This document shows, in pieces, positions 1 through 64,000 of a DNA stretch of 64,000 nucleotides. The DNA comes from Pseudomonas fluorescens Q2-87. Lineage in GTDB: Bacteria > Pseudomonadota > Gammaproteobacteria > Pseudomonadales > Pseudomonadaceae. The notes beneath the pieces were generated by a model, which was given only the letters and a program-made list of their open reading frames with translations, did no database searches and was not told the origin of the DNA. Where the stretch lies: assembly GCF_000281895.1 (NCBI RefSeq), contig NZ_CM001558.1, forward strand, positions 1,182,556 through 1,246,555, given 5' to 3'. Positions within the stretch are counted from its first letter, which is position 1. Each line of letters starts with the position of its first letter. The position numbers were made by a program, and so were the translations under genes.

Positions 1-2
1 TG

Positions 3-278
3 CTCTCGGTCATGCCCAAGAACCGCCCCGGCGACACCGACCTGGCCTACGCCTTCCTCGACCACTCCCTCGACCCGCTGGTGCAGGGCAAGATGGCCGA
101 AGACATCTTCAACGGCCCGGTCAACGCCAAGGCCATCATCTCCAGCGAAGCGCGCAAGAGCCCGTACATCCTCACCCCGGAGCAAATCGCCGACAAAGCG
201 ATCATGCACGACAACGCCTTCCTGGCGACGGTGCATGACCAGTGGATTCGCCGCTACACGGAAATCTTCTCCTCCTGA
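3..278 (+). CDS. ABC transporter substrate-binding protein, C-terminal end (partial)
   Basis: The reading frame is open from the left edge to a TGA at 276-278, so only the last ~91 codons are present. The visible part (LDPLVQGKMAED, then a helical tail ending YTEIFSS) fits the C-terminal lobe of a PotD-like periplasmic binding protein. The permease pair and PotA-like ATPase that follow on the same strand support this. It would capture a polyamine or similar cationic substrate in the periplasm. About 2.2 kb of REP array and an IS now separate it from its permeases. The family call rests mostly on context because the diagnostic N-terminal half is outside the window. Confidence 0.75.
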   Translation, partial: LSVMPKNRPGDTDLAYAFLDHSLDPLVQGKMAEDIFNGPVNAKAIISSEARKSPYILTPEQIADKAIMHDNAFLATVHDQWIRRYTEIFSS

Positions 279-285
279 TACCCAG

Positions 286-994
286 TTCCACTATGGGAAA
301 TGCAGGGATCTGTGGTCGCCGCAGAACCAGCGTGGGAGATGGATGATTTTGTGATCGCCGCAGAACCAATGTGGGAGCGGGCTTGCTCGCGAAAGCGGAG
401 GGTCAGTTGATGGAGATGTTGGCTGTGCTGCCGCCTTCGCGAGCAAGCTCGCTCCCACAGGGGATTGGGGGAGATGCATGGTTTTTGTGGTCGCCGCAGA
501 ACCAATGTGGGAGCGGGCTTGCTCGCGAAAGCGGAGGGTCAGTTGATGGAGATGTTGGCTGTGCTGCCGCCTTCGCGAGCAAGCTCGCCCACAGGGGATT
601 GGGGGAAATGCATGGTTTTAGTGGCCGCCGCAGAACCAATGTGGGAGCGGGCTTGCTCGCGAAAGCGGAGGGTCAGTTGATGGAGATGTTGGCTGTGCTG
701 CCGCCTTCGCGAGCAAGCTCGCTCCCACAGGGGATTGGGGGAGATGCATGGTTTTTGTGGTCGCCGCAGAACCAATGTGGGAGCGAGCTTGCTCGCGAAA
801 GCGGTGGGTCAGTTGACGGAGATGTTGGCTGTGCTGCCGCCTTCACGAGCAAGCTCACTCCCACAGGGGATTAGGGGAAATGCATGGTTTTAGTGGCCGC
901 CGCAGAACCAATGTGGAAGCGGGCTTGCTCGCGAAAGCGGAGGGTCAGTTGATGGAGATGTTGGCTGTGCTGCCGCCTTCGCGAGCAAGCTCGC
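286..994. repeat. Tandem array of REP pairs (left part)
   Basis: Five near-identical units of about 136 bp start with ACCAATGTGGGAGC at 365, 501, 635, 771 and 907, preceded by one or two degraded units from ~286. Each unit holds two inverted REP palindromes (GTGGGAGCGGGCTTGCTCGC and its complement) around a spacer that reads GGTCAGTTGATGGAGATG in most units. The array continues after the IS with units at 2220 and 2352. Subtracting 1177 bp for the insertion restores the 136-bp spacing between 907 and 2220. All open frames through it are repeat translations, not genes. Confidence 0.95.
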
Positions 995-1010
995 TTGTAT
1001 GGTAGGACTT

Positions 1011-1165
1011 GAAGGGAGGAGGAGGGACAAGGCTCGATTCTGACTGTTAGCCGCAGTACAGACCGTGGGAGATTTCACCCCTCCTCCTTTCACCCAAGCG
1101 CCGATAAAGAATGCATCTGGCCTAGACCGACGATAGGAACAAGCCTGCGCCTCTGGGTGAACCCT
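1011..1165 (+). ncRNA. Predicted bridge RNA of the IS110 element
   Basis: The 5' noncoding end folds into two loops. Loop one is closed by GGAGGAGGG (1018-1026) and CCCTCCTCC (1079-1087). Inside it are GCTCG (1032-1036), identical to the left target side, and GTGGGAG (1065-1071), complementary to the right target CTCCCAC. Loop two is closed by CACCCA/TGGGTG (1091-1096, 1154-1159) and GCGC/GCGC (1098-1101, 1147-1150). It contains AGAAT (1108-1112), matching the right end of the element, and ACAAG (1139-1143), complementary to CT plus its first bases TGT. This is the target-loop and donor-loop layout established for IS621. RNA ends are approximate and expression is inferred. Confidence 0.75.
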
Positions 1166-1199
1166 TCAAGTGTTCAAACCTTAGCCCGGAGGATTTTCA

Positions 1200-2147
1200 A
1201 TGGCAATGCCGGTTTCTGTCGTAAAGCCGATCGTGGGTGTTGATGTCGCCAAGGATGAGTTGGTGATTTATCACGCAGAAACAGATCGACTCGAAGCGAT
1301 CCCCAACACCAAAGCTGCGATCAAGAAGTGGCTCAAGGCGTTGCCCGCGCCAGTGGATGTCGCCATCGAAGCCACCAATATCTATCACCAGGAATTCGCC
1401 GACCTGGCTTATGCGCAAGGTTGTGTGATCTACATGATCGGCGGCTACGAGCTCAGCCATTACCGCAAAGGTGTCAAAGTTCGCGCTAAAACCGATGCGC
1501 TGGATGCTCGGTTGTTGGCTCGTTACTTGAACAACGAAGGCCACCAGTTGCACCCATGGACCCCGCCATCGCCCCTGTATTGCCGGCTTATAAGCCTTTT
1601 CCGGCGCCGAGCAGCCTTGGTTCAGGCGCGTGTCAGCCTCAAGCAAAGTTGGTCCAACGAACCGTTGCTCAAAACGGCGTTTGAGCACCAGATAAAGGCC
1701 ATGCAACGACTGGAAATCTTGCTCGAGAAAACAATCCAGACGCAGTTGGAAGCAGCTGGCTTGAGCGCTCAGCTCAAGCGTTGCATGAAAGTCGAAGGTA
1801 TCGGCCTATTGAGCGGTGCCCGTTTGCTCACGTCGTTTCAGCGTGGGGATTTCAGAAATGCCGATGCCTTCATCGCTTTTCTGGGCCTAGACCTGCGTAT
1901 ATCGGATTCAGGGAAAAAGAAGGGACGCCGCTGTCTGTCTAAGCGAGGTGACCCAGAGGCACGTCGATTGATGCATAACGCCGCGATGTCGGCGAGACGT
2001 ACAGCGGCATGGAAGGGTTTTTATGAGGCACTGAGGGCCCGGGGACTCAGCACAACCGAAGCATTAGTTGCACTGGCCCGCAAGCTTGCTCGAGTGGTAT
2101 TCGCCCTGCTGAAGAACCAGAGCGAATACTTACCGAAAGGCATTTAA
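1200..2147 (+). CDS. IS110-family transposase (DEDD recombinase)
   Basis: A 315-residue protein with an N-terminal RuvC-like DEDD domain: Asp15 in GVDVAKDE, Glu57 in IEATN, and Asp99 and Asp102 in KTDALDARLLARY. The C-terminal transposase_20 domain (about 195-290) has VEGIGLLSGARLL, AFLGL and an S-G motif near Ser237 that would be the nucleophile. Family enzymes recombine a circular donor with a target under bridge-RNA guidance. The ATG at 1200 follows GGAGG at a good distance. Length and motifs are complete, so the element may still be active. Confidence 0.95.
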   Translation: MAMPVSVVKPIVGVDVAKDELVIYHAETDRLEAIPNTKAAIKKWLKALPAPVDVAIEATNIYHQEFADLAYAQGCVIYMIGGYELSHYRKGVKVRAKTDALDARLLARYLNNEGHQLHPWTPPSPLYCRLISLFRRRAALVQARVSLKQSWSNEPLLKTAFEHQIKAMQRLEILLEKTIQTQLEAAGLSAQLKRCMKVEGIGLLSGARLLTSFQRGDFRNADAFIAFLGLDLRISDSGKKKGRRCLSKRGDPEARRLMHNAAMSARRTAAWKGFYEALRARGLSTTEALVALARKLARVVFALLKNQSEYLPKGI

Positions 2148-2172
2148 GGGGTAGCCCCGCACCATAGAATCT

Positions 2173-2410
2173 CCCACAGGGGATTAGGGGAGATGCATGG
2201 TTTTAGTGGCCGCCGCAGAACCAATGTGGGAGCGGGCTTGCTCGCGATAGCGGTGGGTCAGTTGATGGAGATGTTGGCTGTGCTGCCGCCTTCGCGAGCA
2301 AGCTCGCACAGGGGATTGGGGGAGATGCATGGTTTTAGTGGCCGCCGCAGAACCAATGTGGGAGCGGGCTTGCTCGCGATAGCGGAGGGTCAGTCGATGG
2401 AGATATTGGA
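2173..2410. repeat. Tandem array of REP pairs (right part)
   Basis: The array resumes directly after the IS right end with CCCACAGGGGATTAGGGG, the missing half of the interrupted REP. Units six and seven follow, with ACCAATGTGGGAGC at 2220 and 2352. The last is cut short after its first REP and the GGTCAGTCGATGGAG spacer. It ends about 55 bp before the first permease gene. Confidence 0.93.
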
Positions 2411-2467
2411 ATTGAGCTGGTTTGAAAATGTGTTTGTTCTGTCGTTTTCCTCTGACGAGACTTTGCC

Positions 2468-3376
2468 ATGGAACACCAACCGTTGATTCAATCGCGCAGT
2501 GTGGCGTCAATGCCTGCTTCGCGGGATCTTTCACCTACCGCCCGTGCATGGGTTTTCCTGTCGCCGTCGATGTTGTTTCTCGGTGTGCTGATCGCCGCCA
2601 GTCTGTTGGTGCTGCGCATGAGCGTCGGCACCAAGGGCGCGGAGTGGAGTGGGTTCAGTCTCGCCAGTTATGGGCAGTTGCTGGAACCCTACTATCTCAA
2701 GTCCCTGCTGCTGACCTTGCGCCTGGCCTTGATCAGCGCGGTAATCGCCGTGCTGCTGGCGATTCCCGTGGCCTACACCATGTCGCGGCTGGCCTCGCCA
2801 TTGTTGCGGCGGGTGTTCCTGGCGGCGGTGTTGTTGCCGCTGCTGGTCAATCTGCTGCTGCAAAGCTACGGCTGGCTGGTGATCCTCGGCCCTGCCGGCA
2901 TGCTCAATCAAGCCCTCATGGGCCTGGGTCTGATCAAACGACCGATCATGCTGCTGTACAACCAGAATGGCGTGTTGATGGGCCTGGTCCAGACCGCGTT
3001 CCCGCTGGCCGTGCTGCCCATCGCCAGCGCCATGCGCGGCGTTGCCCGCAGTTATGAAGAGGCCGCCGCGACCCTCGGCGCCAGTCGCTTCCAGGTGTTT
3101 CGCCAAGTGGTGCTGCCCATGAGCCTGCCCGGCATCATCACTGGCGCGACGCTGGTGTTTGCCTACAACGCCAGCAGCTTTGTCGTGCCGTTGCTGCTCG
3201 GCGGTCGACGGGTGCCGATGCTGGCGGTGATGGTCCATGACCAGATCGCCCCGCTGATGAACTGGCCGGCCGCGTCCGCCGCCGGGGTGGTGCTGATTGT
3301 CACCACGCTGATGATCATGACCCTGTCCGAATATTTCACCGGCCGCCGTCGGCGGATGCTGGAGGCTTCTCAATGA
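2468..3376 (+). CDS. ABC transporter permease, PotB-like
   Basis: A 302-residue inner-membrane protein with about six hydrophobic segments, starting near residue 25. The cytoplasmic EAA loop (EEAAATLGASRFQVFRQVV, near residue 200) docks on the ATPase. It belongs to the binding-protein-dependent permeases of the spermidine/putrescine type and forms a heterodimer with the next gene. The ATG at 2468 overlaps no other gene. The downstream permease starts inside its stop codon, so translation is probably coupled. The exact substrate cannot be read from the sequence. Confidence 0.9.
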   Translation: MEHQPLIQSRSVASMPASRDLSPTARAWVFLSPSMLFLGVLIAASLLVLRMSVGTKGAEWSGFSLASYGQLLEPYYLKSLLLTLRLALISAVIAVLLAIPVAYTMSRLASPLLRRVFLAAVLLPLLVNLLLQSYGWLVILGPAGMLNQALMGLGLIKRPIMLLYNQNGVLMGLVQTAFPLAVLPIASAMRGVARSYEEAAATLGASRFQVFRQVVLPMSLPGIITGATLVFAYNASSFVVPLLLGGRRVPMLAVMVHDQIAPLMNWPAASAAGVVLIVTTLMIMTLSEYFTGRRRRMLEASQ

Positions 3377-4221
3377 GCGCGTCGAGTCACAAACGCCAGT
3401 CGCTATTGCCCGGCGAAACCGGACGGGCCGTGGGGTTGCTGTCAGGCTTCATTCTGCTACTGGCGGTGTTGCCGATCCTGACCATGATCGTCATGTCCTT
3501 CAGCGGCGCGGCGAACCTGGATTTCCCGCCGAGCAGCTACAGCCTGCAATGGTATCGGGCCGCCTGGCACACCTTTGTCTCGCCGGATGCCAGCGACGTA
3601 CTGAGCCTGGGCCAGGCCATGGGCACCAGCCTGCTGGTGGCCTGCCTGACCATGATCTTCGCCACGCTGATCGCGGTGCCGGCAGCCTATGCGCTGACCC
3701 GTTGCGAGTTCCGCGGCAAGGCCGTGGCGCTGCAATTGATGTCGTTGCCGCTGGTGTTTCCCATGGTGGTGCTGGGGTTGGCGCTGCTGTTGGTGTTCGA
3801 CAGCTTGCCGTTCCAAATGACCACCTCACGCCTGGTCATTGCCCACGTCATCCTCGCCTTGCCGTTCGTGGTGAAGAACTGCACCGCCGCCATGCTCGGC
3901 ATCGGCAGTGAAGTCGAAGAAGCCGCGCGAATGCTCGGCGCGACGCCACGGCGGGCCATCGTCGATGTGGTGGTGCCGTTGATGAAATCGGGGATTCTCG
4001 CCGGGATGCTGCTGGCGTTCATTGTCTCGTTCAACGAATTCACCGTGACCTATTTCCTCTACACCATCGACGTCATGACCGTGCCGATCTGGATGTACAG
4101 CCGCACCGTGTCGTCGCTGGACCCCACCGTTTTTTCGTTTGCCGTGCTCATCGTGCTGATCGACTTCGTGCTGATCTGGGCGCTGGAGAAACTGGTGGGC
4201 GAGGGCGGCGTTTCCTTTTGA
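3373..4221 (+). CDS. ABC transporter permease, PotC-like
   Basis: A 282-residue inner-membrane permease with six predicted segments and its own EAA loop (EEAARMLGATPRRAIVDVVV). It begins at the ATG of an ATGA overlap with the preceding permease gene, with GGAGGC just upstream. It would be the second half of the translocation channel. An ATPase gene follows after 15 bp. Like its partner it is of normal length and intact. Confidence 0.9.
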   Translation: MSASSHKRQSLLPGETGRAVGLLSGFILLLAVLPILTMIVMSFSGAANLDFPPSSYSLQWYRAAWHTFVSPDASDVLSLGQAMGTSLLVACLTMIFATLIAVPAAYALTRCEFRGKAVALQLMSLPLVFPMVVLGLALLLVFDSLPFQMTTSRLVIAHVILALPFVVKNCTAAMLGIGSEVEEAARMLGATPRRAIVDVVVPLMKSGILAGMLLAFIVSFNEFTVTYFLYTIDVMTVPIWMYSRTVSSLDPTVFSFAVLIVLIDFVLIWALEKLVGEGGVSF

Positions 4222-4236
4222 TTTCGAGGTGAAGAC

Positions 4237-5292
4237 ATGACTGGACTGATACTGGAAAACGTCGAGAAACATTACGGCTCGGCCTGCGCGGTAAAGGATG
4301 TGAACCTGCATTTGCCCGAGGGCAAGCTGGTGTGTTTCCTCGGGCCTTCGGGGTGCGGCAAGACCACGCTGCTGCGCATGATCGCCGGCCTGGAAAGCCT
4401 CAGCGGTGGTGAAATCCGCCTGGATGGCGAAGACATCGGCCATACCCCGGCACACCTGCGCAACTTCGGCATGGTGTTCCAATCGTTGGCATTGTTCCCG
4501 CACATGACGGTCGGCGAGAACATTGCCTATCCGCTGAAATTGCGGGGCGTGGGCAAGGCCGAGCAACAGGCGCGGGTCGTGGAATTGCTGGAACTGATCC
4601 AACTCCAGGCGATGATCGACCGGCCCGTGGCGAAACTCTCCGGCGGCCAGCGCCAGCGGGTAGCGATTGCCCGGGCGATTGCCGCCCGGCCGAAAATCCT
4701 CCTGCTGGACGAGCCGTTGTCGGCCCTGGATGCGAAGCTGCGCGAGTCGATGCAGGTGGAGATCCGTCAACTGCAGCAACGGCTGAACATCACCACGATT
4801 CTGGTGACCCACGACCAGCGCGAAGCCATGACCATGGCCGATATCGTGGTGGTGCTGGGGGAGCATCGCGTGCAGCAAGTCGGCACGCCGATCGAGATCT
4901 ACCGGCACCCGGCCAACGAATTCGTCGCCGACTTCATCGGCTCAGGCAATATTTTCCCCGCCACCACACTGGGCAACGGCCGCGTGGGATTGCCGGGTGG
5001 GGACGCGCTGGACGTGCCGGCCAGCAACAGCATCAACGCCGGGGAGAAGATCAAGCTGCTGGTGCGCCCCGAAGACCTGCAACTGTCCTCGCCCCAGGCC
5101 TCGGCGGGCAATCGCTTGCTGGGTGAGGTGACGTTCGTGCGGGATATCGGCGCGACCATCGAAACCACGGTGCAGTGTTCCGGGGTCTCGTTCACGGCGT
5201 TGAGCACGCCATGCCAGGGGATGAACCTGGATATCGGCCATGCGGTGTCGGTGACCATACCGGCGCAGGCGTGTCGGTTGCTGGGTGCCTGA
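4237..5292 (+). CDS. ABC transporter ATP-binding protein, PotA-like
   Basis: A 351-residue ATPase with Walker A (GPSGCGKTT, residues 36-44), Q-loop (VFQSLALFPHMTV), signature LSGGQRQR near 134, Walker B ILLLDEP near 156 and an H-loop (TILVTHDQ). The C-terminal ~110 residues form the TOBE-type regulatory domain usual for polyamine and iron importers. It powers the permease pair encoded just upstream and is the last gene of the operon; a REP pair follows. A GAGGTGAAG ribosome-binding site precedes the ATG. Confidence 0.93.
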   Translation: MTGLILENVEKHYGSACAVKDVNLHLPEGKLVCFLGPSGCGKTTLLRMIAGLESLSGGEIRLDGEDIGHTPAHLRNFGMVFQSLALFPHMTVGENIAYPLKLRGVGKAEQQARVVELLELIQLQAMIDRPVAKLSGGQRQRVAIARAIAARPKILLLDEPLSALDAKLRESMQVEIRQLQQRLNITTILVTHDQREAMTMADIVVVLGEHRVQQVGTPIEIYRHPANEFVADFIGSGNIFPATTLGNGRVGLPGGDALDVPASNSINAGEKIKLLVRPEDLQLSSPQASAGNRLLGEVTFVRDIGATIETTVQCSGVSFTALSTPCQGMNLDIGHAVSVTIPAQACRLLGA

Positions 5293-5330
5293 GTTCATCA
5301 TCTCGAAAGATGAGTTGTCTTGACTGGCGC

Positions 5331-5426
5331 GTTCGCGAGCAAGCCCGCTCCCACAGGGGATCTTCAGTGAACACAGATTCTTTGTTCACAACCGATCAAC
5401 TGTGGGAGCGGGCTTGCTCGCGAAGA
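5331..5426. repeat. Inverted REP pair (family I)
   Basis: Two REP palindromes, TTCGCGAGCAAGCCCGCTCC and TGTGGGAGCGGGCTTGCTCG, face each other across a ~45-bp spacer between the convergent ABC operon and AraC gene. Such pairs can fold into a long hairpin and often stabilise mRNA 3' ends. Confidence 0.9.
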
Positions 5427-5454
5427 GGTCAGAAAACGCTACACAAACTTCAGC

Positions 5455-6384
5455 TCAGACGGTCATCCGCAACCGCGCCAGATCCCGCAGCGGCGGTGCG
5501 CCGAACAGCCGGCTGTATTCGCGGCTGAACTGCGAAGGGCTTTCATAGCCCACCCGATACCCCGCCGCCGAGGCCTCCAGCCCTTCGGCCAGCATCAGGC
5601 GTCGGGCTTCCTGTAGGCGCAGTTGCTTCTGATATTGCAGCGGGCTCATGGCAGTCATGGCCTTGAAGCGATGATGCAGGGTCGAGACGCTGAGGTTCAC
5701 TTCCCGGGCCAGGTCATCGATGCGCAGCGGCTGTTCGAAATGGCCGTTGAGCCATTTGATTGCCTGGCTGATGCGATGGCTCTGACTATTGGCGATGGCG
5801 ATTTCGTACAGCCGAAAGCCCTGTGGACTGCGCAGCAGGCGATAGAGAATTTCCCTGCGTACCAAGGGCGCGAGCATAGCGATGTCTTTCGGCGTGTCCA
5901 ACAGCCGCGCCAGGCGCAGCACGGCGTCGAGCATCGGCGTGTCCAGGCGCTCGACATACAGGCCGCGCCCGGCGGGGCGGGTCGGTACGCCCAGGGGGCC
6001 GGCGTCGGCGATCAGCGCGGTGATTTCCGCCGGGTCGATGTCCAGGCGCAGGGCCAGGATCGGCTGTTCGGTCGTAGCGTGGGCCATGCAGCCGCTCAAC
6101 GGCATCGACACGGAGACCACCAGGTAATGAAGCGGATCGTAGTTGAACAATTCGTCGGCCAGGCGCACCTGCTTGCTGCCTTGGGCCATGACGCACAGCG
6201 CCGGTTGCGCCAGGACCGGGGCGAAACTTTGCGGCTTGCTGTGGCGCGACAGGTTCAGCGAACCGATGGCCGTGGCGTAGCTGCCGTCTTCGCTGGTGTT
6301 GCGGTCGATGATCGACGCCAGTTCGGCGCGCTGTTGTTCCAGGTACGTGTCCAGCGGGACGTGGGCGTGGTCGAGCGGCGACAT
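5455..6384 (-). CDS. AraC-family transcriptional regulator with AraC_N domain
   Basis: A 309-residue regulator. Residues ~30-180 resemble the AraC_N domain (FAPVLAQPALCVMAQGSK, then LDIDPAEI). Residues ~200-300 carry two helix-turn-helix motifs, including RIDDLAREVNLSVSTLHHRF and VGYESPSQFSREYSRLFG. The open frame extends far upstream to ~7161, but the extension has no homology signal, so the ATG at 6384 (MSPLDHAHV) is chosen. It is divergent from the monooxygenase-like gene at 6712 and may control it. The effector is unknown. Confidence 0.88.
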   Translation of the reverse strand: MSPLDHAHVPLDTYLEQQRAELASIIDRNTSEDGSYATAIGSLNLSRHSKPQSFAPVLAQPALCVMAQGSKQVRLADELFNYDPLHYLVVSVSMPLSGCMAHATTEQPILALRLDIDPAEITALIADAGPLGVPTRPAGRGLYVERLDTPMLDAVLRLARLLDTPKDIAMLAPLVRREILYRLLRSPQGFRLYEIAIANSQSHRISQAIKWLNGHFEQPLRIDDLAREVNLSVSTLHHRFKAMTAMSPLQYQKQLRLQEARRLMLAEGLEASAAGYRVGYESPSQFSREYSRLFGAPPLRDLARLRMTV

Positions 6385-6711
6385 GCCGGGATCCTCAGCA
6401 AATAGGAAGCGATGAACAAAGCTTATGTTTGTGCAAGACGCAGCGGTAGCCACATCCTGTTGAAAGCTTGCCTGATCCTGCACCGCGTGTCGGGCCATGA
6501 CGTTGCAATATGGACGAAACTTGCTTGAAACCTTTTGTTTCAACTTCCCGGATCGTCGTTGGGTGGCCGGCCGTTTTTTTCCAGTCGACACGCAGGATTG
6601 TGCAACGGGTCGGCAGGAATCGACTAACGAGGCTGGCGTCGTGGCGCTTAACCTTTGATCCTGTCGCAGCCTGTTCCCGGCTGCACAACGGATGACCTGG
6701 GAGGGTTGAAC
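6385..6711. other. Divergent intergenic region
   Basis: This 327-bp stretch separates the AraC gene (leftward) and the small monooxygenase-like gene (rightward). It should hold both promoters and any AraC operator. I see GGGAGGG just before the rightward start but no clear sigma-70 hexamers and no repeat element. Confidence 0.4.
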
Positions 6712-7065
6712 ATGACTACACATATCCCCGTCAGTCACATGGCCTTTGTACGCGCCCGTGCCGGTTGCTCCAAGCAATTGGGCGCACGGTTGGGCAGGCT
6801 GATCGCGCCATCTCGCCAGGCCCCCGGTTGCCTGCACTTTGCCTTGCAGCAATCGCAATGCGACGCTGACTTGTGGCTGGTATCCGGGTTGTGGGTCAAC
6901 CAGCCGGCGATGGACGCCTACTTCAATTCCCCGGCCATGGCGATTTTCGCCGAGTTGGTGCAAGACCTGGTGGTGAGCAGCTTGGACTTCCATACGTTCA
7001 GGGAAGTGTCCGCCGCCCAGGCGACCGAAGGGTGCCTGGCGCAGGTACACAAACTGGCCGGTTGA
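6712..7065 (+). CDS. Antibiotic biosynthesis monooxygenase-like (ABM) domain protein
   Basis: A 117-residue single-domain protein. The ferredoxin-like ABM fold is suggested by the order: strand (ISHMAFVRARAG), helix, then APGCLHFALQQSQ, WLVSGLWVN, and a helix with MDAYFNSPAMAIFAELV. Family members are small cofactor-free oxygenases or quinol-handling enzymes. GGGAGGG sits 8-10 bp before the ATG. It is divergent from the AraC regulator and is followed after 7 bp by a hypothetical gene. The substrate is unknown. Confidence 0.75.
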   Translation: MTTHIPVSHMAFVRARAGCSKQLGARLGRLIAPSRQAPGCLHFALQQSQCDADLWLVSGLWVNQPAMDAYFNSPAMAIFAELVQDLVVSSLDFHTFREVSAAQATEGCLAQVHKLAG

Positions 7066-7072
7066 AGGTTTA

Positions 7073-7342
7073 ATGAGCGTCATTTTCCACCGCCAGGATG
7101 CACAAGACATGGCACGTAAAGCCTTTGAAACCTTTGAAGCTGTTTCCGCTGTCGTTCCCAAGGAGGGCGGTGGTTACCATGCGGCCATAGCCACCAAGGC
7201 CATCGGCGGCTCCGGCGCACCACGTTTCAACAAGGTACTTGAAGACCAGGCGTTCAAGACCGCGACCGAAGCCGACGACGCCGCTGCCGTACAGCTCACC
7301 CATCTTCAGGGTGTCAGCGAGGATGGTGGGTTGGTCTGGTAG
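7073..7342 (+). CDS. Hypothetical protein, 89 residues
   Basis: A short frame starting 7 bp after the monooxygenase-like stop and probably in the same transcript. The composition looks protein-like: soluble, mixed alpha/beta, a glycine-rich KEGGGYHAAI stretch, and no signal peptide or membrane segment. There is no recognisable family. A frame on the opposite strand is also open here, so coding status rests on position and composition alone. Confidence 0.5.
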   Translation: MSVIFHRQDAQDMARKAFETFEAVSAVVPKEGGGYHAAIATKAIGGSGAPRFNKVLEDQAFKTATEADDAAAVQLTHLQGVSEDGGLVW

Positions 7343-7369
7343 CGACACGATCACCCGGTAGGGCTTTTG

Positions 7370-7397
7370 TGGCGAGGGAGCAAGCTCCCTCGCCACA
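7370..7397. repeat. Family II palindrome (single)
   Basis: GTGGCGAGGGAGC followed by AA and its exact complement forms a 13-bp perfect hairpin between the convergent 7073 and 7429 genes. It is the core of the second REP family of this genome and may also serve as a transcript end signal. Confidence 0.85.
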
Positions 7398-7428
7398 GGT
7401 TGCTGTTTCTTCTTGAGAGCCGTGTCGC

Positions 7429-8049
7429 TTACTTCGGGCGATGCATCTTGAACAACGCCTCGGGCCCCAACTGGAAATAATCCGCCGGCCCGCCGCCGCG
7501 CAGAATCGGCTCGGCGGCGGCGGTGTCGTACACCCCGTCCTTCAGCAGCCACTTGGCGATGTGCACGGCGACCACTTCGCCGAGAATCAGCCAGCTCGGC
7601 ACCAACCCTTTGTCCGCCCGTTGCAACTGGATGATCTGGGTAACCTTGCATTCGAAAGACACCGGGCTTTCAGCCACCCGCGGCACGCGAATCACCCGTG
7701 ACGCCGCTGTCGTCAGGCCGGCCAGCTCAAATTCGTTGACCTCAGGCGCCACCATCGCGCAGCTCTGGTTCATCTGCTCGGCCAGCGGGCGAGTGGCCAG
7801 GTTCCAGGCGAACTCGCCGGTCTGTTCGATGTTGTTCAGGCTGTCTTTGCGCCCGACACTGGAGAAACCAATGATCGGCGGAATGTAATTGAAGGCATTG
7901 AAGAAACTGTAGGGCGCCAGGTTCAGGCGACCCTCGGCATCCTGCGAGGAAATCCAGCCGATGGGACGCGGGCCAACGATGGCATTGAACGGATCGTGAG
8001 GCAGGCCGTGGCCGTTGGCGGGTTCGTAGAAATGGATGTCATCGGGCAT
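7429..8049 (-). CDS. Flavin reductase-like / FMN-binding split-barrel protein
   Basis: A 206-residue protein of the flavin-reductase-like (DIM6/NTAB) family. It has the N-terminal HDPFNAIVGPRPIGWISSQD motif, APYSFFNAFNYIPPIIGFSS for FMN phosphate binding, and ETGEFAWNLATRPLAEQMN. Members reduce or bind FMN and often partner a monooxygenase. The ATG at 8049 (MPDDIHFYEP) is chosen over an upstream in-frame start because the conserved fold begins there. It is convergent with the 7073 gene. The physiological partner is not evident, although the monooxygenase-like gene is nearby. Confidence 0.85.
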   Translation of the reverse strand: MPDDIHFYEPANGHGLPHDPFNAIVGPRPIGWISSQDAEGRLNLAPYSFFNAFNYIPPIIGFSSVGRKDSLNNIEQTGEFAWNLATRPLAEQMNQSCAMVAPEVNEFELAGLTTAASRVIRVPRVAESPVSFECKVTQIIQLQRADKGLVPSWLILGEVVAVHIAKWLLKDGVYDTAAAEPILRGGGPADYFQLGPEALFKMHRPK

Positions 8050-8127
8050 TGGCGGGTGTCCTGGAAGAGCCTTCGTAGGCGGCCAATAGTGCAAGGCGCA
8101 GCCTTTTATTTCCAGATTGGATTACGC

Positions 8128-8197
8128 AAAAAACATCGCAGCCTGTGGTCGCGGCCAGCGGGCCAGCCCACCCGACAGCGCTACCGAAGGCTGCGAT
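8128..8197 (-). terminator. Intrinsic terminator-like hairpin
   Basis: On the minus strand ATCGCAGCCT pairs with AGGCTGCGAT across a 43-nt loop and is followed by GTTTTTT. It lies ~25 bp past the stop of the repeat-peptide gene. The large loop makes the call moderate. Confidence 0.5.
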
Positions 8198-8219
8198 CCT
8201 TTGGCATGAGCTTCATCAA

Positions 8220-8579
8220 TCAGCTGATTGCTTCGGCAGTACCGGTCTTGTCAAAGCCATCGGCAGCGATGGCGTCAGCGGTGCCAGTCTTGTCGAAGCC
8301 GTCGGCGGCGATAGCGTCAGCGGTGCCAGTCTTGTCAAAGCCGTCGGCAGCGATGGCGTCAGCGGTGCCAGTCTTGTCGAAGCCATCGGCAGCGATGGCG
8401 TCGGCGGTGCCGGTCTTGTCGAAACCATCGGCGGCGTGGCTACCCGCGTGGCTGCGTTCGATGGCAGCGCTGGCGCCGGAGCCAAAGGAGGCGGTACCGG
8501 TTTTGTCGAAGCCGTCGGCAGCGAAGGTGTTGGCGGCCAGTACGGACAGGGTCAGGGCGAGAATCAGTTTGGTTTTCAT
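8220..8579 (-). CDS. Secreted protein built of 14-residue repeats
   Basis: A 119-residue product with a clean Sec signal peptide (MKTKLILALTLSVLAANTFA, cleavage after residue 20). The mature part has six copies of ADGFDKTGTA. The last five form a 14-residue tandem (ADGFDKTGTADAIA), and a short linker (SFGSGASAAIERSHAGSHA) separates them from the first copy. GGAG lies 9 bp before the ATG. The Asp/Gly/Thr-rich repeats could bind cations, but no known family is recognised. AT-rich palindromes lie 60-130 bp upstream. The repeat number is likely to vary between strains. Confidence 0.85.
   Translation of the reverse strand: MKTKLILALTLSVLAANTFAADGFDKTGTASFGSGASAAIERSHAGSHAADGFDKTGTADAIAADGFDKTGTADAIAADGFDKTGTADAIAADGFDKTGTADAIAADGFDKTGTAEAIS
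8230..8439. repeat. Five 42-bp tandem repeats inside a gene
   Basis: Five consecutive 42-bp units differ from each other by a few bases, mostly silent (for example CAAAGCC against CGAAGCC). They encode the 14-residue repeats of the secreted protein at 8220-8579. Such minisatellites gain and lose units in frame. Confidence 0.93.
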
Positions 8580-8636
8580 GATTTGTTACTCCAGGTTCGT
8601 TGGCGATGTGTCTTGCATGGATTGAATGCTACGCCA

Positions 8637-8718
8637 ATTAAATCGATTAAAAAGCGCAAAATAATGCTGAATTTAATCGATTAAGTAGATGTTAAGCGGG
8701 GCCCAATTAAATCGCCTG
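8637..8718. promoter_or_regulatory. Three phased TTAATCGATTAA-type sites
   Basis: TTAAATCGATTAA (8638-8650), the perfect palindrome TTAATCGATTAA (8673-8684) and a half site TTAAATCG (8707-8714) are centred about 34-35 bp apart. A further TTAATCG is at 8791. They sit between the divergent repeat-peptide gene (start 8579) and membrane-protein gene (start 8923). The regular spacing suggests a repressor or activator array; the regulator is unknown. Confidence 0.55.
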
Positions 8719-8922
8719 CCCATTGGGGCGAACGTCGCGCGGGTCTCCGATCACATGCAACCAGGGTGCGGTGCCAGCGTTAAGCGGTGATTAATCGCTG
8801 TTGGGGGCATGCATGACAGTTTTTTCATATATTCCCGACCTGTTTTTCACCGTCGCGCCCCCAGTCTGCGGCGCATGGCCGCCAAGAGCCGGCCGACACC
8901 CACACTGGAGCTTGACCTAGCG

Positions 8923-9678
8923 ATGAATAAACTGCCCCAAATCACCCTGGCGTTCTGGGTGATGAAAATCTGCGCGACGACCCTGGGCGAAACCGCAGGG
9001 GATTTGCTCTCGATGACCCTCAACGTCGGTTACGCCATCAGCTCGCTGATCCTGATCAGCGTGTTTGTCTTGACCCTGGTCATGCAACTGATGGCCAAGA
9101 CCTACAAGCCGCTGCTGTACTGGATCGTGATCCTGTCCACCAGCACGGCGGGCACCACCATGTCCGACTTCATGGACCGCACCCTTGAGTTGGGGTACGC
9201 CACCGGGTCGATGATCCTGATCGCGATTCTGCTGGGAATCTTCGCTGCCTGGCGCCTGAGCGGTGATTCACTCAACGTCACCAAGGTGCAGACCTTTCGC
9301 GGCGAGATGTTCTATTGGATGGCGATTCTATTTTCCAACACCTTGGGCACCGCGCTCGGTGACTACCTGGCCGACGATTCGGGCTTGGGTTTTGCTGGCG
9401 GCGCATTGCTGATCAGCTCGACCATTGCCGTGGTCGTACTGCTCAAGTACTTCACCAGGATTTCGTCGGTGGTGTTGTTCTGGATAGCGTTCGTGCTGAC
9501 CCGTCCCCTTGGCGCGACGTTGGGCGACTTGATGACCAAGCCTCACGAAAAGGGCGGCCTGGACTTCGGCACTGTCGGCTCATCGGCGGTATTGGCGGGG
9601 GTTTTGATTGTGATGATCGCTGGCGCGGCGTATGCGCAAAACCGTTATGGCAAGCAGGGCACCGCTGAGTTGACTTGA
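8923..9678 (+). CDS. COG4705-like repeat membrane protein
   Basis: A 251-residue integral membrane protein from the ATG at 8923 (MNKLPQITLAFWVMKI). Four related modules each contain a hydrophobic helix and a T-x-G-x-x-x-G/S-D motif: TTLGETAGDLL, TTMSDFMD, NTLGTALGDYL and RPLGATLGDLM. Eight or so membrane segments are predicted. Conserved acidic residues inside the membrane would suit ion movement, but the family role is not established to my knowledge. An upstream in-frame start at 8809 gives a charged extension and is less likely. Confidence 0.8.
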   Translation: MNKLPQITLAFWVMKICATTLGETAGDLLSMTLNVGYAISSLILISVFVLTLVMQLMAKTYKPLLYWIVILSTSTAGTTMSDFMDRTLELGYATGSMILIAILLGIFAAWRLSGDSLNVTKVQTFRGEMFYWMAILFSNTLGTALGDYLADDSGLGFAGGALLISSTIAVVVLLKYFTRISSVVLFWIAFVLTRPLGATLGDLMTKPHEKGGLDFGTVGSSAVLAGVLIVMIAGAAYAQNRYGKQGTAELT

Positions 9679-9693
9679 GACCTGGTCGTCTCC

Positions 9694-9760
9694 CATCGCG
9701 AGCAAGCTCGCTCCCCCAGGGATTTACGCTAACCCTGTGGGAGCGAGCTTGCTCGCGATG
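9694..9760. repeat. Inverted REP pair (family I)
   Basis: CATCGCGAGCAAGCTCGC and GCGAGCTTGCTCGCGATG face each other across a short spacer between the convergent membrane-protein and permease genes. Confidence 0.9.
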
Positions 9761-9800
9761 GGGCCATGAGAGTCACCGTTGCAGTGACTGTGAAACCTCG

Positions 9801-11120
9801 TCAGTCGGTCACGATCCGCGAATGTTTGCGGGTGTCTTTCATGGTGATGTACACCAGCAACGAGACGGCGATGCATGCCGTCACGTACCAGTAGTAGCCG
9901 GTTTCCATGCCGATGCTCTTGAACCACAGCGCGATGTATTCAGCGGTGCCGCCGAAGATCGACACGGTCAGCGCGTAGGGCAGGCCGACGCCCAGGGCGC
10001 GGATTTCGGTGGGAAACAACTCGGCTTTCACCACGGCGTTGATCGAGGTATAGCCACTGACGATGATCAGCGCGGCCATGATCAGGAAGAACGCGCCCCA
10101 CCAGGTCTGGATGGTGTGCAAGGTGGTGAGGATCGGCACGGTGCACAGCGTGCCCAAAATGCCGAAGGCAATCAGGATCGGCCGGCGACCGATCTTGTCC
10201 GACAGCCCGCCGATCACCGGTTGCAGGCACATGAACAGGAACAGCGTGGCAGCGGAAATGGTGGTGGAGTCGGAAATGCTCATGCCGACTGTGTTCACCA
10301 GGTATTTCTGCATGTAGGTGGTGTAGGTGTAGAACGCCAAGGTGCCGCCCATGGTCAGGCCGACCACGGTCATCAGCTCTTTGGGATGGCGCATCAAGGT
10401 GCGCATCGCGCTTTCCTTGGACTTCTCTTTCTTGGTGAACGACTCGGTTTCTTCCATGCCGCGTCGCAGGTACAGCGCCACGACCGCACACAGCGCGCCG
10501 ATGGCGAACGGGATGCGCCAGCCCCAGGCGTACAGCTGTTCGGTGGTGAGGAACTGTTGCAACACGATCAGCACGCCCAGGGCGATGAGCTGGCCGGAAA
10601 TCAAGGTCACGTACTGGAAGCTGGAGAAGAAACCGCGACGTTCCTTGGTCGCCATCTCGCTCAGGTAGGTCGCCGAAGTGCCGTACTCGCCACCCACCGA
10701 CAGGCCTTGGAGCAAACGGGCGAATACCAGCAGGATCGGTGCGCCGACGCCAATGGTTTCGTAGCTGGGGCTCAGGGCGATGATCAGCGAGCCGAAGCAC
10801 ATCAAGTACACCGAGGCCATCAACGCACGTTTACGACCAGCGCGGTCAGCGTACAGGCCCATCAGCCAGCCACCGATCGGGCGCATCAGGAAGCCCACGG
10901 CGAAGATCGCGGCGGTGTTGAGCAATTGGGCGGTGGTGTCGCCCTTGGGGAAGAAGACTTTGGCGAAGTACAGCGAGAACGCGGCGTAGACGTACCAGTC
11001 ATACCACTCGACCATGTTGCCGACCGAGCCGCTGAAAATCGATTTGATCCGGCTGGCGGTGGTTCTTTCACGGGCGGGCACGGCGGCCGACCCAATGGGC
11101 AGGGCGTTGGAGTTATCCAT
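9801..11120 (-). CDS. MFS transporter, metabolite:H+ symporter type (dicarboxylate / alpha-ketoglutarate permease-like)
   Basis: A 439-residue, 12-helix MFS protein of the MHS subfamily. Motifs are GSVGNMVEWYDWYVYAAFSL near helix 1, the loop motif GLYADRAGRKRAL, LLQGLSVGGEYGTSATYL, and GGLSDKIGRRPILIAFG after helix 8. Relatives include KgtP and the P. aeruginosa alpha-ketoglutarate transporter. The gene has a sigma-54 promoter and paired palindromes upstream, and the matching two-component genes lie immediately upstream in the same direction. This supports inducible C4/C5-dicarboxylate uptake. Confidence 0.9.
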   Translation of the reverse strand: MDNSNALPIGSAAVPARERTTASRIKSIFSGSVGNMVEWYDWYVYAAFSLYFAKVFFPKGDTTAQLLNTAAIFAVGFLMRPIGGWLMGLYADRAGRKRALMASVYLMCFGSLIIALSPSYETIGVGAPILLVFARLLQGLSVGGEYGTSATYLSEMATKERRGFFSSFQYVTLISGQLIALGVLIVLQQFLTTEQLYAWGWRIPFAIGALCAVVALYLRRGMEETESFTKKEKSKESAMRTLMRHPKELMTVVGLTMGGTLAFYTYTTYMQKYLVNTVGMSISDSTTISAATLFLFMCLQPVIGGLSDKIGRRPILIAFGILGTLCTVPILTTLHTIQTWWGAFFLIMAALIIVSGYTSINAVVKAELFPTEIRALGVGLPYALTVSIFGGTAEYIALWFKSIGMETGYYWYVTACIAVSLLVYITMKDTRKHSRIVTD

Positions 11121-11182
11121 TGAAGGATCCTTCGTTTAATTGTTTTTGTGGAGCGCGTGGGAACGCAGCCTGCCAGGGCTAT

Positions 11183-11198
11183 AGCAGGAGCTGTGCCA
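11183..11198 (-). promoter_or_regulatory. Sigma-54 (-24/-12) promoter of the MFS gene
   Basis: On the minus strand TGGCAC, five bases, then CTGCT gives GG-N10-GC spacing. It lies about 65 bp upstream of the permease ATG at 11120. An enhancer-binding regulator with the GAFTGA motif is encoded next door. Confidence 0.75.
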
Positions 11199-11240
11199 CA
11201 TGGCACAGGGCCGGTTTAGAGGGGGTGGGGTGCTTTGGTG

Positions 11241-11286
11241 AGCGGAAATCCGCTTGTTTTTGATTGTGGATGAGCGGGAATCCGCT
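11241..11286. promoter_or_regulatory. Paired upstream activator sites
   Basis: AGCGGAAATCCGCT (11241-11254, perfect 6-bp arms) and AGCGGGAATCCGCT (11273-11286, one mismatch) are 32 bp apart, about three helical turns. They lie ~50 and ~82 bp upstream of the -24 element. The layout is typical for binding of a sigma-54 activator, here presumably the regulator encoded at 11416-12750. Confidence 0.65.
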
Positions 11287-11311
11287 TACTTGGGGGGCAG
11301 TGTTGTTTGTA

Positions 11312-11399
11312 CCGGCCTCATCGCGAGCAGGCTCGCTCCCACACTTTATCCTGTGTACACATAACCCTGTGGGAGCGAGCTTGCTCGCGAAGAGGCCGG
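11312..11399. repeat. Inverted REP pair (family I)
   Basis: TCGCGAGCAGGCTCGCTCCC and GGGAGCGAGCTTGCTCGCGA face each other, extended by CCGGCCTC and GAGGCCGG. The pair separates the activator sites from the regulator gene. Confidence 0.9.
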
Positions 11400-11415
11400 A
11401 ACAGGCGCAGAAAAT

Positions 11416-12750
11416 TCAGCCCCCCGACAAAAACATCTCCCGATTCAACCCATGCCGCTGCATTTTTTCATTGAAGGTGCGGCGCGGCAGTTGCAGTTCT
11501 TCGAGCACCGCTTTCACATCGCCTTTGTGTCGCGTCAGGGCGGCGCGCAGGCATTGGGCTTCGAAAGCTTCCTGCTGGGCGGCGAGGGACTGGCCGGGCT
11601 CGGCCTCCAGGGTGTGCGGTTGATCCAGCCCCAGCACCTGGCGTTCGGCGACGTTGGCCAGCTCGCGAACGTTGCCCGGCCAGTCGTGGCTGAGCAGATG
11701 GCTCAGTTGCGGGCCGCTCAGGGGCGCGGCGGGACGAGCGAGGCGTTCGGCGGCGCTGTGGGTGAAATGTTCGAACAGCAACGGGATGTCTTCGCGCCGC
11801 TCACGCAGCGGCGGCAAGCGCAGTTCGGCGACGTTCAAGCGGTAGGCCAGGTCTTCGCGAAAACGCCCGGCGCGGGCCTCGTCCAATAGGTCGGGTTTGG
11901 TGGCGGCGATGATACGCAGGTCCACCGGGATGCTCTGGTTGGAACCCAGGCGTTCGAGTTTCTGTTCCTGCAAGACCCGCAGCAGCTTGACCTGTTGGGC
12001 CAAGGGCATGCTTTCGATTTCATCGAGAAACAGTGTGCCGCCGTCGGCGTATTCGAGCTTGCCGATGCGCTTGCCCTGGGCGCCCGTGAACGCGCCGCTT
12101 TCATGGCCGAACAGTTCGGCCTCGAACAGCGGTTCGGGAATCGCCGCGCAGTTCAACGCGACGAAGGGCTTGTTCGCCCGGGGGCCGAAATCGTGCAGGC
12201 AACGGGCGACCAGTTCTTTGCCACTGCCGGTTTCGCCGCGGATCAACACGTTGACCGGCAGGGTCGCCAGGTCCAGCACTTGGCGCCGCAGGTTTTGCAG
12301 CGCACGGGACACGCCCAAAAGCGTTCCATCGAGCCGGGCCCTGGCGTCGGCCTGTTCATGCAAGCGGCGGTTCTCCAGTACCAGCGTGCGCTTGTCCAGG
12401 GCGCGGCGCAGGCTGCCGAGCAGGGCTTCGGGGCTGAAGGGTTTTTCGAGGAAGTCGTAGGCGCCGTCGCGCATGGCCTCCACGGCCATCGGTACGTCGC
12501 CGTGGCCGGTCAACAGAATCACCGGCAGGTCCGGATCCCGGCGCCGTACTTCGGCCAGCAGTTCCAGGCCACTGAGACCCGGCATGCGCACGTCGCTCAG
12601 GATCACCCCGGGAAAGTGCTCCGGCAGTTTCGCCAGGCATTCCTCGGCGCGACTGAACAGCTGTACCTGGAACCCTGACAGGCTCAACCATTGCTCGACG
12701 GCACTGCGAATGCTGCCTTCGTCGTCCACCACCATCACTGAATCAAGCAC
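11416..12750 (-). CDS. Sigma-54-dependent response regulator (DctD/MifR type)
   Basis: A 444-residue NtrC-class regulator. The receiver domain (1-120) has VVDDE, phospho-acceptor Asp in ILSDVRMPG and Lys in FLEKPF. The AAA+ domain has Walker A GETGSGKE, the sigma-54-contacting GAFTGA in ESGAFTGAQG, and Walker B GGTLFLDEIE. A C-terminal Fis-type helix-turn-helix follows (ALTRHKGDVKAVLEELQLP). GTG at 12750 is the start, with AGGAGG 7 bp before it inside the kinase gene; the two genes overlap by 8 bp. It probably activates the adjacent permease promoter. P. aeruginosa MifR, which serves alpha-ketoglutarate use, is the closest functional parallel I know. Confidence 0.92.
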   Translation of the reverse strand: MLDSVMVVDDEGSIRSAVEQWLSLSGFQVQLFSRAEECLAKLPEHFPGVILSDVRMPGLSGLELLAEVRRRDPDLPVILLTGHGDVPMAVEAMRDGAYDFLEKPFSPEALLGSLRRALDKRTLVLENRRLHEQADARARLDGTLLGVSRALQNLRRQVLDLATLPVNVLIRGETGSGKELVARCLHDFGPRANKPFVALNCAAIPEPLFEAELFGHESGAFTGAQGKRIGKLEYADGGTLFLDEIESMPLAQQVKLLRVLQEQKLERLGSNQSIPVDLRIIAATKPDLLDEARAGRFREDLAYRLNVAELRLPPLRERREDIPLLFEHFTHSAAERLARPAAPLSGPQLSHLLSHDWPGNVRELANVAERQVLGLDQPHTLEAEPGQSLAAQQEAFEAQCLRAALTRHKGDVKAVLEELQLPRRTFNEKMQRHGLNREMFLSGG

Positions 12751-14506
12751 GCTGCGCCTCCTGATCGATAGGCAAGGTCATGCAGAACACCGCGCCGTTC
12801 GCGTGATTGTCCGCCGTCAGTCGCCCGCCGGATTCATGGACAATCGCAAACGAAACCGCCAGGCCCAGGCCCAGGCCATCGCCCACAGCCTTGGTCGTGA
12901 AGAAGGGATCGAACACCTGGGCCAAGTGTTCCTCGGCGATTCCGGTGCCGCTGTCACTGACCGTCAGGCGCCACAATTGATCATCCGCCTCCAAGCGTAC
13001 TTCCAGGCGCTTGAGGGGCTGCTCGGCCATGGCGTCGAGCGCATTGCGCAGCAGGTTGATCAGCACCTGTTCGAGGCGGATCGCATCGCCGCGCAGCCAC
13101 GCCGGACGGGTCAGGTGCAACACGGTGCTGACTTGTTCGTCCCGCAGGCGCGCGTCCAGCAATTGCAGCGCCTGGTCCACCACCGCGGCCAAGTCCAGGC
13201 GCTCGCGCAGGCCGCTGGGGCTTTTGCGGGCGAAGGTCTTCAGGTGACCGGTAAGGGCCGCCATGCGGGTCAGCATATCGTCCACCGGCTTGAGGGCCTT
13301 ATAGGCGTCGTCGACCCGACCGTGATCGAGCAGCAGGCGCAAGGTCGCCAGTTGCATGCGCTGGGCCGTCAACGGCTGGTTGATTTCATGGGCCAGGGCC
13401 GCCGACATCTGCCCCAGCGCCGCCAGCTTGGCTGACTGCACCAGGCCGTCCTGGGCCGTGCGCAAATCCCGGGTACGTTCTTCCACCAATCGCTCAAGCT
13501 CTTCGCGGCTGCGCTGCCGCAGTCTCGCCAGGCGCCAGCGCTGGTTGAGGAATAGCAGCAGGAATACCAGCGCCAACCACAAGCCGGCGGCGGCAAGCCC
13601 GGCGTTGCGAAGGTCTTCGAAGGCGATCTGCGGACGGCGCAGCAAGTGCAGTGTCCAGCCTTCGGCGGTCAGCGGCAGGGATTCCCAGAGATATTGCGCC
13701 GGACCGTCGAAAGCCTCGACCCGGGCCAGGCGACTGTTCTCGTCAAAGTTACGCAGAGGCTCAAAGAGCAGCGGTTGCAGCGGCTGCTTGTCGTATTGGC
13801 GGGTCGTCTTGAGTTCGGCGCGGTCGCTGTCGGTCAGGGGTAGCAGGTGGCGATAACGCCAGCCGGGTCGGTTGGCGATGAAGATAATTCCTTTGGCATC
13901 GCTGACCAGCAGCGTGTCGCTGCCCTGGCGCCATTCGCGCTCAAGCTCTGGAAATTCCAGCTTCACTACCATCGCACCGAGGAACTCGCCGTTGTCCCCG
14001 GTCACGGCGCTGGACAGGAAATACCCGGGAATGCCGCTGGTCACGCCCACCGCATAAAAACGCCCGGTGCCCTGGGTGCGAGTCTGGAGGAAATAGGGCC
14101 GAAAGCCGTAGTTGTGCCCGACATAACTGCTGGGCAGCCGCCAGTTGCTGGCGGCGACGGCGAGGCCGTTGTGATCGAGCAATTCCAGGGTAGACGACTG
14201 CGCGGCACCGTTGATTTGTTCCAGCTTGCGGTTCAATGCATCCTGTTGCGCGGGGCTGACCGGTGCCTGGAGGGCCGAGCGCAACTCCGGATCCAGCGCC
14301 AGCACGGCGGGCAGGGCGCGGTAGCGTTCGATCAGGGTGTGCAACGAATTGGCGTACAGCGCCAGTTGCTGGTTGGCACGGTTGGCGTCTTCCTCCAGCG
14401 CCTCGCGCTCGGCGTGACGCACGGCCAGACTGGCGGCAACCGCCGCACCGGTGAGGATCAGCAGGGTGTACAACGACAGACGCAGGGTACGGGTGGTTGG
14501 CAGCAT
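12743..14506 (-). CDS. Sensor histidine kinase (DctB/MifS type)
   Basis: A 587-residue membrane kinase. A first helix (residues 9-27) is followed by a ~260-residue periplasmic double-Cache-like sensor (NYGFRPYFLQTRTQGTGRFY, GIPGYFLSSAV), then a second helix (LAAAGLWLALVFLLLFL). After a coiled coil come the HisKA box (ALAHEINQPLTAQRM) and HATPase motifs NLLRNALDAM, DSGTGI, FFTTK and GLGLGLAVS. It should sense an extracellular dicarboxylate and phosphorylate the regulator, with which it overlaps. Confidence 0.92.
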   Translation of the reverse strand: MLPTTRTLRLSLYTLLILTGAAVAASLAVRHAEREALEEDANRANQQLALYANSLHTLIERYRALPAVLALDPELRSALQAPVSPAQQDALNRKLEQINGAAQSSTLELLDHNGLAVAASNWRLPSSYVGHNYGFRPYFLQTRTQGTGRFYAVGVTSGIPGYFLSSAVTGDNGEFLGAMVVKLEFPELEREWRQGSDTLLVSDAKGIIFIANRPGWRYRHLLPLTDSDRAELKTTRQYDKQPLQPLLFEPLRNFDENSRLARVEAFDGPAQYLWESLPLTAEGWTLHLLRRPQIAFEDLRNAGLAAAGLWLALVFLLLFLNQRWRLARLRQRSREELERLVEERTRDLRTAQDGLVQSAKLAALGQMSAALAHEINQPLTAQRMQLATLRLLLDHGRVDDAYKALKPVDDMLTRMAALTGHLKTFARKSPSGLRERLDLAAVVDQALQLLDARLRDEQVSTVLHLTRPAWLRGDAIRLEQVLINLLRNALDAMAEQPLKRLEVRLEADDQLWRLTVSDSGTGIAEEHLAQVFDPFFTTKAVGDGLGLGLAVSFAIVHESGGRLTADNHANGAVFCMTLPIDQEAQRA

Positions 14507-14597
14507 GCTGGCGCGGACAGGTCAAAAGTCGGGGCGGGCACGATAGCATGGCGCTTGCCCGGAGCGATCATGTACTTCAAACCCACCGCCCATCCCC

Positions 14598-14622
14598 TGT
14601 GGGAGCGAGCTTGCTCGCGATG
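14598..14622. repeat. Single REP (family I)
   Basis: CTGTGGGAGCGAGCTTGCTC followed by GCGAT lies upstream of the kinase gene, with no inverted partner within 200 bp. Confidence 0.8.
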
Positions 14623-14687
14623 ACGTCGGTACTTATCGCCCCCTGCCCGGAACGCTACCCGGGCGGATCTGACAGGCCACTGTCTAT

Positions 14688-14817
14688 GTGGCGAGGGAGC
14701 TTGCTCCCGCTGGGCTGCGCAGCAGACCCAAGGCAGCCGACTCAACTTGGCTGACACATCGCAGCGTCTGGTTTTGGGGCCGCTGCGCGACCCAGCGGGA
14801 GCAAGCTCCCTCGCCAC
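14688..14817. repeat. Family II REP pair (long hairpin)
   Basis: GTGGCGAGGGAGCTTGCTCC at 14688 and its complement ending at 14817 bound a ~90-bp spacer with GCTGGGCTGCGCAGC and GCTGCGCGACCCAGC near the ends. The whole 130 bp can fold into one imperfect hairpin. The same element recurs at 16738, 21618, 25112 and 52450. Confidence 0.88.
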
Positions 14818-14863
14818 AAGCGTTTTCCTGCCCAGCATTAAATCCTGGTTATCTGACCTGGCC

Positions 14864-14889
14864 TCATCGCGAGCAAGCTCGTTCCCACA
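14864..14889. repeat. Single REP (family I, inverted)
   Basis: TCATCGCGAGCAAGCTCGTT then CCCACA. It is oriented opposite to the REP at 14598 and could form its distant partner around the family II element. Confidence 0.75.
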
Positions 14890-14950
14890 CCAGATCGCAC
14901 GCGAACAAAAATCTTCGCCCACCGCCCATCCCGCAGGGTTTCTCGACGAC

Positions 14951-14983
14951 AAAAAAAAACCGGTGAGCTTGTTGCCCCACCGG
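14951..14983 (-). terminator. Intrinsic terminator of the fumarase gene
   Basis: On the minus strand CCGGTG (14983-14978) pairs with CACCGG (14965-14960), followed by nine T, just past the fumarase stop at 15009. Confidence 0.85.
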
Positions 14984-15008
14984 CCTTTCTACAGCATCAA
15001 AGTGTTTG

Positions 15009-16532
15009 TTACTGCACTTCTACCGCCAGGCTGTCGCTGATTTTCTTCTGCCAGATGGCTGGGCCGGTGATGTGCACCGACTCGCCTTTGCTATCGACCG
15101 CTACGGTCACTGGCATGTCCTTGACTTCGAACTCGTAGATCGCTTCCATCCCCAGTTCGGCGAACGCCAGGACTTTGGATTTCTTGATCGCCTGGGCCAC
15201 CAGGTAGGCGGCGCCGCCGACGGCCATCAGGTAGACCGCCTTGTTGTCCTTGATCGCTTCGATGGCGGTCGGGCCGCGCTCGGATTTGCCGATCATGCCC
15301 AACAGGCCAGTCTGCTCGAGGATCTGGCGGGTGAACTTGTCCATCCGCGTGGCGGTGGTCGGGCCGGCCGGGCCGACGACTTCGTCGCCTACCGGGTCGA
15401 CTGGGCCGACGTAGTAGATGAAGCGGCCCTTGAGGTCCACCGGCAAGGTTTCACCCTTGTTCAGCATCTCGACCATGCGCTTGTGCGCCGCGTCGCGACC
15501 AGTGAGCATCTTGCCGTTGAGCAGCACGGTTTCGCCCGGTTTCCAGCTCTGCACGTCTTCCGGGGTCAGGGTGTCGAGGTTGACGCGACGGGCCGACGGG
15601 CCGGCTTCCCAGACGATTTCCGGGTAGGCGTCCAAGGGTGGCGCTTCCAGCGACGCCGGGCCAGTGCCGTCGAGCACGAAGTGGGCGTGGCGGGTGGCGG
15701 CGCAGTTGGGGATCATGCACACCGGCAGGGAGGCGGCGTGGGTCGGGTAATCCATGATCTTCACGTCGAGCACGGTGGTCAGGCCACCCAGGCCCTGGGC
15801 GCCGATGCCCAGTTGGTTGACCTTCTCGAACAGCTCCAGGCGCATCTCTTCGATACGGTTCTGCGGGCCGCGAGCCTTGAGTTCGTGGATGTCGATGGAC
15901 TCCATCAACACTTCCTTGGCCATCACTGCGGCTTTCTCAGCGGTGCCGCCGATGCCAATGCCGAGCATGCCCGGTGGGCACCAGCCGGCGCCCATGGTCG
16001 GAACGGTTTTCAGTACCCAGTCGACGATGGAGTCGGACGGGTTGAGCATGGCCATCTTCGACTTGTTCTCGGAACCGCCGCCCTTGGCCGCCACGTCCAC
16101 TTCCACGGTGTTGCCCGGGACGATGGAGTAGTGGATGACCGCCGGGGTGTTGTCCTTGGTGTTTTTACGCGCACCGGCCGGGTCGGCCAGGATCGAGGCG
16201 CGCAGGACGTTTTCCGGCAGGTTGTAGGCGCGACGCACGCCCTCGTTGATCATGTCGTCCAGGCCCATGGTCGCGCCATCCCAACGCACGTCCATGCCCA
16301 CACGCACGAACACGGTGACGATGCCGGTGTCCTGGCAGATCGGCCGATGGCCGGTGGCGCACATGCGCGAATTGATCAGGATCTGCGCCATGGAATCGCG
16401 GGCTGCCGGCGATTCTTCGCGCAGGTAGGCCTCGTGCATCGCCTGGATGAAGTCCACGGGGTGGTAGTAGGAAATGAACTGCAGGGCGTCGGCAACGCTC
16501 TGAATCAGGTCATCTTGCTTGATCACGGTCAT
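15009..16532 (-). CDS. fumA: Fumarate hydratase, class I (iron-sulfur)
   Basis: A 507-residue class I fumarase interconverting fumarate and malate in the TCA cycle. The N-terminal 4Fe-4S domain shows GHRPICQDTGIVTVFV, GAGWCPPGMLGIGIGG and MIPNCAATRHAHF, with the three cluster cysteines. The C-terminal beta domain (about 330-500) has GRDAAHKRM and VGPAGPTTATRMD. It is encoded alone with its own terminator. Its position next to the GGDEF gene matches P. aeruginosa. Confidence 0.95.
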   Translation of the reverse strand: MTVIKQDDLIQSVADALQFISYYHPVDFIQAMHEAYLREESPAARDSMAQILINSRMCATGHRPICQDTGIVTVFVRVGMDVRWDGATMGLDDMINEGVRRAYNLPENVLRASILADPAGARKNTKDNTPAVIHYSIVPGNTVEVDVAAKGGGSENKSKMAMLNPSDSIVDWVLKTVPTMGAGWCPPGMLGIGIGGTAEKAAVMAKEVLMESIDIHELKARGPQNRIEEMRLELFEKVNQLGIGAQGLGGLTTVLDVKIMDYPTHAASLPVCMIPNCAATRHAHFVLDGTGPASLEAPPLDAYPEIVWEAGPSARRVNLDTLTPEDVQSWKPGETVLLNGKMLTGRDAAHKRMVEMLNKGETLPVDLKGRFIYYVGPVDPVGDEVVGPAGPTTATRMDKFTRQILEQTGLLGMIGKSERGPTAIEAIKDNKAVYLMAVGGAAYLVAQAIKKSKVLAFAELGMEAIYEFEVKDMPVTVAVDSKGESVHITGPAIWQKKISDSLAVEVQ

Positions 16533-16679
16533 GAGTCGCGCTCCTCTCTAAAGACGGGAACATTCAATAAGGTGCCGGCCGCTTGGGTGCATCGGTCGAC
16601 GGGCGGCACCTCTATAAGGCACGCCGGGCATGCTGGCGCGACGCTAAAAAGGCGCGGCAGTATATCGCAGGCTGGCACC

Positions 16680-16829
16680 CTGTGGGAGCGAGCTTGCTCG
16701 CGATAGCGACGGATCGATGAGGTGGGAAGTGAAACCTGTGGCGAGGGAGCTTGCTCCCGCTGGGCTGCGAAGCGGCCCCAGGATTTTGCGGTCGCTGCGC
16801 AACCGAGCGGGAGCAAGCTCCCTCGCCAC
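16680..16829. repeat. REP (family I) plus family II REP pair
   Basis: A family I REP (TGTGGGAGCGAGCTTGCTCG, 16681) is followed by a family II pair from GTGGCGAGGGAGC at 16738 to its complement ending at 16829. Together they fill most of the 449-bp gap between the divergent fumarase and cyclase genes. The remaining ~150 bp before 16982 (ATTGAATGGTCATTTGTCC and on) shows no clear promoter. Confidence 0.88.
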
Positions 16830-16981
16830 AGGGGCATCAGGCGCGCCAGCCGCTGCGTCAATCGGGCCATTGCTTTGACGCCATTTTTCTGCTCCAGAAT
16901 TGAATGGTCATTTGTCCTACACGCCACTAAAGTGGCGTCTGGCCTGTAGCGTAGGACGCCTCCTGTCAGTTTATTTTTCCC

Positions 16982-18103
16982 ATGGTGAGTCAACGATTGA
17001 CCCATAACGCCATTCAACGTCTTTTGCTGAAACGCTTCGCTTTGGCGGCCGCGACTTACGCGCTGGCACTGGTGTTGTTGTGGCTGGCATTTTTCAGTGG
17101 TCATTACCTGGATTCGTTGCGCGGCGCGATCGTCGGCAGCGTGTTGGTGGTGTTGTGCCAGGCGGGGCTGTTCGCGTTGTTTATCACTGACCGCAACCTG
17201 CGGTTCGCCGACCCCAGCCTCACCGAAATCCAGGTGTTGATCGGCCTGGGCTGGCAGACCTGGATGATGGCCCACCTGGATCAGGCCCGGGGCGTGTTCC
17301 TGGTGTTCTATGTGCTGATCCTGCTGTTCGGTCTGTTTCATCTTTCGCGCCGGGCCTTCGTGCGTTGCGCGGCCCTGGTGTTTTTCAGCTTTACCGGCAT
17401 AACGCTCTGGGACGGTTACTTTTTCCGGCTTCCCGATCCCACCCTGGCCGGGTTGCAAGTGTGCGTGTTGTTCATGGTGCTGGTATGGCTGGTGTTCTAT
17501 GCCCGCTACGTCCAGACCTCCCGCCAGCGCATGCGCCAGCGGCGGTTTGCCTTGCAGGCACACCAGGACACCCTGCGCGGCATGATGCGCCAGCTCGAAG
17601 ACCTGGTGGCCACGGATGAGCTGACCGGGCTGTTCAATCGCCGACACTTCCTGCGCCTGGCTTCCCGCGAACTCAACACCCTCAGGCCTGGCGTCGCCCA
17701 TGGCCTGGCCTTGATCGACCTCGACCATTTCAAGCGCATCAACGACCTGTACGGCCACGCTGCCGGCGACCAGGTGCTCCAGGCGTTTGCCGCCGTCGCC
17801 ACGGCGTGCCTGCGCGAAGGCGACGTACTGGCGCGTTATGGCGGCGAAGAGTTCGTCATGCTGCTGCCCGCCTGTGACCCTTCGCGCCTGACGGCCTGCT
17901 GCGAGCGGTTGCGGCTGGCCTTTACCGAAGTCGAACTGATCGGCTTGCAGGTCGGCCCCCTCAGTCTGTCAGCGGGGTTGACCATGTTGGAGATGGGCGA
18001 CGACCTCGACAACGCCTTGCAGCGTGCCGACCAGGCGCTGTACCGGGCCAAGCGAGACGGGCGCAATCGTTGTGCCGCCGCCTGGGAGAATGTCGATGCC
18101 TGA
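16982..18103 (+). CDS. sadC: Membrane diguanylate cyclase (SadC-like)
   Basis: A 373-residue protein. The N-terminal ~190 residues carry five or six membrane helices with no recognisable sensor domain. The GGDEF domain (about 205-370) begins DELTGLFNRRHFL and has the intact active-site loop YGGEEFVMLL. An REGD inhibitory c-di-GMP site lies the standard five residues before it. It should make c-di-GMP at the inner membrane and be subject to product inhibition. The symbol rests on position between fumarase and the PA4331-like reductase, as for sadC of P. aeruginosa. No good ribosome-binding site precedes the ATG. Confidence 0.85.
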   Translation: MVSQRLTHNAIQRLLLKRFALAAATYALALVLLWLAFFSGHYLDSLRGAIVGSVLVVLCQAGLFALFITDRNLRFADPSLTEIQVLIGLGWQTWMMAHLDQARGVFLVFYVLILLFGLFHLSRRAFVRCAALVFFSFTGITLWDGYFFRLPDPTLAGLQVCVLFMVLVWLVFYARYVQTSRQRMRQRRFALQAHQDTLRGMMRQLEDLVATDELTGLFNRRHFLRLASRELNTLRPGVAHGLALIDLDHFKRINDLYGHAAGDQVLQAFAAVATACLREGDVLARYGGEEFVMLLPACDPSRLTACCERLRLAFTEVELIGLQVGPLSLSAGLTMLEMGDDLDNALQRADQALYRAKRDGRNRCAAAWENVDA

Positions 18104-19031
18104 ACTCACGGTCGCCGGTCGGCAATGGACGGTGGCGGCGGGCAGTAACCTGCTGGACGCGTTGAATCAGTCCGGTGTGCCGGTGCCCTACAGTTGCCGC
18201 GCGGGTAGCTGCCATGCGTGCCTGGTGCAATGCGTGGGCGGCGACGTGCGCGACAGCCGGCCCGACGCCTTGAGCCCGACGCAGCGCGACCAGGGCTGGC
18301 GGCTCGCTTGCCAATGCCAGGTGGTCGAGGATGTGCAGATCCACACCTTCGACCCGCAACGCGACGGCCAGGCCGCCGAGGTGACGGCTGTGGATTGGTT
18401 GGGCGCCGAGGTGCTGCGCCTGCGCGTCGTCCCGCAGCGGTCGCTGCGTTATCGGGCCGGCCAACACTTGGTGTTGTGGGCTGACGGTGTCGCCCGGCCG
18501 TACTCCCTGGCGAGCCTGCCCGAGGAGGATCGTTTCCTGGAATTTCACCTCGATTGCCGCGAGCCCGGCCAATTCGTCAACGTGGCTCGACAGCTGAAGA
18601 TTGGCGATCCGATCCGCCTTGGCGAACTGCGCGGCGGTGCCCTGCATTACGACCCTGACTGGCGCGAGAAGCCGCTGTGGCTGCTCGCCGCCGGCACCGG
18701 CCTGGCGCCGCTGTTCGGTCTGCTGCGCGAAGCCCTGCGTCAACATCACCAAGGCGCGATACGTCTTATTCATGTGGCCCATGATGCGCCGGGGCATTAC
18801 CTGGCCAAACCCCTGGAGGCGCTGGCGGCCAAGCATGAAAATCTCACCGTCGAGCTGCTGACCACGGCCGAGGCGCCGCCTGCGTTGGCGCAACTGCGGC
18901 TTGTTTCCCGACAAACCCAAGCCTTACTCTGCGGCCATCCCGACCGGGTCGAGGCCTTTGCCAAACGTTTGTACCTGGCCGGCTTGCCGCGCAATCAACT
19001 GCTGGCCGACGTCTTCCTGCCCCGTGGTTGA
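18096..19031 (+). CDS. 2Fe-2S ferredoxin / FAD-NAD(P)H reductase
   Basis: A 311-residue electron-transfer flavoprotein. Residues 1-85 form a plant-type 2Fe-2S domain with Cys in YSCRAGSCHACLVQC plus a later Cys in LACQCQ. The FAD domain follows (RPYSLASLPEEDRFLEFHLD), then the NAD(P)H domain (LLAAGTGLAPLFGLLREAL). The ATG at 18096 overlaps the cyclase gene by 8 bp, with GGGAGAA just upstream. It resembles the reductases of multicomponent oxygenases, but no oxygenase is encoded nearby, so the electron acceptor is unknown. Confidence 0.88.
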   Translation: MPELTVAGRQWTVAAGSNLLDALNQSGVPVPYSCRAGSCHACLVQCVGGDVRDSRPDALSPTQRDQGWRLACQCQVVEDVQIHTFDPQRDGQAAEVTAVDWLGAEVLRLRVVPQRSLRYRAGQHLVLWADGVARPYSLASLPEEDRFLEFHLDCREPGQFVNVARQLKIGDPIRLGELRGGALHYDPDWREKPLWLLAAGTGLAPLFGLLREALRQHHQGAIRLIHVAHDAPGHYLAKPLEALAAKHENLTVELLTTAEAPPALAQLRLVSRQTQALLCGHPDRVEAFAKRLYLAGLPRNQLLADVFLPRG

Positions 19032-19059
19032 GCGCTGATTTCCAGACGCGAGACCGACC

Positions 19060-19809
19060 ATGACTGAAACCCTGTTGCTCGAACGCGAACGCGGCCTGCT
19101 GACCCTGCGCTTGAACCGCGCGCACAAGAAAAACGCCCTGACTCGGGACATGTACAGTCAATTGGCGCAGGCCCTGGCGATGGCCGATGCGGACCCGCAG
19201 ATTCGCGCGGTGCTGCTCACCGGTTCCAGCGATTGCTTCACCGCCGGCAACGACATCGTCGACTTCCTCGAACAGCCGCCCAACGACCTCGACAACCCGG
19301 TGTTCCACTTCATGCTTGCGTTGCTCGATTGCAGCAAACCGGTGATCGCCGCCGTGGCCGGGCCGGCGGTGGGCATCGGCACCACGTTGTTGCTGCACTG
19401 CGACTTGGTCTACGTCAGCCGCGATGCGCGACTGCGCGTGCCGTTCGTCAACCTGGGGTTATGCCCGGAGTTCGGCTCCAGCCTGATCCTGCCACGCCTG
19501 CTCGGCCAGGCCAGGGCTGCGCAATTGTTGCTGCTGGGCGAGGGTTTCAGCGGTGAGCAGGCGGCAGCTTGGGGCATCGCCACCGAAGCGCTGGACAGCG
19601 GCGATGCCGCATTCGCCCGGGCACGGGACGCTGCGCTGCGTTTCGAGTCATTGCCACCTGAAGCGGTGCGCATCAGCAAGCAACTGATGAAAGCGCCGGA
19701 CCGGGAACACCTGCGCAAGGTAATCGAAGAAGAGGGCACGCTGTTCACCCAACGCCTGCGCTCGCCCGAGGCGCTGGCGGCGTTGTCGGGGTTTATCAAC
19801 AGGCATTGA
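19060..19809 (+). CDS. Enoyl-CoA hydratase/isomerase family protein
   Basis: A 249-residue crotonase-fold protein. The oxyanion-hole segments are SDCFTAGNDIVDF and GPAVGIGTTLLLHCD. A Glu in LGLCPEFGSSLILPRLLG occupies the usual catalytic helix. It follows the reductase gene by 28 bp and is probably co-transcribed. Members hydrate or isomerise enoyl-CoAs in fatty-acid or aromatic breakdown; the precise substrate cannot be told. Confidence 0.88.
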   Translation: MTETLLLERERGLLTLRLNRAHKKNALTRDMYSQLAQALAMADADPQIRAVLLTGSSDCFTAGNDIVDFLEQPPNDLDNPVFHFMLALLDCSKPVIAAVAGPAVGIGTTLLLHCDLVYVSRDARLRVPFVNLGLCPEFGSSLILPRLLGQARAAQLLLLGEGFSGEQAAAWGIATEALDSGDAAFARARDAALRFESLPPEAVRISKQLMKAPDREHLRKVIEEEGTLFTQRLRSPEALAALSGFINRH

Positions 19810-19831
19810 ATTTGTAGCGCCTGGCCAGGCC

Positions 19832-19926
19832 CCTTCGCGGGCAAGCTCGCTCCCACATTGGTTTTGCGTTGAACCGCTTTTTGTTAACGACGCAGATCCC
19901 CTGTGGGAGCGAGCTTGCTCGCGAAG
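19832..19926. repeat. Inverted REP pair (family I)
   Basis: CTTCGCGGGCAAGCTCGCTC and GGGAGCGAGCTTGCTCGCGA face each other across ~55 bp between the convergent crotonase and pyruvate kinase genes. Confidence 0.9.
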
Positions 19927-19963
19927 GCGGTAGATCAGGCAGCACATTCTTCAGAAGGCAAAA

Positions 19964-20000
19964 ACCAAAAAGCCCCGCCATTCACATGGCGGGGCTTTTG
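19964..20000. terminator. Bidirectional intrinsic terminator
   Basis: AGCCCCGCCA (19971-19980) pairs with TGGCGGGGCT (19987-19996), with A-rich sequence before and T-rich sequence after. It serves the pyruvate kinase gene on the minus strand and can also end rightward transcripts. Confidence 0.88.
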
Positions 20001-20018
20001 TTTTCAGCAAGCGCTCAC

Positions 20019-21470
20019 TCAGACCATCGGGTCGCCAACGTGCAGGATCTTCATCCCGTTGGTGCCGCCGATGGTGTGGTAGCTGTCGCCCTTGGTCAGG
20101 ATGACCCAGTCGCCGGTTTGCACCACGCCGCGCTTGACCAGTTCGTCCACTGCCGCCTGGCTGACTTCGCCCGGTTGCAGGGCGGCCGGGTCGAACGGCA
20201 CGGTGTAGACGCCACGGAACATGGCGGCACGGGCCTGGGTTTCGCGGTGCGGGGAGAACGCGTAGATCGGCACCGAGGAACGGATGCGCGACATGATCAG
20301 CGGCGTGTAGCCACTTTCGGTCAGGGCGATGATCGCCTTCACGCCCGGGAAGTGGTTGGCGGTGTACATGGTCGCCAGCGCGATGCTCTCGTCGCAGCGC
20401 TCGAAGGTCTTGCCGATGCGGTGGCTGGAGGTCTTGCCGGTGGGGTGCTTCTCGGCGCCCAGGCAGATTCGCGCCATGGCCTGCACCGCTTCGAGCGGGT
20501 AGAGGCCGGCGGCGCTTTCGGCCGAGAGCATCACGGCGTCGGTGTAGTCGAGCACGGCGTTGGCTACGTCGGACACTTCGGCGCGGGTCGGCATCGGGTT
20601 CTGGATCATCGACTCCATCATCTGGGTCGCCACGATCACCGCTTTGTTGTGGCGGCGTGCGTGCAGGATGATCTTCTTCTGGATGCCCACCAGCTCGGCG
20701 TCGCCGATTTCCACGCCCAGGTCGCCACGGGCAACCATCACGGCGTCGGAAGCCTTGATCAGGCCGTCGAGAGTTTCGTCATCGGCCACGGCTTCGGCGC
20801 GTTCGATCTTGGCCACCAGCCAAGCGGTACCGCCGGCTTCGTCGCGCAGCTGACGAGCGTATTCCATGTCAGCGGCGTCGCGCGGGAAGGACACGGCCAG
20901 GTAGTCGACTTCCATTTCCGCGGCTAGCTTGATGTCGGCCTTGTCTTTTTCAGTCAGGGCCGGTGCCGTCAGGCCACCGCCGCGACGGTTGATGCCTTTG
21001 TGGTCCGACAGTGGGCCGCCGATGGTCACGGTGCAGTTCAGTTCGGTGGCAGTGGCGGTGTCGACGCGCATCACCACGCGGCCGTCGTCGAGCAGCAGCT
21101 CGTCACCCACGCCGCAATCCTTGACCAGGTCCGGGTAGTCGATACCCACCACCTGCTGGTTGCCTTCGGTCAGCGGATGGCTGGTGGAGAAGGTGAATTT
21201 GTCACCGATCTTCAGCTCGATGCGCTTGTTGGCGAATTTGGCGATACGAATCTTGGGGCCTTGCAGGTCACCCAGCAGGGCAACGAAGCGGCCGTGCTTG
21301 GCGGCGAGGTCGCGCACCAGCTTGGCACGAGCCTTGTGCTCTTCGGGGGTGCCGTGGGAAAAGTTCAGGCGGGCAACGTCCAGGCCAGCCAGAATCAGCT
21401 GTTCGAGAACTTCCGGCGAATTACTGGCCGGGCCAAGGGTAGCGACGATTTTGGTACGACGGACGGACAT
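20019..21470 (-). CDS. pyk: Pyruvate kinase
   Basis: A 483-residue enzyme converting phosphoenolpyruvate and ADP to pyruvate and ATP. Family motifs are RRTKIVATLGPAS at the N-terminus, NFSHGTPEEH, LGDLQGPKIR, the catalytic-lysine/metal region AWLVAKIERAEAV and MVARGDLGVEIG, and TQMMESMIQNPMPTRAEV. The C-terminal allosteric domain is complete. In P. aeruginosa the gene next to this crotonase/reductase pair is pykA. The ATG at 21470 is well supported. Confidence 0.95.
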   Translation of the reverse strand: MSVRRTKIVATLGPASNSPEVLEQLILAGLDVARLNFSHGTPEEHKARAKLVRDLAAKHGRFVALLGDLQGPKIRIAKFANKRIELKIGDKFTFSTSHPLTEGNQQVVGIDYPDLVKDCGVGDELLLDDGRVVMRVDTATATELNCTVTIGGPLSDHKGINRRGGGLTAPALTEKDKADIKLAAEMEVDYLAVSFPRDAADMEYARQLRDEAGGTAWLVAKIERAEAVADDETLDGLIKASDAVMVARGDLGVEIGDAELVGIQKKIILHARRHNKAVIVATQMMESMIQNPMPTRAEVSDVANAVLDYTDAVMLSAESAAGLYPLEAVQAMARICLGAEKHPTGKTSSHRIGKTFERCDESIALATMYTANHFPGVKAIIALTESGYTPLIMSRIRSSVPIYAFSPHRETQARAAMFRGVYTVPFDPAALQPGEVSQAAVDELVKRGVVQTGDWVILTKGDSYHTIGGTNGMKILHVGDPMV

Positions 21471-21617
21471 GCAAGACTCCTCAAGTTCAAGCGCCAGCGA
21501 AGGCTACTATGCTCTTTGGGTGTAGTCATTGTTCATATGCACTACTTTTTCGTTTGTTTTTCGAAATGAACATTCTTGAAAATTTTCACGCCTCTTTAAA
21601 GCTTGCCAAAGGTAGTT

Positions 21618-21747
21618 GTGGCGAGGGAGCTTGCTCCCGCTGGGTTGCGAAGCGACCCCAAACACGTCGGACGCGGGCTGCCTGATACACCGAGGGGCCG
21701 GTTTCAGGGCCGCTGCGCGCCCCAGCGGGAGCAAGCTCCCTCGCCAC
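21618..21747. repeat. Family II REP pair
   Basis: GTGGCGAGGGAGCTTGCTCC at 21618 and its complement ending at 21747 enclose a GC-rich spacer. This is the main content of the 355-bp gap between the divergent pyruvate kinase and lipoprotein genes. Confidence 0.88.
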
Positions 21748-21825
21748 GGGATTGGCGCTTGCAGCTTCAGGCTGAAGATTTTCCCACCCAGGCCGATACA
21801 GGGCTCAAGACAGGAGAACCTCCCC

Positions 21826-22200
21826 ATGCGATTCGTGCTTTTTGTTGCCCTGGCCCTGAGCATCACGGGCTGCACCCGTTGGTCGATGAACCACCACATG
21901 AACCTGGCCTACAAGGCCTATGACCGCGGCAATTGCGAGCAGGTCATGCTCGAACTGTCCCAGGTCGACCGCGCCAGCCGTGCCCGCCGCTACATGCAGC
22001 CGGAAGTCTCGATGCTGCGTGGCCAATGCCTGGAGCGGCAGAAGCTGTTTGTCGATGCTGCGCAGACCTACCAGTTCATCATCATGCAGTACCCTAACAG
22101 CGAATACGCCTTCCGCGCCCGCGCCCGTCTCGAAACCTTGCAGAGCCTGGGCCATTATCCGACCCGCAGCGCCTCGGCGGTCCGCCCGACAGCTTCCTGA
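21826..22200 (+). CDS. Small TPR-like lipoprotein
   Basis: A 124-residue protein with a lipoprotein signal: MRFVLFVALALSITGC has the lipobox ITGC with Cys16. The mature part resembles a pair of tetratricopeptide helices (YKAYDRGNCEQVMLELSQVD, then FVDAAQTYQFIIMQYPNSEY with the A/Y pattern of TPRs). It would sit in the outer or inner membrane as an adaptor. AGGAGAA lies ~10 bp before the ATG. The function is unknown. Confidence 0.85.
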   Translation: MRFVLFVALALSITGCTRWSMNHHMNLAYKAYDRGNCEQVMLELSQVDRASRARRYMQPEVSMLRGQCLERQKLFVDAAQTYQFIIMQYPNSEYAFRARARLETLQSLGHYPTRSASAVRPTAS

Positions 22201-22468
22201 CCTGGTTTTAAGATTGCGGCTGGGTACCGCTGCGCCTGTTCCATGGGCTGGATGAAAGGTTCGTGTCGGCACTGGCTCCCCACCAACCTTGAGCTATATT
22301 GTACAAGTCGTATTAGAGCTTAACCTCTAAATTTAAGAGGCACCTGTGACCGGCGGCAACAGGGCTGAGACGCGTATGAGCGTCTGGCACCGGGATCGGG
22401 GAGAGCGGGCTGATGTGTGCTCGTTCCGAAGTGTTCGGTTGCCCTTGTTCGGGCTCGTTCAAAAAGCG

Positions 22469-22837
22469 ATGCAAGACATGTACAAAAAACGGAAAATCGA
22501 GCGGCAGCAGTTGCCGTATTTCCTCAAGGTATTCAATGGTGTGAACGGTAGGCCTATCGGTTTCCTGGGCAACGTTTCCGAAGATGGCTTGATGCTGATC
22601 AGCCATTTGCCCTTGATGGTGGGGGCAGATTTTGATCTGCAACTTAAAATCCCGGCCGACGAAGGGCCGCAGCAGAACATCGTGCTCAGGGCCAATTGCC
22701 TGTGGTGCCGCGAAGACGTAACGCCACAGCATTTCGACGCCGGTTTCAGCCTGCAGTGGGCACCGCCTGAGTACGGGCAGTTGATCAGCGCGTTGCAGCA
22801 ATATTTCAGTTTTCATCCGTTGCCGGAATCGGCCTGA
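22469..22837 (+). CDS. PilZ-domain protein
   Basis: A 122-residue single PilZ-like domain starting MQDMYKKRKIERQQLPYFLK. It shows the RxxxR-type basic start (KKRKIERQQLPY) and NGRPIGFLGNVSEDGLMLIS, an atypical form of the D/N-x-S-x-x-G c-di-GMP motif (N-V-S-E-D-G). It corresponds in position to PA4324, listed as a PilZ protein in P. aeruginosa. The start at 22469 is chosen because upstream in-frame codons are unrelated. The leader (22325-22341) has CCTCT and AGAGG that could form a small hairpin. Confidence 0.82.
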   Translation: MQDMYKKRKIERQQLPYFLKVFNGVNGRPIGFLGNVSEDGLMLISHLPLMVGADFDLQLKIPADEGPQQNIVLRANCLWCREDVTPQHFDAGFSLQWAPPEYGQLISALQQYFSFHPLPESA

Positions 22838-22875
22838 TAGCTGGCCTGACTCTCGTGGGTATACCTCACTTCAAC

Positions 22876-22966
22876 TGTGGGAGCGGGCTTGCTCGCGAAG
22901 GCGGAGGTTCAGCTTGCATCGACGCTGAATGTACCGCCGCTTTCGCGAGCAAGCCCGCTCCCACAG
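22876..22966. repeat. Inverted REP pair (family I)
   Basis: TGTGGGAGCGGGCTTGCTCG and CGAGCAAGCCCGCTCCCACA bound a ~40-bp spacer between the convergent PilZ and DUF6124 genes. Confidence 0.92.
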
Positions 22967-23006
22967 GTTCTCCATGCATCCTGTACTTCTATGGGGCGTT
23001 CGATCT

Positions 23007-23375
23007 TCAGCGCTGAACCTTCGCCTCGTTATCCAGCATCTTCTCCAGCAACAACACGCCCATCTCGCCCATCTGATGAATCGCCAGGGCCAGGTTGCGC
23101 GGGGCGCCTTCCAGGTCTTCCGATAAATCCAAGATCAACGTACTCACCGAGCAGAAGGTTTCGTAGGTGTGGGCGAGCATGCCTTCGGGATCGGCGTCGG
23201 GGGCGACGATGAAGTAATCCACTTGCTTGGCGGTTTTCTGCTCGGGCTGGCCGTTGTTGGGCTTGAGGTAATAATCCAGGGCTCTTTGGGCGGCTTGGTC
23301 GAGCTTTTCGGGGTCGAGGGTTTCGTGGGGGGAGAGCGGGTCGGTATGGGGTGGATTGGGGGTTGGTTTGATCAT
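23007..23375 (-). CDS. DUF6124 family protein
   Basis: A 122-residue soluble protein of a family that I know only from Pseudomonas. The N-terminus is proline-rich (MIKPTPNPPHTDPLSPHETL), followed by LDQAAQRALDYYL and a helical core FIVAPDADPEGMLAHTYETF. No catalytic motif is visible and the function is unknown. The start codon at 23375 lies just after a sequence that can pair with the distal 5' leader, so expression may be controlled at the RNA level. Confidence 0.8.
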   Translation of the reverse strand: MIKPTPNPPHTDPLSPHETLDPEKLDQAAQRALDYYLKPNNGQPEQKTAKQVDYFIVAPDADPEGMLAHTYETFCSVSTLILDLSEDLEGAPRNLALAIHQMGEMGVLLLEKMLDNEAKVQR

Positions 23376-23377
23376 AT

Positions 23378-23590
23378 TCGTTTTTCCATGATTGGCGCTG
23401 CCACCCTGTTCGCGACTAAACGAGGGGTGGCGGCTGGACGCAGGTTAGTCGACCGGTGGAAAAACGAAGACCGGCGCGCCCGAGGGCGCCCTGCGCACAG
23501 CCACCATCAAGTGCGGGGATAGGGGAACCCGACTGGATGACGCTTGTGCATACCGTTCTTACCACCGGGCGACTAAACCCGATCGCTGGA
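23378..23590 (-). promoter_or_regulatory. Structured 5' leader of the DUF6124 gene
   Basis: In the minus-strand transcript TTCGTTTTTCCA (23468-23457) pairs perfectly with TGGAAAAACGAA (23389-23378), which ends 2 nt before the ATG. Inside this stem GCCACCC/GGGTGGC (23431-23425, 23406-23400) forms a hairpin with CGTTTAGTCGCG in the loop. A second GTCGACTAACC element (23443-23459) and a distal inverted copy (CCACCGGGCGACTAAACC at 23562-23579) extend the structure. No Shine-Dalgarno better than GGAAA is seen, and it lies in the stem. The rest of the 341-bp gap to 23717 shows nothing else. Confidence 0.55.
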
Positions 23591-23716
23591 TATCAGCGAT
23601 GCGAATCAAGTTACGGGGCAGGGCCAAGGCGCACAAGCCGGCGGATTCTGGCGGATCTGTAGTCCGTTACGCAAGGCGTTGTAGTCAGCCGGAGTTTGGC
23701 TTGCTCGCCGTAGGAC

Positions 23717-25048
23717 CTATGCGGTCCCCGCCTTTTTCCATGCAAGATATTGCGTCACCAATTGCGCCCCCAATTCACTCGGGCGTGAATCCAGGGCCGG
23801 GATGGCGTGGGCGCTCAATTGCTTGTGCAGCTCGGCCCGGGCGTTCAAGTAGTCCACCGTCCCGCAATAGGCCAAGGCTTCAGGCAAGGTTTGCACCGGC
23901 GTCTGGCGCAAGCGGTCGAGTGCCTCCTCCCGCAGGCTGGCGATCAACACGCGATGTTGCTGGCCGAGTCGTTTGACGGCCGCCAGCAGTTCCTCGTCGT
24001 CTTCGTCGCGCAGGTTGGTCACCAGCACCACCAGGGCCCGGCGTTTTTGCCGGGCCAGCAGTTGGGTCACGGCCGCCTGGTAATCGGCGGGGCGTTGGCT
24101 GCTGTCCAGGTCGTAGACGGCGTTGAGCAAGACCTTGAGCTGGTCGCTGCCCTTGACTGGCGCAAGGTAGCGGGTTTGCTCGCTGGCGAAGGTGCTCAGG
24201 CCCACGGCATCGCCCTGGCGCAGCGCGGTGTAGCTGAGCAACAGGCAAGCATTGAGGGCGTGGTCGAAATGCGACAGCTCGCCGTCCTGGCTGCGCATGC
24301 GCCGGCCGCAGTCGAGCATGAAAATGATCTGCTGGTCGCGCTCGTCTTCGTACTCCCGGGCGATCGGGGTGCGGTGGCGAGCGGTGGCCTTCCAGTCGAT
24401 CTGGCGCAGGCTGTCGCCTTCGCGAAATTCGCGCAGTTGATGGAATTCCTGACCCTGGCCGCGCCGTTGACGTTGGCGGATGCCGAGCTGGCTGAGCCAG
24501 TTATCCACAGCCAATAGCTGGCCGTCGTAGAGCCGGGCGAAATCCGGGTAGACGCGGGTGTGGTCGACCACATCCAGCAGGCGTTTGTCCGCCCACAGAC
24601 CGAATGGGCTCGGCAGGCTGGTTTCGCAGTGAGCGAAGGTGAAATGGCCGCGCTTGAGCGGGCGCAGGCGATAGCCGACCTGGCTGTGTTGGCCGGGTTG
24701 CAGCTCCACCGACAAGGGCAGGTTTTCGAAGTCCAGGCCTTGGGGGATATGGTCGAAAATCTCGATGGCCAGGGGTTGCGCGCATTCATGCTGGATGTGC
24801 AGGCGCACTTCGCTCCAACGCCCGAGCGCCAGGCTCCCGGGCATTTGCCGTTGCACCCGCGGCGAGGGCAAGCGCTTGAGGCGCACCGCGTCGAGCAGCG
24901 CCAGGGCCAGCAAGGCCAGCAGCAGGCCCCAATTGATCGACAGCAGCGCCGATGGCAGCGCCACGCCCAGTGCCCGCAGCGCGCCCAGCACGATGCTCAC
25001 CGCCAGCAAGACCGCGAGCCAGGTCAGCAACAGGCGTGAGGGTTTCAT
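23717..25048 (-). CDS. DUF58 / VWA-like membrane-associated protein
   Basis: A 443-residue protein with two N-terminal membrane helices (LLLTWLAVLLAVSIVLGAL and LLSINWGLLLALLALALLD). The DUF58 signature is GDSLRQIDWKATARHRTPIA, and a von-Willebrand-like region follows (IIFMLDCGRRMRS, then LVVLVTNLRDEDDEELL). DUF58 proteins work with MoxR AAA+ ATPases, whose gene lies upstream in the same direction. Role inferred: adaptor of a MoxR chaperone at the membrane. A family II REP pair separates the two genes. Confidence 0.9.
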   Translation of the reverse strand: MKPSRLLLTWLAVLLAVSIVLGALRALGVALPSALLSINWGLLLALLALALLDAVRLKRLPSPRVQRQMPGSLALGRWSEVRLHIQHECAQPLAIEIFDHIPQGLDFENLPLSVELQPGQHSQVGYRLRPLKRGHFTFAHCETSLPSPFGLWADKRLLDVVDHTRVYPDFARLYDGQLLAVDNWLSQLGIRQRQRRGQGQEFHQLREFREGDSLRQIDWKATARHRTPIAREYEDERDQQIIFMLDCGRRMRSQDGELSHFDHALNACLLLSYTALRQGDAVGLSTFASEQTRYLAPVKGSDQLKVLLNAVYDLDSSQRPADYQAAVTQLLARQKRRALVVLVTNLRDEDDEELLAAVKRLGQQHRVLIASLREEALDRLRQTPVQTLPEALAYCGTVDYLNARAELHKQLSAHAIPALDSRPSELGAQLVTQYLAWKKAGTA

Positions 25049-25111
25049 GGCTGAATTCCTTCGCAGAGGCCGTCTGCCTCGGCAAGGGCATCTGCGGCTG
25101 TGAGATTCCCC

Positions 25112-25218
25112 GTGGCGAGGGAGCTTGCTCCCGCTGGACGCGCAGCGTCCCCTTGCGGTGTGTCAGGCAAAACCAGGGGGCCGCTTCGCAGCCCAGCGGG
25201 AGCAAGCTCCCTCGCCAC
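25112..25218. repeat. Family II REP pair within the moxR-DUF58 operon
   Basis: GTGGCGAGGGAGCTTGCTCC at 25112 and its complement ending at 25218 occupy the gap between two co-directional genes. Folding in the mRNA could reduce or segment expression of the downstream DUF58 gene. Confidence 0.88.
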
Positions 25219-25286
25219 GGGGGAATGTGTTGCTTGATGCGGCTTAATTGCCACGGCCGGCCCCCTCGGGCTCATGATGTGGGCAT

Positions 25287-26294
<1,008 letters not shown>

Positions 26295-26408
26295 TTCTGG
26301 CGTTCTCCTAACGGTTCAATCCTATGACTAGCGACATGCTGCGGTTACATGATCCAACTCTTTCATGCTTGGAGTGCCGGGTGGTGACAACTGAGTCCCT
26401 GGCACACC

Positions 26409-27596
26409 TTAGCCCATTTGAAAATGCAGGTTCGCAAAGATCAATCCGGCGAAGCGTGCGGGCAAACCCGCTTCCACCGTGCGGGACCTGGGGGTGCTGC
26501 TGACCACGATCCCCGCGTCGATCAAGCGGCTCAGTTCCTCTGTTGCAAGCCGATCCTTCAAGCCGGTAAACACTTTGAACTCCGCACGCGGCATCGCCCC
26601 CTGGGTGAGAAGCGCCAGCACGGCCGCTGCGCTGGTGGGCCGGATGCCAGCATCGCGAAGGCCAGGATCCGTTGAAAACACATGGACAACCTGCTCGCGC
26701 AGCTTGGCCGGGTTCAGCGCGGTCGTCATGTAGTCGATCTGGTCATGGCAGACATCGAGCATGAACTCGATGAAGTTGAAGTAGTGCCGCTGCGAGAGTT
26801 GGCCGCGACCGTCATGGTCACCTTCACGAGGGCGATCAGCCAAGGCCAGGAAGCGGTAATAGTCATCTTGCCTGCGAGCCAGGCCGCGCGACAGTGACCA
26901 GAGGAAAGGTTTTAGCCCCAGTTGAACAAGTTGCAGGTGGGTGAGCATCCGAATCACTCGGCCATTGCCATCCAGGAACGGGTGAACGAGCGCCACTCGA
27001 TGGTGGCCGGCCAGGGCTGCGATCAATTGGCGCCGCGGATCCTTGATTCGGCCATAGTGCAACTGCAAGTGCTCAAGCATGGGCAATACAGCCGCAGCCG
27101 CTGGGGCGATATGAGCGCCGACCTGGACCTGTTCGTTCTCTTCGGCCCGCAATCGGCCGGGTTCCATCAAGCGACCATCGCCCAGGGTCAGTTCTTGCGT
27201 CGAAGCGTCCTTGAACAGCCGACGATGCAGGTTAGCGATCAACTTGGGATCGAACATGGCAGAGAAGCTGTTCACAGGACGCATGCGAAGCAGCCGCTCC
27301 ATCACCTCCTGCTGTGTCATGTGGTGCACCGCAAGCGCTTTGAGCTCTTTTCGTTCCCGTTTTGGCGTCGTGCGAGCAGCCTGGAGGTCAGCGATCTCGG
27401 TTCGATGCCCTTCGATCAGGTTCGAGTAGTAGGTATTGGTGATGCGCAACAGGCTCGCTAGTTGCCTGGATGTTTCATCAGCGAGCCGTCCGGCAAGAAA
27501 CTCTGCCTTTCGCGGCAATTGGTCCGCCGCCTGGATGATCGAGTCGGGCAGATTCTCTGGCAGTACAGGGTCAAGGTACGTTTTCGAGGTGATCAT
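26409..27596 (-). CDS. Fic-domain protein (class II, putative AMPylase)
   Basis: A 395-residue protein. The Fic core has HPFLDGNGR, the full HPFx(D/E)GNGR motif needed for nucleotide transfer, usually AMP from ATP to a hydroxyl. An inhibitory helix motif S-x-x-x-E-G (Ser58, Glu62, Gly63 in YYSNLIEGHRTE) lies N-terminal, so it is a self-inhibited class II enzyme. A C-terminal winged-helix-like region follows. The ATG at 27596 is chosen; a GTG at 27617 is also in frame. The flanking DNA is AT-rich and the gene splits a conserved operon, suggesting acquisition. No separate antitoxin is seen. Confidence 0.9.
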   Translation of the reverse strand: MITSKTYLDPVLPENLPDSIIQAADQLPRKAEFLAGRLADETSRQLASLLRITNTYYSNLIEGHRTEIADLQAARTTPKRERKELKALAVHHMTQQEVMERLLRMRPVNSFSAMFDPKLIANLHRRLFKDASTQELTLGDGRLMEPGRLRAEENEQVQVGAHIAPAAAAVLPMLEHLQLHYGRIKDPRRQLIAALAGHHRVALVHPFLDGNGRVIRMLTHLQLVQLGLKPFLWSLSRGLARRQDDYYRFLALADRPREGDHDGRGQLSQRHYFNFIEFMLDVCHDQIDYMTTALNPAKLREQVVHVFSTDPGLRDAGIRPTSAAAVLALLTQGAMPRAEFKVFTGLKDRLATEELSRLIDAGIVVSSTPRSRTVEAGLPARFAGLIFANLHFQMG

Positions 27597-27754
27597 CGGT
27601 TTGTTTCCAGCGAACACAAACGGCTACTTTTTAGGTAAATCTGCGGAAATTTTTTCGGAAAGTTAAATGGTCTTTAATTCCCGTAAATGCTAGGTATGGC
27701 GATACCGTACGATAGATGATGTGCAGCGTTTTTGCGGATTTTTTTGCGGAAAAC

Positions 27755-28918
27755 TCATAAGGCATTCCTGATCGTTTGCAAATGGGCGACCTGGCGACAG
27801 AACTCGGCGCTGGACAGGCGCTGTTTCGGCCGGGGACTCAAGGCCTGGCTGATGGCCCGGGTGGGTTGCCGGGTCAGGCGGGCGAGCACCTGCCATTGTT
27901 CGGCGACGACCAGTTGTTCGAAGCCTGGGTGCAGATGGCGTGCGCGGCGCAGCACGTCTTGTTGCAAGGCGTGCAACAGGTGCTCCTGGCCGTTGTGCCG
28001 CCGATGGAAAGCGGCGCTGGCCTGCAAGTGTTCTTCCAGTTGACGCCGCGCCTTGGGCGCCGGTTGCTGCAGCGGGCCATGCCGCACCGCCGAGCGCCAT
28101 AGCCACAGGCCTGCCAAGGCCAGCAGCGCGACCAGCGCCTGGGGAAAATAGCGCAGCAGCAAGGTCAGCAGGTTGTCGTGATCGGTATTGAACAGCAGCG
28201 TGACGTCGGTATCGGCGCTCAGGTACCAGAGCAGCCAGGCATTGTCGTACTGGTCGATGTGCTCGTTCTTCCACAGCTCGGCGTCGGTGATCACGGTGAT
28301 CGAGCCCAGGCCCAGGGTCAGTTGCATCATATGGGTCGCCAATGCGCTGTTCGCCCAGACCTGGGCCAGGTTCTGCGGGTCTTCGAGATGGAAGGCCGTG
28401 TCGAAACCGACATACGCCGGTGCCTCTTCGTCTTCCAGGTACAACTTGGTCAGTTCCGGATAACGGTCCTTGATGAGTTCGGGTGCCTGCGCCTTGAGAT
28501 CCTTGCTCAAGAGTTGATGCAGGTGCACCCGGTCGAGCAGCAAATCGCCGCTGCTGCCGGTGTTGTCGTCCCACAAGGCCTCGGCCACGAAGAGCAGTCG
28601 CCCACCGGCCCGGGTCCAGTTCATCAACTGGTCGACTTCCCGTGGCGTCATTTGGGTGCGTTCACCCAACAGCAGCAGGCTGCGCTGGCGAGGCTCGAGG
28701 TTGGGCAGCACGCTCAGGTTGTTTGCATGCTCGACGTTGATGCCTTGCTGGCGCAGGAAATGCTCGGCGGCCAGGTATGGATTGGCCTGGGCTTCGGGGG
28801 ATGGGCCGTGCTCGACGATCTCCTGGTACGGCACCGCCTTGGCGTAGAGAAAGATAGCCAGGGCGCACACCAGCGCGGCCAGCAATGCTCCGGTCAGCAT
28901 CCCTGCGCGCCGGCTCAT
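27755..28918 (-). CDS. DUF4350-containing membrane protein
   Basis: A 387-residue protein with an N-terminal membrane helix (MLTGALLAALVCALAIFLYA) and a periplasmic or cytosolic DUF4350 domain (YLAAEHFLRQQGINVEHANN, RSLLLLGERTQMT, GGRLLFVAEALW). A second helix (ALVALLALAGLWLW) and a helical tail follow. The ATG at 28918 overlaps the TGA of the DUF4129 gene (ATGA). It is part of the conserved membrane cluster; its biochemical role is not known. Confidence 0.85.
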   Translation of the reverse strand: MSRRAGMLTGALLAALVCALAIFLYAKAVPYQEIVEHGPSPEAQANPYLAAEHFLRQQGINVEHANNLSVLPNLEPRQRSLLLLGERTQMTPREVDQLMNWTRAGGRLLFVAEALWDDNTGSSGDLLLDRVHLHQLLSKDLKAQAPELIKDRYPELTKLYLEDEEAPAYVGFDTAFHLEDPQNLAQVWANSALATHMMQLTLGLGSITVITDAELWKNEHIDQYDNAWLLWYLSADTDVTLLFNTDHDNLLTLLLRYFPQALVALLALAGLWLWRSAVRHGPLQQPAPKARRQLEEHLQASAAFHRRHNGQEHLLHALQQDVLRRARHLHPGFEQLVVAEQWQVLARLTRQPTRAISQALSPRPKQRLSSAEFCRQVAHLQTIRNAL

Positions 28919-30465
28919 CGAGACGCTCCCGGGCCGAACAGGCCGCGCCAGCCGTCGCACAATTCGTGTTGCAGATGGGGCGGTGGTGCGCGGTGTCCAT
29001 AGGCAATGTTCTGCCAATGCAGGGTCAGGCTTTTGCCGAACGCCAGCAGGTCCTCATGTTGAAGCTGCTCGACACGTTGCAGGACCTGGCTTTCGGTGTC
29101 GGCCGGTTTCAACGCGATGTTGTAGTCATGGTGCAAGCGACTGAGCAGCGCCCGGTACAGCAGGCCCAGCGCCTCGCGAGGTTGGCTGGCCCACAGTTGC
29201 TCGACGCTGGCCGCCACGTCGGCCGGCAGGCTCTCTTCGCGAATATCCAGGCCGAACATCCGGGCGGGCGCCGCTCGTTCCACGCTTGACCGTTGTGTCG
29301 GCCGGCGATTCGCCAATTGCTTGAGCCGGTCGCGATAACGCCAGACCAGCCAGGCGATGGCGCCGGCCAGGCAGGCCCAGAGCATCACTTGGATCAGCGC
29401 GGCGGCCAAGTCGAAGCGTTGGCTGCCGAGCCATTTGAGCAAGCCCCTGAGCCAGCCCGGTTTCGCGTCGGTCTCGGGCGCTTCGGCGGTTTCTTTGGGG
29501 GTTTCCTCGCCGAAGCGATAGCGGGTGACCGTCTGCGGATTCTTGAAGGGCGGGGCGTCGAGGATCGCCTTGATACTGTCCCGGGAGGCTTCGCTGGTAA
29601 GCGGCTGGTTGAGTAGCCGCGGGCTGTCGGGTGCAATGGGATCTTCGCCGGCCCACGCCGCTGGCGATGGCGGCAGCAGTATCAGCGCCAGCAGCAACAA
29701 TACGGGTGCTACAGCGCTCAGGCGCTGGCGCAGGCGCCGAAACACCAACTCGATGTCCCAGGCTTCGAGAATGGTGCGTCGGTTCAGATAGAGGCTGAAG
29801 CCGCAGGCGACGTAGATCGGCTCCCAGACGATCAGCAACAGTGGGTAGAGGAAATTCATCAGGTGTTCGAACCACAGCCAGTCGTGCTCGGCTGCGGCAA
29901 CGAGCATCTGCCAATCCCATTCCAATTCGACCTGTTGCGGCACGAACAGATAGAACAGCACCATGAGGCCGAACCACAGGGCGGTTTCCAGGTGCGCGCC
30001 GATGATGGTCAACCATTGCGCGGCACCGCCGTTGCGTTGCAGCAACACGCGCAAGCGCTGCTCCCGCGCCTCACCGGCGAGCCCTTCGAGTTGCACCACG
30101 GGCATCAGGAAGCTGCGGCTCAGGCTCAGCCGGCGCCAAGTCAAGCTGGCCAGTAACTGGGGCTTGAGCAGCGCCGGCCACTGGCGCAAGGCCTGCCACA
30201 ACGTGGGCGTCTCGCCAAACAGGGCCTTGGACAAAATGTACAGCGGCAGGCGGTCGAAGGCCGGTTTCAACCACCAGAACAGCATCACGACCAGGGACGG
30301 TGAATCCCACAGCAACACGGCCAACAATGCGTAGACCGGCAGCGTGACAATCGCCCAACTGGTCATCAGCAGGCGCCGATGCTGCTGGCTCATCAGCACG
30401 CCGAGGTCCATGGCTTCCCAGCTCGTGCGCGGGCGAATGACAACCGTGGCATCACTCAGGCGCAT
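28915..30465 (-). CDS. DUF4129-containing membrane protein
   Basis: A 516-residue protein with about five membrane segments in the first 240 residues (WAIVTLPVYALLAVLLWD, VVMLFWWLKPAF, LLLIVWEPIYVACGFSLYL) and another at ~350 (AALIQVMLWACLAGAIAWLVW). A C-terminal DUF4129 region (ALGLLYRALLSRLHHDYNI, then TESQVLQRVEQL) may contact its partners. The ATG at 30465 overlaps the end of the SpoIIM-like gene; a TTG 18 bp further upstream is less likely. Confidence 0.85.
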   Translation of the reverse strand: MRLSDATVVIRPRTSWEAMDLGVLMSQQHRRLLMTSWAIVTLPVYALLAVLLWDSPSLVVMLFWWLKPAFDRLPLYILSKALFGETPTLWQALRQWPALLKPQLLASLTWRRLSLSRSFLMPVVQLEGLAGEAREQRLRVLLQRNGGAAQWLTIIGAHLETALWFGLMVLFYLFVPQQVELEWDWQMLVAAAEHDWLWFEHLMNFLYPLLLIVWEPIYVACGFSLYLNRRTILEAWDIELVFRRLRQRLSAVAPVLLLLALILLPPSPAAWAGEDPIAPDSPRLLNQPLTSEASRDSIKAILDAPPFKNPQTVTRYRFGEETPKETAEAPETDAKPGWLRGLLKWLGSQRFDLAAALIQVMLWACLAGAIAWLVWRYRDRLKQLANRRPTQRSSVERAAPARMFGLDIREESLPADVAASVEQLWASQPREALGLLYRALLSRLHHDYNIALKPADTESQVLQRVEQLQHEDLLAFGKSLTLHWQNIAYGHRAPPPHLQHELCDGWRGLFGPGASR

Positions 30466-31426
30466 GGCGGGCCCGTCCGGCAAGCGACAGATAGCTGATG
30501 ACCAGCAGCCACAACAGGGCGCCGACTGTGTATTTGGTCGCCGGCGTCACGGCACTGGAGGACCAGTACGCTTCGATGAACGCGGCGGTGAGCAAAAACA
30601 GCATCACGCCGGCGATCATCAGCACGCTCTTGCCGGCGGCGAGCCGCAAGGCTTCACCCCGGCTGAGGCGTCCCGGAGCGATCAGGGCCCAGCCCAGTTG
30701 CAGGCCGGCGGCACCGGCCAGGGCGATGGCGGTGAGTTCGAAGGCGCCATGGCCGATCACGAACGACCAGAATGTCCCACCGGAACCGATCTGGGTCAGG
30801 TGCCCGGCTATCGCGCCGATGGTCAGCCCGTTGAAGAGCAGGAAGAACACGGTTCCAAACCCGAACATCAGGCCGCTGGCGAAGGTCTGAAAGGCAATGC
30901 CGATGTTGTGCATGATGTAGTAGCCGAACATCACCCAGTCTTCGCTGGAAGCCCGCTCGACCGAACGTCCCAGGTGCCCGGAAGTGGGGTCGTACATGCT
31001 GCGTATCTGGTTGACTTCATCGGTGCTCACGACGCTGTAGATCAGCTCTGGAAACAGATAGACCAGCAGCCCGATGCCGAGCAGGCTGCCCAGGAAGATC
31101 AGGCTGGCAGCCAATACGAACGGCCACTGTTCGCGGACCAACCGGGGAAAACCGGCCAGGATGAACGTCGAGACGCTGGCCGATGGCCGGCTGCGGTCCC
31201 GGTAGAGTTGCTGATGACCGCGCAGCGCCAATTGTTGCAGGGTATCCACCAGCAAACTGCTGTAGCCCCGGGCCTGGGCCAACGCCAAGTGATGGCACAG
31301 CCGCCGATAGGCGCCGGGAAAGTCGCTGCTCTGGGCCACGTTGCGGCTGCGCTCCAGTTGATCGAGCAGGCCCGACAACTGCTCCCATTCCCCTTGATAA
31401 CGGCTTTCGAATTGGCTTTGTTTCAT
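30452..31426 (-). CDS. SpoIIM (DUF95) family membrane protein
   Basis: A 324-residue protein with a soluble N-terminal ~100 residues (MKQSQFESRYQGEWEQLSGL) and five or six membrane helices. It includes the family pattern YYIMHNIGIAFQTFASGLMFG and IGHGAFELTAIALAGAAGLQLG. Relatives of sporulation protein SpoIIM occur in many non-sporulating bacteria beside RDD and MoxR genes. The ATG at 31426 overlaps the RDD gene stop by 4 bp. Confidence 0.88.
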   Translation of the reverse strand: MKQSQFESRYQGEWEQLSGLLDQLERSRNVAQSSDFPGAYRRLCHHLALAQARGYSSLLVDTLQQLALRGHQQLYRDRSRPSASVSTFILAGFPRLVREQWPFVLAASLIFLGSLLGIGLLVYLFPELIYSVVSTDEVNQIRSMYDPTSGHLGRSVERASSEDWVMFGYYIMHNIGIAFQTFASGLMFGFGTVFFLLFNGLTIGAIAGHLTQIGSGGTFWSFVIGHGAFELTAIALAGAAGLQLGWALIAPGRLSRGEALRLAAGKSVLMIAGVMLFLLTAAFIEAYWSSSAVTPATKYTVGALLWLLVISYLSLAGRARHAPE

Positions 31427-32148
31427 GCGGACCCCAGCAGGCCGCGGGCGATGCCATCGAGTTCGGCCGCAGCGTTTGGCGTCGGCACGTTCAGCGGCGC
31501 GGCCAGGATGGCTGCCAGTTCGTTGACCCGCGCGGGGGAAAGGTCTGCCCGCCGTTCGGCAAAGCCCAGTACGGCGCGTTGCTCGTTCAGGCTCAGGGCG
31601 AAAGGCGCCCTGAGCGGTTGGGCCATGGGCAATGCCGGACGTTTGATCGGCTGTTCCAGATACACCACCAGCGTGCCCGCCGCGATGTCGCCCAGGCGCT
31701 TGAAGGCTGGATGTTGCAGGCAACTGATCGCACCGAAGGTGTAGCCGAAGGGCAGCATGTCGACAAAGCGCAACAGGTTGCGGATCAGCGAAGCCGACCA
31801 GCCGATGGGTCGGCCATCGTCCTGCACCACCCGCAGCTTCATGAACTGTTTGCCGGGGGATCGCCCTTGGTTCAGCACTTCGAACAGCACCATGTACCAC
31901 CAGCTGACGACAAACAGCAGGATGGAACCAAGGCCGACCCCCAGTTCACCGAAAAACGCCAGCACGAGAAAGAGCACACCCAGCACCAGGCCGCGGATAG
32001 CCAGGTCGATGGCGAAGGCGATTGCGCGGGACATCAACCCCGCCGGACGCAAGGGCAGGTCGATACCTTCGGGTGTTTCGACCTGATAGCGCGTGTCCAG
32101 GGGCGCAGGCAGCGTCGCGTTCCTTTGCAGTGCTGGTGTCTCGAGCAT
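31423..32148 (-). CDS. RDD-family membrane protein
   Basis: A 241-residue protein with an RDD domain in its first 170 residues: the Arg-Asp pair in MSRAIAFAIDLAIRGLVLG, two or three hydrophobic helices, and the NQGRSPGKQFMKLRVV motif. It is the first gene of the leftward operon RDD - SpoIIM - DUF4129 - DUF4350 - (fic) - moxR - DUF58, with overlapping starts and stops in its first part. No role beyond membrane association is known for this context. Confidence 0.9.
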   Translation of the reverse strand: MLETPALQRNATLPAPLDTRYQVETPEGIDLPLRPAGLMSRAIAFAIDLAIRGLVLGVLFLVLAFFGELGVGLGSILLFVVSWWYMVLFEVLNQGRSPGKQFMKLRVVQDDGRPIGWSASLIRNLLRFVDMLPFGYTFGAISCLQHPAFKRLGDIAAGTLVVYLEQPIKRPALPMAQPLRAPFALSLNEQRAVLGFAERRADLSPARVNELAAILAAPLNVPTPNAAAELDGIARGLLGSA

Positions 32149-32253
32149 GGGCTACCTGAATGATGGGCCGGTTCGAATGTTCAAGTTTGGCGTCGATGCT
32201 AGCAGCCTTTGTGCGGGCAAACGATACGGGAATCTGCCGGCACCAAGGATTAA

Positions 32254-32342
32254 CTGTGGGGGCGAGCTTGCTTGCGAAGGCGGCTGCACAGCCAACACTG
32301 CTGCAAATTGCCCACCGCCATCGCGAGCAAGCCCGCTCCCAT
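32254..32342. repeat. Inverted REP pair (family I)
   Basis: CTGTGGGGGCGAGCTTGCTT and TCGCGAGCAAGCCCGCTCCC bound ~35 bp in the divergent RDD / exonuclease I intergenic region. Confidence 0.88.
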
Positions 32343-32426
32343 ACGGAATTCAAAAGTTACAGGATTGCTGGTCTCAGGCGGGTTCCAGCGCCTAGACTTC
32401 GCCAGTCTTCAGCTCAGGAACAGCCC

Positions 32427-33863
32427 GTGACTTCCATCTTCTGGTACGACTACGAAACCACCGGCATCAACCCGCGTTGCGACCGGCCCCTGCAAGTGGC
32501 GGGTATTCGTACCGATTTCGAACTCAATGAAATCGACGAACCGGTGAACCTGTATTGCCGGCCCAGCGATGACATCCTGCCCCATCCGGCAGCCTGCGCG
32601 ATCACTGGGATTACCCCGGCGTGCCTGGCCGAAAAAGGCCTGAGCGAAGCTGACTTCATGACCCGTGTCCATGGCCACCTGGCCGCCCCCGGCACTTGCG
32701 GCGCTGGGTACAACACCCTGCGCTTCGACGACGAGATGACCCGCTACAGCCTGTATCGAAATTTTTTCGACCCCTACGCCCGGGAATGGCAGGGCGGTAA
32801 CAGCCGCTGGGACCTGATCGACCTGGTGCGCGCCGCCTATGCGCTGCGTCCGCAAGGGATTGTCTGGCCGCAGGAGGAGGGCCGCGTCACGCTCAAGCTC
32901 GAGCGCTTGACCGCCGCCAATGGCATCGATCATGGACAGGCCCATGATGCCTTGTCGGACGTGCGCGCAACCATCGCCCTGGCTCGACTGATCCGCCAAA
33001 AACAGCCACGGCTCTACGACTGGCTGTTCCAGTTGCGCAGCAAGCAAAAGGTGATGGATCAGGTGCGCCTGCTGCAACCGATGGTGCATATTTCCGGACG
33101 TTTCTCGGCCGAGCGAAACTACATCGGCGTCGTCCTGCCGCTGGCCTGGCATCCGAAAAACCGCAATGCCCTGATTGTCTGCGATCTGCACCTCGATCCC
33201 CAGGGCCTGCTGGACCACGATGCCGATCACCTGCGTCAACGTTTATATACTCGCCGTGACGCGTTGCTCGAAGGCGAATTGCCGGTGCCGCTCAAACTCA
33301 TTCATATCAACAAATGCCCGGTGATTGCGCCGTTGACGGTGCTGCGCGCCGAAGATCAGGAGCGGCTGCAACTGGATATGGAGGGGTACCGGGAGCGGGC
33401 GTTGCGGCTAACTGACGCACAGAAAGTTTGGCAAGACAAACTTGAAGCTATTTATGGTCATGAAGATTTCACCGCCAGTGAGGATCCCGAACAGCAGTTA
33501 TACGCAGGCTTCATGGGGGATCGTGATCGGCGTTTATGTGAACAAGTGCGCCTGGCGGACCCAGCGCAATTGGCCCGGGAGCGTTGGCCGTTCGACGATG
33601 AGCGTTTGCCGGAACTATTGTTCCGTTATCGCGCACGCAACTTTGCAGATACGTTGAGTCCTGAAGAGCAGGCGCGCTGGAGAGTTTTCTGCCAACAACG
33701 TCTGACCGCTCCGCAATGGGGGGCACCTAATACCTTGCAAAGTTTTGACGAGGCGATGGCCGAGTGGACGGTGCTTGCTACGCCCGCGCAGCGAGAAGTA
33801 CTGCTGCAATGGCAGGATTACAGCCAGCAATTGCGCAAACGTTTTAGCCTCGAGACACAATGA
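32427..33863 (+). CDS. sbcB: Exodeoxyribonuclease I
   Basis: A 478-residue 3'-5' single-strand DNA exonuclease. DEDDh motifs are FWYDYETTGI (Asp and Glu), GYNTLRFDDEMTRYSLYRNF, and HDALSDVRATIALARLI. The SH3-like and C-terminal helical regions are complete (GFMGDRDRRL to the end). GTG at 32427 after CAGGAACAG is chosen because the first motif begins within five residues. The sbcB-mvaT-purU order matches P. aeruginosa PA4316-PA4314. Confidence 0.95.
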   Translation: MTSIFWYDYETTGINPRCDRPLQVAGIRTDFELNEIDEPVNLYCRPSDDILPHPAACAITGITPACLAEKGLSEADFMTRVHGHLAAPGTCGAGYNTLRFDDEMTRYSLYRNFFDPYAREWQGGNSRWDLIDLVRAAYALRPQGIVWPQEEGRVTLKLERLTAANGIDHGQAHDALSDVRATIALARLIRQKQPRLYDWLFQLRSKQKVMDQVRLLQPMVHISGRFSAERNYIGVVLPLAWHPKNRNALIVCDLHLDPQGLLDHDADHLRQRLYTRRDALLEGELPVPLKLIHINKCPVIAPLTVLRAEDQERLQLDMEGYRERALRLTDAQKVWQDKLEAIYGHEDFTASEDPEQQLYAGFMGDRDRRLCEQVRLADPAQLARERWPFDDERLPELLFRYRARNFADTLSPEEQARWRVFCQQRLTAPQWGAPNTLQSFDEAMAEWTVLATPAQREVLLQWQDYSQQLRKRFSLETQ

Positions 33864-33880
33864 AGACAAAATCACAGGCA

Positions 33881-33912
33881 TAAAAAACGCCAGCAAATGC
33901 TGGCGTTTTTTG
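33881..33912. terminator. Bidirectional terminator between sbcB and mvaT
   Basis: AACGCCAGCA (33886-33895) pairs with TGCTGGCGTT (33898-33907), with A-rich sequence before and TTTTTT after. It serves both convergent genes. Confidence 0.9.
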
Positions 33913-33942
33913 TTCGCAAAGAACAGCGCGAACCGATGAGGC

Positions 33943-34320
33943 TTAGCCCAGCAGGGTTGCCCAGCCTTCAACCACATCACCGCCCCACTTGGCTTTCCAC
34001 TCTTTCAGAGTCTTGTGGTTGCCACCTTTGGTTTCGATGACTTCGCCGTTGTGCGGGTTTTTGTATTGCTTAACTTTGCGAGCGCGTTTGGTGCCGGTAG
34101 TTTTCACGGCGCCACGCGGTGCTTTGCTCGACTTGGCTTCTGGATCCAGCAGGGCAATGATGTCACGCAGGGACTTGGAGTATTCACCCATCAGCGTGCG
34201 CAGTTTGCCTTCGAATTCCAGCTCTTTTTGCAGTTTGTCGTCTTTGGACAGGTCGGCCAGACGTTGTTGCAGATCTTCAATGGCTTGTTTTGTGGCGTTG
34301 TATTCGTTGATCAAGGACAT
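33943..34320 (-). CDS. mvaT: H-NS-like xenogeneic silencer MvaT
   Basis: A 125-residue nucleoid protein. The N-terminal coiled-coil oligomerisation region (MSLINEYNATKQAIEDLQQR, then LQKELEFEGKLRTLMGEY) is followed by a basic linker (TGTKRARKVKQYKNP). The DNA-binding domain has ETKGGNHKTLKEWKAKWG. MvaT coats AT-rich, often foreign DNA and represses it. The N-terminal MSLINEY matches MvaT rather than MvaU. The 294-bp AT-rich stretch to purU holds both divergent promoters and could itself be an MvaT target. Confidence 0.93.
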   Translation of the reverse strand: MSLINEYNATKQAIEDLQQRLADLSKDDKLQKELEFEGKLRTLMGEYSKSLRDIIALLDPEAKSSKAPRGAVKTTGTKRARKVKQYKNPHNGEVIETKGGNHKTLKEWKAKWGGDVVEGWATLLG

Positions 34321-34614
34321 TTGGACTACCTTATGTAGGACGCGGGTGACAAGGAGACAGTGCGGTAATAGTAATCAGACAGTTTCATCAAGTAAACATT
34401 TAACCGGCGTTTTATTTAATTAACTAGCGCTGTGCCACAAAAAAGCTATTGCAGTTTAAATATCGATGAGCCTTTGTTCCGCCATATAGCGGCTCTCATC
34501 GGGCCGACCAGCGCTGCTGGCTTCGCCTCGGACGGCACGGCGTGTCATCGAATACTGCAGTTTTGCTGCGCAATGGCTAGAATGGACGCCTTTGCGAAGT
34601 TCTGGAGTTCCCTA

Positions 34615-35463
34615 ATGCGCACTTTTCGGTTGGTGATTGCTTGCCCGGACCGCGTCGGTATCGTTGCTAAAGTCAGTAACTTCCTGGCGTCCCACAACGG
34701 CTGGATCACTGAAGCGAGCCATCACTCGGACAATCAGAGCGGCTGGTTTTTCATGCGTCACGAGATTCGTGCCGACTCGCTGCCCTTTGGCATCGAAGCT
34801 TTTCGTGAGGCCTTCGCACCGATTGCCGAAGAATTCTCGATGGACTGGCGCATCACCGACACCGCGCAGAAAAAGCGCGTGGTACTGATGGCCAGCCGCG
34901 AGTCTCACTGCCTGGCGGACTTGTTGCACCGCTGGCACAGCGATGAGCTCGATTGCGACATCGCTTGTGTCATTTCCAACCATGACGACTTGCGCAGCAT
35001 GGTGGAGTGGCACGGCATTCCGTATTACCACGTACCGGTCAATCCGCAGGACAAGCAGCCGGCGTTCGCCGAAGTCTCGCGGCTGGTCAAGCAGCACGAC
35101 GCCGAGGTGGTGGTCCTGGCCCGCTACATGCAGATCCTGCCGCCAGCCTTGTGCAGCGAATACGCCCACAAGGTCATCAATATTCACCACAGCTTCCTGC
35201 CCTCGTTCGTCGGGGCCAAGCCGTACCACCAGGCCTCGATGCGCGGCGTGAAGCTGATTGGCGCCACCTGCCATTACGTGACCGAGGAGCTGGACGCCGG
35301 GCCGATCATCGAGCAGGACGTGGTGCGCGTCAGCCATAGCGACAGCATTGAAGACATGGTGCGTTTCGGCCGTGACGTGGAGAAGATGGTCCTGGCGCGG
35401 GGCTTGCGCTATCACCTGGAAGATCGGGTGTTGGTGCACGGCAACAAGACCGTGGTGTTCTGA
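34615..35463 (+). CDS. purU: Formyltetrahydrofolate deformylase
   Basis: A 282-residue enzyme releasing formate from 10-formyl-THF for purine synthesis and one-carbon balance. An N-terminal ACT domain (residues 1-85, FRLVIACPDRVGIVAKVSNF) precedes a formyltransferase-fold catalytic domain. Catalytic residues lie in INIHHSFLPSFVGAKPYHQA (Asn, His) and TEELDAGPIIEQ (Asp). The ATG at 34615 is chosen over an upstream in-frame start because the ACT domain begins there. A terminator follows directly. Confidence 0.95.
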   Translation: MRTFRLVIACPDRVGIVAKVSNFLASHNGWITEASHHSDNQSGWFFMRHEIRADSLPFGIEAFREAFAPIAEEFSMDWRITDTAQKKRVVLMASRESHCLADLLHRWHSDELDCDIACVISNHDDLRSMVEWHGIPYYHVPVNPQDKQPAFAEVSRLVKQHDAEVVVLARYMQILPPALCSEYAHKVINIHHSFLPSFVGAKPYHQASMRGVKLIGATCHYVTEELDAGPIIEQDVVRVSHSDSIEDMVRFGRDVEKMVLARGLRYHLEDRVLVHGNKTVVF

Positions 35464-35473
35464 GTACACTCAA

Positions 35474-35506
35474 GGGGCCTGGACGAGCAATCGCCAGGCC
35501 CTTTTT
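35474..35506 (+). terminator. Intrinsic terminator of purU
   Basis: GGGCCTGG (35475-35482) pairs with CCAGGCCC (35494-35501), followed by TTTTT, 12 bp past the stop. Confidence 0.88.
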
Positions 35507-35519
35507 CATGAGGCCAGCC

Positions 35520-35693
35520 ATGACCGATCCGTTGGATAAAGCCACCTCAAAAGCGCCGGCAACCCTGGGCGAGGGCTGCCTGAGCCGCTACGACCCCGAC
35601 GCGTTGAGTCCGGACGACGGCACCGAGTTTCCCGATGCGGCGCAATTGTGGGAACAGTTACATCCCCAGGATGAGCCCGAACAGAAGCGCTGA
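35520..35693 (+). CDS. Small acidic hypothetical protein, 57 residues
   Basis: A short frame starting at the ATG 13 bp after the purU terminator. The product is acidic, with LSPDDGTEFPDAAQLWEQLH near the C-terminus and no membrane segment or signal. No close-fitting ribosome-binding site is seen (ATGAGGCCAGCC). It ends 5 bp before the convergent flippase-like gene stop. Coding status is probable but unproven. Confidence 0.5.
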   Translation: MTDPLDKATSKAPATLGEGCLSRYDPDALSPDDGTEFPDAAQLWEQLHPQDEPEQKR

Positions 35694-35697
35694 TCGA

Positions 35698-36693
35698 TCA
35701 GGCCTGCCTGAATTTGATCAGCTTCTTGATCAACGGTCGTCCGACCATCAAGAAGAACACCGGCCCGCCGGCCACCAGATAAAAATAATAGGTCACCGCC
35801 CGCCAGATCAGGATGGCCGCTGCGGCTGTGGATTTGCCCACCATGGGCGCCAGCAGAGCCGCCGATGTCAACTCCGCCGCCCCGGCACCGCCCGGCAGCA
35901 GGCTGAATTGTCCCGCACTCAAGGACAGCATCTGGATCAGGAAACTCCAGGCCCACTGCAAATCCGCCCCCAGTCCCTTCAGTGCGAGATACAACACGCT
36001 ATAGCGCAAGGCCCAATGCAGGCAGGTCAGGCCGAACACCTGGAACAGGGTCTGGCGCGGCAATTTCAAGGTGTCGGTGAACGCCGCCAGGAAATGCAGG
36101 ATCTTGCGCCCCCAGCGTCGCCGGGTGGTGCTCTTCACCCGCAAATGCCGCAACAGTCGCGCCCCGAGCAGGATCAGCCGGCGGTGATAGCGGGCCACCA
36201 GCACGCAGCCGAACAGCCCGCCAAACATTGAAATCGCGCTCAAGGCGAGCATCCATTCCATGCGCTGGCTGAGGTTCTGGAACAACGCGTAAAACAGAAT
36301 GCCCACCAAGGCGCAAAGGAAAAACAGCAGGTCACTCAACTGGTCCATGGCAAACACCGCGCTGCCATGGGCTGGGCGCACGCCGTTGCGCGCCAGCAGG
36401 GCCATCAAGGTCAGCGGGCCGCCACTGCCACCGGGCGTCGCGCACATGGCGAACTCCGTGGACATCACCACGCCCAGGCTTTTCAGACCGCCGATGCGCC
36501 CACGGTGCTCGCCCAACAACAAGCGCAGGCGCACCGAGTTAAGGGCCCAGCACAGGACAATCATGCTGAGCATGGCCAGCAGCAGCGACAAGGGAAAGCG
36601 CTGCACCCGCGACCACATTTCCCCGCCGCCCACTAACAATGGAATCAGCAACGCCGTAAGCAGCGCGGCGCCCAGCCAGATCAGCCGTTTCAT
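35698..36693 (-). CDS. Flippase-like membrane protein (LPG synthase TM family)
   Basis: A 331-residue integral membrane protein of the lysylphosphatidylglycerol-synthase-TM / YbhN group, with about seven to eight helices. Signatures are FAMCATPGGSGGPLTLMALL and LSLSAGQFSLLPGGAGAAELTSAAL, the paired P-G-G-x-G turns of the family. It lacks the soluble aminoacyl-transfer domain, so it is not MprF; a lipid-moving role is inferred. Its ATG overlaps the deacetylase stop by 4 bp. Confidence 0.85.
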   Translation of the reverse strand: MKRLIWLGAALLTALLIPLLVGGGEMWSRVQRFPLSLLLAMLSMIVLCWALNSVRLRLLLGEHRGRIGGLKSLGVVMSTEFAMCATPGGSGGPLTLMALLARNGVRPAHGSAVFAMDQLSDLLFFLCALVGILFYALFQNLSQRMEWMLALSAISMFGGLFGCVLVARYHRRLILLGARLLRHLRVKSTTRRRWGRKILHFLAAFTDTLKLPRQTLFQVFGLTCLHWALRYSVLYLALKGLGADLQWAWSFLIQMLSLSAGQFSLLPGGAGAAELTSAALLAPMVGKSTAAAAILIWRAVTYYFYLVAGGPVFFLMVGRPLIKKLIKFRQA

Positions 36694-37457
36694 GCGGCGC
36701 TGCTGACCCGCAGGCCCTGGTTCGCCAGCCAGCCGATCTTGGTCATCGGCACGCGCCCGTCCTCCAGGAGGCGTTCGAGGGTTCGCAGCCAATAATCCCG
36801 GGAGAACGGGTGGCGCATGTCCACCGGGTGCAGGCCCAGGCGAATCACCGGCGCCTGGCGCCAGCGCTGTTCACGTTGGTCGCTGATGACTTTCGACAGG
36901 CCTCGACGCCAGGCACTGCGGGCGCTCCAGACCAGTCCCGGAGCATCGATGGTGGTGAAGTCGGGCAGACGATAAAGATGCTGGGGATCGCTGGTGTAGC
37001 TCAGTGGCAGTTGGCGCAGGGCTTGGCGCGTGCCTTCGCTCATCAGCCAGGCCGGGGCGACGAAACCTTCCAGCGGCCATTGGTAGCGCTCAAAGGTTTC
37101 GATGCCAGCGCGCAGGCGGGCGAGGGCGGCTTGTTCGGACAAACCGTAGAACTCGCCTTCATGGGTATAGACCCGGCGCATGAACCAGTCCTTGGGGTGA
37201 CGGACCGCAGGGCCATCGTCGCAATGGTAGTAGCCATGCAGCGCCAGTTCGTCGCCGCGCTCGACCCTGCTGTCGAGCAGGTGCCGAAAGCCGGGATGGG
37301 CTTGCAGCGCGTTGGTGCGGTGAAAGTCGGGCACCACCAGCCAGGTCATGGGCACATGGCCGAGGGCGTCAACGGCTTCAACGAAAGGCTGGTAATCGGG
37401 CCAGGTTTGCGGCGCGACATCGTGCAACACCAATAATACGGTGGGCGAATGATTCAT
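36690..37457 (-). CDS. DUF2334 polysaccharide-deacetylase-like protein
   Basis: A 255-residue protein with a NodB-like deacetylase fold. It has VLLVLHDVAPQTW (metal Asp), RGDELALHGYYHCDD (the HxxxH-like metal site), GFVAPAWLMS, and RLGLHPVDMRHPF near the end. It probably removes an acyl or acetyl group from a glycan or glycolipid. It lies between the glycosyltransferase and the flippase-like gene, 16 bp downstream of the former and overlapping the latter, as one operon. Confidence 0.85.
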   Translation of the reverse strand: MNHSPTVLLVLHDVAPQTWPDYQPFVEAVDALGHVPMTWLVVPDFHRTNALQAHPGFRHLLDSRVERGDELALHGYYHCDDGPAVRHPKDWFMRRVYTHEGEFYGLSEQAALARLRAGIETFERYQWPLEGFVAPAWLMSEGTRQALRQLPLSYTSDPQHLYRLPDFTTIDAPGLVWSARSAWRRGLSKVISDQREQRWRQAPVIRLGLHPVDMRHPFSRDYWLRTLERLLEDGRVPMTKIGWLANQGLRVSSAA

Positions 37458-37473
37458 CGACACGGACCTCGCC

Positions 37474-38595
37474 TCAACCGTTGGCCAGCAACGGCATCTG
37501 TTCGCCGAGCACGGCGTGATAATGCCCCAGCAGGCTGTCGACCACGCAGTCCCAGGCGTAATGCCGTTCCACATGACGGCGCGCCAGGATGCCGCGGCGC
37601 TGGCAGCCTTCGGAAAAGAGCTGGCGCACGGCGTTGGCCATGGCCTGGGGGTTGTTGGGCGTGCACAGCAAGCCGCAGTCTTCATGGACGATTTCGGTGA
37701 ACGCCCCGGCCGCCACCGCCACCACCGGAATGCCGCTGGCCATGGCTTCGAGAATCACCAGGCCGAAGGTTTCCTGGTCGCCGGCATGCAGCAGGGCGTC
37801 GGCGCTGGCCATGAGCCGGGCGACCTGCGGCGCCGGGCAGAATTCATCGACCACCGTGACGTTGTCCGGCACCACGGCGGGCATCGACGAGCCCACCAAG
37901 AGCAAGTGGTAGCGCTCGCCCAGGCGCTTCATGCACTTGAGCAGCACCGGCAGGTTTTTCTCCTTGGAGCCGCGACCGGCAAATATCAGCAGGCGCGTGT
38001 CTTCGGCGATGCCCAGCTCCGCGCGCAACTCCGGGTCGCGGGCGGCGGGGTTGAAGGTTTGCAAGTCGACGCCCAGAGGCTGCACATAGACGTTGCGAAC
38101 CCCCAGGCCGGTCAGTTTGTCGGCCATGACCTGGCTGGGCGCCAGGACCCGGTCGAAATTGCCATACAACTTGCTGACATAGGCTTCGATATTGGGGGTG
38201 AACCAGTTGCCCATGCGGTTGCTGACCAGCAATGGCAGGTCGGAGTGATAGAAACCGATGACGGGCACGTCGAGCTGACGGCGGGCATCCAGCGCCGCCC
38301 ATGCGGTGAGGTAGGGATCGCCGACTTCGATCAGATCCGGCTGTAGATCACGCAGGACATTACGCCAGGGCGCCAGGCGAAGCGGGAAGCGATAGCCTTT
38401 GCCAAACGGCAGTGCAGGGGCCGGAACCTTGTAGATCCCGTCGTGCTCGCTCAAATGTGCGCCGGGAATCAGCAGGCTATGGCGAATACCGGGCCGATCA
38501 CCCAGGCGCCGATGCTTGGCATCCAGATAAGTGCGCACGCCTCCGCTGGCGGGGGCGTAGAACATGGTTATGTCCGCTATATGCACGATGAACAT
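37474..38595 (-). CDS. GT4-family glycosyltransferase
   Basis: A 373-residue GT-B retaining glycosyltransferase. It has an acceptor-side G-G-V-R (YAPASGGVRTYLDAKH), DLIEVGDPYLTAWAAL, the hinge and nucleotide-sugar domain with IFAGRGSKEKNLPVLL, and the E-x7-E motif in DQETFGLVILEAMASGIPVV. It is cytoplasmic or peripheral at the membrane. As first gene of a three-gene operon with a deacetylase and a flippase-like protein, it probably glycosylates a lipid. The acceptor is unknown. Confidence 0.88.
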   Translation of the reverse strand: MFIVHIADITMFYAPASGGVRTYLDAKHRRLGDRPGIRHSLLIPGAHLSEHDGIYKVPAPALPFGKGYRFPLRLAPWRNVLRDLQPDLIEVGDPYLTAWAALDARRQLDVPVIGFYHSDLPLLVSNRMGNWFTPNIEAYVSKLYGNFDRVLAPSQVMADKLTGLGVRNVYVQPLGVDLQTFNPAARDPELRAELGIAEDTRLLIFAGRGSKEKNLPVLLKCMKRLGERYHLLLVGSSMPAVVPDNVTVVDEFCPAPQVARLMASADALLHAGDQETFGLVILEAMASGIPVVAVAAGAFTEIVHEDCGLLCTPNNPQAMANAVRQLFSEGCQRRGILARRHVERHYAWDCVVDSLLGHYHAVLGEQMPLLANG

Positions 38596-38682
38596 CCCTC
38601 CGGTCAGTGTTCTCCTGTGTTGACCTTTATGAAGAATAGATGTTCGGTTGGGGTTGTGGTGACGTAGCGGCTCTGCAAATGA

Positions 38683-38711
38683 GGTGGCGAGGGAGCGAGC
38701 TCCCTCGCCAC
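38683..38711. repeat. Family II palindrome (single)
   Basis: GTGGCGAGGGAGC and its complement are separated by one base (G), forming a near-perfect hairpin between the divergent glycosyltransferase and DUF853 genes. Confidence 0.85.
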
Positions 38712-38807
38712 ATTTTTATTTCCAGCGCCCGGGGCCTTGATGCGCCAGGCGTGCTTTTATATAAGCGTGCAAAATGGCGTCATATCGCAACTCTCACAGG
38801 TGACCAA

Positions 38808-40295
38808 ATGCCTGACTCATCGCAACTCATAATCGGGGCCGACCTTGCCGGCCAGCCTGTCGCCCAGGCCATGCGCCTGGCGAACCGTCATGGTCTGGTG
38901 GCGGGTGCCACCGGTACCGGCAAGACCGTCACCTTGCAGCGCCTGGCCGAGATGTTCAGCGATGCCGGCGTGGCAGTGTTTGCCGCAGACATCAAGGGCG
39001 ACCTGTGCGGCCTCGGCGCCGCCGGCAACCCCCAGGGCAAGATCGCCGAGCGGATCGCCGGCATGCCTTGGCTAAACCACAAGCCTCAGGCTTATCCCGT
39101 GACGTTGTGGGACATCCACGGTCAATCGGGTCATCCATTGCGCACCACATTGAGCGAAATGGGCCCCTTGCTGATCGGCAGCCTGCTTGAACTGACGGAC
39201 AGCCAGCAATCGGCGTTGTATGCCGCCTTCAAGGTGGCCGACCGCGAAGGCTTGTTGCTGCTGGATCTCAAGGACCTGAAGGCGCTGCTCAATCACCTCA
39301 GGGACAACCCCGAGTTGCTGGGCGATGACGCGGCGTTGATGACCACCGGCTCCAGCCAGGCTTTGTTGCGGCGCCTGTCCACTTTGGAACAGCAGGGCGC
39401 GGAAGCGTTGTTCGGCGAACCGGCCTTGCAGCTCGAAGACATCCTGCAACCGGCCAGCGATGGCCGTGGCCGCATTCACTTGCTGGATGCCAGCCGCCTG
39501 GTGCATGAAGCACCGAAGGTCTACGCGACGTTCCTGCTGTGGCTGCTGGCCGAACTGTTCGAGCAATTGCCCGAGCGCGGCGATGCGGACAAACCGCTGC
39601 TGGCGCTGTTCTTCGATGAGGCGCACCTGCTGTTTGCCGGCACGCCCAAGGCCTTGCAGGAGCGTTTGGAACAGGTGGTGCGGCTGATCCGCTCCAAGGG
39701 CGTGGGGGTGTATTTCGTCACCCAGTCGCCCGGCGACTTGCCGGATGATGTTCTGGCTCAGTTGGGGTTGCGCATCCAGCATGGCCTGCGGGCGTTTACT
39801 GCCAAGGAGCAGAAGTCGTTGCGGGCGGTGGCGGATGGTTTTCGGCCTAATCCGCAGTTCGATGCCCTGGCGGTGCTCACCGAACTGGGTATCGGTGAGG
39901 CCCTGGTGGGCACCTTGCAGGAAAAAGGTACGCCGGAGATGGTTCAGCGCGTGTTGGTGGCGCCACCGCAGTCGCGCATCGGGCCGCTGAGCGAGGCCGA
40001 GCGCGCCGGGCTGATCGCCAGTTCGCCGTTGCAGGGGCGCTATGACAAACCGATTGATCGCGAGTCGGCCTATGAAGTGTTGATGGGGCGTAAGGGGTTG
40101 GAGCCTCAGGCCGAAGTGGTTCCGGGCAAACCGGCGGGCGAAGAGCCGAGTTTTACCGAAAAGGCTGGGGAGTTCCTTGGCACGGCGGCTGGCCAGGCGT
40201 TGAAATCGGCGATGCGCCAGGCGGCCAATCAGTTGGGGCGGCAATTGGTGCGGGGGTTGATGGGGTCGTTGTTGGGGGGGAGCAAGCGTCGGTAG
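38808..40295 (+). CDS. HerA-like ATPase (DUF853)
   Basis: A 495-residue ATPase of the HerA/FtsK superfamily, DUF853 (YjgR) group. Walker A is AGATGTGKTVTL near residue 32, followed by AVFAADIKGDLCGL. Walker B is LLALFFDEAHLLF near 265, with VYFVTQSPGDLPD and an arginine-rich C-terminal end (ANQLGRQLVRGLMG). The ATG at 38808 has AGGTGA upstream. HerA relatives move DNA with NurA-type nucleases, but this group has no such partner and its role is unclear. Confidence 0.88.
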   Translation: MPDSSQLIIGADLAGQPVAQAMRLANRHGLVAGATGTGKTVTLQRLAEMFSDAGVAVFAADIKGDLCGLGAAGNPQGKIAERIAGMPWLNHKPQAYPVTLWDIHGQSGHPLRTTLSEMGPLLIGSLLELTDSQQSALYAAFKVADREGLLLLDLKDLKALLNHLRDNPELLGDDAALMTTGSSQALLRRLSTLEQQGAEALFGEPALQLEDILQPASDGRGRIHLLDASRLVHEAPKVYATFLLWLLAELFEQLPERGDADKPLLALFFDEAHLLFAGTPKALQERLEQVVRLIRSKGVGVYFVTQSPGDLPDDVLAQLGLRIQHGLRAFTAKEQKSLRAVADGFRPNPQFDALAVLTELGIGEALVGTLQEKGTPEMVQRVLVAPPQSRIGPLSEAERAGLIASSPLQGRYDKPIDRESAYEVLMGRKGLEPQAEVVPGKPAGEEPSFTEKAGEFLGTAAGQALKSAMRQAANQLGRQLVRGLMGSLLGGSKRR

Positions 40296-40334
40296 GCAAG
40301 GCCGGGTTGCTTTCACAAGGGAGGCGGGAGTTTG

Positions 40335-41203
40335 TGTGTATATACGTTTTTTTTGTGGCGGCTGCTGGCGGTTCCGCTCTTACAGCGGGTCACTTTTGGA
40401 AGAGCCGGGAGCCGGACCAGCCAAAAGTAACCAAAAGCGCTTTGCCCCACCACTCAGAGCCTCGCTAGGGCTCGGCATGCCCTCACTCCGGCATTGCTCC
40501 GTGGGCCGCCGCGAAGGACCATCCATGGTCCAGCGCGGCTACCTCGGCATCCATGCCGAGGTGCCCACTGCGCAATGTCTGCGTTCGGCCAGCGTGGTTT
40601 AACGGGGCGGCCAGATCAAGATCAAAAGCAGAGCAAGAGCAAGAGCAAGAGCAAGAGCAAGAGCAAGAGCAAGGCACTTCCAGCATCTATGTGGCTGAAC
40701 CACCGCTATCGCGAGCAAGCTCGCACATGGAGTTGCGGGTGTTCACAGCATTTGCAAGCGACACAAAAACCTGTGGGAGCGGGCTTGCCCGCGAAGGCGT
40801 CGGCACATCCAACATCATCACAAACTGATCCTCCGCTTTCGCGAGCAAGCCCGCTCCCACAGGAGGAACGCGGTCCCACCTGAACTAGGTCGGCTATCAG
40901 GCCGCCTCGCGATGGACGTTGATCTCGGCGCCCCATTAACCACGCTGGCCGAACGCAGGCATTGTGGAGTGGGCATCCCGGCATGGATGCCGGGATAGCT
41001 GCGCTGGGCCATGGATGGCCCTTCGCAGCGGGCCCACGGAGCAATGCCGGAGTGAGGGCATGCCGAGCCCAGGCGAGGCACCAAGTGGTGGGGCAAGAGC
41101 GTTTTGCTTACTTTTCGCCGGGCCGCGCAGGCTTCTCAAAAGTGAGCCGCTGTAAGAGCGGAACCGCCAGTAGCCGTTACAAAAAAACGGATATACACAC
41201 AAA
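40335..41203. repeat. Large inverted repeat, ~270-bp arms
   Basis: The left arm (40335-40609, from GTGTATATACG through GGTTTAACGGGGCG) is imperfectly complementary to the right arm (40929-41203, CGCCCCATTAACCACGC through GGATATACACAC). Between the arms lie a GAGCAA hexamer tract and a family I REP pair. A second right arm recurs near 41848-42122. It resembles longer intergenic repeats known in fluorescent pseudomonads and encodes nothing convincing. Confidence 0.85.
40631..40672. repeat. GAGCAA hexamer tract, 7 copies
   Basis: Seven exact GAGCAA repeats between CAAAAGCA and GGCACTTCC, in copy A of the duplication. Frames through it give Lys-Ser, Glu-Gln or Ser-Cys runs and are not taken as coding. 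Confidence 0.95.
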
Positions 41204-41252
41204 CTACAACCCCCCACCCATAGCGGTCCTACACCCAACCAAGAAACCCAGG

Positions 41253-41398
41253 TCAATCCTTAGGCCGAGCATGCGCCGCCAACCGCTCCAACGCCGCCCG
41301 CAGATTAGGATCGCTAATACCATCCGCCGTAGCCTGGATGGTCGCGGCCGCATCGGTAGACAGGTCCAGCGTGTGCCCCTTGACGCCCACCTGCACCG
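41253..41398 (-). pseudogene. dciA 3' fragment (duplicated)
   Basis: The last ~47 codons of dciA, from VQVGVKGHTLDLSTD to the stop after RPKD, are repeated here with only a few base differences from 42173-42318. There is no start codon or N-terminal domain. The fragment is a passenger of the tandem duplication and should not be translated on its own. Confidence 0.85.
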
Positions 41399-41514
41399 AG
41401 GACCATCCATGGTCCAGCGCGGCTACCTCGGCATCCATGCCGAGGTGCCCACTGCGCAATGCCTGCGTTCGGCCAGCGTGGTTTAACGGGGCGCCCAGAT
41501 CAAGATCAAAAGCA

Positions 41515-41592
41515 GAGCAAGAGCAAGAGCAAGAGCAAGAGCAAGAGCAAGAGCAAGAGCAAGAGCAAGAGCAAGAGCAAGAGCAAGAGCAA
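41515..41592. repeat. GAGCAA hexamer tract, 13 copies
   Basis: Thirteen exact GAGCAA repeats in copy B, in the same context as the 7-copy tract. The difference in number shows slippage after the duplication. Confidence 0.95.
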
Positions 41593-42172
41593 GGCACTTC
41601 CAGCATCTATGTGGCTGAACCACCGCTATCGCGAGCAAGCTCGCACATGGAGTTGCGGGTGTTCACAGCATTTGCAAGCGACACAAAAACCTGTGGGAGC
41701 GGGCTTGCCCGCGAAGGCGTCGGCACATCCAACATCATCACAAACTGATCCTCCGCTTTCGCGAGCAAGCCCGCTCCCACAGGAGAAACGCGATCACCCT
41801 GAATCAGGTCGGCTATCAGGCCGCCTCGCGGCGGACGTTGATCTCGGCGCCCCATTAACCACGCTGGCCGAACGCAGGCCTTGTGGAGTGGGCATCCCGG
41901 CATGGATGCCGGGATAGCTGCGCTGGGCCATGGATGGCCCTTCGCAGCGGGCCCACGGAGCAATGCCGGAGTGAGGGCATGCCGAGCCTAGGCGAGGCAC
42001 CAAGTGGTGGGGCAAGAGCGTTTTGCTTACTTTTCGCCGGGCCGCGCAGGCTTCTCAAAAGTGAGCCGCTGTAAGAGCGGAACCGCCAGCAGCCGTTACC
42101 AAAAAAACGGATATACACACAAACTACAACCCCCCACCCATAGCGGTCCTACACCCAACCAAGAAACCCAGG

Positions 42173-42628
42173 TCAATCCTTGGGCCGAGCATGCGCAGCC
42201 AACCGCTCCAACGCCGCCCGCAGATTAGGATCGCTAATACCATCCGCCGTAGCCTGGATGGTCGCGGCCGCATCGGTAGACAGGTCCAGCGTGTGTCCCT
42301 TGACGCCCACCTGCACCGTAGGCGGCTGCACCTTGAACAAAATCCGCGTCAGGCTGGCAAACTCCTCAAAGGCCTGCAATTGACGCAACAGACGCTTTTG
42401 CTGATAGCGCAAACGCGTGGCCCAATGGCCATCGGTGACGATCAGCAACAAACTGCCTTCGCGCCAGGACGCAACGTGGCAATGCTCACGGGCGGCGGGT
42501 TGCAGTTGGCTGTCCAGCAGCCGTTGCAGGTGGCCCAGGCGCTTGGCGTGGCCGAAGATGGCTTTGAGCGGCTTGGCTTCGCGCAGCAGAACGGCGGGTG
42601 CCTTGGCTGGAAGAGGGCGGAAGGCCAT
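42173..42628 (-). CDS. dciA: DciA-type helicase loader (DUF721)
   Basis: A 151-residue DUF721 protein. The N-terminal KH-like half has LKAIFGHAKRLGHLQRLLDS, CHVASWREGSLLLIVTDGHWATRLRYQQ and LRQLQAFEEFASLTRILFKV. The C-terminal ~50 residues are flexible and low in hydrophobicity. DciA is the ancestral loader of the replicative helicase DnaB where DnaC is absent. It is divergent from secA, as in other pseudomonads. Its 3' end has been copied into the upstream tandem duplication, leaving this copy intact. Confidence 0.9.
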   Translation of the reverse strand: MAFRPLPAKAPAVLLREAKPLKAIFGHAKRLGHLQRLLDSQLQPAAREHCHVASWREGSLLLIVTDGHWATRLRYQQKRLLRQLQAFEEFASLTRILFKVQPPTVQVGVKGHTLDLSTDAAATIQATADGISDPNLRAALERLAAHARPKD

Positions 42629-42936
42629 GAACTAATACCGCAAATGACAGAGGCGCCATGGTAGCAGAAAGCGCCGGATGCGCCTCGACCCTCTCGCCCA
42701 GCGGCGTTTTACCTGCCCAATCGATAAGTAACTTCTGCGCCTGGTGGGTTGAAGTTCGCGCAAAAGCCCTTATTTTATGCAAGCCCCGCCACAGCGCTGT
42801 GCCAGCATCGTGGAATAACGCCACTTTCCTCTCCATCGTTTCCGGGTAGAATGCTCGTTCGCATGCGGCCATGAGGGCTGCACGGGCGACTCACGGGGCC
42901 GCCCTCCATCCCTTTAGTGTGGAAGATCCTGCCGAT
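42629..42936. other. dciA-secA divergent intergenic region
   Basis: This 308-bp gap should contain both promoters. I see TAGAATGCT near 42847 as a weak -10 for secA. The in-frame upstream extension of secA (from ~42871) has no homology. No SecM-like arrest peptide, REP or hairpin stands out. Confidence 0.4.
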
Positions 42937-45672
42937 ATGTTTGCGCCTTTGTTAAAGAAACTTTTTGGAAGCAAGAACGAGCGTGAAGTCAAGCGCATGC
43001 TCAAGACGGTACAGACTGTCAATGCCTTCGAAGAGCAAATGGTGGCCCTTTCGGACGATCAGTTACGCGCCAAGACTGCCGAATTCAAGGACCGCATCGC
43101 CAAGGGTGAAACCCTTGACCAGCTCCTGCCCGAAGCCTTTGCGGTTGCCCGTGAAGCCGGCAAGCGGATCATGGGCATGCGCCACTTCGACGTTCAGTTG
43201 ATCGGTGGCATGACCTTGCACGAAGGCAAGATCGCCGAGATGCGTACCGGTGAGGGCAAGACCCTCGTGGCGACCCTGGGCGTGTACCTCAACGCACTGT
43301 CCGGCAAGGGTGTGCACGTAGTAACGGTCAACGACTACCTGGCCCGTCGCGACGCCAACTGGATGCGTCCGCTCTATGAATTCCTCGGCCTGACCGTCGG
43401 CGTCGTCACGCCGTTCCAGCCGCCGGAAGAGAAGCGCGCCGCCTACGCCGCCGACATCACCTACGGCACCAACAACGAATTCGGGTTCGACTACCTGCGC
43501 GACAACATGGCGTTCAGCATGGAAGAAAAATTCCAGCGCGAACTCAACTTTGCCGTGATCGACGAAGTCGACTCCATCCTCATCGACGAAGCCCGTACCC
43601 CGCTGATCATTTCCGGTCAGGCCGAGGACAGCTCCAAGCTGTACATCGAGATCAACAAACTGATCCCGCAGCTCAAGTTGCACGTCGAGGAAGTCGAAGG
43701 CGAAGTGACCCAGGCCGGTCACTACACCATCGACGAGAAGACCCGCCAGGTCGAACTCAACGAAGCCGGTCACCAGTTCATCGAGGAAGTGCTCACCCGC
43801 GTCGGCCTGCTGGCCGAGGGCGAGAGCCTGTACTCGGCCCATAACCTGGGCCTGTTGACCCACGTCTATGCCGGCCTGCGTGCCCACAAGCTGTTCCATC
43901 GCAACGTCGAATACATCGTGCAGGATGGCCAGGTCGTGCTGGTGGACGAGCACACCGGCCGTACCATGCCGGGCCGTCGCCTGTCCGAAGGCTTGCACCA
44001 GGCCATCGAAGCCAAGGAAGGCCTGAACATCCAGGCCGAGAGCCAGACCCTGGCCTCGACCACGTTCCAGAACTACTTCCGCCTGTACAACAAACTGTCC
44101 GGCATGACCGGTACCGCCGACACCGAAGCGTTCGAGTTCCACCAGATCTACGGCCTGCAAGTGGTGGTGATTCCGCCGAACAAGCCGCTGGCTCGCAAGG
44201 ACTACAACGACCTGGTGTTCCTGACCGCCGAAGAGAAATACGCGGCGATCATCAATGACATCAAGGAAGGCATGGCCCAGGGCCGGCCGATCCTGGTGGG
44301 TACCGCCACCATCGAGACCTCCGAGCACATGTCCGCCTTGTTGAACAAGGAAGGCATCGAGCACAAGGTCCTCAACGCCAAGTTCCACGAAAAAGAAGCC
44401 GAGATCATCGCCCAGGCCGGTCGCCCGGGTGCGCTGACCATCGCCACCAACATGGCCGGTCGGGGTACCGACATCCTGCTGGGCGGCAACTGGGAAGTGG
44501 AAGTCGCCAGCCTGGAAAACCCGACCCCCGAGCAGATCGCACAGATCAAGGCCGACTGGCAGAAGCGCCACCAGCAAGTGCTCGAGTCGGGCGGCTTGCA
44601 GGTGATCGCATCCGAGCGCCACGAATCGCGTCGTATCGACAACCAGTTGCGTGGCCGTGCCGGTCGCCAGGGCGATGCCGGTTCCAGCCGTTTCTACCTG
44701 TCCCTGGAAGACAGCCTGATGCGCATCTTCGCCTCTGACCGGGTGAAGAACTTCATGAAGGCCCTGGGCATGCAGCCAGGCGAGGCGATCGAGCACCGCA
44801 TGGTGACCAACGCCATCGAAAAAGCCCAGCGCAAGGTCGAAGGCCGCAACTTCGATATCCGCAAGCAATTGCTGGAATTCGACGACGTCAACAACGAACA
44901 GCGCAAAGTGATCTATCACATGCGTAACAGTTTGTTGGCCGCCGACAACATCGGCGAAACCATCGCCGATTTCCGCCAGGATGTGCTCAACGCCACCGTC
45001 AGTGCGCACATTCCGCCGCAGTCGCTGCCCGAACAGTGGGATGTGGCCGGCCTGGAAGCCGCGTTGCAGAGCGACTTCGGCGTGGCATTGCCGATCCAGA
45101 AATGGCTCGACGAAGACGACCACCTGTACGAAGAAACCCTGCGCGAGAAATTGCTGGCCGAACTGATCGCCGCTTACAACGAGAAAGAAGACCAGGCCGG
45201 CGCCGAAGCGCTGCGCTCCTTCGAGAAGCAGATTGTGCTGCGAGTCCTGGACGACCTGTGGAAAGACCACCTGTCGACCATGGATCACCTGCGTCACGGT
45301 ATCCACTTGCGCGGCTACGCCCAGAAGAACCCGAAGCAGGAGTACAAGCGCGAGTCCTACACGCTGTTCTCCGAGCTGCTGGATTCGATCAAGCGCGACT
45401 CGATCCGTGTGCTGTCCCACGTTCAGGTTCGCCGCGAAGACCCGGCCGAAGAAGAAGCTCGCCTGCGCCAGGAGGCCGAAGCCTTGGCCGCGCGGATGCA
45501 GTTCGAACATGCCGAAGCGCCAGGCCTGGAAGTGGTCGCCGAAGAGGGCGTAGACGTGGATGTGGCCTTGGCTACCGCGCCGGTGCGTAACGAACAGAAG
45601 CTGGGCCGTAACGAACTGTGCTATTGCGGTTCGGGCAAGAAATACAAGCATTGCCACGGGCAGATCCAGTAA
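42937..45672 (+). CDS. secA: Preprotein translocase ATPase SecA
   Basis: A 911-residue SecA. It has the DEAD-like motor with Walker [15 protein letters not shown] and Walker [18 protein letters not shown], the preprotein cross-linking domain, NBD2 ([14 protein letters not shown]), [16 protein letters not shown], and the helical scaffold. The C-terminal zinc motif [14 protein letters not shown] binds SecB and lipid. It drives Sec-dependent export at SecYEG. The ATG at 42937 gives the normal N-terminus [18 protein letters not shown] terminator follows. Confidence 0.97.
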
Positions 45673-45697
45673 CCCCGTTTCAACGCAGAACGACCCG

Positions 45698-45724
45698 CGC
45701 CGCGACCAACCCTCGCGGCGTTTT
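45698..45724 (+). terminator. Intrinsic terminator of secA
   Basis: CGCCGCGA (45698-45705) pairs with TCGCGGCG (45713-45720), followed by TTTTG. Confidence 0.75.
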
Positions 45725-45788
45725 GCCATTTTGATCCACCGTTCCGATAAAAACGGTGCCGATATACATCTATTTAAGGAGCGCATTC

Positions 45789-47006
45789 ATGGCTGTTGGT
45801 CTTGGTCCGTTGCCAACGTTGCACCCGGTTGCCGGTTTTGAACTTGGTATCGCTTCGGCGGGCATCAAGCGCCCCGGGCGCAAGGATGTCGTGGTCATGC
45901 GTTGCGCCGAAGGCTCGACGGTGGCGGGCGTGTTCACCCTCAACGCTTTCTGCGCCGCGCCGGTGATCCTTGCCAAGCAGCGTGTGCAAGGGCCGGTGCG
46001 CTACCTGCTGACCAACACCGGTAACGCCAACGCTGGCACCGGCGCACCTGGCCTGGCCGCCGCCGAGCGCACCTGCGCCAAGCTGGCCGAGCTGACCGGT
46101 GTCGACGCCAGCCAAGTGCTGCCGTACTCCACCGGCGTGATCGGCGAGCCGCTGCCCGTCGAGAAAATCGAAGGCGCGCTGCAAGCCGCCCTCGACGACC
46201 TGGCGGAAAACAACTGGGCCGCGGCCGCCACCGGCATCATGACCACCGACACCCTGCCCAAGGGCGCGAGCCGCCAGTTCCAGCACGACGGCGTAACCGT
46301 GACTGTGACCGGTATCAGCAAAGGCGCCGGGATGATCCGCCCGAACATGGCGACCATGCTGGGCTACATCGCCACCGACGCCAAGGTTTCCCGCCAGGTG
46401 TTGCAGGACCTGATGCTTGACGGTGCCAACAAGTCGTTCAACCGCATCACCATCGACGGCGATACCTCCACCAACGACTGCTGCATGCTGATCGCCACCG
46501 GCAAGGCCAACCTGCCAGAGATCACCGAAGCCAGCGGCCCGCTGTTCGCAGCGCTGAAGCAGGCGGTTTTCGAGGTGTGCATGGAAGTGGCCCAGGCCAT
46601 CGTCCGTGACGGCGAAGGCGCGACCAAGTTCGTGACTGTGCAGGTCAACGGCGGTGGCAATCATCAGGAATGCCTGGACGTCGGCTACACCGTGGCGCAC
46701 TCGCCGCTGATCAAGACCGCACTGTTCGCCTCCGATCCGAACTGGGGCCGGATTCTCGCTGCCGTGGGCCGGGCCGGCGTGCCTGAGCTGGACGTGAGCA
46801 AGATCGATGTCTTCCTCGGTGAAGTCTGCATCGCCAGTGAAGGCGCCCGCGCCGCGACCTACACCGAGGCCCAGGGGGCGGCGGTGATGCAACAGGAAGA
46901 AATCACTATCCGCATCGAACTTGGACGGGGTGATTGCAGCGAAACCATCTGGACCACCGACCTGTCCCACGAGTACGTGAAGATCAACGCCGAGTATCGG
47001 ACTTAA
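45789..47006 (+). CDS. argJ: Bifunctional ornithine acetyltransferase / N-acetylglutamate synthase
   Basis: A 405-residue ArgJ precursor that transfers the acetyl group from N-acetylornithine to glutamate in arginine synthesis. It self-cleaves at the Thr of [17 protein letters not shown], giving alpha and beta subunits. TNTGNANAGTG and the [14 protein letters not shown] region are also conserved. The ATG at 45789 ([14 protein letters not shown]) follows AAGGAG. The secA-argJ order matches P. aeruginosa PA4403-PA4402. Confidence 0.96.
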
Positions 47007-47028
47007 CGGTTCGGGATCGAGTGGTGTC

Positions 47029-47091
47029 CATCGCGAGCAAGCTCGCCCCCACAATGATGATCACCTGTGGGAGCGAGCTTGCTCGCGATGG
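47029..47091. repeat. Inverted REP pair (family I)
   Basis: CATCGCGAGCAAGCTCGCCC and GAGCGAGCTTGCTCGCGATG face each other across ~20 bp between the co-directional argJ and Nudix genes. Confidence 0.9.
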
Positions 47092-47129
47092 GGCCAGGAC
47101 AGCCACCACCGGCCTGGAGGAATTGCACG

Positions 47130-48074
47130 GTGAAACGAATACACGTAGCGGCGGCGGTCATTCGTGACGCCGCCGGCAAAATCCTGATCGCCCGACGGGC
47201 CGATACCCAGCACCAGGGCGGCTTGTGGGAGTTTCCCGGCGGCAAGGTCGAGGCCGATGAGTCCGTCGAGACCGCCCTGGCCCGTGAGCTTCATGAAGAG
47301 TTGGGCATTGTCGTCGGCGTCGCCCGGCCGCTGATCAAGGTGCGCCACGATTACCCGGACAAACAGGTGTTGCTGGATGTCTGGGAGGTCTCGACATTCA
47401 CCGGCGAGCCCCATGGTGCCGAAGGGCAACCGCTGGCCTGGGTCACGGCCCGCGACCTGACGAGCTATGAATTTCCGGCGGCCAACCAGCCGATTGTCGC
47501 GGCGGCTCGTCTGCCGGGCGAATACCTGATTACGCCGGAAGGCCTCGAAACCCCTGCTTTGTTGCGCGGCATGCAGAAGGCCATCGCTGGCGGGATCAAG
47601 TTGCTCCAGCTGCGTGCCCCCAACGGCTACGACCCGCAATACCGCGACCTGGCGGTGGACGCGGTGGGGTTGTGTGCCGGCAAGGCCCAATTGATGCTCA
47701 AGGGGCCGTTCGAATGGCTGGGGGATTTCCCTTCCGCCGGCTGGCACATCACCGCCGCGCAATTGCGCAAGCATGCGGCGGCCGGTCGACCATTTGGCAA
47801 GGACCGCTGGTTGGCCGCGTCTTGCCACAGCGCCGAGGAGCTGTCCCTGGCGCAACAGATGGACGTGGACTTCGTGACCCTGTCACCGGTCCAACCGACC
47901 GAGACCCATCCCGACGCCCAGCCGTTGGGCTGGGCCGAGGCTGCGCGCTTGATCGAGGGCTTCAATCGGCCGGTTTATCTGTTAGGTGGGGTGGGGCCTG
48001 GTGAGCGGCAGCAGGCTTGGGAAGCGGGGGCGCAAGGCGTGGCGGGGATTCGGGCGTTTTGGCCTGGGGTTTGA
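47130..48074 (+). CDS. Nudix hydrolase fused to thiamine-phosphate-synthase-like domain
   Basis: A 314-residue two-domain protein. Residues 1-135 are MutT-like with a complete Nudix box (G-x5-E-x7-RELHEELGI around GGKVEADESVETALAREL). Residues ~140-314 form a TIM-barrel like ThiE (GGIKLLQLRA, ITAAQLRKHAA, VDFVTLSPVQPTETHP, LLGGVGPGERQQAWEAGAQG). The first domain should remove oxidised nucleotides such as 8-oxo-dGTP; the second is of uncertain activity. GTG at 47130 follows GGAGG. This fusion is common in pseudomonads next to secA and argJ. Confidence 0.9.
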   Translation: MKRIHVAAAVIRDAAGKILIARRADTQHQGGLWEFPGGKVEADESVETALARELHEELGIVVGVARPLIKVRHDYPDKQVLLDVWEVSTFTGEPHGAEGQPLAWVTARDLTSYEFPAANQPIVAAARLPGEYLITPEGLETPALLRGMQKAIAGGIKLLQLRAPNGYDPQYRDLAVDAVGLCAGKAQLMLKGPFEWLGDFPSAGWHITAAQLRKHAAAGRPFGKDRWLAASCHSAEELSLAQQMDVDFVTLSPVQPTETHPDAQPLGWAEAARLIEGFNRPVYLLGGVGPGERQQAWEAGAQGVAGIRAFWPGV

Positions 48075-48099
48075 TTCTGGGGTGTGGCTGCTGACCCCT

Positions 48100-48190
48100 T
48101 CGCGAGCAAGCCCGCTCCCACATGAGTCATCAGCGGACACAGACTTTGTGTACGAAATAGATCCCCTGTGGGAGCGGGCTTGCTCGCGAA
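48100..48190. repeat. Inverted REP pair (family I)
   Basis: TTCGCGAGCAAGCCCGCTCC and GGAGCGGGCTTGCTCGCGAA bound ~50 bp between the convergent Nudix and adenosyltransferase genes. Confidence 0.9.
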
Positions 48191-48220
48191 TACGGTCTGT
48201 CAGGCAATACAGTTCCCGGT

Positions 48221-48802
48221 TCAAACCTCAGGCTTGGCAGCCGCCTCCCAAAGCACCTCGGCTATTCCTTGTCGCCGGGCAATGACCCGCGCCGCTACGA
48301 ACAGCAGATCCGATAACCGATTGATGTAGGCCAGCCCCGGTCCTTCCAGTGGTTCCACCGCATTCAACTGTTGGCAACGCCGCTCGGCGCTGCGGGCCAG
48401 GCTGCGGCAGACATGAGCCTGGGCGATCAGGGACGAGCCACCGGGCAAGATGAAATTCTCCAGCGGCCCCAGCTCCTCGTTCCACACGTCGATTGCCGCT
48501 TCCAGCCGCTCGACTTCCGCCATGTTTAGCGCCTGGTAGGCCGGCATCGCCAGTTCGCCGCCCAGGTCGAACAGCCGATGCTGACACGGTGCCAACACCT
48601 CGCTGATCTCCTGCAATGCCGGGTATTGAGTTGTTTCAGCGGCGAGGCCAGCCAGCAGCAAACCCAGCTGGCTGTTCAACGTATCCACCTCACCAATGGC
48701 CTCGACCCGTGGATGGTCCTTCGCCACGCGGCGACCATCGCCCAGCCCGGTTTCACCTTTGTCGCCGGTGCGGGTGTAAATCTTCGACAGGCGAAAGCCC
48801 AT
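48221..48802 (-). CDS. Corrinoid adenosyltransferase, PduO type
   Basis: A 193-residue ATP:cob(I)alamin adenosyltransferase making adenosylcobalamin. Motifs are YTRTGDKGETGLGDG (ATP binding), VCRSLARSAERR, and YINRLSDLLFVAARVIAR (Arg and Asp of the trimer active site). The ATG at 48802 lies 3 bp after the stop of the kinase gene, so the two are co-transcribed. It corresponds to the PA4399 position. Confidence 0.9.
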   Translation of the reverse strand: MGFRLSKIYTRTGDKGETGLGDGRRVAKDHPRVEAIGEVDTLNSQLGLLLAGLAAETTQYPALQEISEVLAPCQHRLFDLGGELAMPAYQALNMAEVERLEAAIDVWNEELGPLENFILPGGSSLIAQAHVCRSLARSAERRCQQLNAVEPLEGPGLAYINRLSDLLFVAARVIARRQGIAEVLWEAAAKPEV

Positions 48803-48804
48803 GT

Positions 48805-50841
48805 TCAACGCTCCAATTGCTTGTTTTCCTGCGGCACGATTGAAGTGCCCGCCAAGGGCAGGCGCAAGGTGAAGCAGGTGCCTTGGCCCGGCGCCGACTG
48901 GACTTCCATCTGGCCCTTGTGGTTGTTGGTGATGATGAAATACGAAACCGACAATCCCAGGCCGGTGCCTTGGCCGATTTCCTTGGTGGTGAAGAACGGC
49001 TCGAAGGTCCGCTTGCGTACGTTCTCGCTCATGCCGATACCGTTGTCTTCGACCTGGATTTCCGCCCACGGCGGATTCAACCGCGTGCGCAGGATAATGC
49101 GCCCGGGTTCGCCATCGTCCTGGCGCTGGTGGATCGCCTGGGCGGCGTTCTTCAGCAGGTTGAGCAGCACTTGCTCCAGCTCGTTCGCCGTGCCGGGCAC
49201 CGGGCCCAGGTTCGGGTCGAACTGGCGGATGATCGCCTGGCCTTTGAAGTCGAAACCGATCGCCAGATCAAAGTCATTGCCGGCGATTTCCACGGCCTGG
49301 TCGATCAGCGCCGGCAAATCGCAAGGCGCCATTTGCCGGGTGCTGCGGCGGCTGAAGCTGAGCATGTGGGTGACGATCTTCGCCGCCCGGGCACCGGCTT
49401 GCTGGATGCCATCGAGCAGCTGTGGAATTTCCCGGCCCTGAAGGTAACGATTGACCTCTTCCAGGGCGATGCCCAATTGCTCGGCTTGTTCGAGATTGCG
49501 GGGCAGTTCCGGGGACAGGCGTCGACGGATGTTCTGCACGTTGTGCAGGATGGCGCCCAGCGGATTGTTGATCTCATGGGCCATGCCTGCCGCGAGGCCG
49601 CCGACCGAGAGCATTTTCTCCGATTGCACCATCATTTCTTCCAATGAAAGACGCTGGGTGATGTCATCGATGCGGATCACCACGCCACGCCCGGCGCCGC
49701 CCATCAAGGGGTAAAACGTCAGGGCGTAGTGCCGGGCCTCGTCGTCCTTGGTCCAGGTGACGCGTTCGATCTTGGCGACGGTATGCTGCTCGACGGTCTG
49801 CTTGAGCTGTGGCAGGTACGGCTTGAGTGGTTCGAAGGCAAGGAAGATCGGCTGGTTCAGGGCCTCGTCCAGGCGCGTGCCGGAGAGGGCGCTGGCTTCC
49901 TGGTTCCACTGGGTGACGTAGAGCTGTTCGTCGAGAGCGATCAGCGCCGAGGGCATGGAGTCGATGATGCTGTTGAGGTAGTTCTGGAACCCGGTGAGCT
50001 TTTTCTCGATCTTGCTGCGCACCTGGACTTCCAGTTCCAGCTTGCGGTTGGTGTGGCGGGTTTCTTCCGCCAATCCCTGGGCCTGGTCATAGGCCGCCTG
50101 GGAGTCGTCCCGCGCACGTTTGAGTTGCTGCTCCCGGGCTTCGATCCGCGACAGCATGGTATTGAATGCTTCGGCCAGGCTGCCGATTTCATCGTGATTG
50201 CCGCGAGCAGCGCGCAGGGCGTAGTTCTCCTCACGGGTGACCTGGCGTGAGAGTTCTTCGAGCTGGTGAATCGGCTGGGTGATCAGCCGCTTGATCTGCT
50301 GTGCGATGACCAGCCACAGCAGCACGCTGAAAATCAGGATGCCAAGGCTGGCGGTCAGGGTGCCGGTATAGAACGCTGTCGGCAGTTCGCTGCTGGCCAC
50401 CAGCAAGAGATGGCCGGGCTCGGTACCGGGGCGGGGCAGGGTAATGACCTGGTTGCTGCGGAACTCGCTGGCCTGCCAGGCCTGCAAGTGCCGGAAATGG
50501 TCCGGCAGCTTGAGTTTTTCGGCATGCTGCAATTGCGCGAGACGTTCGCCCTGGCCGTCATACAGCGCCGCCGCCCGCAGCGGTGCGTAGCTGTTGAGTT
50601 CGTCGAGCAGGCGTTTGGCGCTCTGCGGCGATTGCAGGGCATCGGAAATCAGGCTCGGGTTGGCCACCAACCGGCCGATGGTTTGCAGGGCTTGGGGCGC
50701 CATGCTTTCCTGGGAGATGTAGTAGGCGGCGCTGATAAAGGTCAGGTTGGCCACCAGCAGGACAGTGGTCAATAACACCAACAGGGCGGCTAAAAGTTTC
50801 TGGCCGACCGGGAGGTTTTCAAGGCGCTGGCGCAATGGCAT
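48805..50841 (-). CDS. Membrane sensor histidine kinase with HAMP and PAS
   Basis: A 678-residue kinase. Helix one (residues ~17-38, LLAALLVLLTTVLLVANLTF) and helix two (~165-185, LGILIFSVLLWLVIAQQI) flank a ~125-residue periplasmic region. Then come HAMP (LITQPIHQLEELSRQVT), a coiled coil, PAS (IDSMPSALIALDEQLYVTQW), HisKA (GMAHEINNPLGAILHNVQN) and HATPase (NLLKNAAQAI, DNGIGM, GTGLGLSVSYF). No response regulator gene is adjacent, so it is an orphan here. Its position matches PA4398; the ligand is unknown. Confidence 0.9.
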   Translation of the reverse strand: MPLRQRLENLPVGQKLLAALLVLLTTVLLVANLTFISAAYYISQESMAPQALQTIGRLVANPSLISDALQSPQSAKRLLDELNSYAPLRAAALYDGQGERLAQLQHAEKLKLPDHFRHLQAWQASEFRSNQVITLPRPGTEPGHLLLVASSELPTAFYTGTLTASLGILIFSVLLWLVIAQQIKRLITQPIHQLEELSRQVTREENYALRAARGNHDEIGSLAEAFNTMLSRIEAREQQLKRARDDSQAAYDQAQGLAEETRHTNRKLELEVQVRSKIEKKLTGFQNYLNSIIDSMPSALIALDEQLYVTQWNQEASALSGTRLDEALNQPIFLAFEPLKPYLPQLKQTVEQHTVAKIERVTWTKDDEARHYALTFYPLMGGAGRGVVIRIDDITQRLSLEEMMVQSEKMLSVGGLAAGMAHEINNPLGAILHNVQNIRRRLSPELPRNLEQAEQLGIALEEVNRYLQGREIPQLLDGIQQAGARAAKIVTHMLSFSRRSTRQMAPCDLPALIDQAVEIAGNDFDLAIGFDFKGQAIIRQFDPNLGPVPGTANELEQVLLNLLKNAAQAIHQRQDDGEPGRIILRTRLNPPWAEIQVEDNGIGMSENVRKRTFEPFFTTKEIGQGTGLGLSVSYFIITNNHKGQMEVQSAPGQGTCFTLRLPLAGTSIVPQENKQLER

Positions 50842-50888
50842 CAGACTCGTCGCTAAAAAAGGAACACGAGGGCCAGCGTAGCCGCTGG

Positions 50889-51836
<948 letters not shown>

Positions 51837-51870
51837 TCAGGGCTCGCAGTATCGGCGGGAAAAGACCCGT

Positions 51871-51876
51871 TATAAT
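51871..51876 (+). promoter_or_regulatory. Candidate -10 element of yajQ
   Basis: A consensus TATAAT lies 77 bp upstream of the yajQ ATG; no good -35 is seen 17 bp before it. Transcription from here would begin near 51883 and run directly into the hairpin at 51904. Confidence 0.5.
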
Positions 51877-51903
51877 GAGCCCGATTTTAACCACAAGCCA
51901 AGC

Positions 51904-51931
51904 GCGCGCCTTTGTACTGGCGCGCCTTTTT
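51904..51931 (+). terminator. Terminator-like hairpin in the yajQ leader
   Basis: GCGCGCC (51904-51910) pairs with GGCGCGC (51919-51925) around TTTGTACT and is followed by CTTTTTATTT. It lies between the candidate promoter and the TTGGAGA ribosome-binding site of yajQ, so it may attenuate the gene rather than end another. Confidence 0.6.
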
Positions 51932-51947
51932 ATTTGGAGAACACTAC

Positions 51948-52427
51948 ATGCCGTCATTCGACGTGGTATCCGAACTGGACAAGCACGAAGTCACCAACGC
52001 GGTTGAAAATGCCGTCAAGGAACTCGACCGTCGTTATGACCTCAAGGGCAAGGGCAGTTTCGAGTTCAAGGAACTGACCGTCAACCTGACCGCCGAGGCC
52101 GAGTTCCAGCTCGAGGCGATGATCGAGATCCTCAAGTTGGCGCTGGTCAAGCGCAAGATCGACGTGCAGTGCCTCGAGGTCAAGGACGCTTATGCCTCGG
52201 GCAAGCTGATGAAGCAGGAAGCTGTGCTCAAGGAAGGCATCGATAAGGAACTGGCTAAGAAAATCGTCGCTCACATCAAGGACGCCAAGCTCAAGGTGCA
52301 GGCTGCCATCCAGGGCGAACAGGTGCGAGTCACTGGCAAGAAGCGTGACGACCTGCAGGAAGCCATCGCGGCGCTGCGGGGCAAGGAATTCGGCATGCCG
52401 CTGCAGTTCAATAACTTCCGCGACTGA
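51948..52427 (+). CDS. yajQ: YajQ-family nucleotide-binding protein
   Basis: A 159-residue DUF520 protein of two ferredoxin-like halves: [40 protein letters not shown], and [20 protein letters not shown] to the end. YajQ proteins bind nucleic acids or nucleotides; c-di-GMP binding is reported in some Xanthomonas and Pseudomonas homologues. The ATG at 51948 follows TTGGAGA. Confidence 0.93.
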
Positions 52428-52449
52428 TCCTTCAGTTGTATGGAGGCCT

Positions 52450-52538
52450 GTGGCGAGGGAGCTTGCTCCCGCTTGGGTGCGAAGCGCCCACCTATATGGG
52501 ACTGCTACGCAGCCAGCGGGAGCAAGCTCCCTCGCCAC
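52450..52538. repeat. Family II REP pair
   Basis: GTGGCGAGGGAGCTTGCTCC at 52450 and its complement ending at 52538, with a short spacer, between the co-directional yajQ and mscS genes. Confidence 0.88.
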
Positions 52539-52586
52539 AATGTGCCTCTGCAGGTCTTTTAGTGGTGACAGGAATAGGAGATAACG

Positions 52587-53429
52587 ATGGACTTGAATGC
52601 TGAAGTGGACAACCTGGTCAAGGTTTCCCAAGCCTGGATCCCGATGATTATGGAATACGGCAGCCGGGTGCTGCTGGCGATCATCACCCTGGCCGTCGGC
52701 TGGTGGTTGATCAACAAGGTGACGCAGAAACTGGGCGCTTTGCTGGCCCTGCGCAATGCTGACCTCGCGTTGCAGGGGTTTATCAGTACTCTGGCGAACA
52801 TCATTCTGAAAATACTGCTGATCGTCAGCGTCGCGTCGATGATCGGTGTGGAAACCACCTCGTTCGTTGCCGCCATCGGTGCAGCAGGCCTGGCAATTGG
52901 CCTGGCATTGCAGGGCAGTCTGGCGAACTTCGCTGGCGGCGTGCTGATCCTGCTGTTCCGCCCGTTTCGCATCGGTGACTGGATCGAAGCCCAAGGCGTA
53001 GCCGGTACGGTCGATAGCATCCAGATCTTTCACACGGTGTTGCGTACCGGTGACAACAAGACCGTCATCGTGCCCAACGGCAACCTGTCGAACGGCATCA
53101 TCACCAACACCAATCGCCAACCGACTCGCAAGGTCGTGTTCGATGTGGGCGTGGATTATCAGGCCGACCTGCAAAAGGCCCGGGAAGTACTGTTGGCGCT
53201 GGCCAAGGATGAGCGCGTGCTGGCCGATCCGGCACCTGAGGCGGTGATTTCCACCTTGGGCGACAGTTCCATCACGGTGTCGCTGCGTATTTGGGTCAAG
53301 ACGGCGGACTACTGGAGTGTCATGTTCATGCTGAATGAACAGGCGCGGGATCGTTTGAAGGATGCGGGCATCGATATCCCGTTTCCACAGCGAGTGATTC
53401 GGGTGGTTCAGGAATCTACGTTGGCTTAA
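52587..53429 (+). CDS. mscS: Small-conductance mechanosensitive channel (MscS family)
   Basis: A 280-residue MscS-type channel protecting against hypo-osmotic shock. Three membrane helices are present (residues ~20-45, 65-85, 92-125). The pore helix is AAIGAAGLAIGLALQGSLAN, with the Gly/Ala packing typical of MscS. It continues to the FAGGVLILLFRPFRIGDWIE beta domain and PNGNLSNGIITN. The length is that of canonical MscS. TAGGAG precedes the ATG, and a terminator follows. Confidence 0.93.
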   Translation: MDLNAEVDNLVKVSQAWIPMIMEYGSRVLLAIITLAVGWWLINKVTQKLGALLALRNADLALQGFISTLANIILKILLIVSVASMIGVETTSFVAAIGAAGLAIGLALQGSLANFAGGVLILLFRPFRIGDWIEAQGVAGTVDSIQIFHTVLRTGDNKTVIVPNGNLSNGIITNTNRQPTRKVVFDVGVDYQADLQKAREVLLALAKDERVLADPAPEAVISTLGDSSITVSLRIWVKTADYWSVMFMLNEQARDRLKDAGIDIPFPQRVIRVVQESTLA

Positions 53430-53488
53430 CGCTCGATCGGCTGTTGTTTGACTTTAAAGTCAGGCGTTGCGTAAAAAGTTGATTCAAC

Positions 53489-53521
53489 AAAAAAGGCCCA
53501 TCCGAAGATGGGCCTTTTTTT
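53489..53521. terminator. Bidirectional terminator between mscS and oprD
   Basis: AAGGCCCATC (53493-53502) pairs with GATGGGCCTT (53507-53516), preceded by A-rich and followed by T-rich sequence. Confidence 0.9.
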
Positions 53522-53547
53522 GATTACCGCGAACTAAGCTTCGGCAA

Positions 53548-54876
53548 TTACAGAACCGAAATCGGGTAGTCGACGATCAGGCGGAACTCTTTGATATCGC
53601 CTTCGCCTTCATCAGCGTTAGCGTAGTGCCAGGCTTGACGAACACGGAAGGAAAGATCTTTTGCCGGGCCAGACTGAACAACATATTTGGCTTCGAAGTT
53701 GGTTTCGTTGTGCTTGCCATCTTCACCGTACAGACCAGCGTAAGGGCTGCCTGCTGGAGTGTTGGTGCCGTCGATGTCCCAACCTTTGACGTAACGGGTC
53801 ATGAAGCTCAGACCAGGAACGCCATACTCAGCCATTTTCAGATCGTAACGGATCTGGGCAGACTTCTCGCCAGGGGCGTTGAAGTCAGAGTACTGGATGG
53901 AGTTGGCGAGGAAGATCGAGTCGCCACCACGGTTGTTCGTGCCCACGCCGATGTAGTCGAACGGCGTGTCGCCGTTGATTTTCTGGAAGGCTACGGTGAT
54001 GGTGTGCGCTTTCAGGAACGAGAAAGCAGCTGCCAGGGAGAACGCGGTGTTGCTGATGTCGCCGGCCTTGGAGCTGCCGGTGTCAGTGGTGCGGTAGATG
54101 TTACCGTCCAGGTTCAACGACTGATCGCCACCCATTGGGATGGTGTAGTTCAGGTTGCCGTAGTACTGGTTCCAGATGTCTTCCAACTGGGCGCCATAGA
54201 TCGATGCGCTCAGGTTGTCGCTGAATGCATATTTGCCGCCAGCGTAGTCGATGGTGTTGGCTTCTACACCAGCGTAGGTTGCAAACAGGCCGCCATTGCG
54301 AGCGTTGCGGTCCTGGCTGGTTGCCGAGTAGAAGTGGCCGGCTTCGAGGTCAAGGTCTTTGACTTCGCTGCTCTGCAGTTGGAAACCGCTGGCAGATTGA
54401 GGCAGGACGCGGGAACCACCTACAGCGAACACTGGAGCAGTGCTTGGCTGTTGGTCGCCGATTTTCAGCTCGGTCTTGGATACGCGGAACTTGATTGCCG
54501 CACCGGCCTTGCCTTGGCTGTCGTTGACGTCGCCATCGGCATCGCGGCTCATGTTGCCAGTGCCGCCAGTACCGTCACCGCCATCCAGCTTGACTGCCAG
54601 GTAACCGAATGCATCGACGCCGACGCCTACGGTACCTTGGGTGTAACCGGAGTTGAAGTTGCCCCAGATACCCTGGGTCCAGTCTTTCTGATCGGTAGCG
54701 CCGTCTTTGCGGTCACGGTTGAAGTAGTAGTTGCGCAGCAGCAGTTTAGCGCTGGCATCTTCAACGAAACCTTTGGCTTCAGCCTGGTCACTTACGAAAG
54801 GTGCGGCCGTAGCCATTTGAGTACTGGCTGCTGCAGCAACGGCCAGTGCGATCATGCTCCACTTCATCACGCGCAT
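53548..54876 (-). CDS. oprD: OprD-family outer-membrane porin
   Basis: A 442-residue porin with a signal peptide (MRVMKWSMIALAVAAAASTQ, cleaved near TAA at 24-25) and an 18-strand barrel. Family motifs are FVSDQAEAKGFVEDASAKLL, LLRNYYFNRD, GFGVDAFGYL-like GVGVDAFGYL, GGSRVLPQSASGFQLQSSE, and the C-terminal FRLIVDYPISVL ending in a hydrophobic residue. OprD takes up basic amino acids and small peptides in P. aeruginosa. The gene sits beside the PA0959-PA0967-like block exactly as oprD does. AGGAG precedes the ATG. Confidence 0.9.
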   Translation of the reverse strand: MRVMKWSMIALAVAAAASTQMATAAPFVSDQAEAKGFVEDASAKLLLRNYYFNRDRKDGATDQKDWTQGIWGNFNSGYTQGTVGVGVDAFGYLAVKLDGGDGTGGTGNMSRDADGDVNDSQGKAGAAIKFRVSKTELKIGDQQPSTAPVFAVGGSRVLPQSASGFQLQSSEVKDLDLEAGHFYSATSQDRNARNGGLFATYAGVEANTIDYAGGKYAFSDNLSASIYGAQLEDIWNQYYGNLNYTIPMGGDQSLNLDGNIYRTTDTGSSKAGDISNTAFSLAAAFSFLKAHTITVAFQKINGDTPFDYIGVGTNNRGGDSIFLANSIQYSDFNAPGEKSAQIRYDLKMAEYGVPGLSFMTRYVKGWDIDGTNTPAGSPYAGLYGEDGKHNETNFEAKYVVQSGPAKDLSFRVRQAWHYANADEGEGDIKEFRLIVDYPISVL

Positions 54877-55758
54877 CGTGATTTGCTCCTTTGGTTTTAG
54901 AAGAGTACTGCCGTCCCACCTGTTTTATTATCTGGGCGGCTCTTTCTTTTTGTGTCGGCGCAAACTTATATCACGCCGACCCTATTGGCGATACTTGCCC
55001 ATACAACCTTTCAGCTTCTTTACGACCATGTCGCCAATGGCTCGATCCGTGTCGCATTTTGGCTGAGCCGACGCAATCGGATTCACAACTTGGATGTTGT
55101 TTTTTTCTCCGGCATCGGTGCAAAGAGTCCGTCATTACCGCGCTTGAAGCTCCTGAGGGCAGCCTTGCCACTTTAATTCTAAGTATCTGCGGGGTCCGCT
55201 TCCGGCGGGGCCTTTAGATGATGCGGGGATGAATGCAACAAGCATGCACAAACCCGAATTTCTTTTACATTTTTTTCACATTTTACGGGTGGACTCGGTG
55301 AAAGCTCATGAAACCGGGCTCCAAAGGCCTTGTTTTAAATAGGGTTGACTGAGTACGGCTCCCGTGTTTGAAGCCGGAAAGCATCACCCGACAACCAAAA
55401 ACGTTACCGGTTCACCCTACCTGTTGGGTAAATCCCGGATGCTTTGTGCACTGAGCGTAGACTCACTGTGCTGTTTTGGTGCAAAAAATTTACAAGCTGT
55501 ACGAAAATCCAACAGTTCGGGTGCCGAGCCTGAGCGCCAGGCGATCGTTCCTGCCTTGGGCGAGGTCTTTTGCGCTGTGTTGGTGCGTGAGGCTGCACCT
55601 GTTGATGCCACGCTCTCGGAAAATCGTGTAATCACCCGTTTCGGCCTGGACGGTACGCAGTGATCAGACCGGCATTCGCGGGTATGCTGCAAGCCTGCGC
55701 CCGAGACAGGCCTGCGGGCTGTCGGGCCGGGCAGAATCAATAACGAGGAGTACGCGCG
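54877..55758. other. Long oprD upstream region
   Basis: Between oprD (leftward) and the HIT gene (rightward) lie 882 bp without a convincing gene. It is less GC-rich than its surroundings, with T-rich runs at 55098-55107 and 55261-55284 that would suit a regulated promoter. A 99-codon rightward frame (55364-55663) is open but has unusual composition. GAGGAG at 55745 serves the HIT gene. No REP is present. Confidence 0.5.
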
Positions 55759-56184
55759 GTGTTTGCCTTAGATCCACGACTGCAACAAGACACATTGCCT
55801 ATCGGCGATTTCCCACTGTGCCGGCTGCTGCTGTCCAATGATTCCAATTACCCGTGGTTCATCCTCGTGCCGCGGCGGGAAGATATCAGCGAATTGTTTC
55901 AGTTGGATGACGCTGGTCAATTGCAGCTGTGGCGGGAAACCACGACGTTGGCCGAGACCCTCAAGGATTCGTTCGATGCCGATAAACTGAACGTTGCAAC
56001 CTTGGGTAACGTTGTCAGTCAGTTACACATGCATGTCATCGTTCGCAAGCATGACGATGCCGCCTGGCCGGCGCCGGTCTGGGGCAAACATCCGGCCCGG
56101 CCTTATAATGAAGAACAGGTCGCAGCCATTCGCGAACGGTTGCGCAGGGTCCTGGCCGATGATTTCAAGTTTCTGGAGGGCTGA
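55759..56184 (+). CDS. HIT-superfamily protein (QxHxH variant)
   Basis: A 141-residue protein of the HIT (histidine triad) fold. The first part is FPLCRLLLSNDSNYPWFILV, then VPRREDISELFQL. The active-site strand reads QLHMHVIVR: Gln replaces the first His of H-x-H-x-H, while the central nucleophile-position His is kept. HIT proteins hydrolyse or transfer nucleoside phosphates. GTG at 55759 has GAGGAG 8 bp upstream. The stop is 3 bp before slyX. Confidence 0.85.
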   Translation: MFALDPRLQQDTLPIGDFPLCRLLLSNDSNYPWFILVPRREDISELFQLDDAGQLQLWRETTTLAETLKDSFDADKLNVATLGNVVSQLHMHVIVRKHDDAAWPAPVWGKHPARPYNEEQVAAIRERLRRVLADDFKFLEG

Positions 56185-56187
56185 ACC

Positions 56188-56394
56188 ATGAACCTTGAAC
56201 AGCGAGTAACCGATCTGGAAAGCCGCCTGGCATTTCAGGATGACACCATCCAGGCATTGAATGACGTACTGGTGGAGCAGCAGCGGGTCGTCGAGCGTTT
56301 GCAGCTGCAGATGGCGGCGTTGCTCAAGCGTCAGGAGGACATGGCGGGGCAATTCGAGGCTTTTGAAGAAGAGGCACCGCCCCCTCATTATTGA
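56188..56394 (+). CDS. slyX: SlyX family protein
   Basis: A 68-residue, mostly coiled-coil protein ([20 protein letters not shown] to [16 protein letters not shown]) ending with the typical PPPHY (here PPPHY preceded by EEEA). It follows the HIT gene by 3 bp, with GGAGG inside that gene's end. The function is unknown beyond its E. coli association with lysis-gene phenotypes. Confidence 0.92.
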
Positions 56395-56414
56395 TGGCTC
56401 CGACGGGCAGGCAA

Positions 56415-56455
56415 TAAAAAACCGCGAGCAGCCAGGCTGCATCGCGGTTTTTTTA
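56415..56455. terminator. Bidirectional terminator between slyX and the cold-shock gene
   Basis: AACCGCGA (56420-56427) pairs with TCGCGGTT (56442-56449), with inner GCAGCC/GGCTGC. A-rich sequence precedes it and TTTTTTT follows. Confidence 0.9.
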
Positions 56456-56463
56456 CGCTCGGA

Positions 56464-57069
56464 TCAGCGACGCGGCAGCGCGGCGATCACGTCTTCGGCT
56501 TGCAAACCTTTGTCGCGGTTCATGACGGAGAATTCCACGCGCTGGCCTTCCACCAGGACGCGGTGGCCTTCGCCACGAATCGCCCGGAAGTGCACGAAAA
56601 TGTCATCGCCGGAATCGCGGGAGATGAAACCGAACCCCTTGGACGTGTTGAACCACTTCACCGTGCCGGTATCGCGGTTGGACATGTCGTAGTTCTGCGT
56701 CGCAGCGGCTGGCGACGACTTCTTGTAGAAGCTCACGGCCAGGTGCAGAGCGACGGCCAGCAGTGCCGCGCCCAGGCTGAACAGAATGGCCGGTTGGCCG
56801 CCGATTTCCGGCATGGGTGCCAGCAGCGCCAAAGTTTGCAGGGCAACGGCCAGTACCAGCAAGACGCTGACGAGGTTTTGCAGTTGATGACGAGGACCTT
56901 TGTTCCAGTAAGGGATAACAGGGGCGAGGGTCAGGTTGAGCAGGCCGAAAAAGGCCAGGTACAGCGCATCGGGGTGTTGCAGGTAAGGTGTGGCTTCGGA
57001 ACCCAGGCTAGGGATGAAGGACAGCAGCAGGGCAGCTGCGCCCATTAGCAAGTGGACGATTTTCAACAT
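56464..57069 (-). CDS. Membrane protein with C-terminal cold-shock domain
   Basis: A 201-residue fusion. Residues 1-115 hold four membrane helices ([80 protein letters not shown]). Residues 135-201 are a cold-shock domain with both RNA-binding motifs, KGFGFISRD and DIFVHFRAI. It would tether an RNA/ssDNA-binding domain to the inner membrane. It is equivalent to PA0961. The ATG at 57069 is preferred over an upstream frame. Confidence 0.88.
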
Positions 57070-57465
57070 TTTGATTGGCTCACGGTTAAGACAGATCACA
57101 AGGAAGAGCTGGTCGGGGCGGTTCGCTTCGAAACAATGAGAGGCGTTGGACACGTACCCGAATCAGCCTATGCGCCATGCCCGGGAAAATAGGCGTAGCG
57201 ACACACTGCCTATTTAACAGCAAAGCCTCGGCCTTCTCAAACGCGTTACGGGCGCCCACCACGCTGTTCGTCGGCCAAGACGCCCAGCTGGTGCTTGAGG
57301 GGCGCAGGCATTGGGTGTTGAATTCCCCTGATGGTCGGAACCGTCCGGTGTTCCGGCTTGTCGGTTCAGGAGGGGCCGGCGATCTGTCGCAGGCCGAAGG
57401 CGGCAAAAACCACTAGAGTTGCGGTGGCCGCTGTCGAATTCATCACCGTCAGGAGTTCAACCCAC
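57070..57465. other. Divergent cold-shock / Dps intergenic region
   Basis: This 396-bp gap contains the two divergent promoters. A 79-codon rightward frame (57177-57416) is open but has no family resemblance. AGGAG at 57451 serves the Dps-like gene. No REP or hairpin was noticed. Confidence 0.4.
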
Positions 57466-57939
57466 ATGGCTATTGATATCGGAATCAGTGAAGAGGATCG
57501 CAAATCCATTGTTGACGGGCTTTCGCGCCTGCTCTCGGACACCTATGTGCTGTACCTCAAGACCCATAACTTCCACTGGAACGTTACCGGCCCGATGTTC
57601 CGGACGCTGCACTTGATGTTCGAGGAGCAGTACAACGAGCTGGCGCTGGCGGTCGATTCAATTGCCGAGCGGATTCGCGCCCTCGGCTTCCCGGCTCCCG
57701 GTGCCTATTCGGTGTACGCGCGCCTTTCTTCTATTAAGGAGGAGGAGGGCGTGCCGGGCGCGGAAGACATGATCCGGCAGCTGGTCGAAGGCCAGGAGGC
57801 GGTGACACGTACCGCTCGCGGCATCTTTCCTTTATTGGACAAGGTCAGCGATGAGCCCACAGCCGATTTGCTGACCCAGCGTATGCAGGTTCACGAAAAG
57901 ACCGCCTGGATGCTGCGCTCGCTCCTGGAAAACCAGTAA
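57466..57939 (+). CDS. Dps-like DNA-protecting ferritin
   Basis: A 157-residue four-helix Dps/ferritin protein. Ferroxidase-site residues at the subunit interface are in [20 protein letters not shown] (His) and [20 protein letters not shown] (Asp and Glu). It oxidises and stores iron and can protect DNA in stress. It is equivalent to PA0962. AGGAG lies ~10 bp before the ATG at 57466. Confidence 0.92.
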
Positions 57940-58144
57940 GGCGCGCTTTGTATGGGGTGGCGAGGTGCGATATTGCCTGCGCCTCGTGGGTAGGACGGCG
58001 TAATTCGTCGCCTGCCTGCTGTTGGCTTGTCCTACGTCCATGGTCATAAAGTCGGCTGGATCTGGCGATGCCGTTGAGCTTCCATAGAGCCACAGATTGG
58101 TTGTTCCAATTGAGAGGCTCGTATGGCAAAGGAGTGTCAACGGT

Positions 58145-58519
58145 ATGATCCAAGGAAAAGAATCCGGCGAAGCGGTGCGTGGGCGCTTGCCGCTCATACA
58201 CGTCGATCCGTTCGTCAGGGGGTTCGACATGCAGCTGGCCCGGCCCCTGGCTCGTTCCATCCGCCTGAACGGGTTCGCTACTTGTCTGCGGCTGGAGCAG
58301 GTCTATTGGGATATTCTCAGGGACATGGCCCTGCTCAACAGCTGCTCCATCAGCACCTTACTGTCCCATGTGGACCGGGAGGTGCACCTGCGTCATGGCG
58401 GCGTACGCAATTTCAGCGGCCTGGTGCGAGTGGTCTGTGTGGTGCACAGCTTGAAGGAAACCGGGGTCGCGGCTGTAGAGCCTTCCTCGGCAGGGCGAGT
58501 CCCTGAGCCCTGTCGATGA
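58145..58519 (+). CDS. Ribbon-helix-helix domain protein
   Basis: A 124-residue protein with a central region like the COG4321 ribbon-helix-helix family: the strand RSIRLNGFATCLRLEQVYW, then helices DILRDMALLNSCSISTLLSH and FSGLVRVVCVVHSL. It is probably a DNA-binding regulator. The ATG at 58145 has GGAG upstream; an internal ATG at 58229 would start directly before the domain. The last ~20 residues are not conserved in pattern. Confidence 0.7.
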   Translation: MIQGKESGEAVRGRLPLIHVDPFVRGFDMQLARPLARSIRLNGFATCLRLEQVYWDILRDMALLNSCSISTLLSHVDREVHLRHGGVRNFSGLVRVVCVVHSLKETGVAAVEPSSAGRVPEPCR

Positions 58520-58634
58520 TGGCAGCGGCCTGTGCTGTCTAACGGCTGCACAGGCTGCATTTAATGGATATAATCCCGCTCTTTGCCGCAAAGCCCAGCC
58601 TTTGCGCGTGTAACCTGATCGCCGAGACAACCCC

Positions 58635-58856
58635 ATGCCGATGTACGACTATCAATGTGCTTCCTGTGGTCATCAGATGGAAGCCATTCAAAAGATCAGC
58701 GCGGCACCGCTGGTCGATTGCCCTGCCTGCCAGGCGCCGGAACTGAAAAAGATGCTGTCCATGCCTGGTTTCCGCCTCGGCGGCACGGGCTGGTATGAAA
58801 CCGACTTCAAGACCGGTGCCAAGAAAAACCTGGCCGGTGGCGACAAAGCTGACTGA
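58635..58856 (+). CDS. FmdB-type zinc-ribbon protein
   Basis: A 73-residue FmdB-family protein with a CxxC pair at each side of a zinc ribbon (YQCASCGHQME and LVDCPACQAPELKKMLSMPG), then GTGWYETDFKTG. Such small regulators or adaptors commonly precede aspS in gamma-proteobacteria, as here (75 bp gap). The function is unknown. Confidence 0.9.
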   Translation: MPMYDYQCASCGHQMEAIQKISAAPLVDCPACQAPELKKMLSMPGFRLGGTGWYETDFKTGAKKNLAGGDKAD

Positions 58857-58931
58857 GTTGAACACGCGCGAGTTCTTGCACGGGCAGGGCCTCCAACCGA
58901 ATTTCGAATTACGAGAAGTGAAACCACTACC

Positions 58932-60707
58932 ATGATGCGCAGCCATTATTGCGGCCAACTGAACGAAAGCCTGGAAGGTCAGGAAATTACTCTTTGCGGA
59001 TGGGTCCATCGTCGCCGTGACCATGGCGGGGTGATTTTCCTCGATATCCGTGATCGGGAAGGCCTGGCCCAAGTGGTGTTCGATCCGGACCGCGCGGAAA
59101 CTTTCGCCACCGCCGACCGCGTGCGCAGCGAATACGTGGTCAAGATCACTGGCAAGGTGCGCCTGCGTCCAGCCGGTGCCGGCAACGCCAACATGGCCTC
59201 CGGCATGATCGAGGTGCTGGGTTACGAGCTGGAGGTTCTGAACGAATCGGAAACCCCGCCGTTCCCGCTCAACGAATACTCCGATGTCGGCGAAGAAACC
59301 CGCCTGCGCTATCGCTTCATCGATCTGCGTCGCCCGGAAATGGCCGAGAAGCTGCGTCTGCGTTCGCGCATGACCACCAGTATCCGTCGTTACCTGGACG
59401 AGAACGGCTTCCTCGACGTCGAGACGCCGATCCTGACCCGCGCCACCCCGGAAGGCGCCCGCGACTACCTGGTGCCGAGCCGTACCCACCCCGGCAGCTT
59501 CTTCGCCTTGCCGCAATCGCCTCAGCTGTTCAAACAACTGCTGATGGTGGCCGGGTTCGACCGTTACTACCAGATCGCCAAATGCTTCCGCGACGAAGAC
59601 CTGCGTGCCGACCGTCAGCCTGAGTTCACTCAGATCGACATCGAGACCAGCTTCCTCGACGAAAAAGACATCATGGGCCTGACCGAAGGCATGATCCGCA
59701 ACCTGTTCAAGGAAGTGCTGGGCCTGGAATTCGGCGAATTCCCCCACATGACTTTCGAAGAGGCGATGCGCCGCTACGGTTCCGATAAGCCAGACCTGCG
59801 TAACCCGCTGGAACTGGTCGACGTGGCCGACCAGCTTACAGAAGTTGAATTCAAGGTATTCAGCGGCCCGGCCAACGACCCGAAATGCCGCATTGCGGCC
59901 CTGCGTGTTCCAGGCGGCGCCAGCATGCCGCGCAAGCAGATCGACGATTACACCAAGTTTGTCGGCATCTACGGTGCCAAGGGCCTGGCGTACATCAAGG
60001 TCAACGAGCGCGCCGCGGGCATTGACGGCCTGCAATCGCCGATCGTGAAAAACATCCCGGAGGCCAACCTCAACGTAATCCTCGACCGCGTTGGCGCGGT
60101 TGATGGCGATATCGTGTTTTTCGGCGCCGACAAGGCCAAGATCGTCAGCGAAGCCTTGGGCGCGCTGCGCATCAAGCTGGGTCATGACCTGAAGCTGTTG
60201 ACGTGCGAATGGGCACCGATGTGGGTCGTGGACTTCCCGATGTTCGAAGAAAACGACGACGGCAGCTTCTCCGCGTTGCACCACCCGTTCACCGCGCCGA
60301 AGTGCTCGCCGCAAGAGCTGGAGGCCAACCCGGCCACCGCCCTGTCCCGTGCCTATGACATGGTTCTTAACGGCACCGAGCTGGGTGGCGGTTCGATCCG
60401 TATCCACCGCAAGGAAATGCAACAGGCAGTGTTCCGCCTGCTGGGCATCAACGAAGCCGAGCAGGAAGAGAAGTTCGGCTTCCTGCTCGATGCCCTGAAA
60501 TACGGTGCGCCGCCCCACGGTGGCTTGGCCTTCGGCCTGGATCGACTGGTCATGCTGATGACTGGTGCCCAATCGATCCGGGAAGTGATCGCGTTCCCGA
60601 AAACCCAGAGCGCGGCCGATGTCATGACCCAGGCTCCGGGTGTCGTGGATGCCAAAGCCCTGCGTGAGCTGCACATCCGTCTGCGTGAACAGCCCAAGGC
60701 TGAGTAA
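58932..60707 (+). CDS. aspS: Aspartyl-tRNA synthetase
   Basis: A 591-residue class IIb synthetase. The anticodon-binding OB fold (1-110, [20 protein letters not shown]) is followed by motif 2 ([20 protein letters not shown]), a bacterial-type insertion domain (~280-420), and motif 3 ([13 protein letters not shown]). In pseudomonads this enzyme is generally non-discriminating and also charges tRNA-Asn; that cannot be judged from motifs alone. The ATG at 58932 is standard, and a terminator follows. Confidence 0.96.
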
Positions 60708-60721
60708 GGCCGGCACCTGAG

Positions 60722-60747
60722 AAGGGCGCATCTTCGGATGCGCCTTT
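60722..60747 (+). terminator. Intrinsic terminator of aspS
   Basis: AAGGGCGCATC, loop TTCG, then GATGCGCCTTTTCG forms a compact hairpin with a short T tail. Confidence 0.85.
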
Positions 60748-60826
60748 TCGTTGGGGTCGATATTTCTGGTTGCCGGCTGCGCATGCGCGGGGCGGGCAAT
60801 GTTCCAAAGAGAAACCGGAGCGAGTT

Positions 60827-61573
<747 letters not shown>

Positions 61574-61618
61574 TATTCTTGTGTGCAACGCGTTCTACCC
61601 AAATGCATGATTGCCAGG

Positions 61619-61707
61619 GTGGGAGCGGGCTTGCTCGCGAATGCGGTGCATCAGTCGATATTCATGTCGGATGTGACGCCCTCTTCGCGAGCAAGCCCGC
61701 TCCCACA
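61619..61707. repeat. Inverted REP pair (family I)
   Basis: GTGGGAGCGGGCTTGCTCGC and GCGAGCAAGCCCGCTCCCAC bound ~45 bp between co-directional yebC and ruvC. Confidence 0.92.
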
Positions 61708-61742
61708 TGTCCAGGTAACCCCCTCTTCAAACCGCAGGCGCT

Positions 61743-62267
61743 ATGACTCTAATCCTTGGCATCGACCCCGGTTCGCGCATCACCGGCTACGGCGTGGTTC
61801 GTGATACCGGGCGCGGCTGCGTGTACGTTGCGTCAGGCTGCATCCGCACCGGTGCCGGCGAGCTGCATGAGCGCCTGCAGATTGTTTATCGCGGCGTGCG
61901 TGAGGTCATCCAGACCTACGGTCCGGTCACTATGGGCATCGAAAAGGTCTTCATGGCGCGCAATGCCGATTCTGCCCTGAAACTGGGGCAGGCCCGGGGC
62001 GCGGCGATCGTTGCCGGCGCCGAGGAAAACCTGGAGATCGCCGAGTACAGCGCGACCCAGGTCAAGCAGGCGGTCGTCGGAACCGGGGCGGCAAACAAGG
62101 AACAGGTACAGATGATGGTGATGCACCTGTTGAAGCTGGTCAGCAAACCGCAGATCGACGCCTCCGACGCCCTGGCTATCGCCATTTGCCACGCCCATAC
62201 CCGTTCCAGTCTGTTGCCCCATGGCTTGGGAACCGCACGCAGTCGTGGCGGGCGCCTGCGTCTCTGA
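61743..62267 (+). CDS. ruvC: Holliday-junction endonuclease RuvC
   Basis: A 174-residue resolvase. Catalytic acidic residues lie in [15 protein letters not shown] (Asp), [13 protein letters not shown] (Glu), and [16 protein letters not shown] (two Asp). It cleaves four-way junctions during recombinational repair with RuvAB, encoded next. The ATG at 61743 is immediate and clear. Confidence 0.96.
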
Positions 62268-62382
62268 TAGCATCAGCGCAATCTCTCGTGAGCCCGAGCC
62301 TTTTTACGCCTGTGTTGTCGGCGTTCCTGCTCCGGTTGTTACTCGCCAGCCAGCGGCTGGCCTATGCCCAAGGATCTGAAAC

Positions 62383-62991
62383 GTGATTGGACGCTTGCGC
62401 GGCACCCTGGCTGAAAAACAGCCGCCGCACCTGATTCTGGATGTGAACGGGCTCGGCTATGAGCTGGAAGTGCCCATGACCACCCTGTATCGCCTGCCGT
62501 CGGTCGGCGAGCCGCTGACACTGCATACCCATTTGGTCGTACGCGAAGATGCGCAGTTACTCTATGGTTTCGTCGGCAAGCGCGAGCGAGACTTTTTCCG
62601 CGAGTTGATCCGTCTCAATGGTGTCGGTCCGAAATTGGCCCTGGCCTTGATGTCGAGCCTGGAAGTCGATGAGCTGGTGCGCTGCGTGCAATCCCAGGAC
62701 ACCTCGGCCCTGACCAAGGTGCCGGGTGTCGGCAAGAAAACCGCCGAGCGCCTGCTGGTCGAGCTCAAGGATCGCTTCAAGACCTGGGAAGCGGTGCCGG
62801 CGATGTTCGCTCTGGTGCCGAACCAGCCGGATGCGCCTGCGCCAGCGGTCAGCGCCGAGAACGATGCAGTCACCGCGCTCATCTCCCTGGGCTACAAGCC
62901 GCAGGAAGCCAGCAAGGCGATTTCCGCTATCAAGGAAAAAGGCCTGAGCACTGAAGACATGATTCGTCGTGCCCTGAAGGGAATGATTTAA
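62383..62991 (+). CDS. ruvA: Holliday-junction helicase subunit RuvA
   Basis: A 202-residue junction-recognition protein. Domain I is an OB fold ([20 protein letters not shown]). Domain II has two helix-hairpin-helix motifs ([36 protein letters not shown]). Domain III ([18 protein letters not shown]) contacts RuvB. The start is GTG at 62383 after AAGGATC. The stop directly abuts the ruvB start. Confidence 0.96.
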
Positions 62992-64000
62992 GTGATTGAA
63001 GCTGACCGCCTGATCGCCGCCACGGGCGCGCCCCGTGACCGCGAAGAAATCCAGGACCGCGCGATTCGCCCAGTCAGCCTGGCCGACTACATCGGCCAAC
63101 CGACCGTGCGCGAGCAAATGGAGCTGTTCATCCAGGCAGCCCGCGGGCGCAGCGAGTCGTTGGACCATACGCTGATCTTCGGCCCGCCGGGCCTGGGCAA
63201 GACCACGCTTGCCAACATCATTGCCCAGGAAATGGGCGTGTCGATCAAGAGCACGTCGGGGCCGGTCCTCGAACGACCGGGCGATTTGGCGGCGCTGCTG
63301 ACCAATCTGGAACCCCATGACGTGTTGTTCATCGACGAAATTCATCGGCTGTCGCCGATCGTCGAAGAAGTGCTGTATCCGGCCATGGAAGATTTCCAGC
63401 TCGACATCATGATCGGCGAAGGGCCGGCGGCGCGTTCCATCAAACTCGACTTGCCGCCCTTCACCTTGGTGGGCGCCACCACCCGCGCCGGCATGCTCAC
63501 CAACCCGCTGCGCGACCGTTTCGGTATCGTCCAGCGCCTGGAGTTCTACAACAACGCAGACCTGGCGACGATCGTCAGCCGCTCGGCGGGTATCCTCGGG
63601 CTGCCGCTGGACCCGGACGGCGCCTATGAAATCGCTCGTCGGGCCCGGGGAACGCCGCGGATCGCCAACCGGCTGTTGCGCAGGGTGCGCGATTTCGCCG
63701 AAGTCCGGGCCAAGGGGCACATCACCAAACCGATTGCCGACCTGGCGTTGAACCTGCTGGACATCGATGAGCGTGGTTTCGATCACCAGGACCGGCGCCT
63801 GTTGCTGACCATGATCGAGAAGTTCGACGGTGGCCCGGTGGGTGTGGACAGTCTGGCAGCGGCCATCAGCGAAGAGCGCCATACCATTGAAGATGTGCTG
63901 GAACCGTACTTGATCCAGCAGGGCTATATCATGCGCACCCCACGCGGACGCGTAGTGACCCGCCATGCTTATTTGCATTTTGGCTTAAACATCCCGACAC
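62992..64000 (+). CDS. ruvB: Holliday-junction branch-migration ATPase RuvB (partial)
   Basis: The frame starts with GTG at 62992, immediately after the ruvA stop, and is open to the right edge, giving 336 residues of a protein usually near 350. It has Walker [16 protein letters not shown], Walker [17 protein letters not shown], sensor-1 [19 protein letters not shown], and the winged-helix end ([17 protein letters not shown]). RuvB pumps DNA through the junction held by RuvA. Only the last few residues are missing. Confidence 0.96.

Follow-up and report, generated by a model that had tools for sequence, protein, structure and literature searches.

What determines where a mobile element inserts when its host genome offers hundreds of nearly identical sites? 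This question is raised by a 1,177-bp element that interrupts an array of REP sequences in Pseudomonas fluorescens Q2-87, within the 64,000-nucleotide stretch of DNA analysed here as a whole (the window). The initial annotation had proposed that the 5' non-coding end of the element encodes an RNA that, by the mechanism established for IS621, is read against both the REP target and the element's own ends. We conclude, with a probability of about 95%, that positions 996-2172 are a recently mobile IS110-group insertion sequence whose recombination is guided by a bridge RNA. An IS621-type mechanism in a REP-directed Pseudomonas element is supported for the target half by the covariation of guide and site, by a test against REP abundance, and by intact REPs in relatives. 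The features that enter the argument are:

334-995, plus strand: tandem array of REP pairs that received the element (136-bp unit, 4.9 copies)
994-995, plus strand: CT core, left copy on the target side, read from the sequence; the listed homologues share the step
996-2172, plus strand: IS110-group element, TGTATGG...ATAGAAT plus the right CT core (2171-2172), delimited by copies at different sites and by comparison with an intact REP
998-1003, plus strand: left subterminal inverted repeat TATGGT, which doubles as the -10-like box of a predicted circle-junction promoter
1007-1171, plus strand: predicted bridge RNA with closing helix 1007-1016/1162-1171 (fold z-score -4.24)
1017-1088, plus strand: predicted target-binding loop, stem 1017-1026/1079-1088, from the fold and a compensated stem position in homologues
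1030-1036, plus strand: left target guide AGGCTCG, reading in the same direction as AAGCTCG in the left flank (987-993), from covariation
1065-1071, plus strand: right target guide GTGGGAG, complementary to CTCCCAC (2171-2177)
1089-1161, plus strand: predicted donor-binding loop, stem 1089-1096/1154-1161, from the fold
1108-1112, plus strand: left donor guide AGAAT, identical in sequence to the right end (2166-2170)
1133-1143, plus strand: right donor guide, in which ACAAG (1139-1143) is complementary to CT plus TGT
1200-2147, plus strand: recombinase of 315 aa with candidate catalytic residues D15, E57, D99, D102, and S237 (PF01548, PF02371, NF033542)
2161-2166, plus strand: right subterminal inverted repeat ACCATA, from a repeat search

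The anatomy of the element and its insertion point could be read directly. The left flank ends in GCAAGCTCG followed by CT (994-995), and the element starts with TGTATGG at position 996; at its other side it ends in ATAGAAT (2170), followed by CT (2171-2172) and then CCCACAG. These flank and end sequences confirm the proposal that CT is the sole step duplicated at insertion. An REP is interrupted at this CT step, and the array of REP pairs to which it belongs spans 334-995 and 2173-2400. We then compared the locus with the corresponding region in six relatives (L185-L190; L191 from the same search was left out). Over the 900 bases that precede the downstream gene, none of the six showed either end pattern of the element, and two of them (L185 and L188) carry an intact GCTCGCTCCCAC REP between the pair of genes that surround the element in the window. 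Three others (L186, L189, and L190) carry an REP with a different left half at this locus, while no such REP was seen at the locus in L187.

The host genome holds two full copies of the element, identical over all 1,177 bases and located at two sites, together with one relic. It also contains 328 exact GCTCGCTCCCAC sites, in agreement with the expectation that many possible REP targets are available, and 723 GCCCGCTCCCAC sites; both full copies sit in the rarer type, GCTCGCTCCCAC. In the relic (L004, minus strand, about 1084-1602), the donor loop is missing, as are the start of the gene and a large part of its second half. Its guide, AGTCTG, adjoins the flank AGCCCG, and pairing between them needs two U-G wobbles.

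The recombinase matches PF01548 and PF02371 in Pfam and scores above the cut-off for NF033542 in NCBIfam. IS621 and ISCro4 were its only relatives of solved structure at E <= 0.001, IS621 being the closest, and the DEDD residues and serine of IS621 (8wt6), whose active-site roles are described by Hiraizumi et al. (PMC11208158), align with D15, E57, D99, D102, and S237. The protein hence combines a DEDD RuvC-like N-terminal domain with a PF02371 C-terminal domain carrying a conserved serine, as is characteristic of IS110 elements. The non-coding ends, 204 nt upstream of the gene and 23 nt downstream of it (2148-2170), have the layout of the IS110 group. Assignment to the IS1111 group, which has a downstream RNA and long subterminal repeats, was rejected because the long end lies upstream and the repeats are mostly 6-7 bp.

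The four guide-like motifs described in the initial annotation were found where it had placed them, in the order GCTCG (1032-1036), GTGGGAG (1065-1071), AGAAT (1108-1112), and ACAAG (1139-1143). The identity of GCTCG with the left flank holds, although the guide is longer than had been noted and extends over 1030-1036: A1030 pairs and G1031 wobbles with a flank A. Facing the core, the left target guide reads AT (1037-1038) rather than CT, and GC instead of CT comes after the left donor guide. If the discontiguous pairing of IS621 is taken as a model, the right donor guide possibly also uses AT at 1133-1134. All four motifs occurred in order in none of 50,000 dinucleotide shuffles of 996-1199 and the two target motifs in 63 of 50,000, counts that taken alone overstate the case because the motifs were chosen after the fact.

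Folding of the RNA from 1006 to 1175 gave -67.1 kcal/mol (z = -4.24), a value equalled by one of 200 shuffles, and the predicted fold bears out the placement of the four guide segments within two stem-closed loops. Its closing helix, CTTGAAGG with CCTTCAAG in the window, joins both ends of the predicted RNA. Of 53 distinct sequences, counted by pattern, 26 have A-T, 12 T-A, and 6 C-G at one position of the target-loop stem; one does not pair there, and eight were unreadable by pattern. In the inner hairpin, compensations were likewise seen (U-A in 39 and C-G in 4 at one pair, C-G in 42 and U-A in 1 at another; 43 sequences). RNAalifold, applied to a MAFFT alignment of 43 sequences, scored only 3 of 30 pairs as compensated, a low count because the alignment misplaces the target-loop stem, and the stem position was therefore counted by pattern. 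RNAalifold found no compensated pairs in the closing helix across the 43 aligned sequences; its consensus pairs hardly vary, so covariation lends this helix no support. The predicted fold and the compensations in stem and hairpin thus point to a structured RNA with two internal loops, as is typical of the IS110 group. An Rfam scan of 600-2600 returned 13 matches, none at the gathering score and none to a bridge RNA model; all of these sub-threshold matches were to microRNA families and lay over REP stretches.

To follow guides and sites across the clade, we collected homologous copies. A genus scan, in which at most five candidates were scored per genome, gave a match in 171 of 398 genomes. 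From the listed genus matches 100 stretches were taken, and 48 loci (L136-L183) came from named genomes, yielding 142 readable rows; 12 of these were the same copy fetched twice, which left 130 distinct copies from 54 genomes. The guide counts leave out five loci with no readable left end (L159, L160, L176, L177, and L179) and three under the E-value limit of 1e-50 (L181-L183), and L002-L035 were not counted, being, apart from the relic, repeats of copies fetched again. Because the fixed patterns used to locate the element ends contain the CT core, the constancy of CT among copies is built in. Guides were identified by their set distance from a conserved loop motif, independently of the flank. 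Two loci had unusual arrangements: one (L095, in genome G091) has an open recombinase gene and a non-coding end of 119 nt in which the donor loop is missing, and another (L086, in G066) holds two copies about 410 bp apart, gene to gene, whose non-coding ends are identical and whose left flanks agree, as a tandem duplication would leave them.

The comparison that the initial annotation had called decisive, covariation of guide and flank in homologues, came out in its favour for the target half (130 copies, 54 genomes). The covariation was observed directly: the left guide and flank matched at 6.19 of 7 positions on average, compared to 5.06 after shuffling (130 copies, P <= 5e-4), and with one entry per genome at 6.11 compared to 4.85 (n = 54, P <= 1e-4). 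The excess persisted among copies of at least 69% identity (6.67 vs 5.69, n = 27, P <= 1e-4) and among those below 69% (5.56 vs 4.15, n = 27, P <= 1e-4), and no shuffle reached the observed match in any of the four sets. When the guide window was slid by 1 to 12 bases, the match fell to 2.70 or less. Positions -8 and -9 were non-pairing in 115 and 121 of the 130 copies, respectively, and the left guide is thus about seven bases long. The five core-adjacent bases were identical in guide and flank in 93 of 130 copies. With wobbles counted as pairing, 85 copies had no non-pairing position among the seven, 30 had one, and 15 had two or more; these 15 comprise four one-base register shifts (in G382 and G128), L068, L095, and nine without evident reason. 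L068, which is the same copy as L168, has a left flank, TTTGGTAG, unrelated to its guide, and a similar stretch recurs to the right of the element, which suggests a rearrangement. The asymmetry of wobbles was tried as a strand-specific test and was unconvincing (31 wobbles vs 24 reverse-transition mismatches).

The copies carry 18 different six-base left guides. Examples of guide and site are GCCGG/GCCGG (L075), CAAGCCGCC (L104 and L105), left guides GTTCG (L079-L081) and ATTCG (L087-L089), and CGCGG (L116), with the right guide and flank reading GTAGGAG/CTCCTAC in L079-L081 and in L116. At the right side, 127 copies had a flank, and the pair GTGGGAG/CTCCCAC was found in 116 of them. The right flank was changed in nine copies, five of which had matching right guides and four G-T wobbles: GTAGGAG/CTCCTAC accounted for four of the 127 copies, and pairing with a single G-T wobble for another four (three with CTCCTAC, one with CTCTCAC). 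Both copies in G080 combine the right guide GTGAGAG with CTCCCAC, giving one mismatch. A copy from a Woeseiaceae genome (L178), 45% identical, reads GAATAAAG/CTTTATTC at its right guide and flank and has the left guide GGTCCG; it occupies a site that does not resemble a Pseudomonas REP and that its two target guides match. Target guides therefore covary with flanks, as they do in the IS110 group. Right guides pair with the CT core, while the letters of the left target guide opposite the core were AT in 100, CA in 19, CT in 10, and AA in 1 of the 130 copies, so that AT or CA leaves one core base mispaired in 119 of 130. IS621-like core pairing was not found in all four guides; such pairing is a trait of IS621 rather than a mark of the group.

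We also analyzed whether guides follow sites beyond what the abundance of REP types in the host predicts. Among copies in which both guide and site read either GCTCG or GCCCG, the two agreed in 38 of 41 cases, compared to 28.6 expected from abundance (P = 6e-5); copies at other sites (one in G273, one in G213, and two in G139) were left out of the 41. The three misses were two copies in G100 with a GCTCG guide at GCCCG, a U-G wobble, and one in G139 with a GCCCG guide at GCTCG. In four genomes (G000, G039, G183, and G251) two REP types are abundant, and the copies there occupy the one that matches their guide. Furthermore, the guide corresponded to the commonest of five counted REP variants of its host in 18 of 32 genomes, compared to 7.06 after shuffling (P = 5e-5), a proportion that is no survey because the 32 genomes were picked to hold different guides; a guide outside the five variants was scored as a miss, and for GTTCG and ATTCG either right half was accepted.

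These results bear on two other explanations. It is very improbable that the recombinase itself recognises REP DNA or the REP hairpin, while the 5' end is a leader or regulatory RNA whose guide matches are coincidences passed on by descent. Nearly all Pseudomonas copies do sit at one and the same REP position, and a regulatory 5'-UTR and small RNAs are described for the REP-inserting element ISPpu9 (PMC8450116). However, the REP variant that a copy occupies can be predicted from its guide, both within identity bands and against REP abundance, and the distant relative L178 occupies a site unlike REP that is matched by its own two guides. On a tree of the recombinases, at least 22 changes of guide and 19 of target are required. 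Phylogenetically independent pairs numbered at most five on supported branches, too few for significance; averaged over random pairings, the flank changed the same way as the guide in 1.5, 3.0, 3.6, and 3.7 pairs at four guide positions and the opposite way in 0.0, 0.4, 1.0, and 0.0. That agreement of guide and flank reflects ancestry only, related hosts sharing REP types and related elements sharing guides, would fit the many closest relatives in which both are shared and the lack of significance in these contrasts, but is less credible still, given that no shuffle confined to an identity band attained the observed match, that guides and targets have changed this often, that copies in the four genomes with two abundant REP types use the guide's, and that common descent does not account for guide and flank having the same sequence.

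For the donor half, the match of the guides to the element ends is consistent with the bridge-RNA reading; both guides and ends are near-constant in the clade. The 16-mer spanning the junction of right end, CT, and left end occurred in 2 of 398 genomes (L204 and L205), and neither match was a clear circle or dimer. No element ends were apparent by eye around the 16-mer in L204, and we estimate that about one chance match is expected; in L205 the joined 16-mer lies within a rearranged right-end remnant with an inverted partner (about 1466-1517). Joining of the two ends would create a weak sigma-70-like promoter, predicted from four of six matching positions in the -10 box and three of six in the -35 box. 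The mean -35 score peaked at a spacer of 17 bases (3.09 among 57 distinct junctions), the next best of spacers 10-25 reaching 2.39.

In the bridge-RNA reading, the element would be excised as a circle, and the promoter formed only in this circle would transcribe the 5' non-coding end into a two-loop RNA. The first loop would pair with both REP strands around the CT step through the guides at 1030-1036 and 1065-1071, and the second probably with the element's own joined ends through 1108-1112 and 1139-1143. The DEDD/serine recombinase would then join circle and REP at CT, if circle formation and chemistry proceed as we infer.

A further reading goes beyond this mechanism, and we consider its chances to be about even. 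The target half may be under continuing selection to follow the REP repertoire of the host, with lineages re-aiming the left guide at the commonest REP while the donor half stays frozen, and with a conserved single mispair between left guide and core, unlike IS621, that may tune strand exchange. An element can be observed only at sites open to its insertion, and hence the agreement of guides with the commonest REP may reflect filtering as well as adaptation. The clade offers many natural pairs of guide and target in hosts whose target repertoire can be counted, from which the specificity of guides, the mispairs they tolerate, and the natural rate of re-aiming are measurable from genomes. Should the re-aiming reading be true, the REPs of Pseudomonas and their elements constitute a natural reprogramming experiment, replicated many-fold. 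Moreover, bridge RNAs of a slightly different predicted build, with no 5' hairpin and other core pairing, are possible starting points for recombination tools.

The bridge-RNA mechanism is already published for IS621 of Escherichia coli, where Durrant et al. (2024, PMC11208160) also used the covariation approach and Hiraizumi et al. (2024, PMC11208158) likewise described the RNA; what the copies compared here add is a dense set of natural pairs of guide and target. Newer than the published mechanism are the agreement of guides with host REP types and the recurring mispair between left guide and core; we found no report of guides following host REP types in a literature search whose coverage excluded most subscription journals and preprints. 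Like IS621, the element has an IS110-group recombinase, a long 5' end, two loops, a CT core, and an REP target, with guides in the order left target, right target, left donor, right donor and a right guide that pairs over CT. Unlike IS621, its predicted fold has no separate 5' hairpin before the target loop, and in its place a helix formed by the two RNA ends can enclose both loops; such a 5' hairpin is predicted in the RNA of the Woeseiaceae relative. Only 10 of 130 copies have a left target guide that pairs with both bases of the core, whereas IS621 is described as strongly preferring pairing with both strands of the core (PMC11208160). The subterminal repeats, 6-7 bp in 116 of 127 copies, also differ from the 2-3 bp pattern given there for the IS110 group.

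Within Pseudomonas, the closest parallels by description are ISPpu10 and ISPpu9 of Pseudomonas putida, IS110-family elements that, like the window element, use a single insertion point in REPs. Their one-point insertion with a 2-bp duplication established REPs as targets of Pseudomonas IS110 elements (PMC1525189), and ISPpu10 is among six elements with predicted guides in PMC11208160. ISPa11, which targets the REPs of P. aeruginosa, and other elements of the IS1111 group resemble the window element in that an RNA from a non-coding region, the seekRNA, guides insertion (PMC11187229). According to the same source, the RNA of the IS1111 group lies downstream of the gene with the guide order reversed, whereas that of the window element lies upstream, and natural re-aiming has occurred between ISEc11 and ISXne4.
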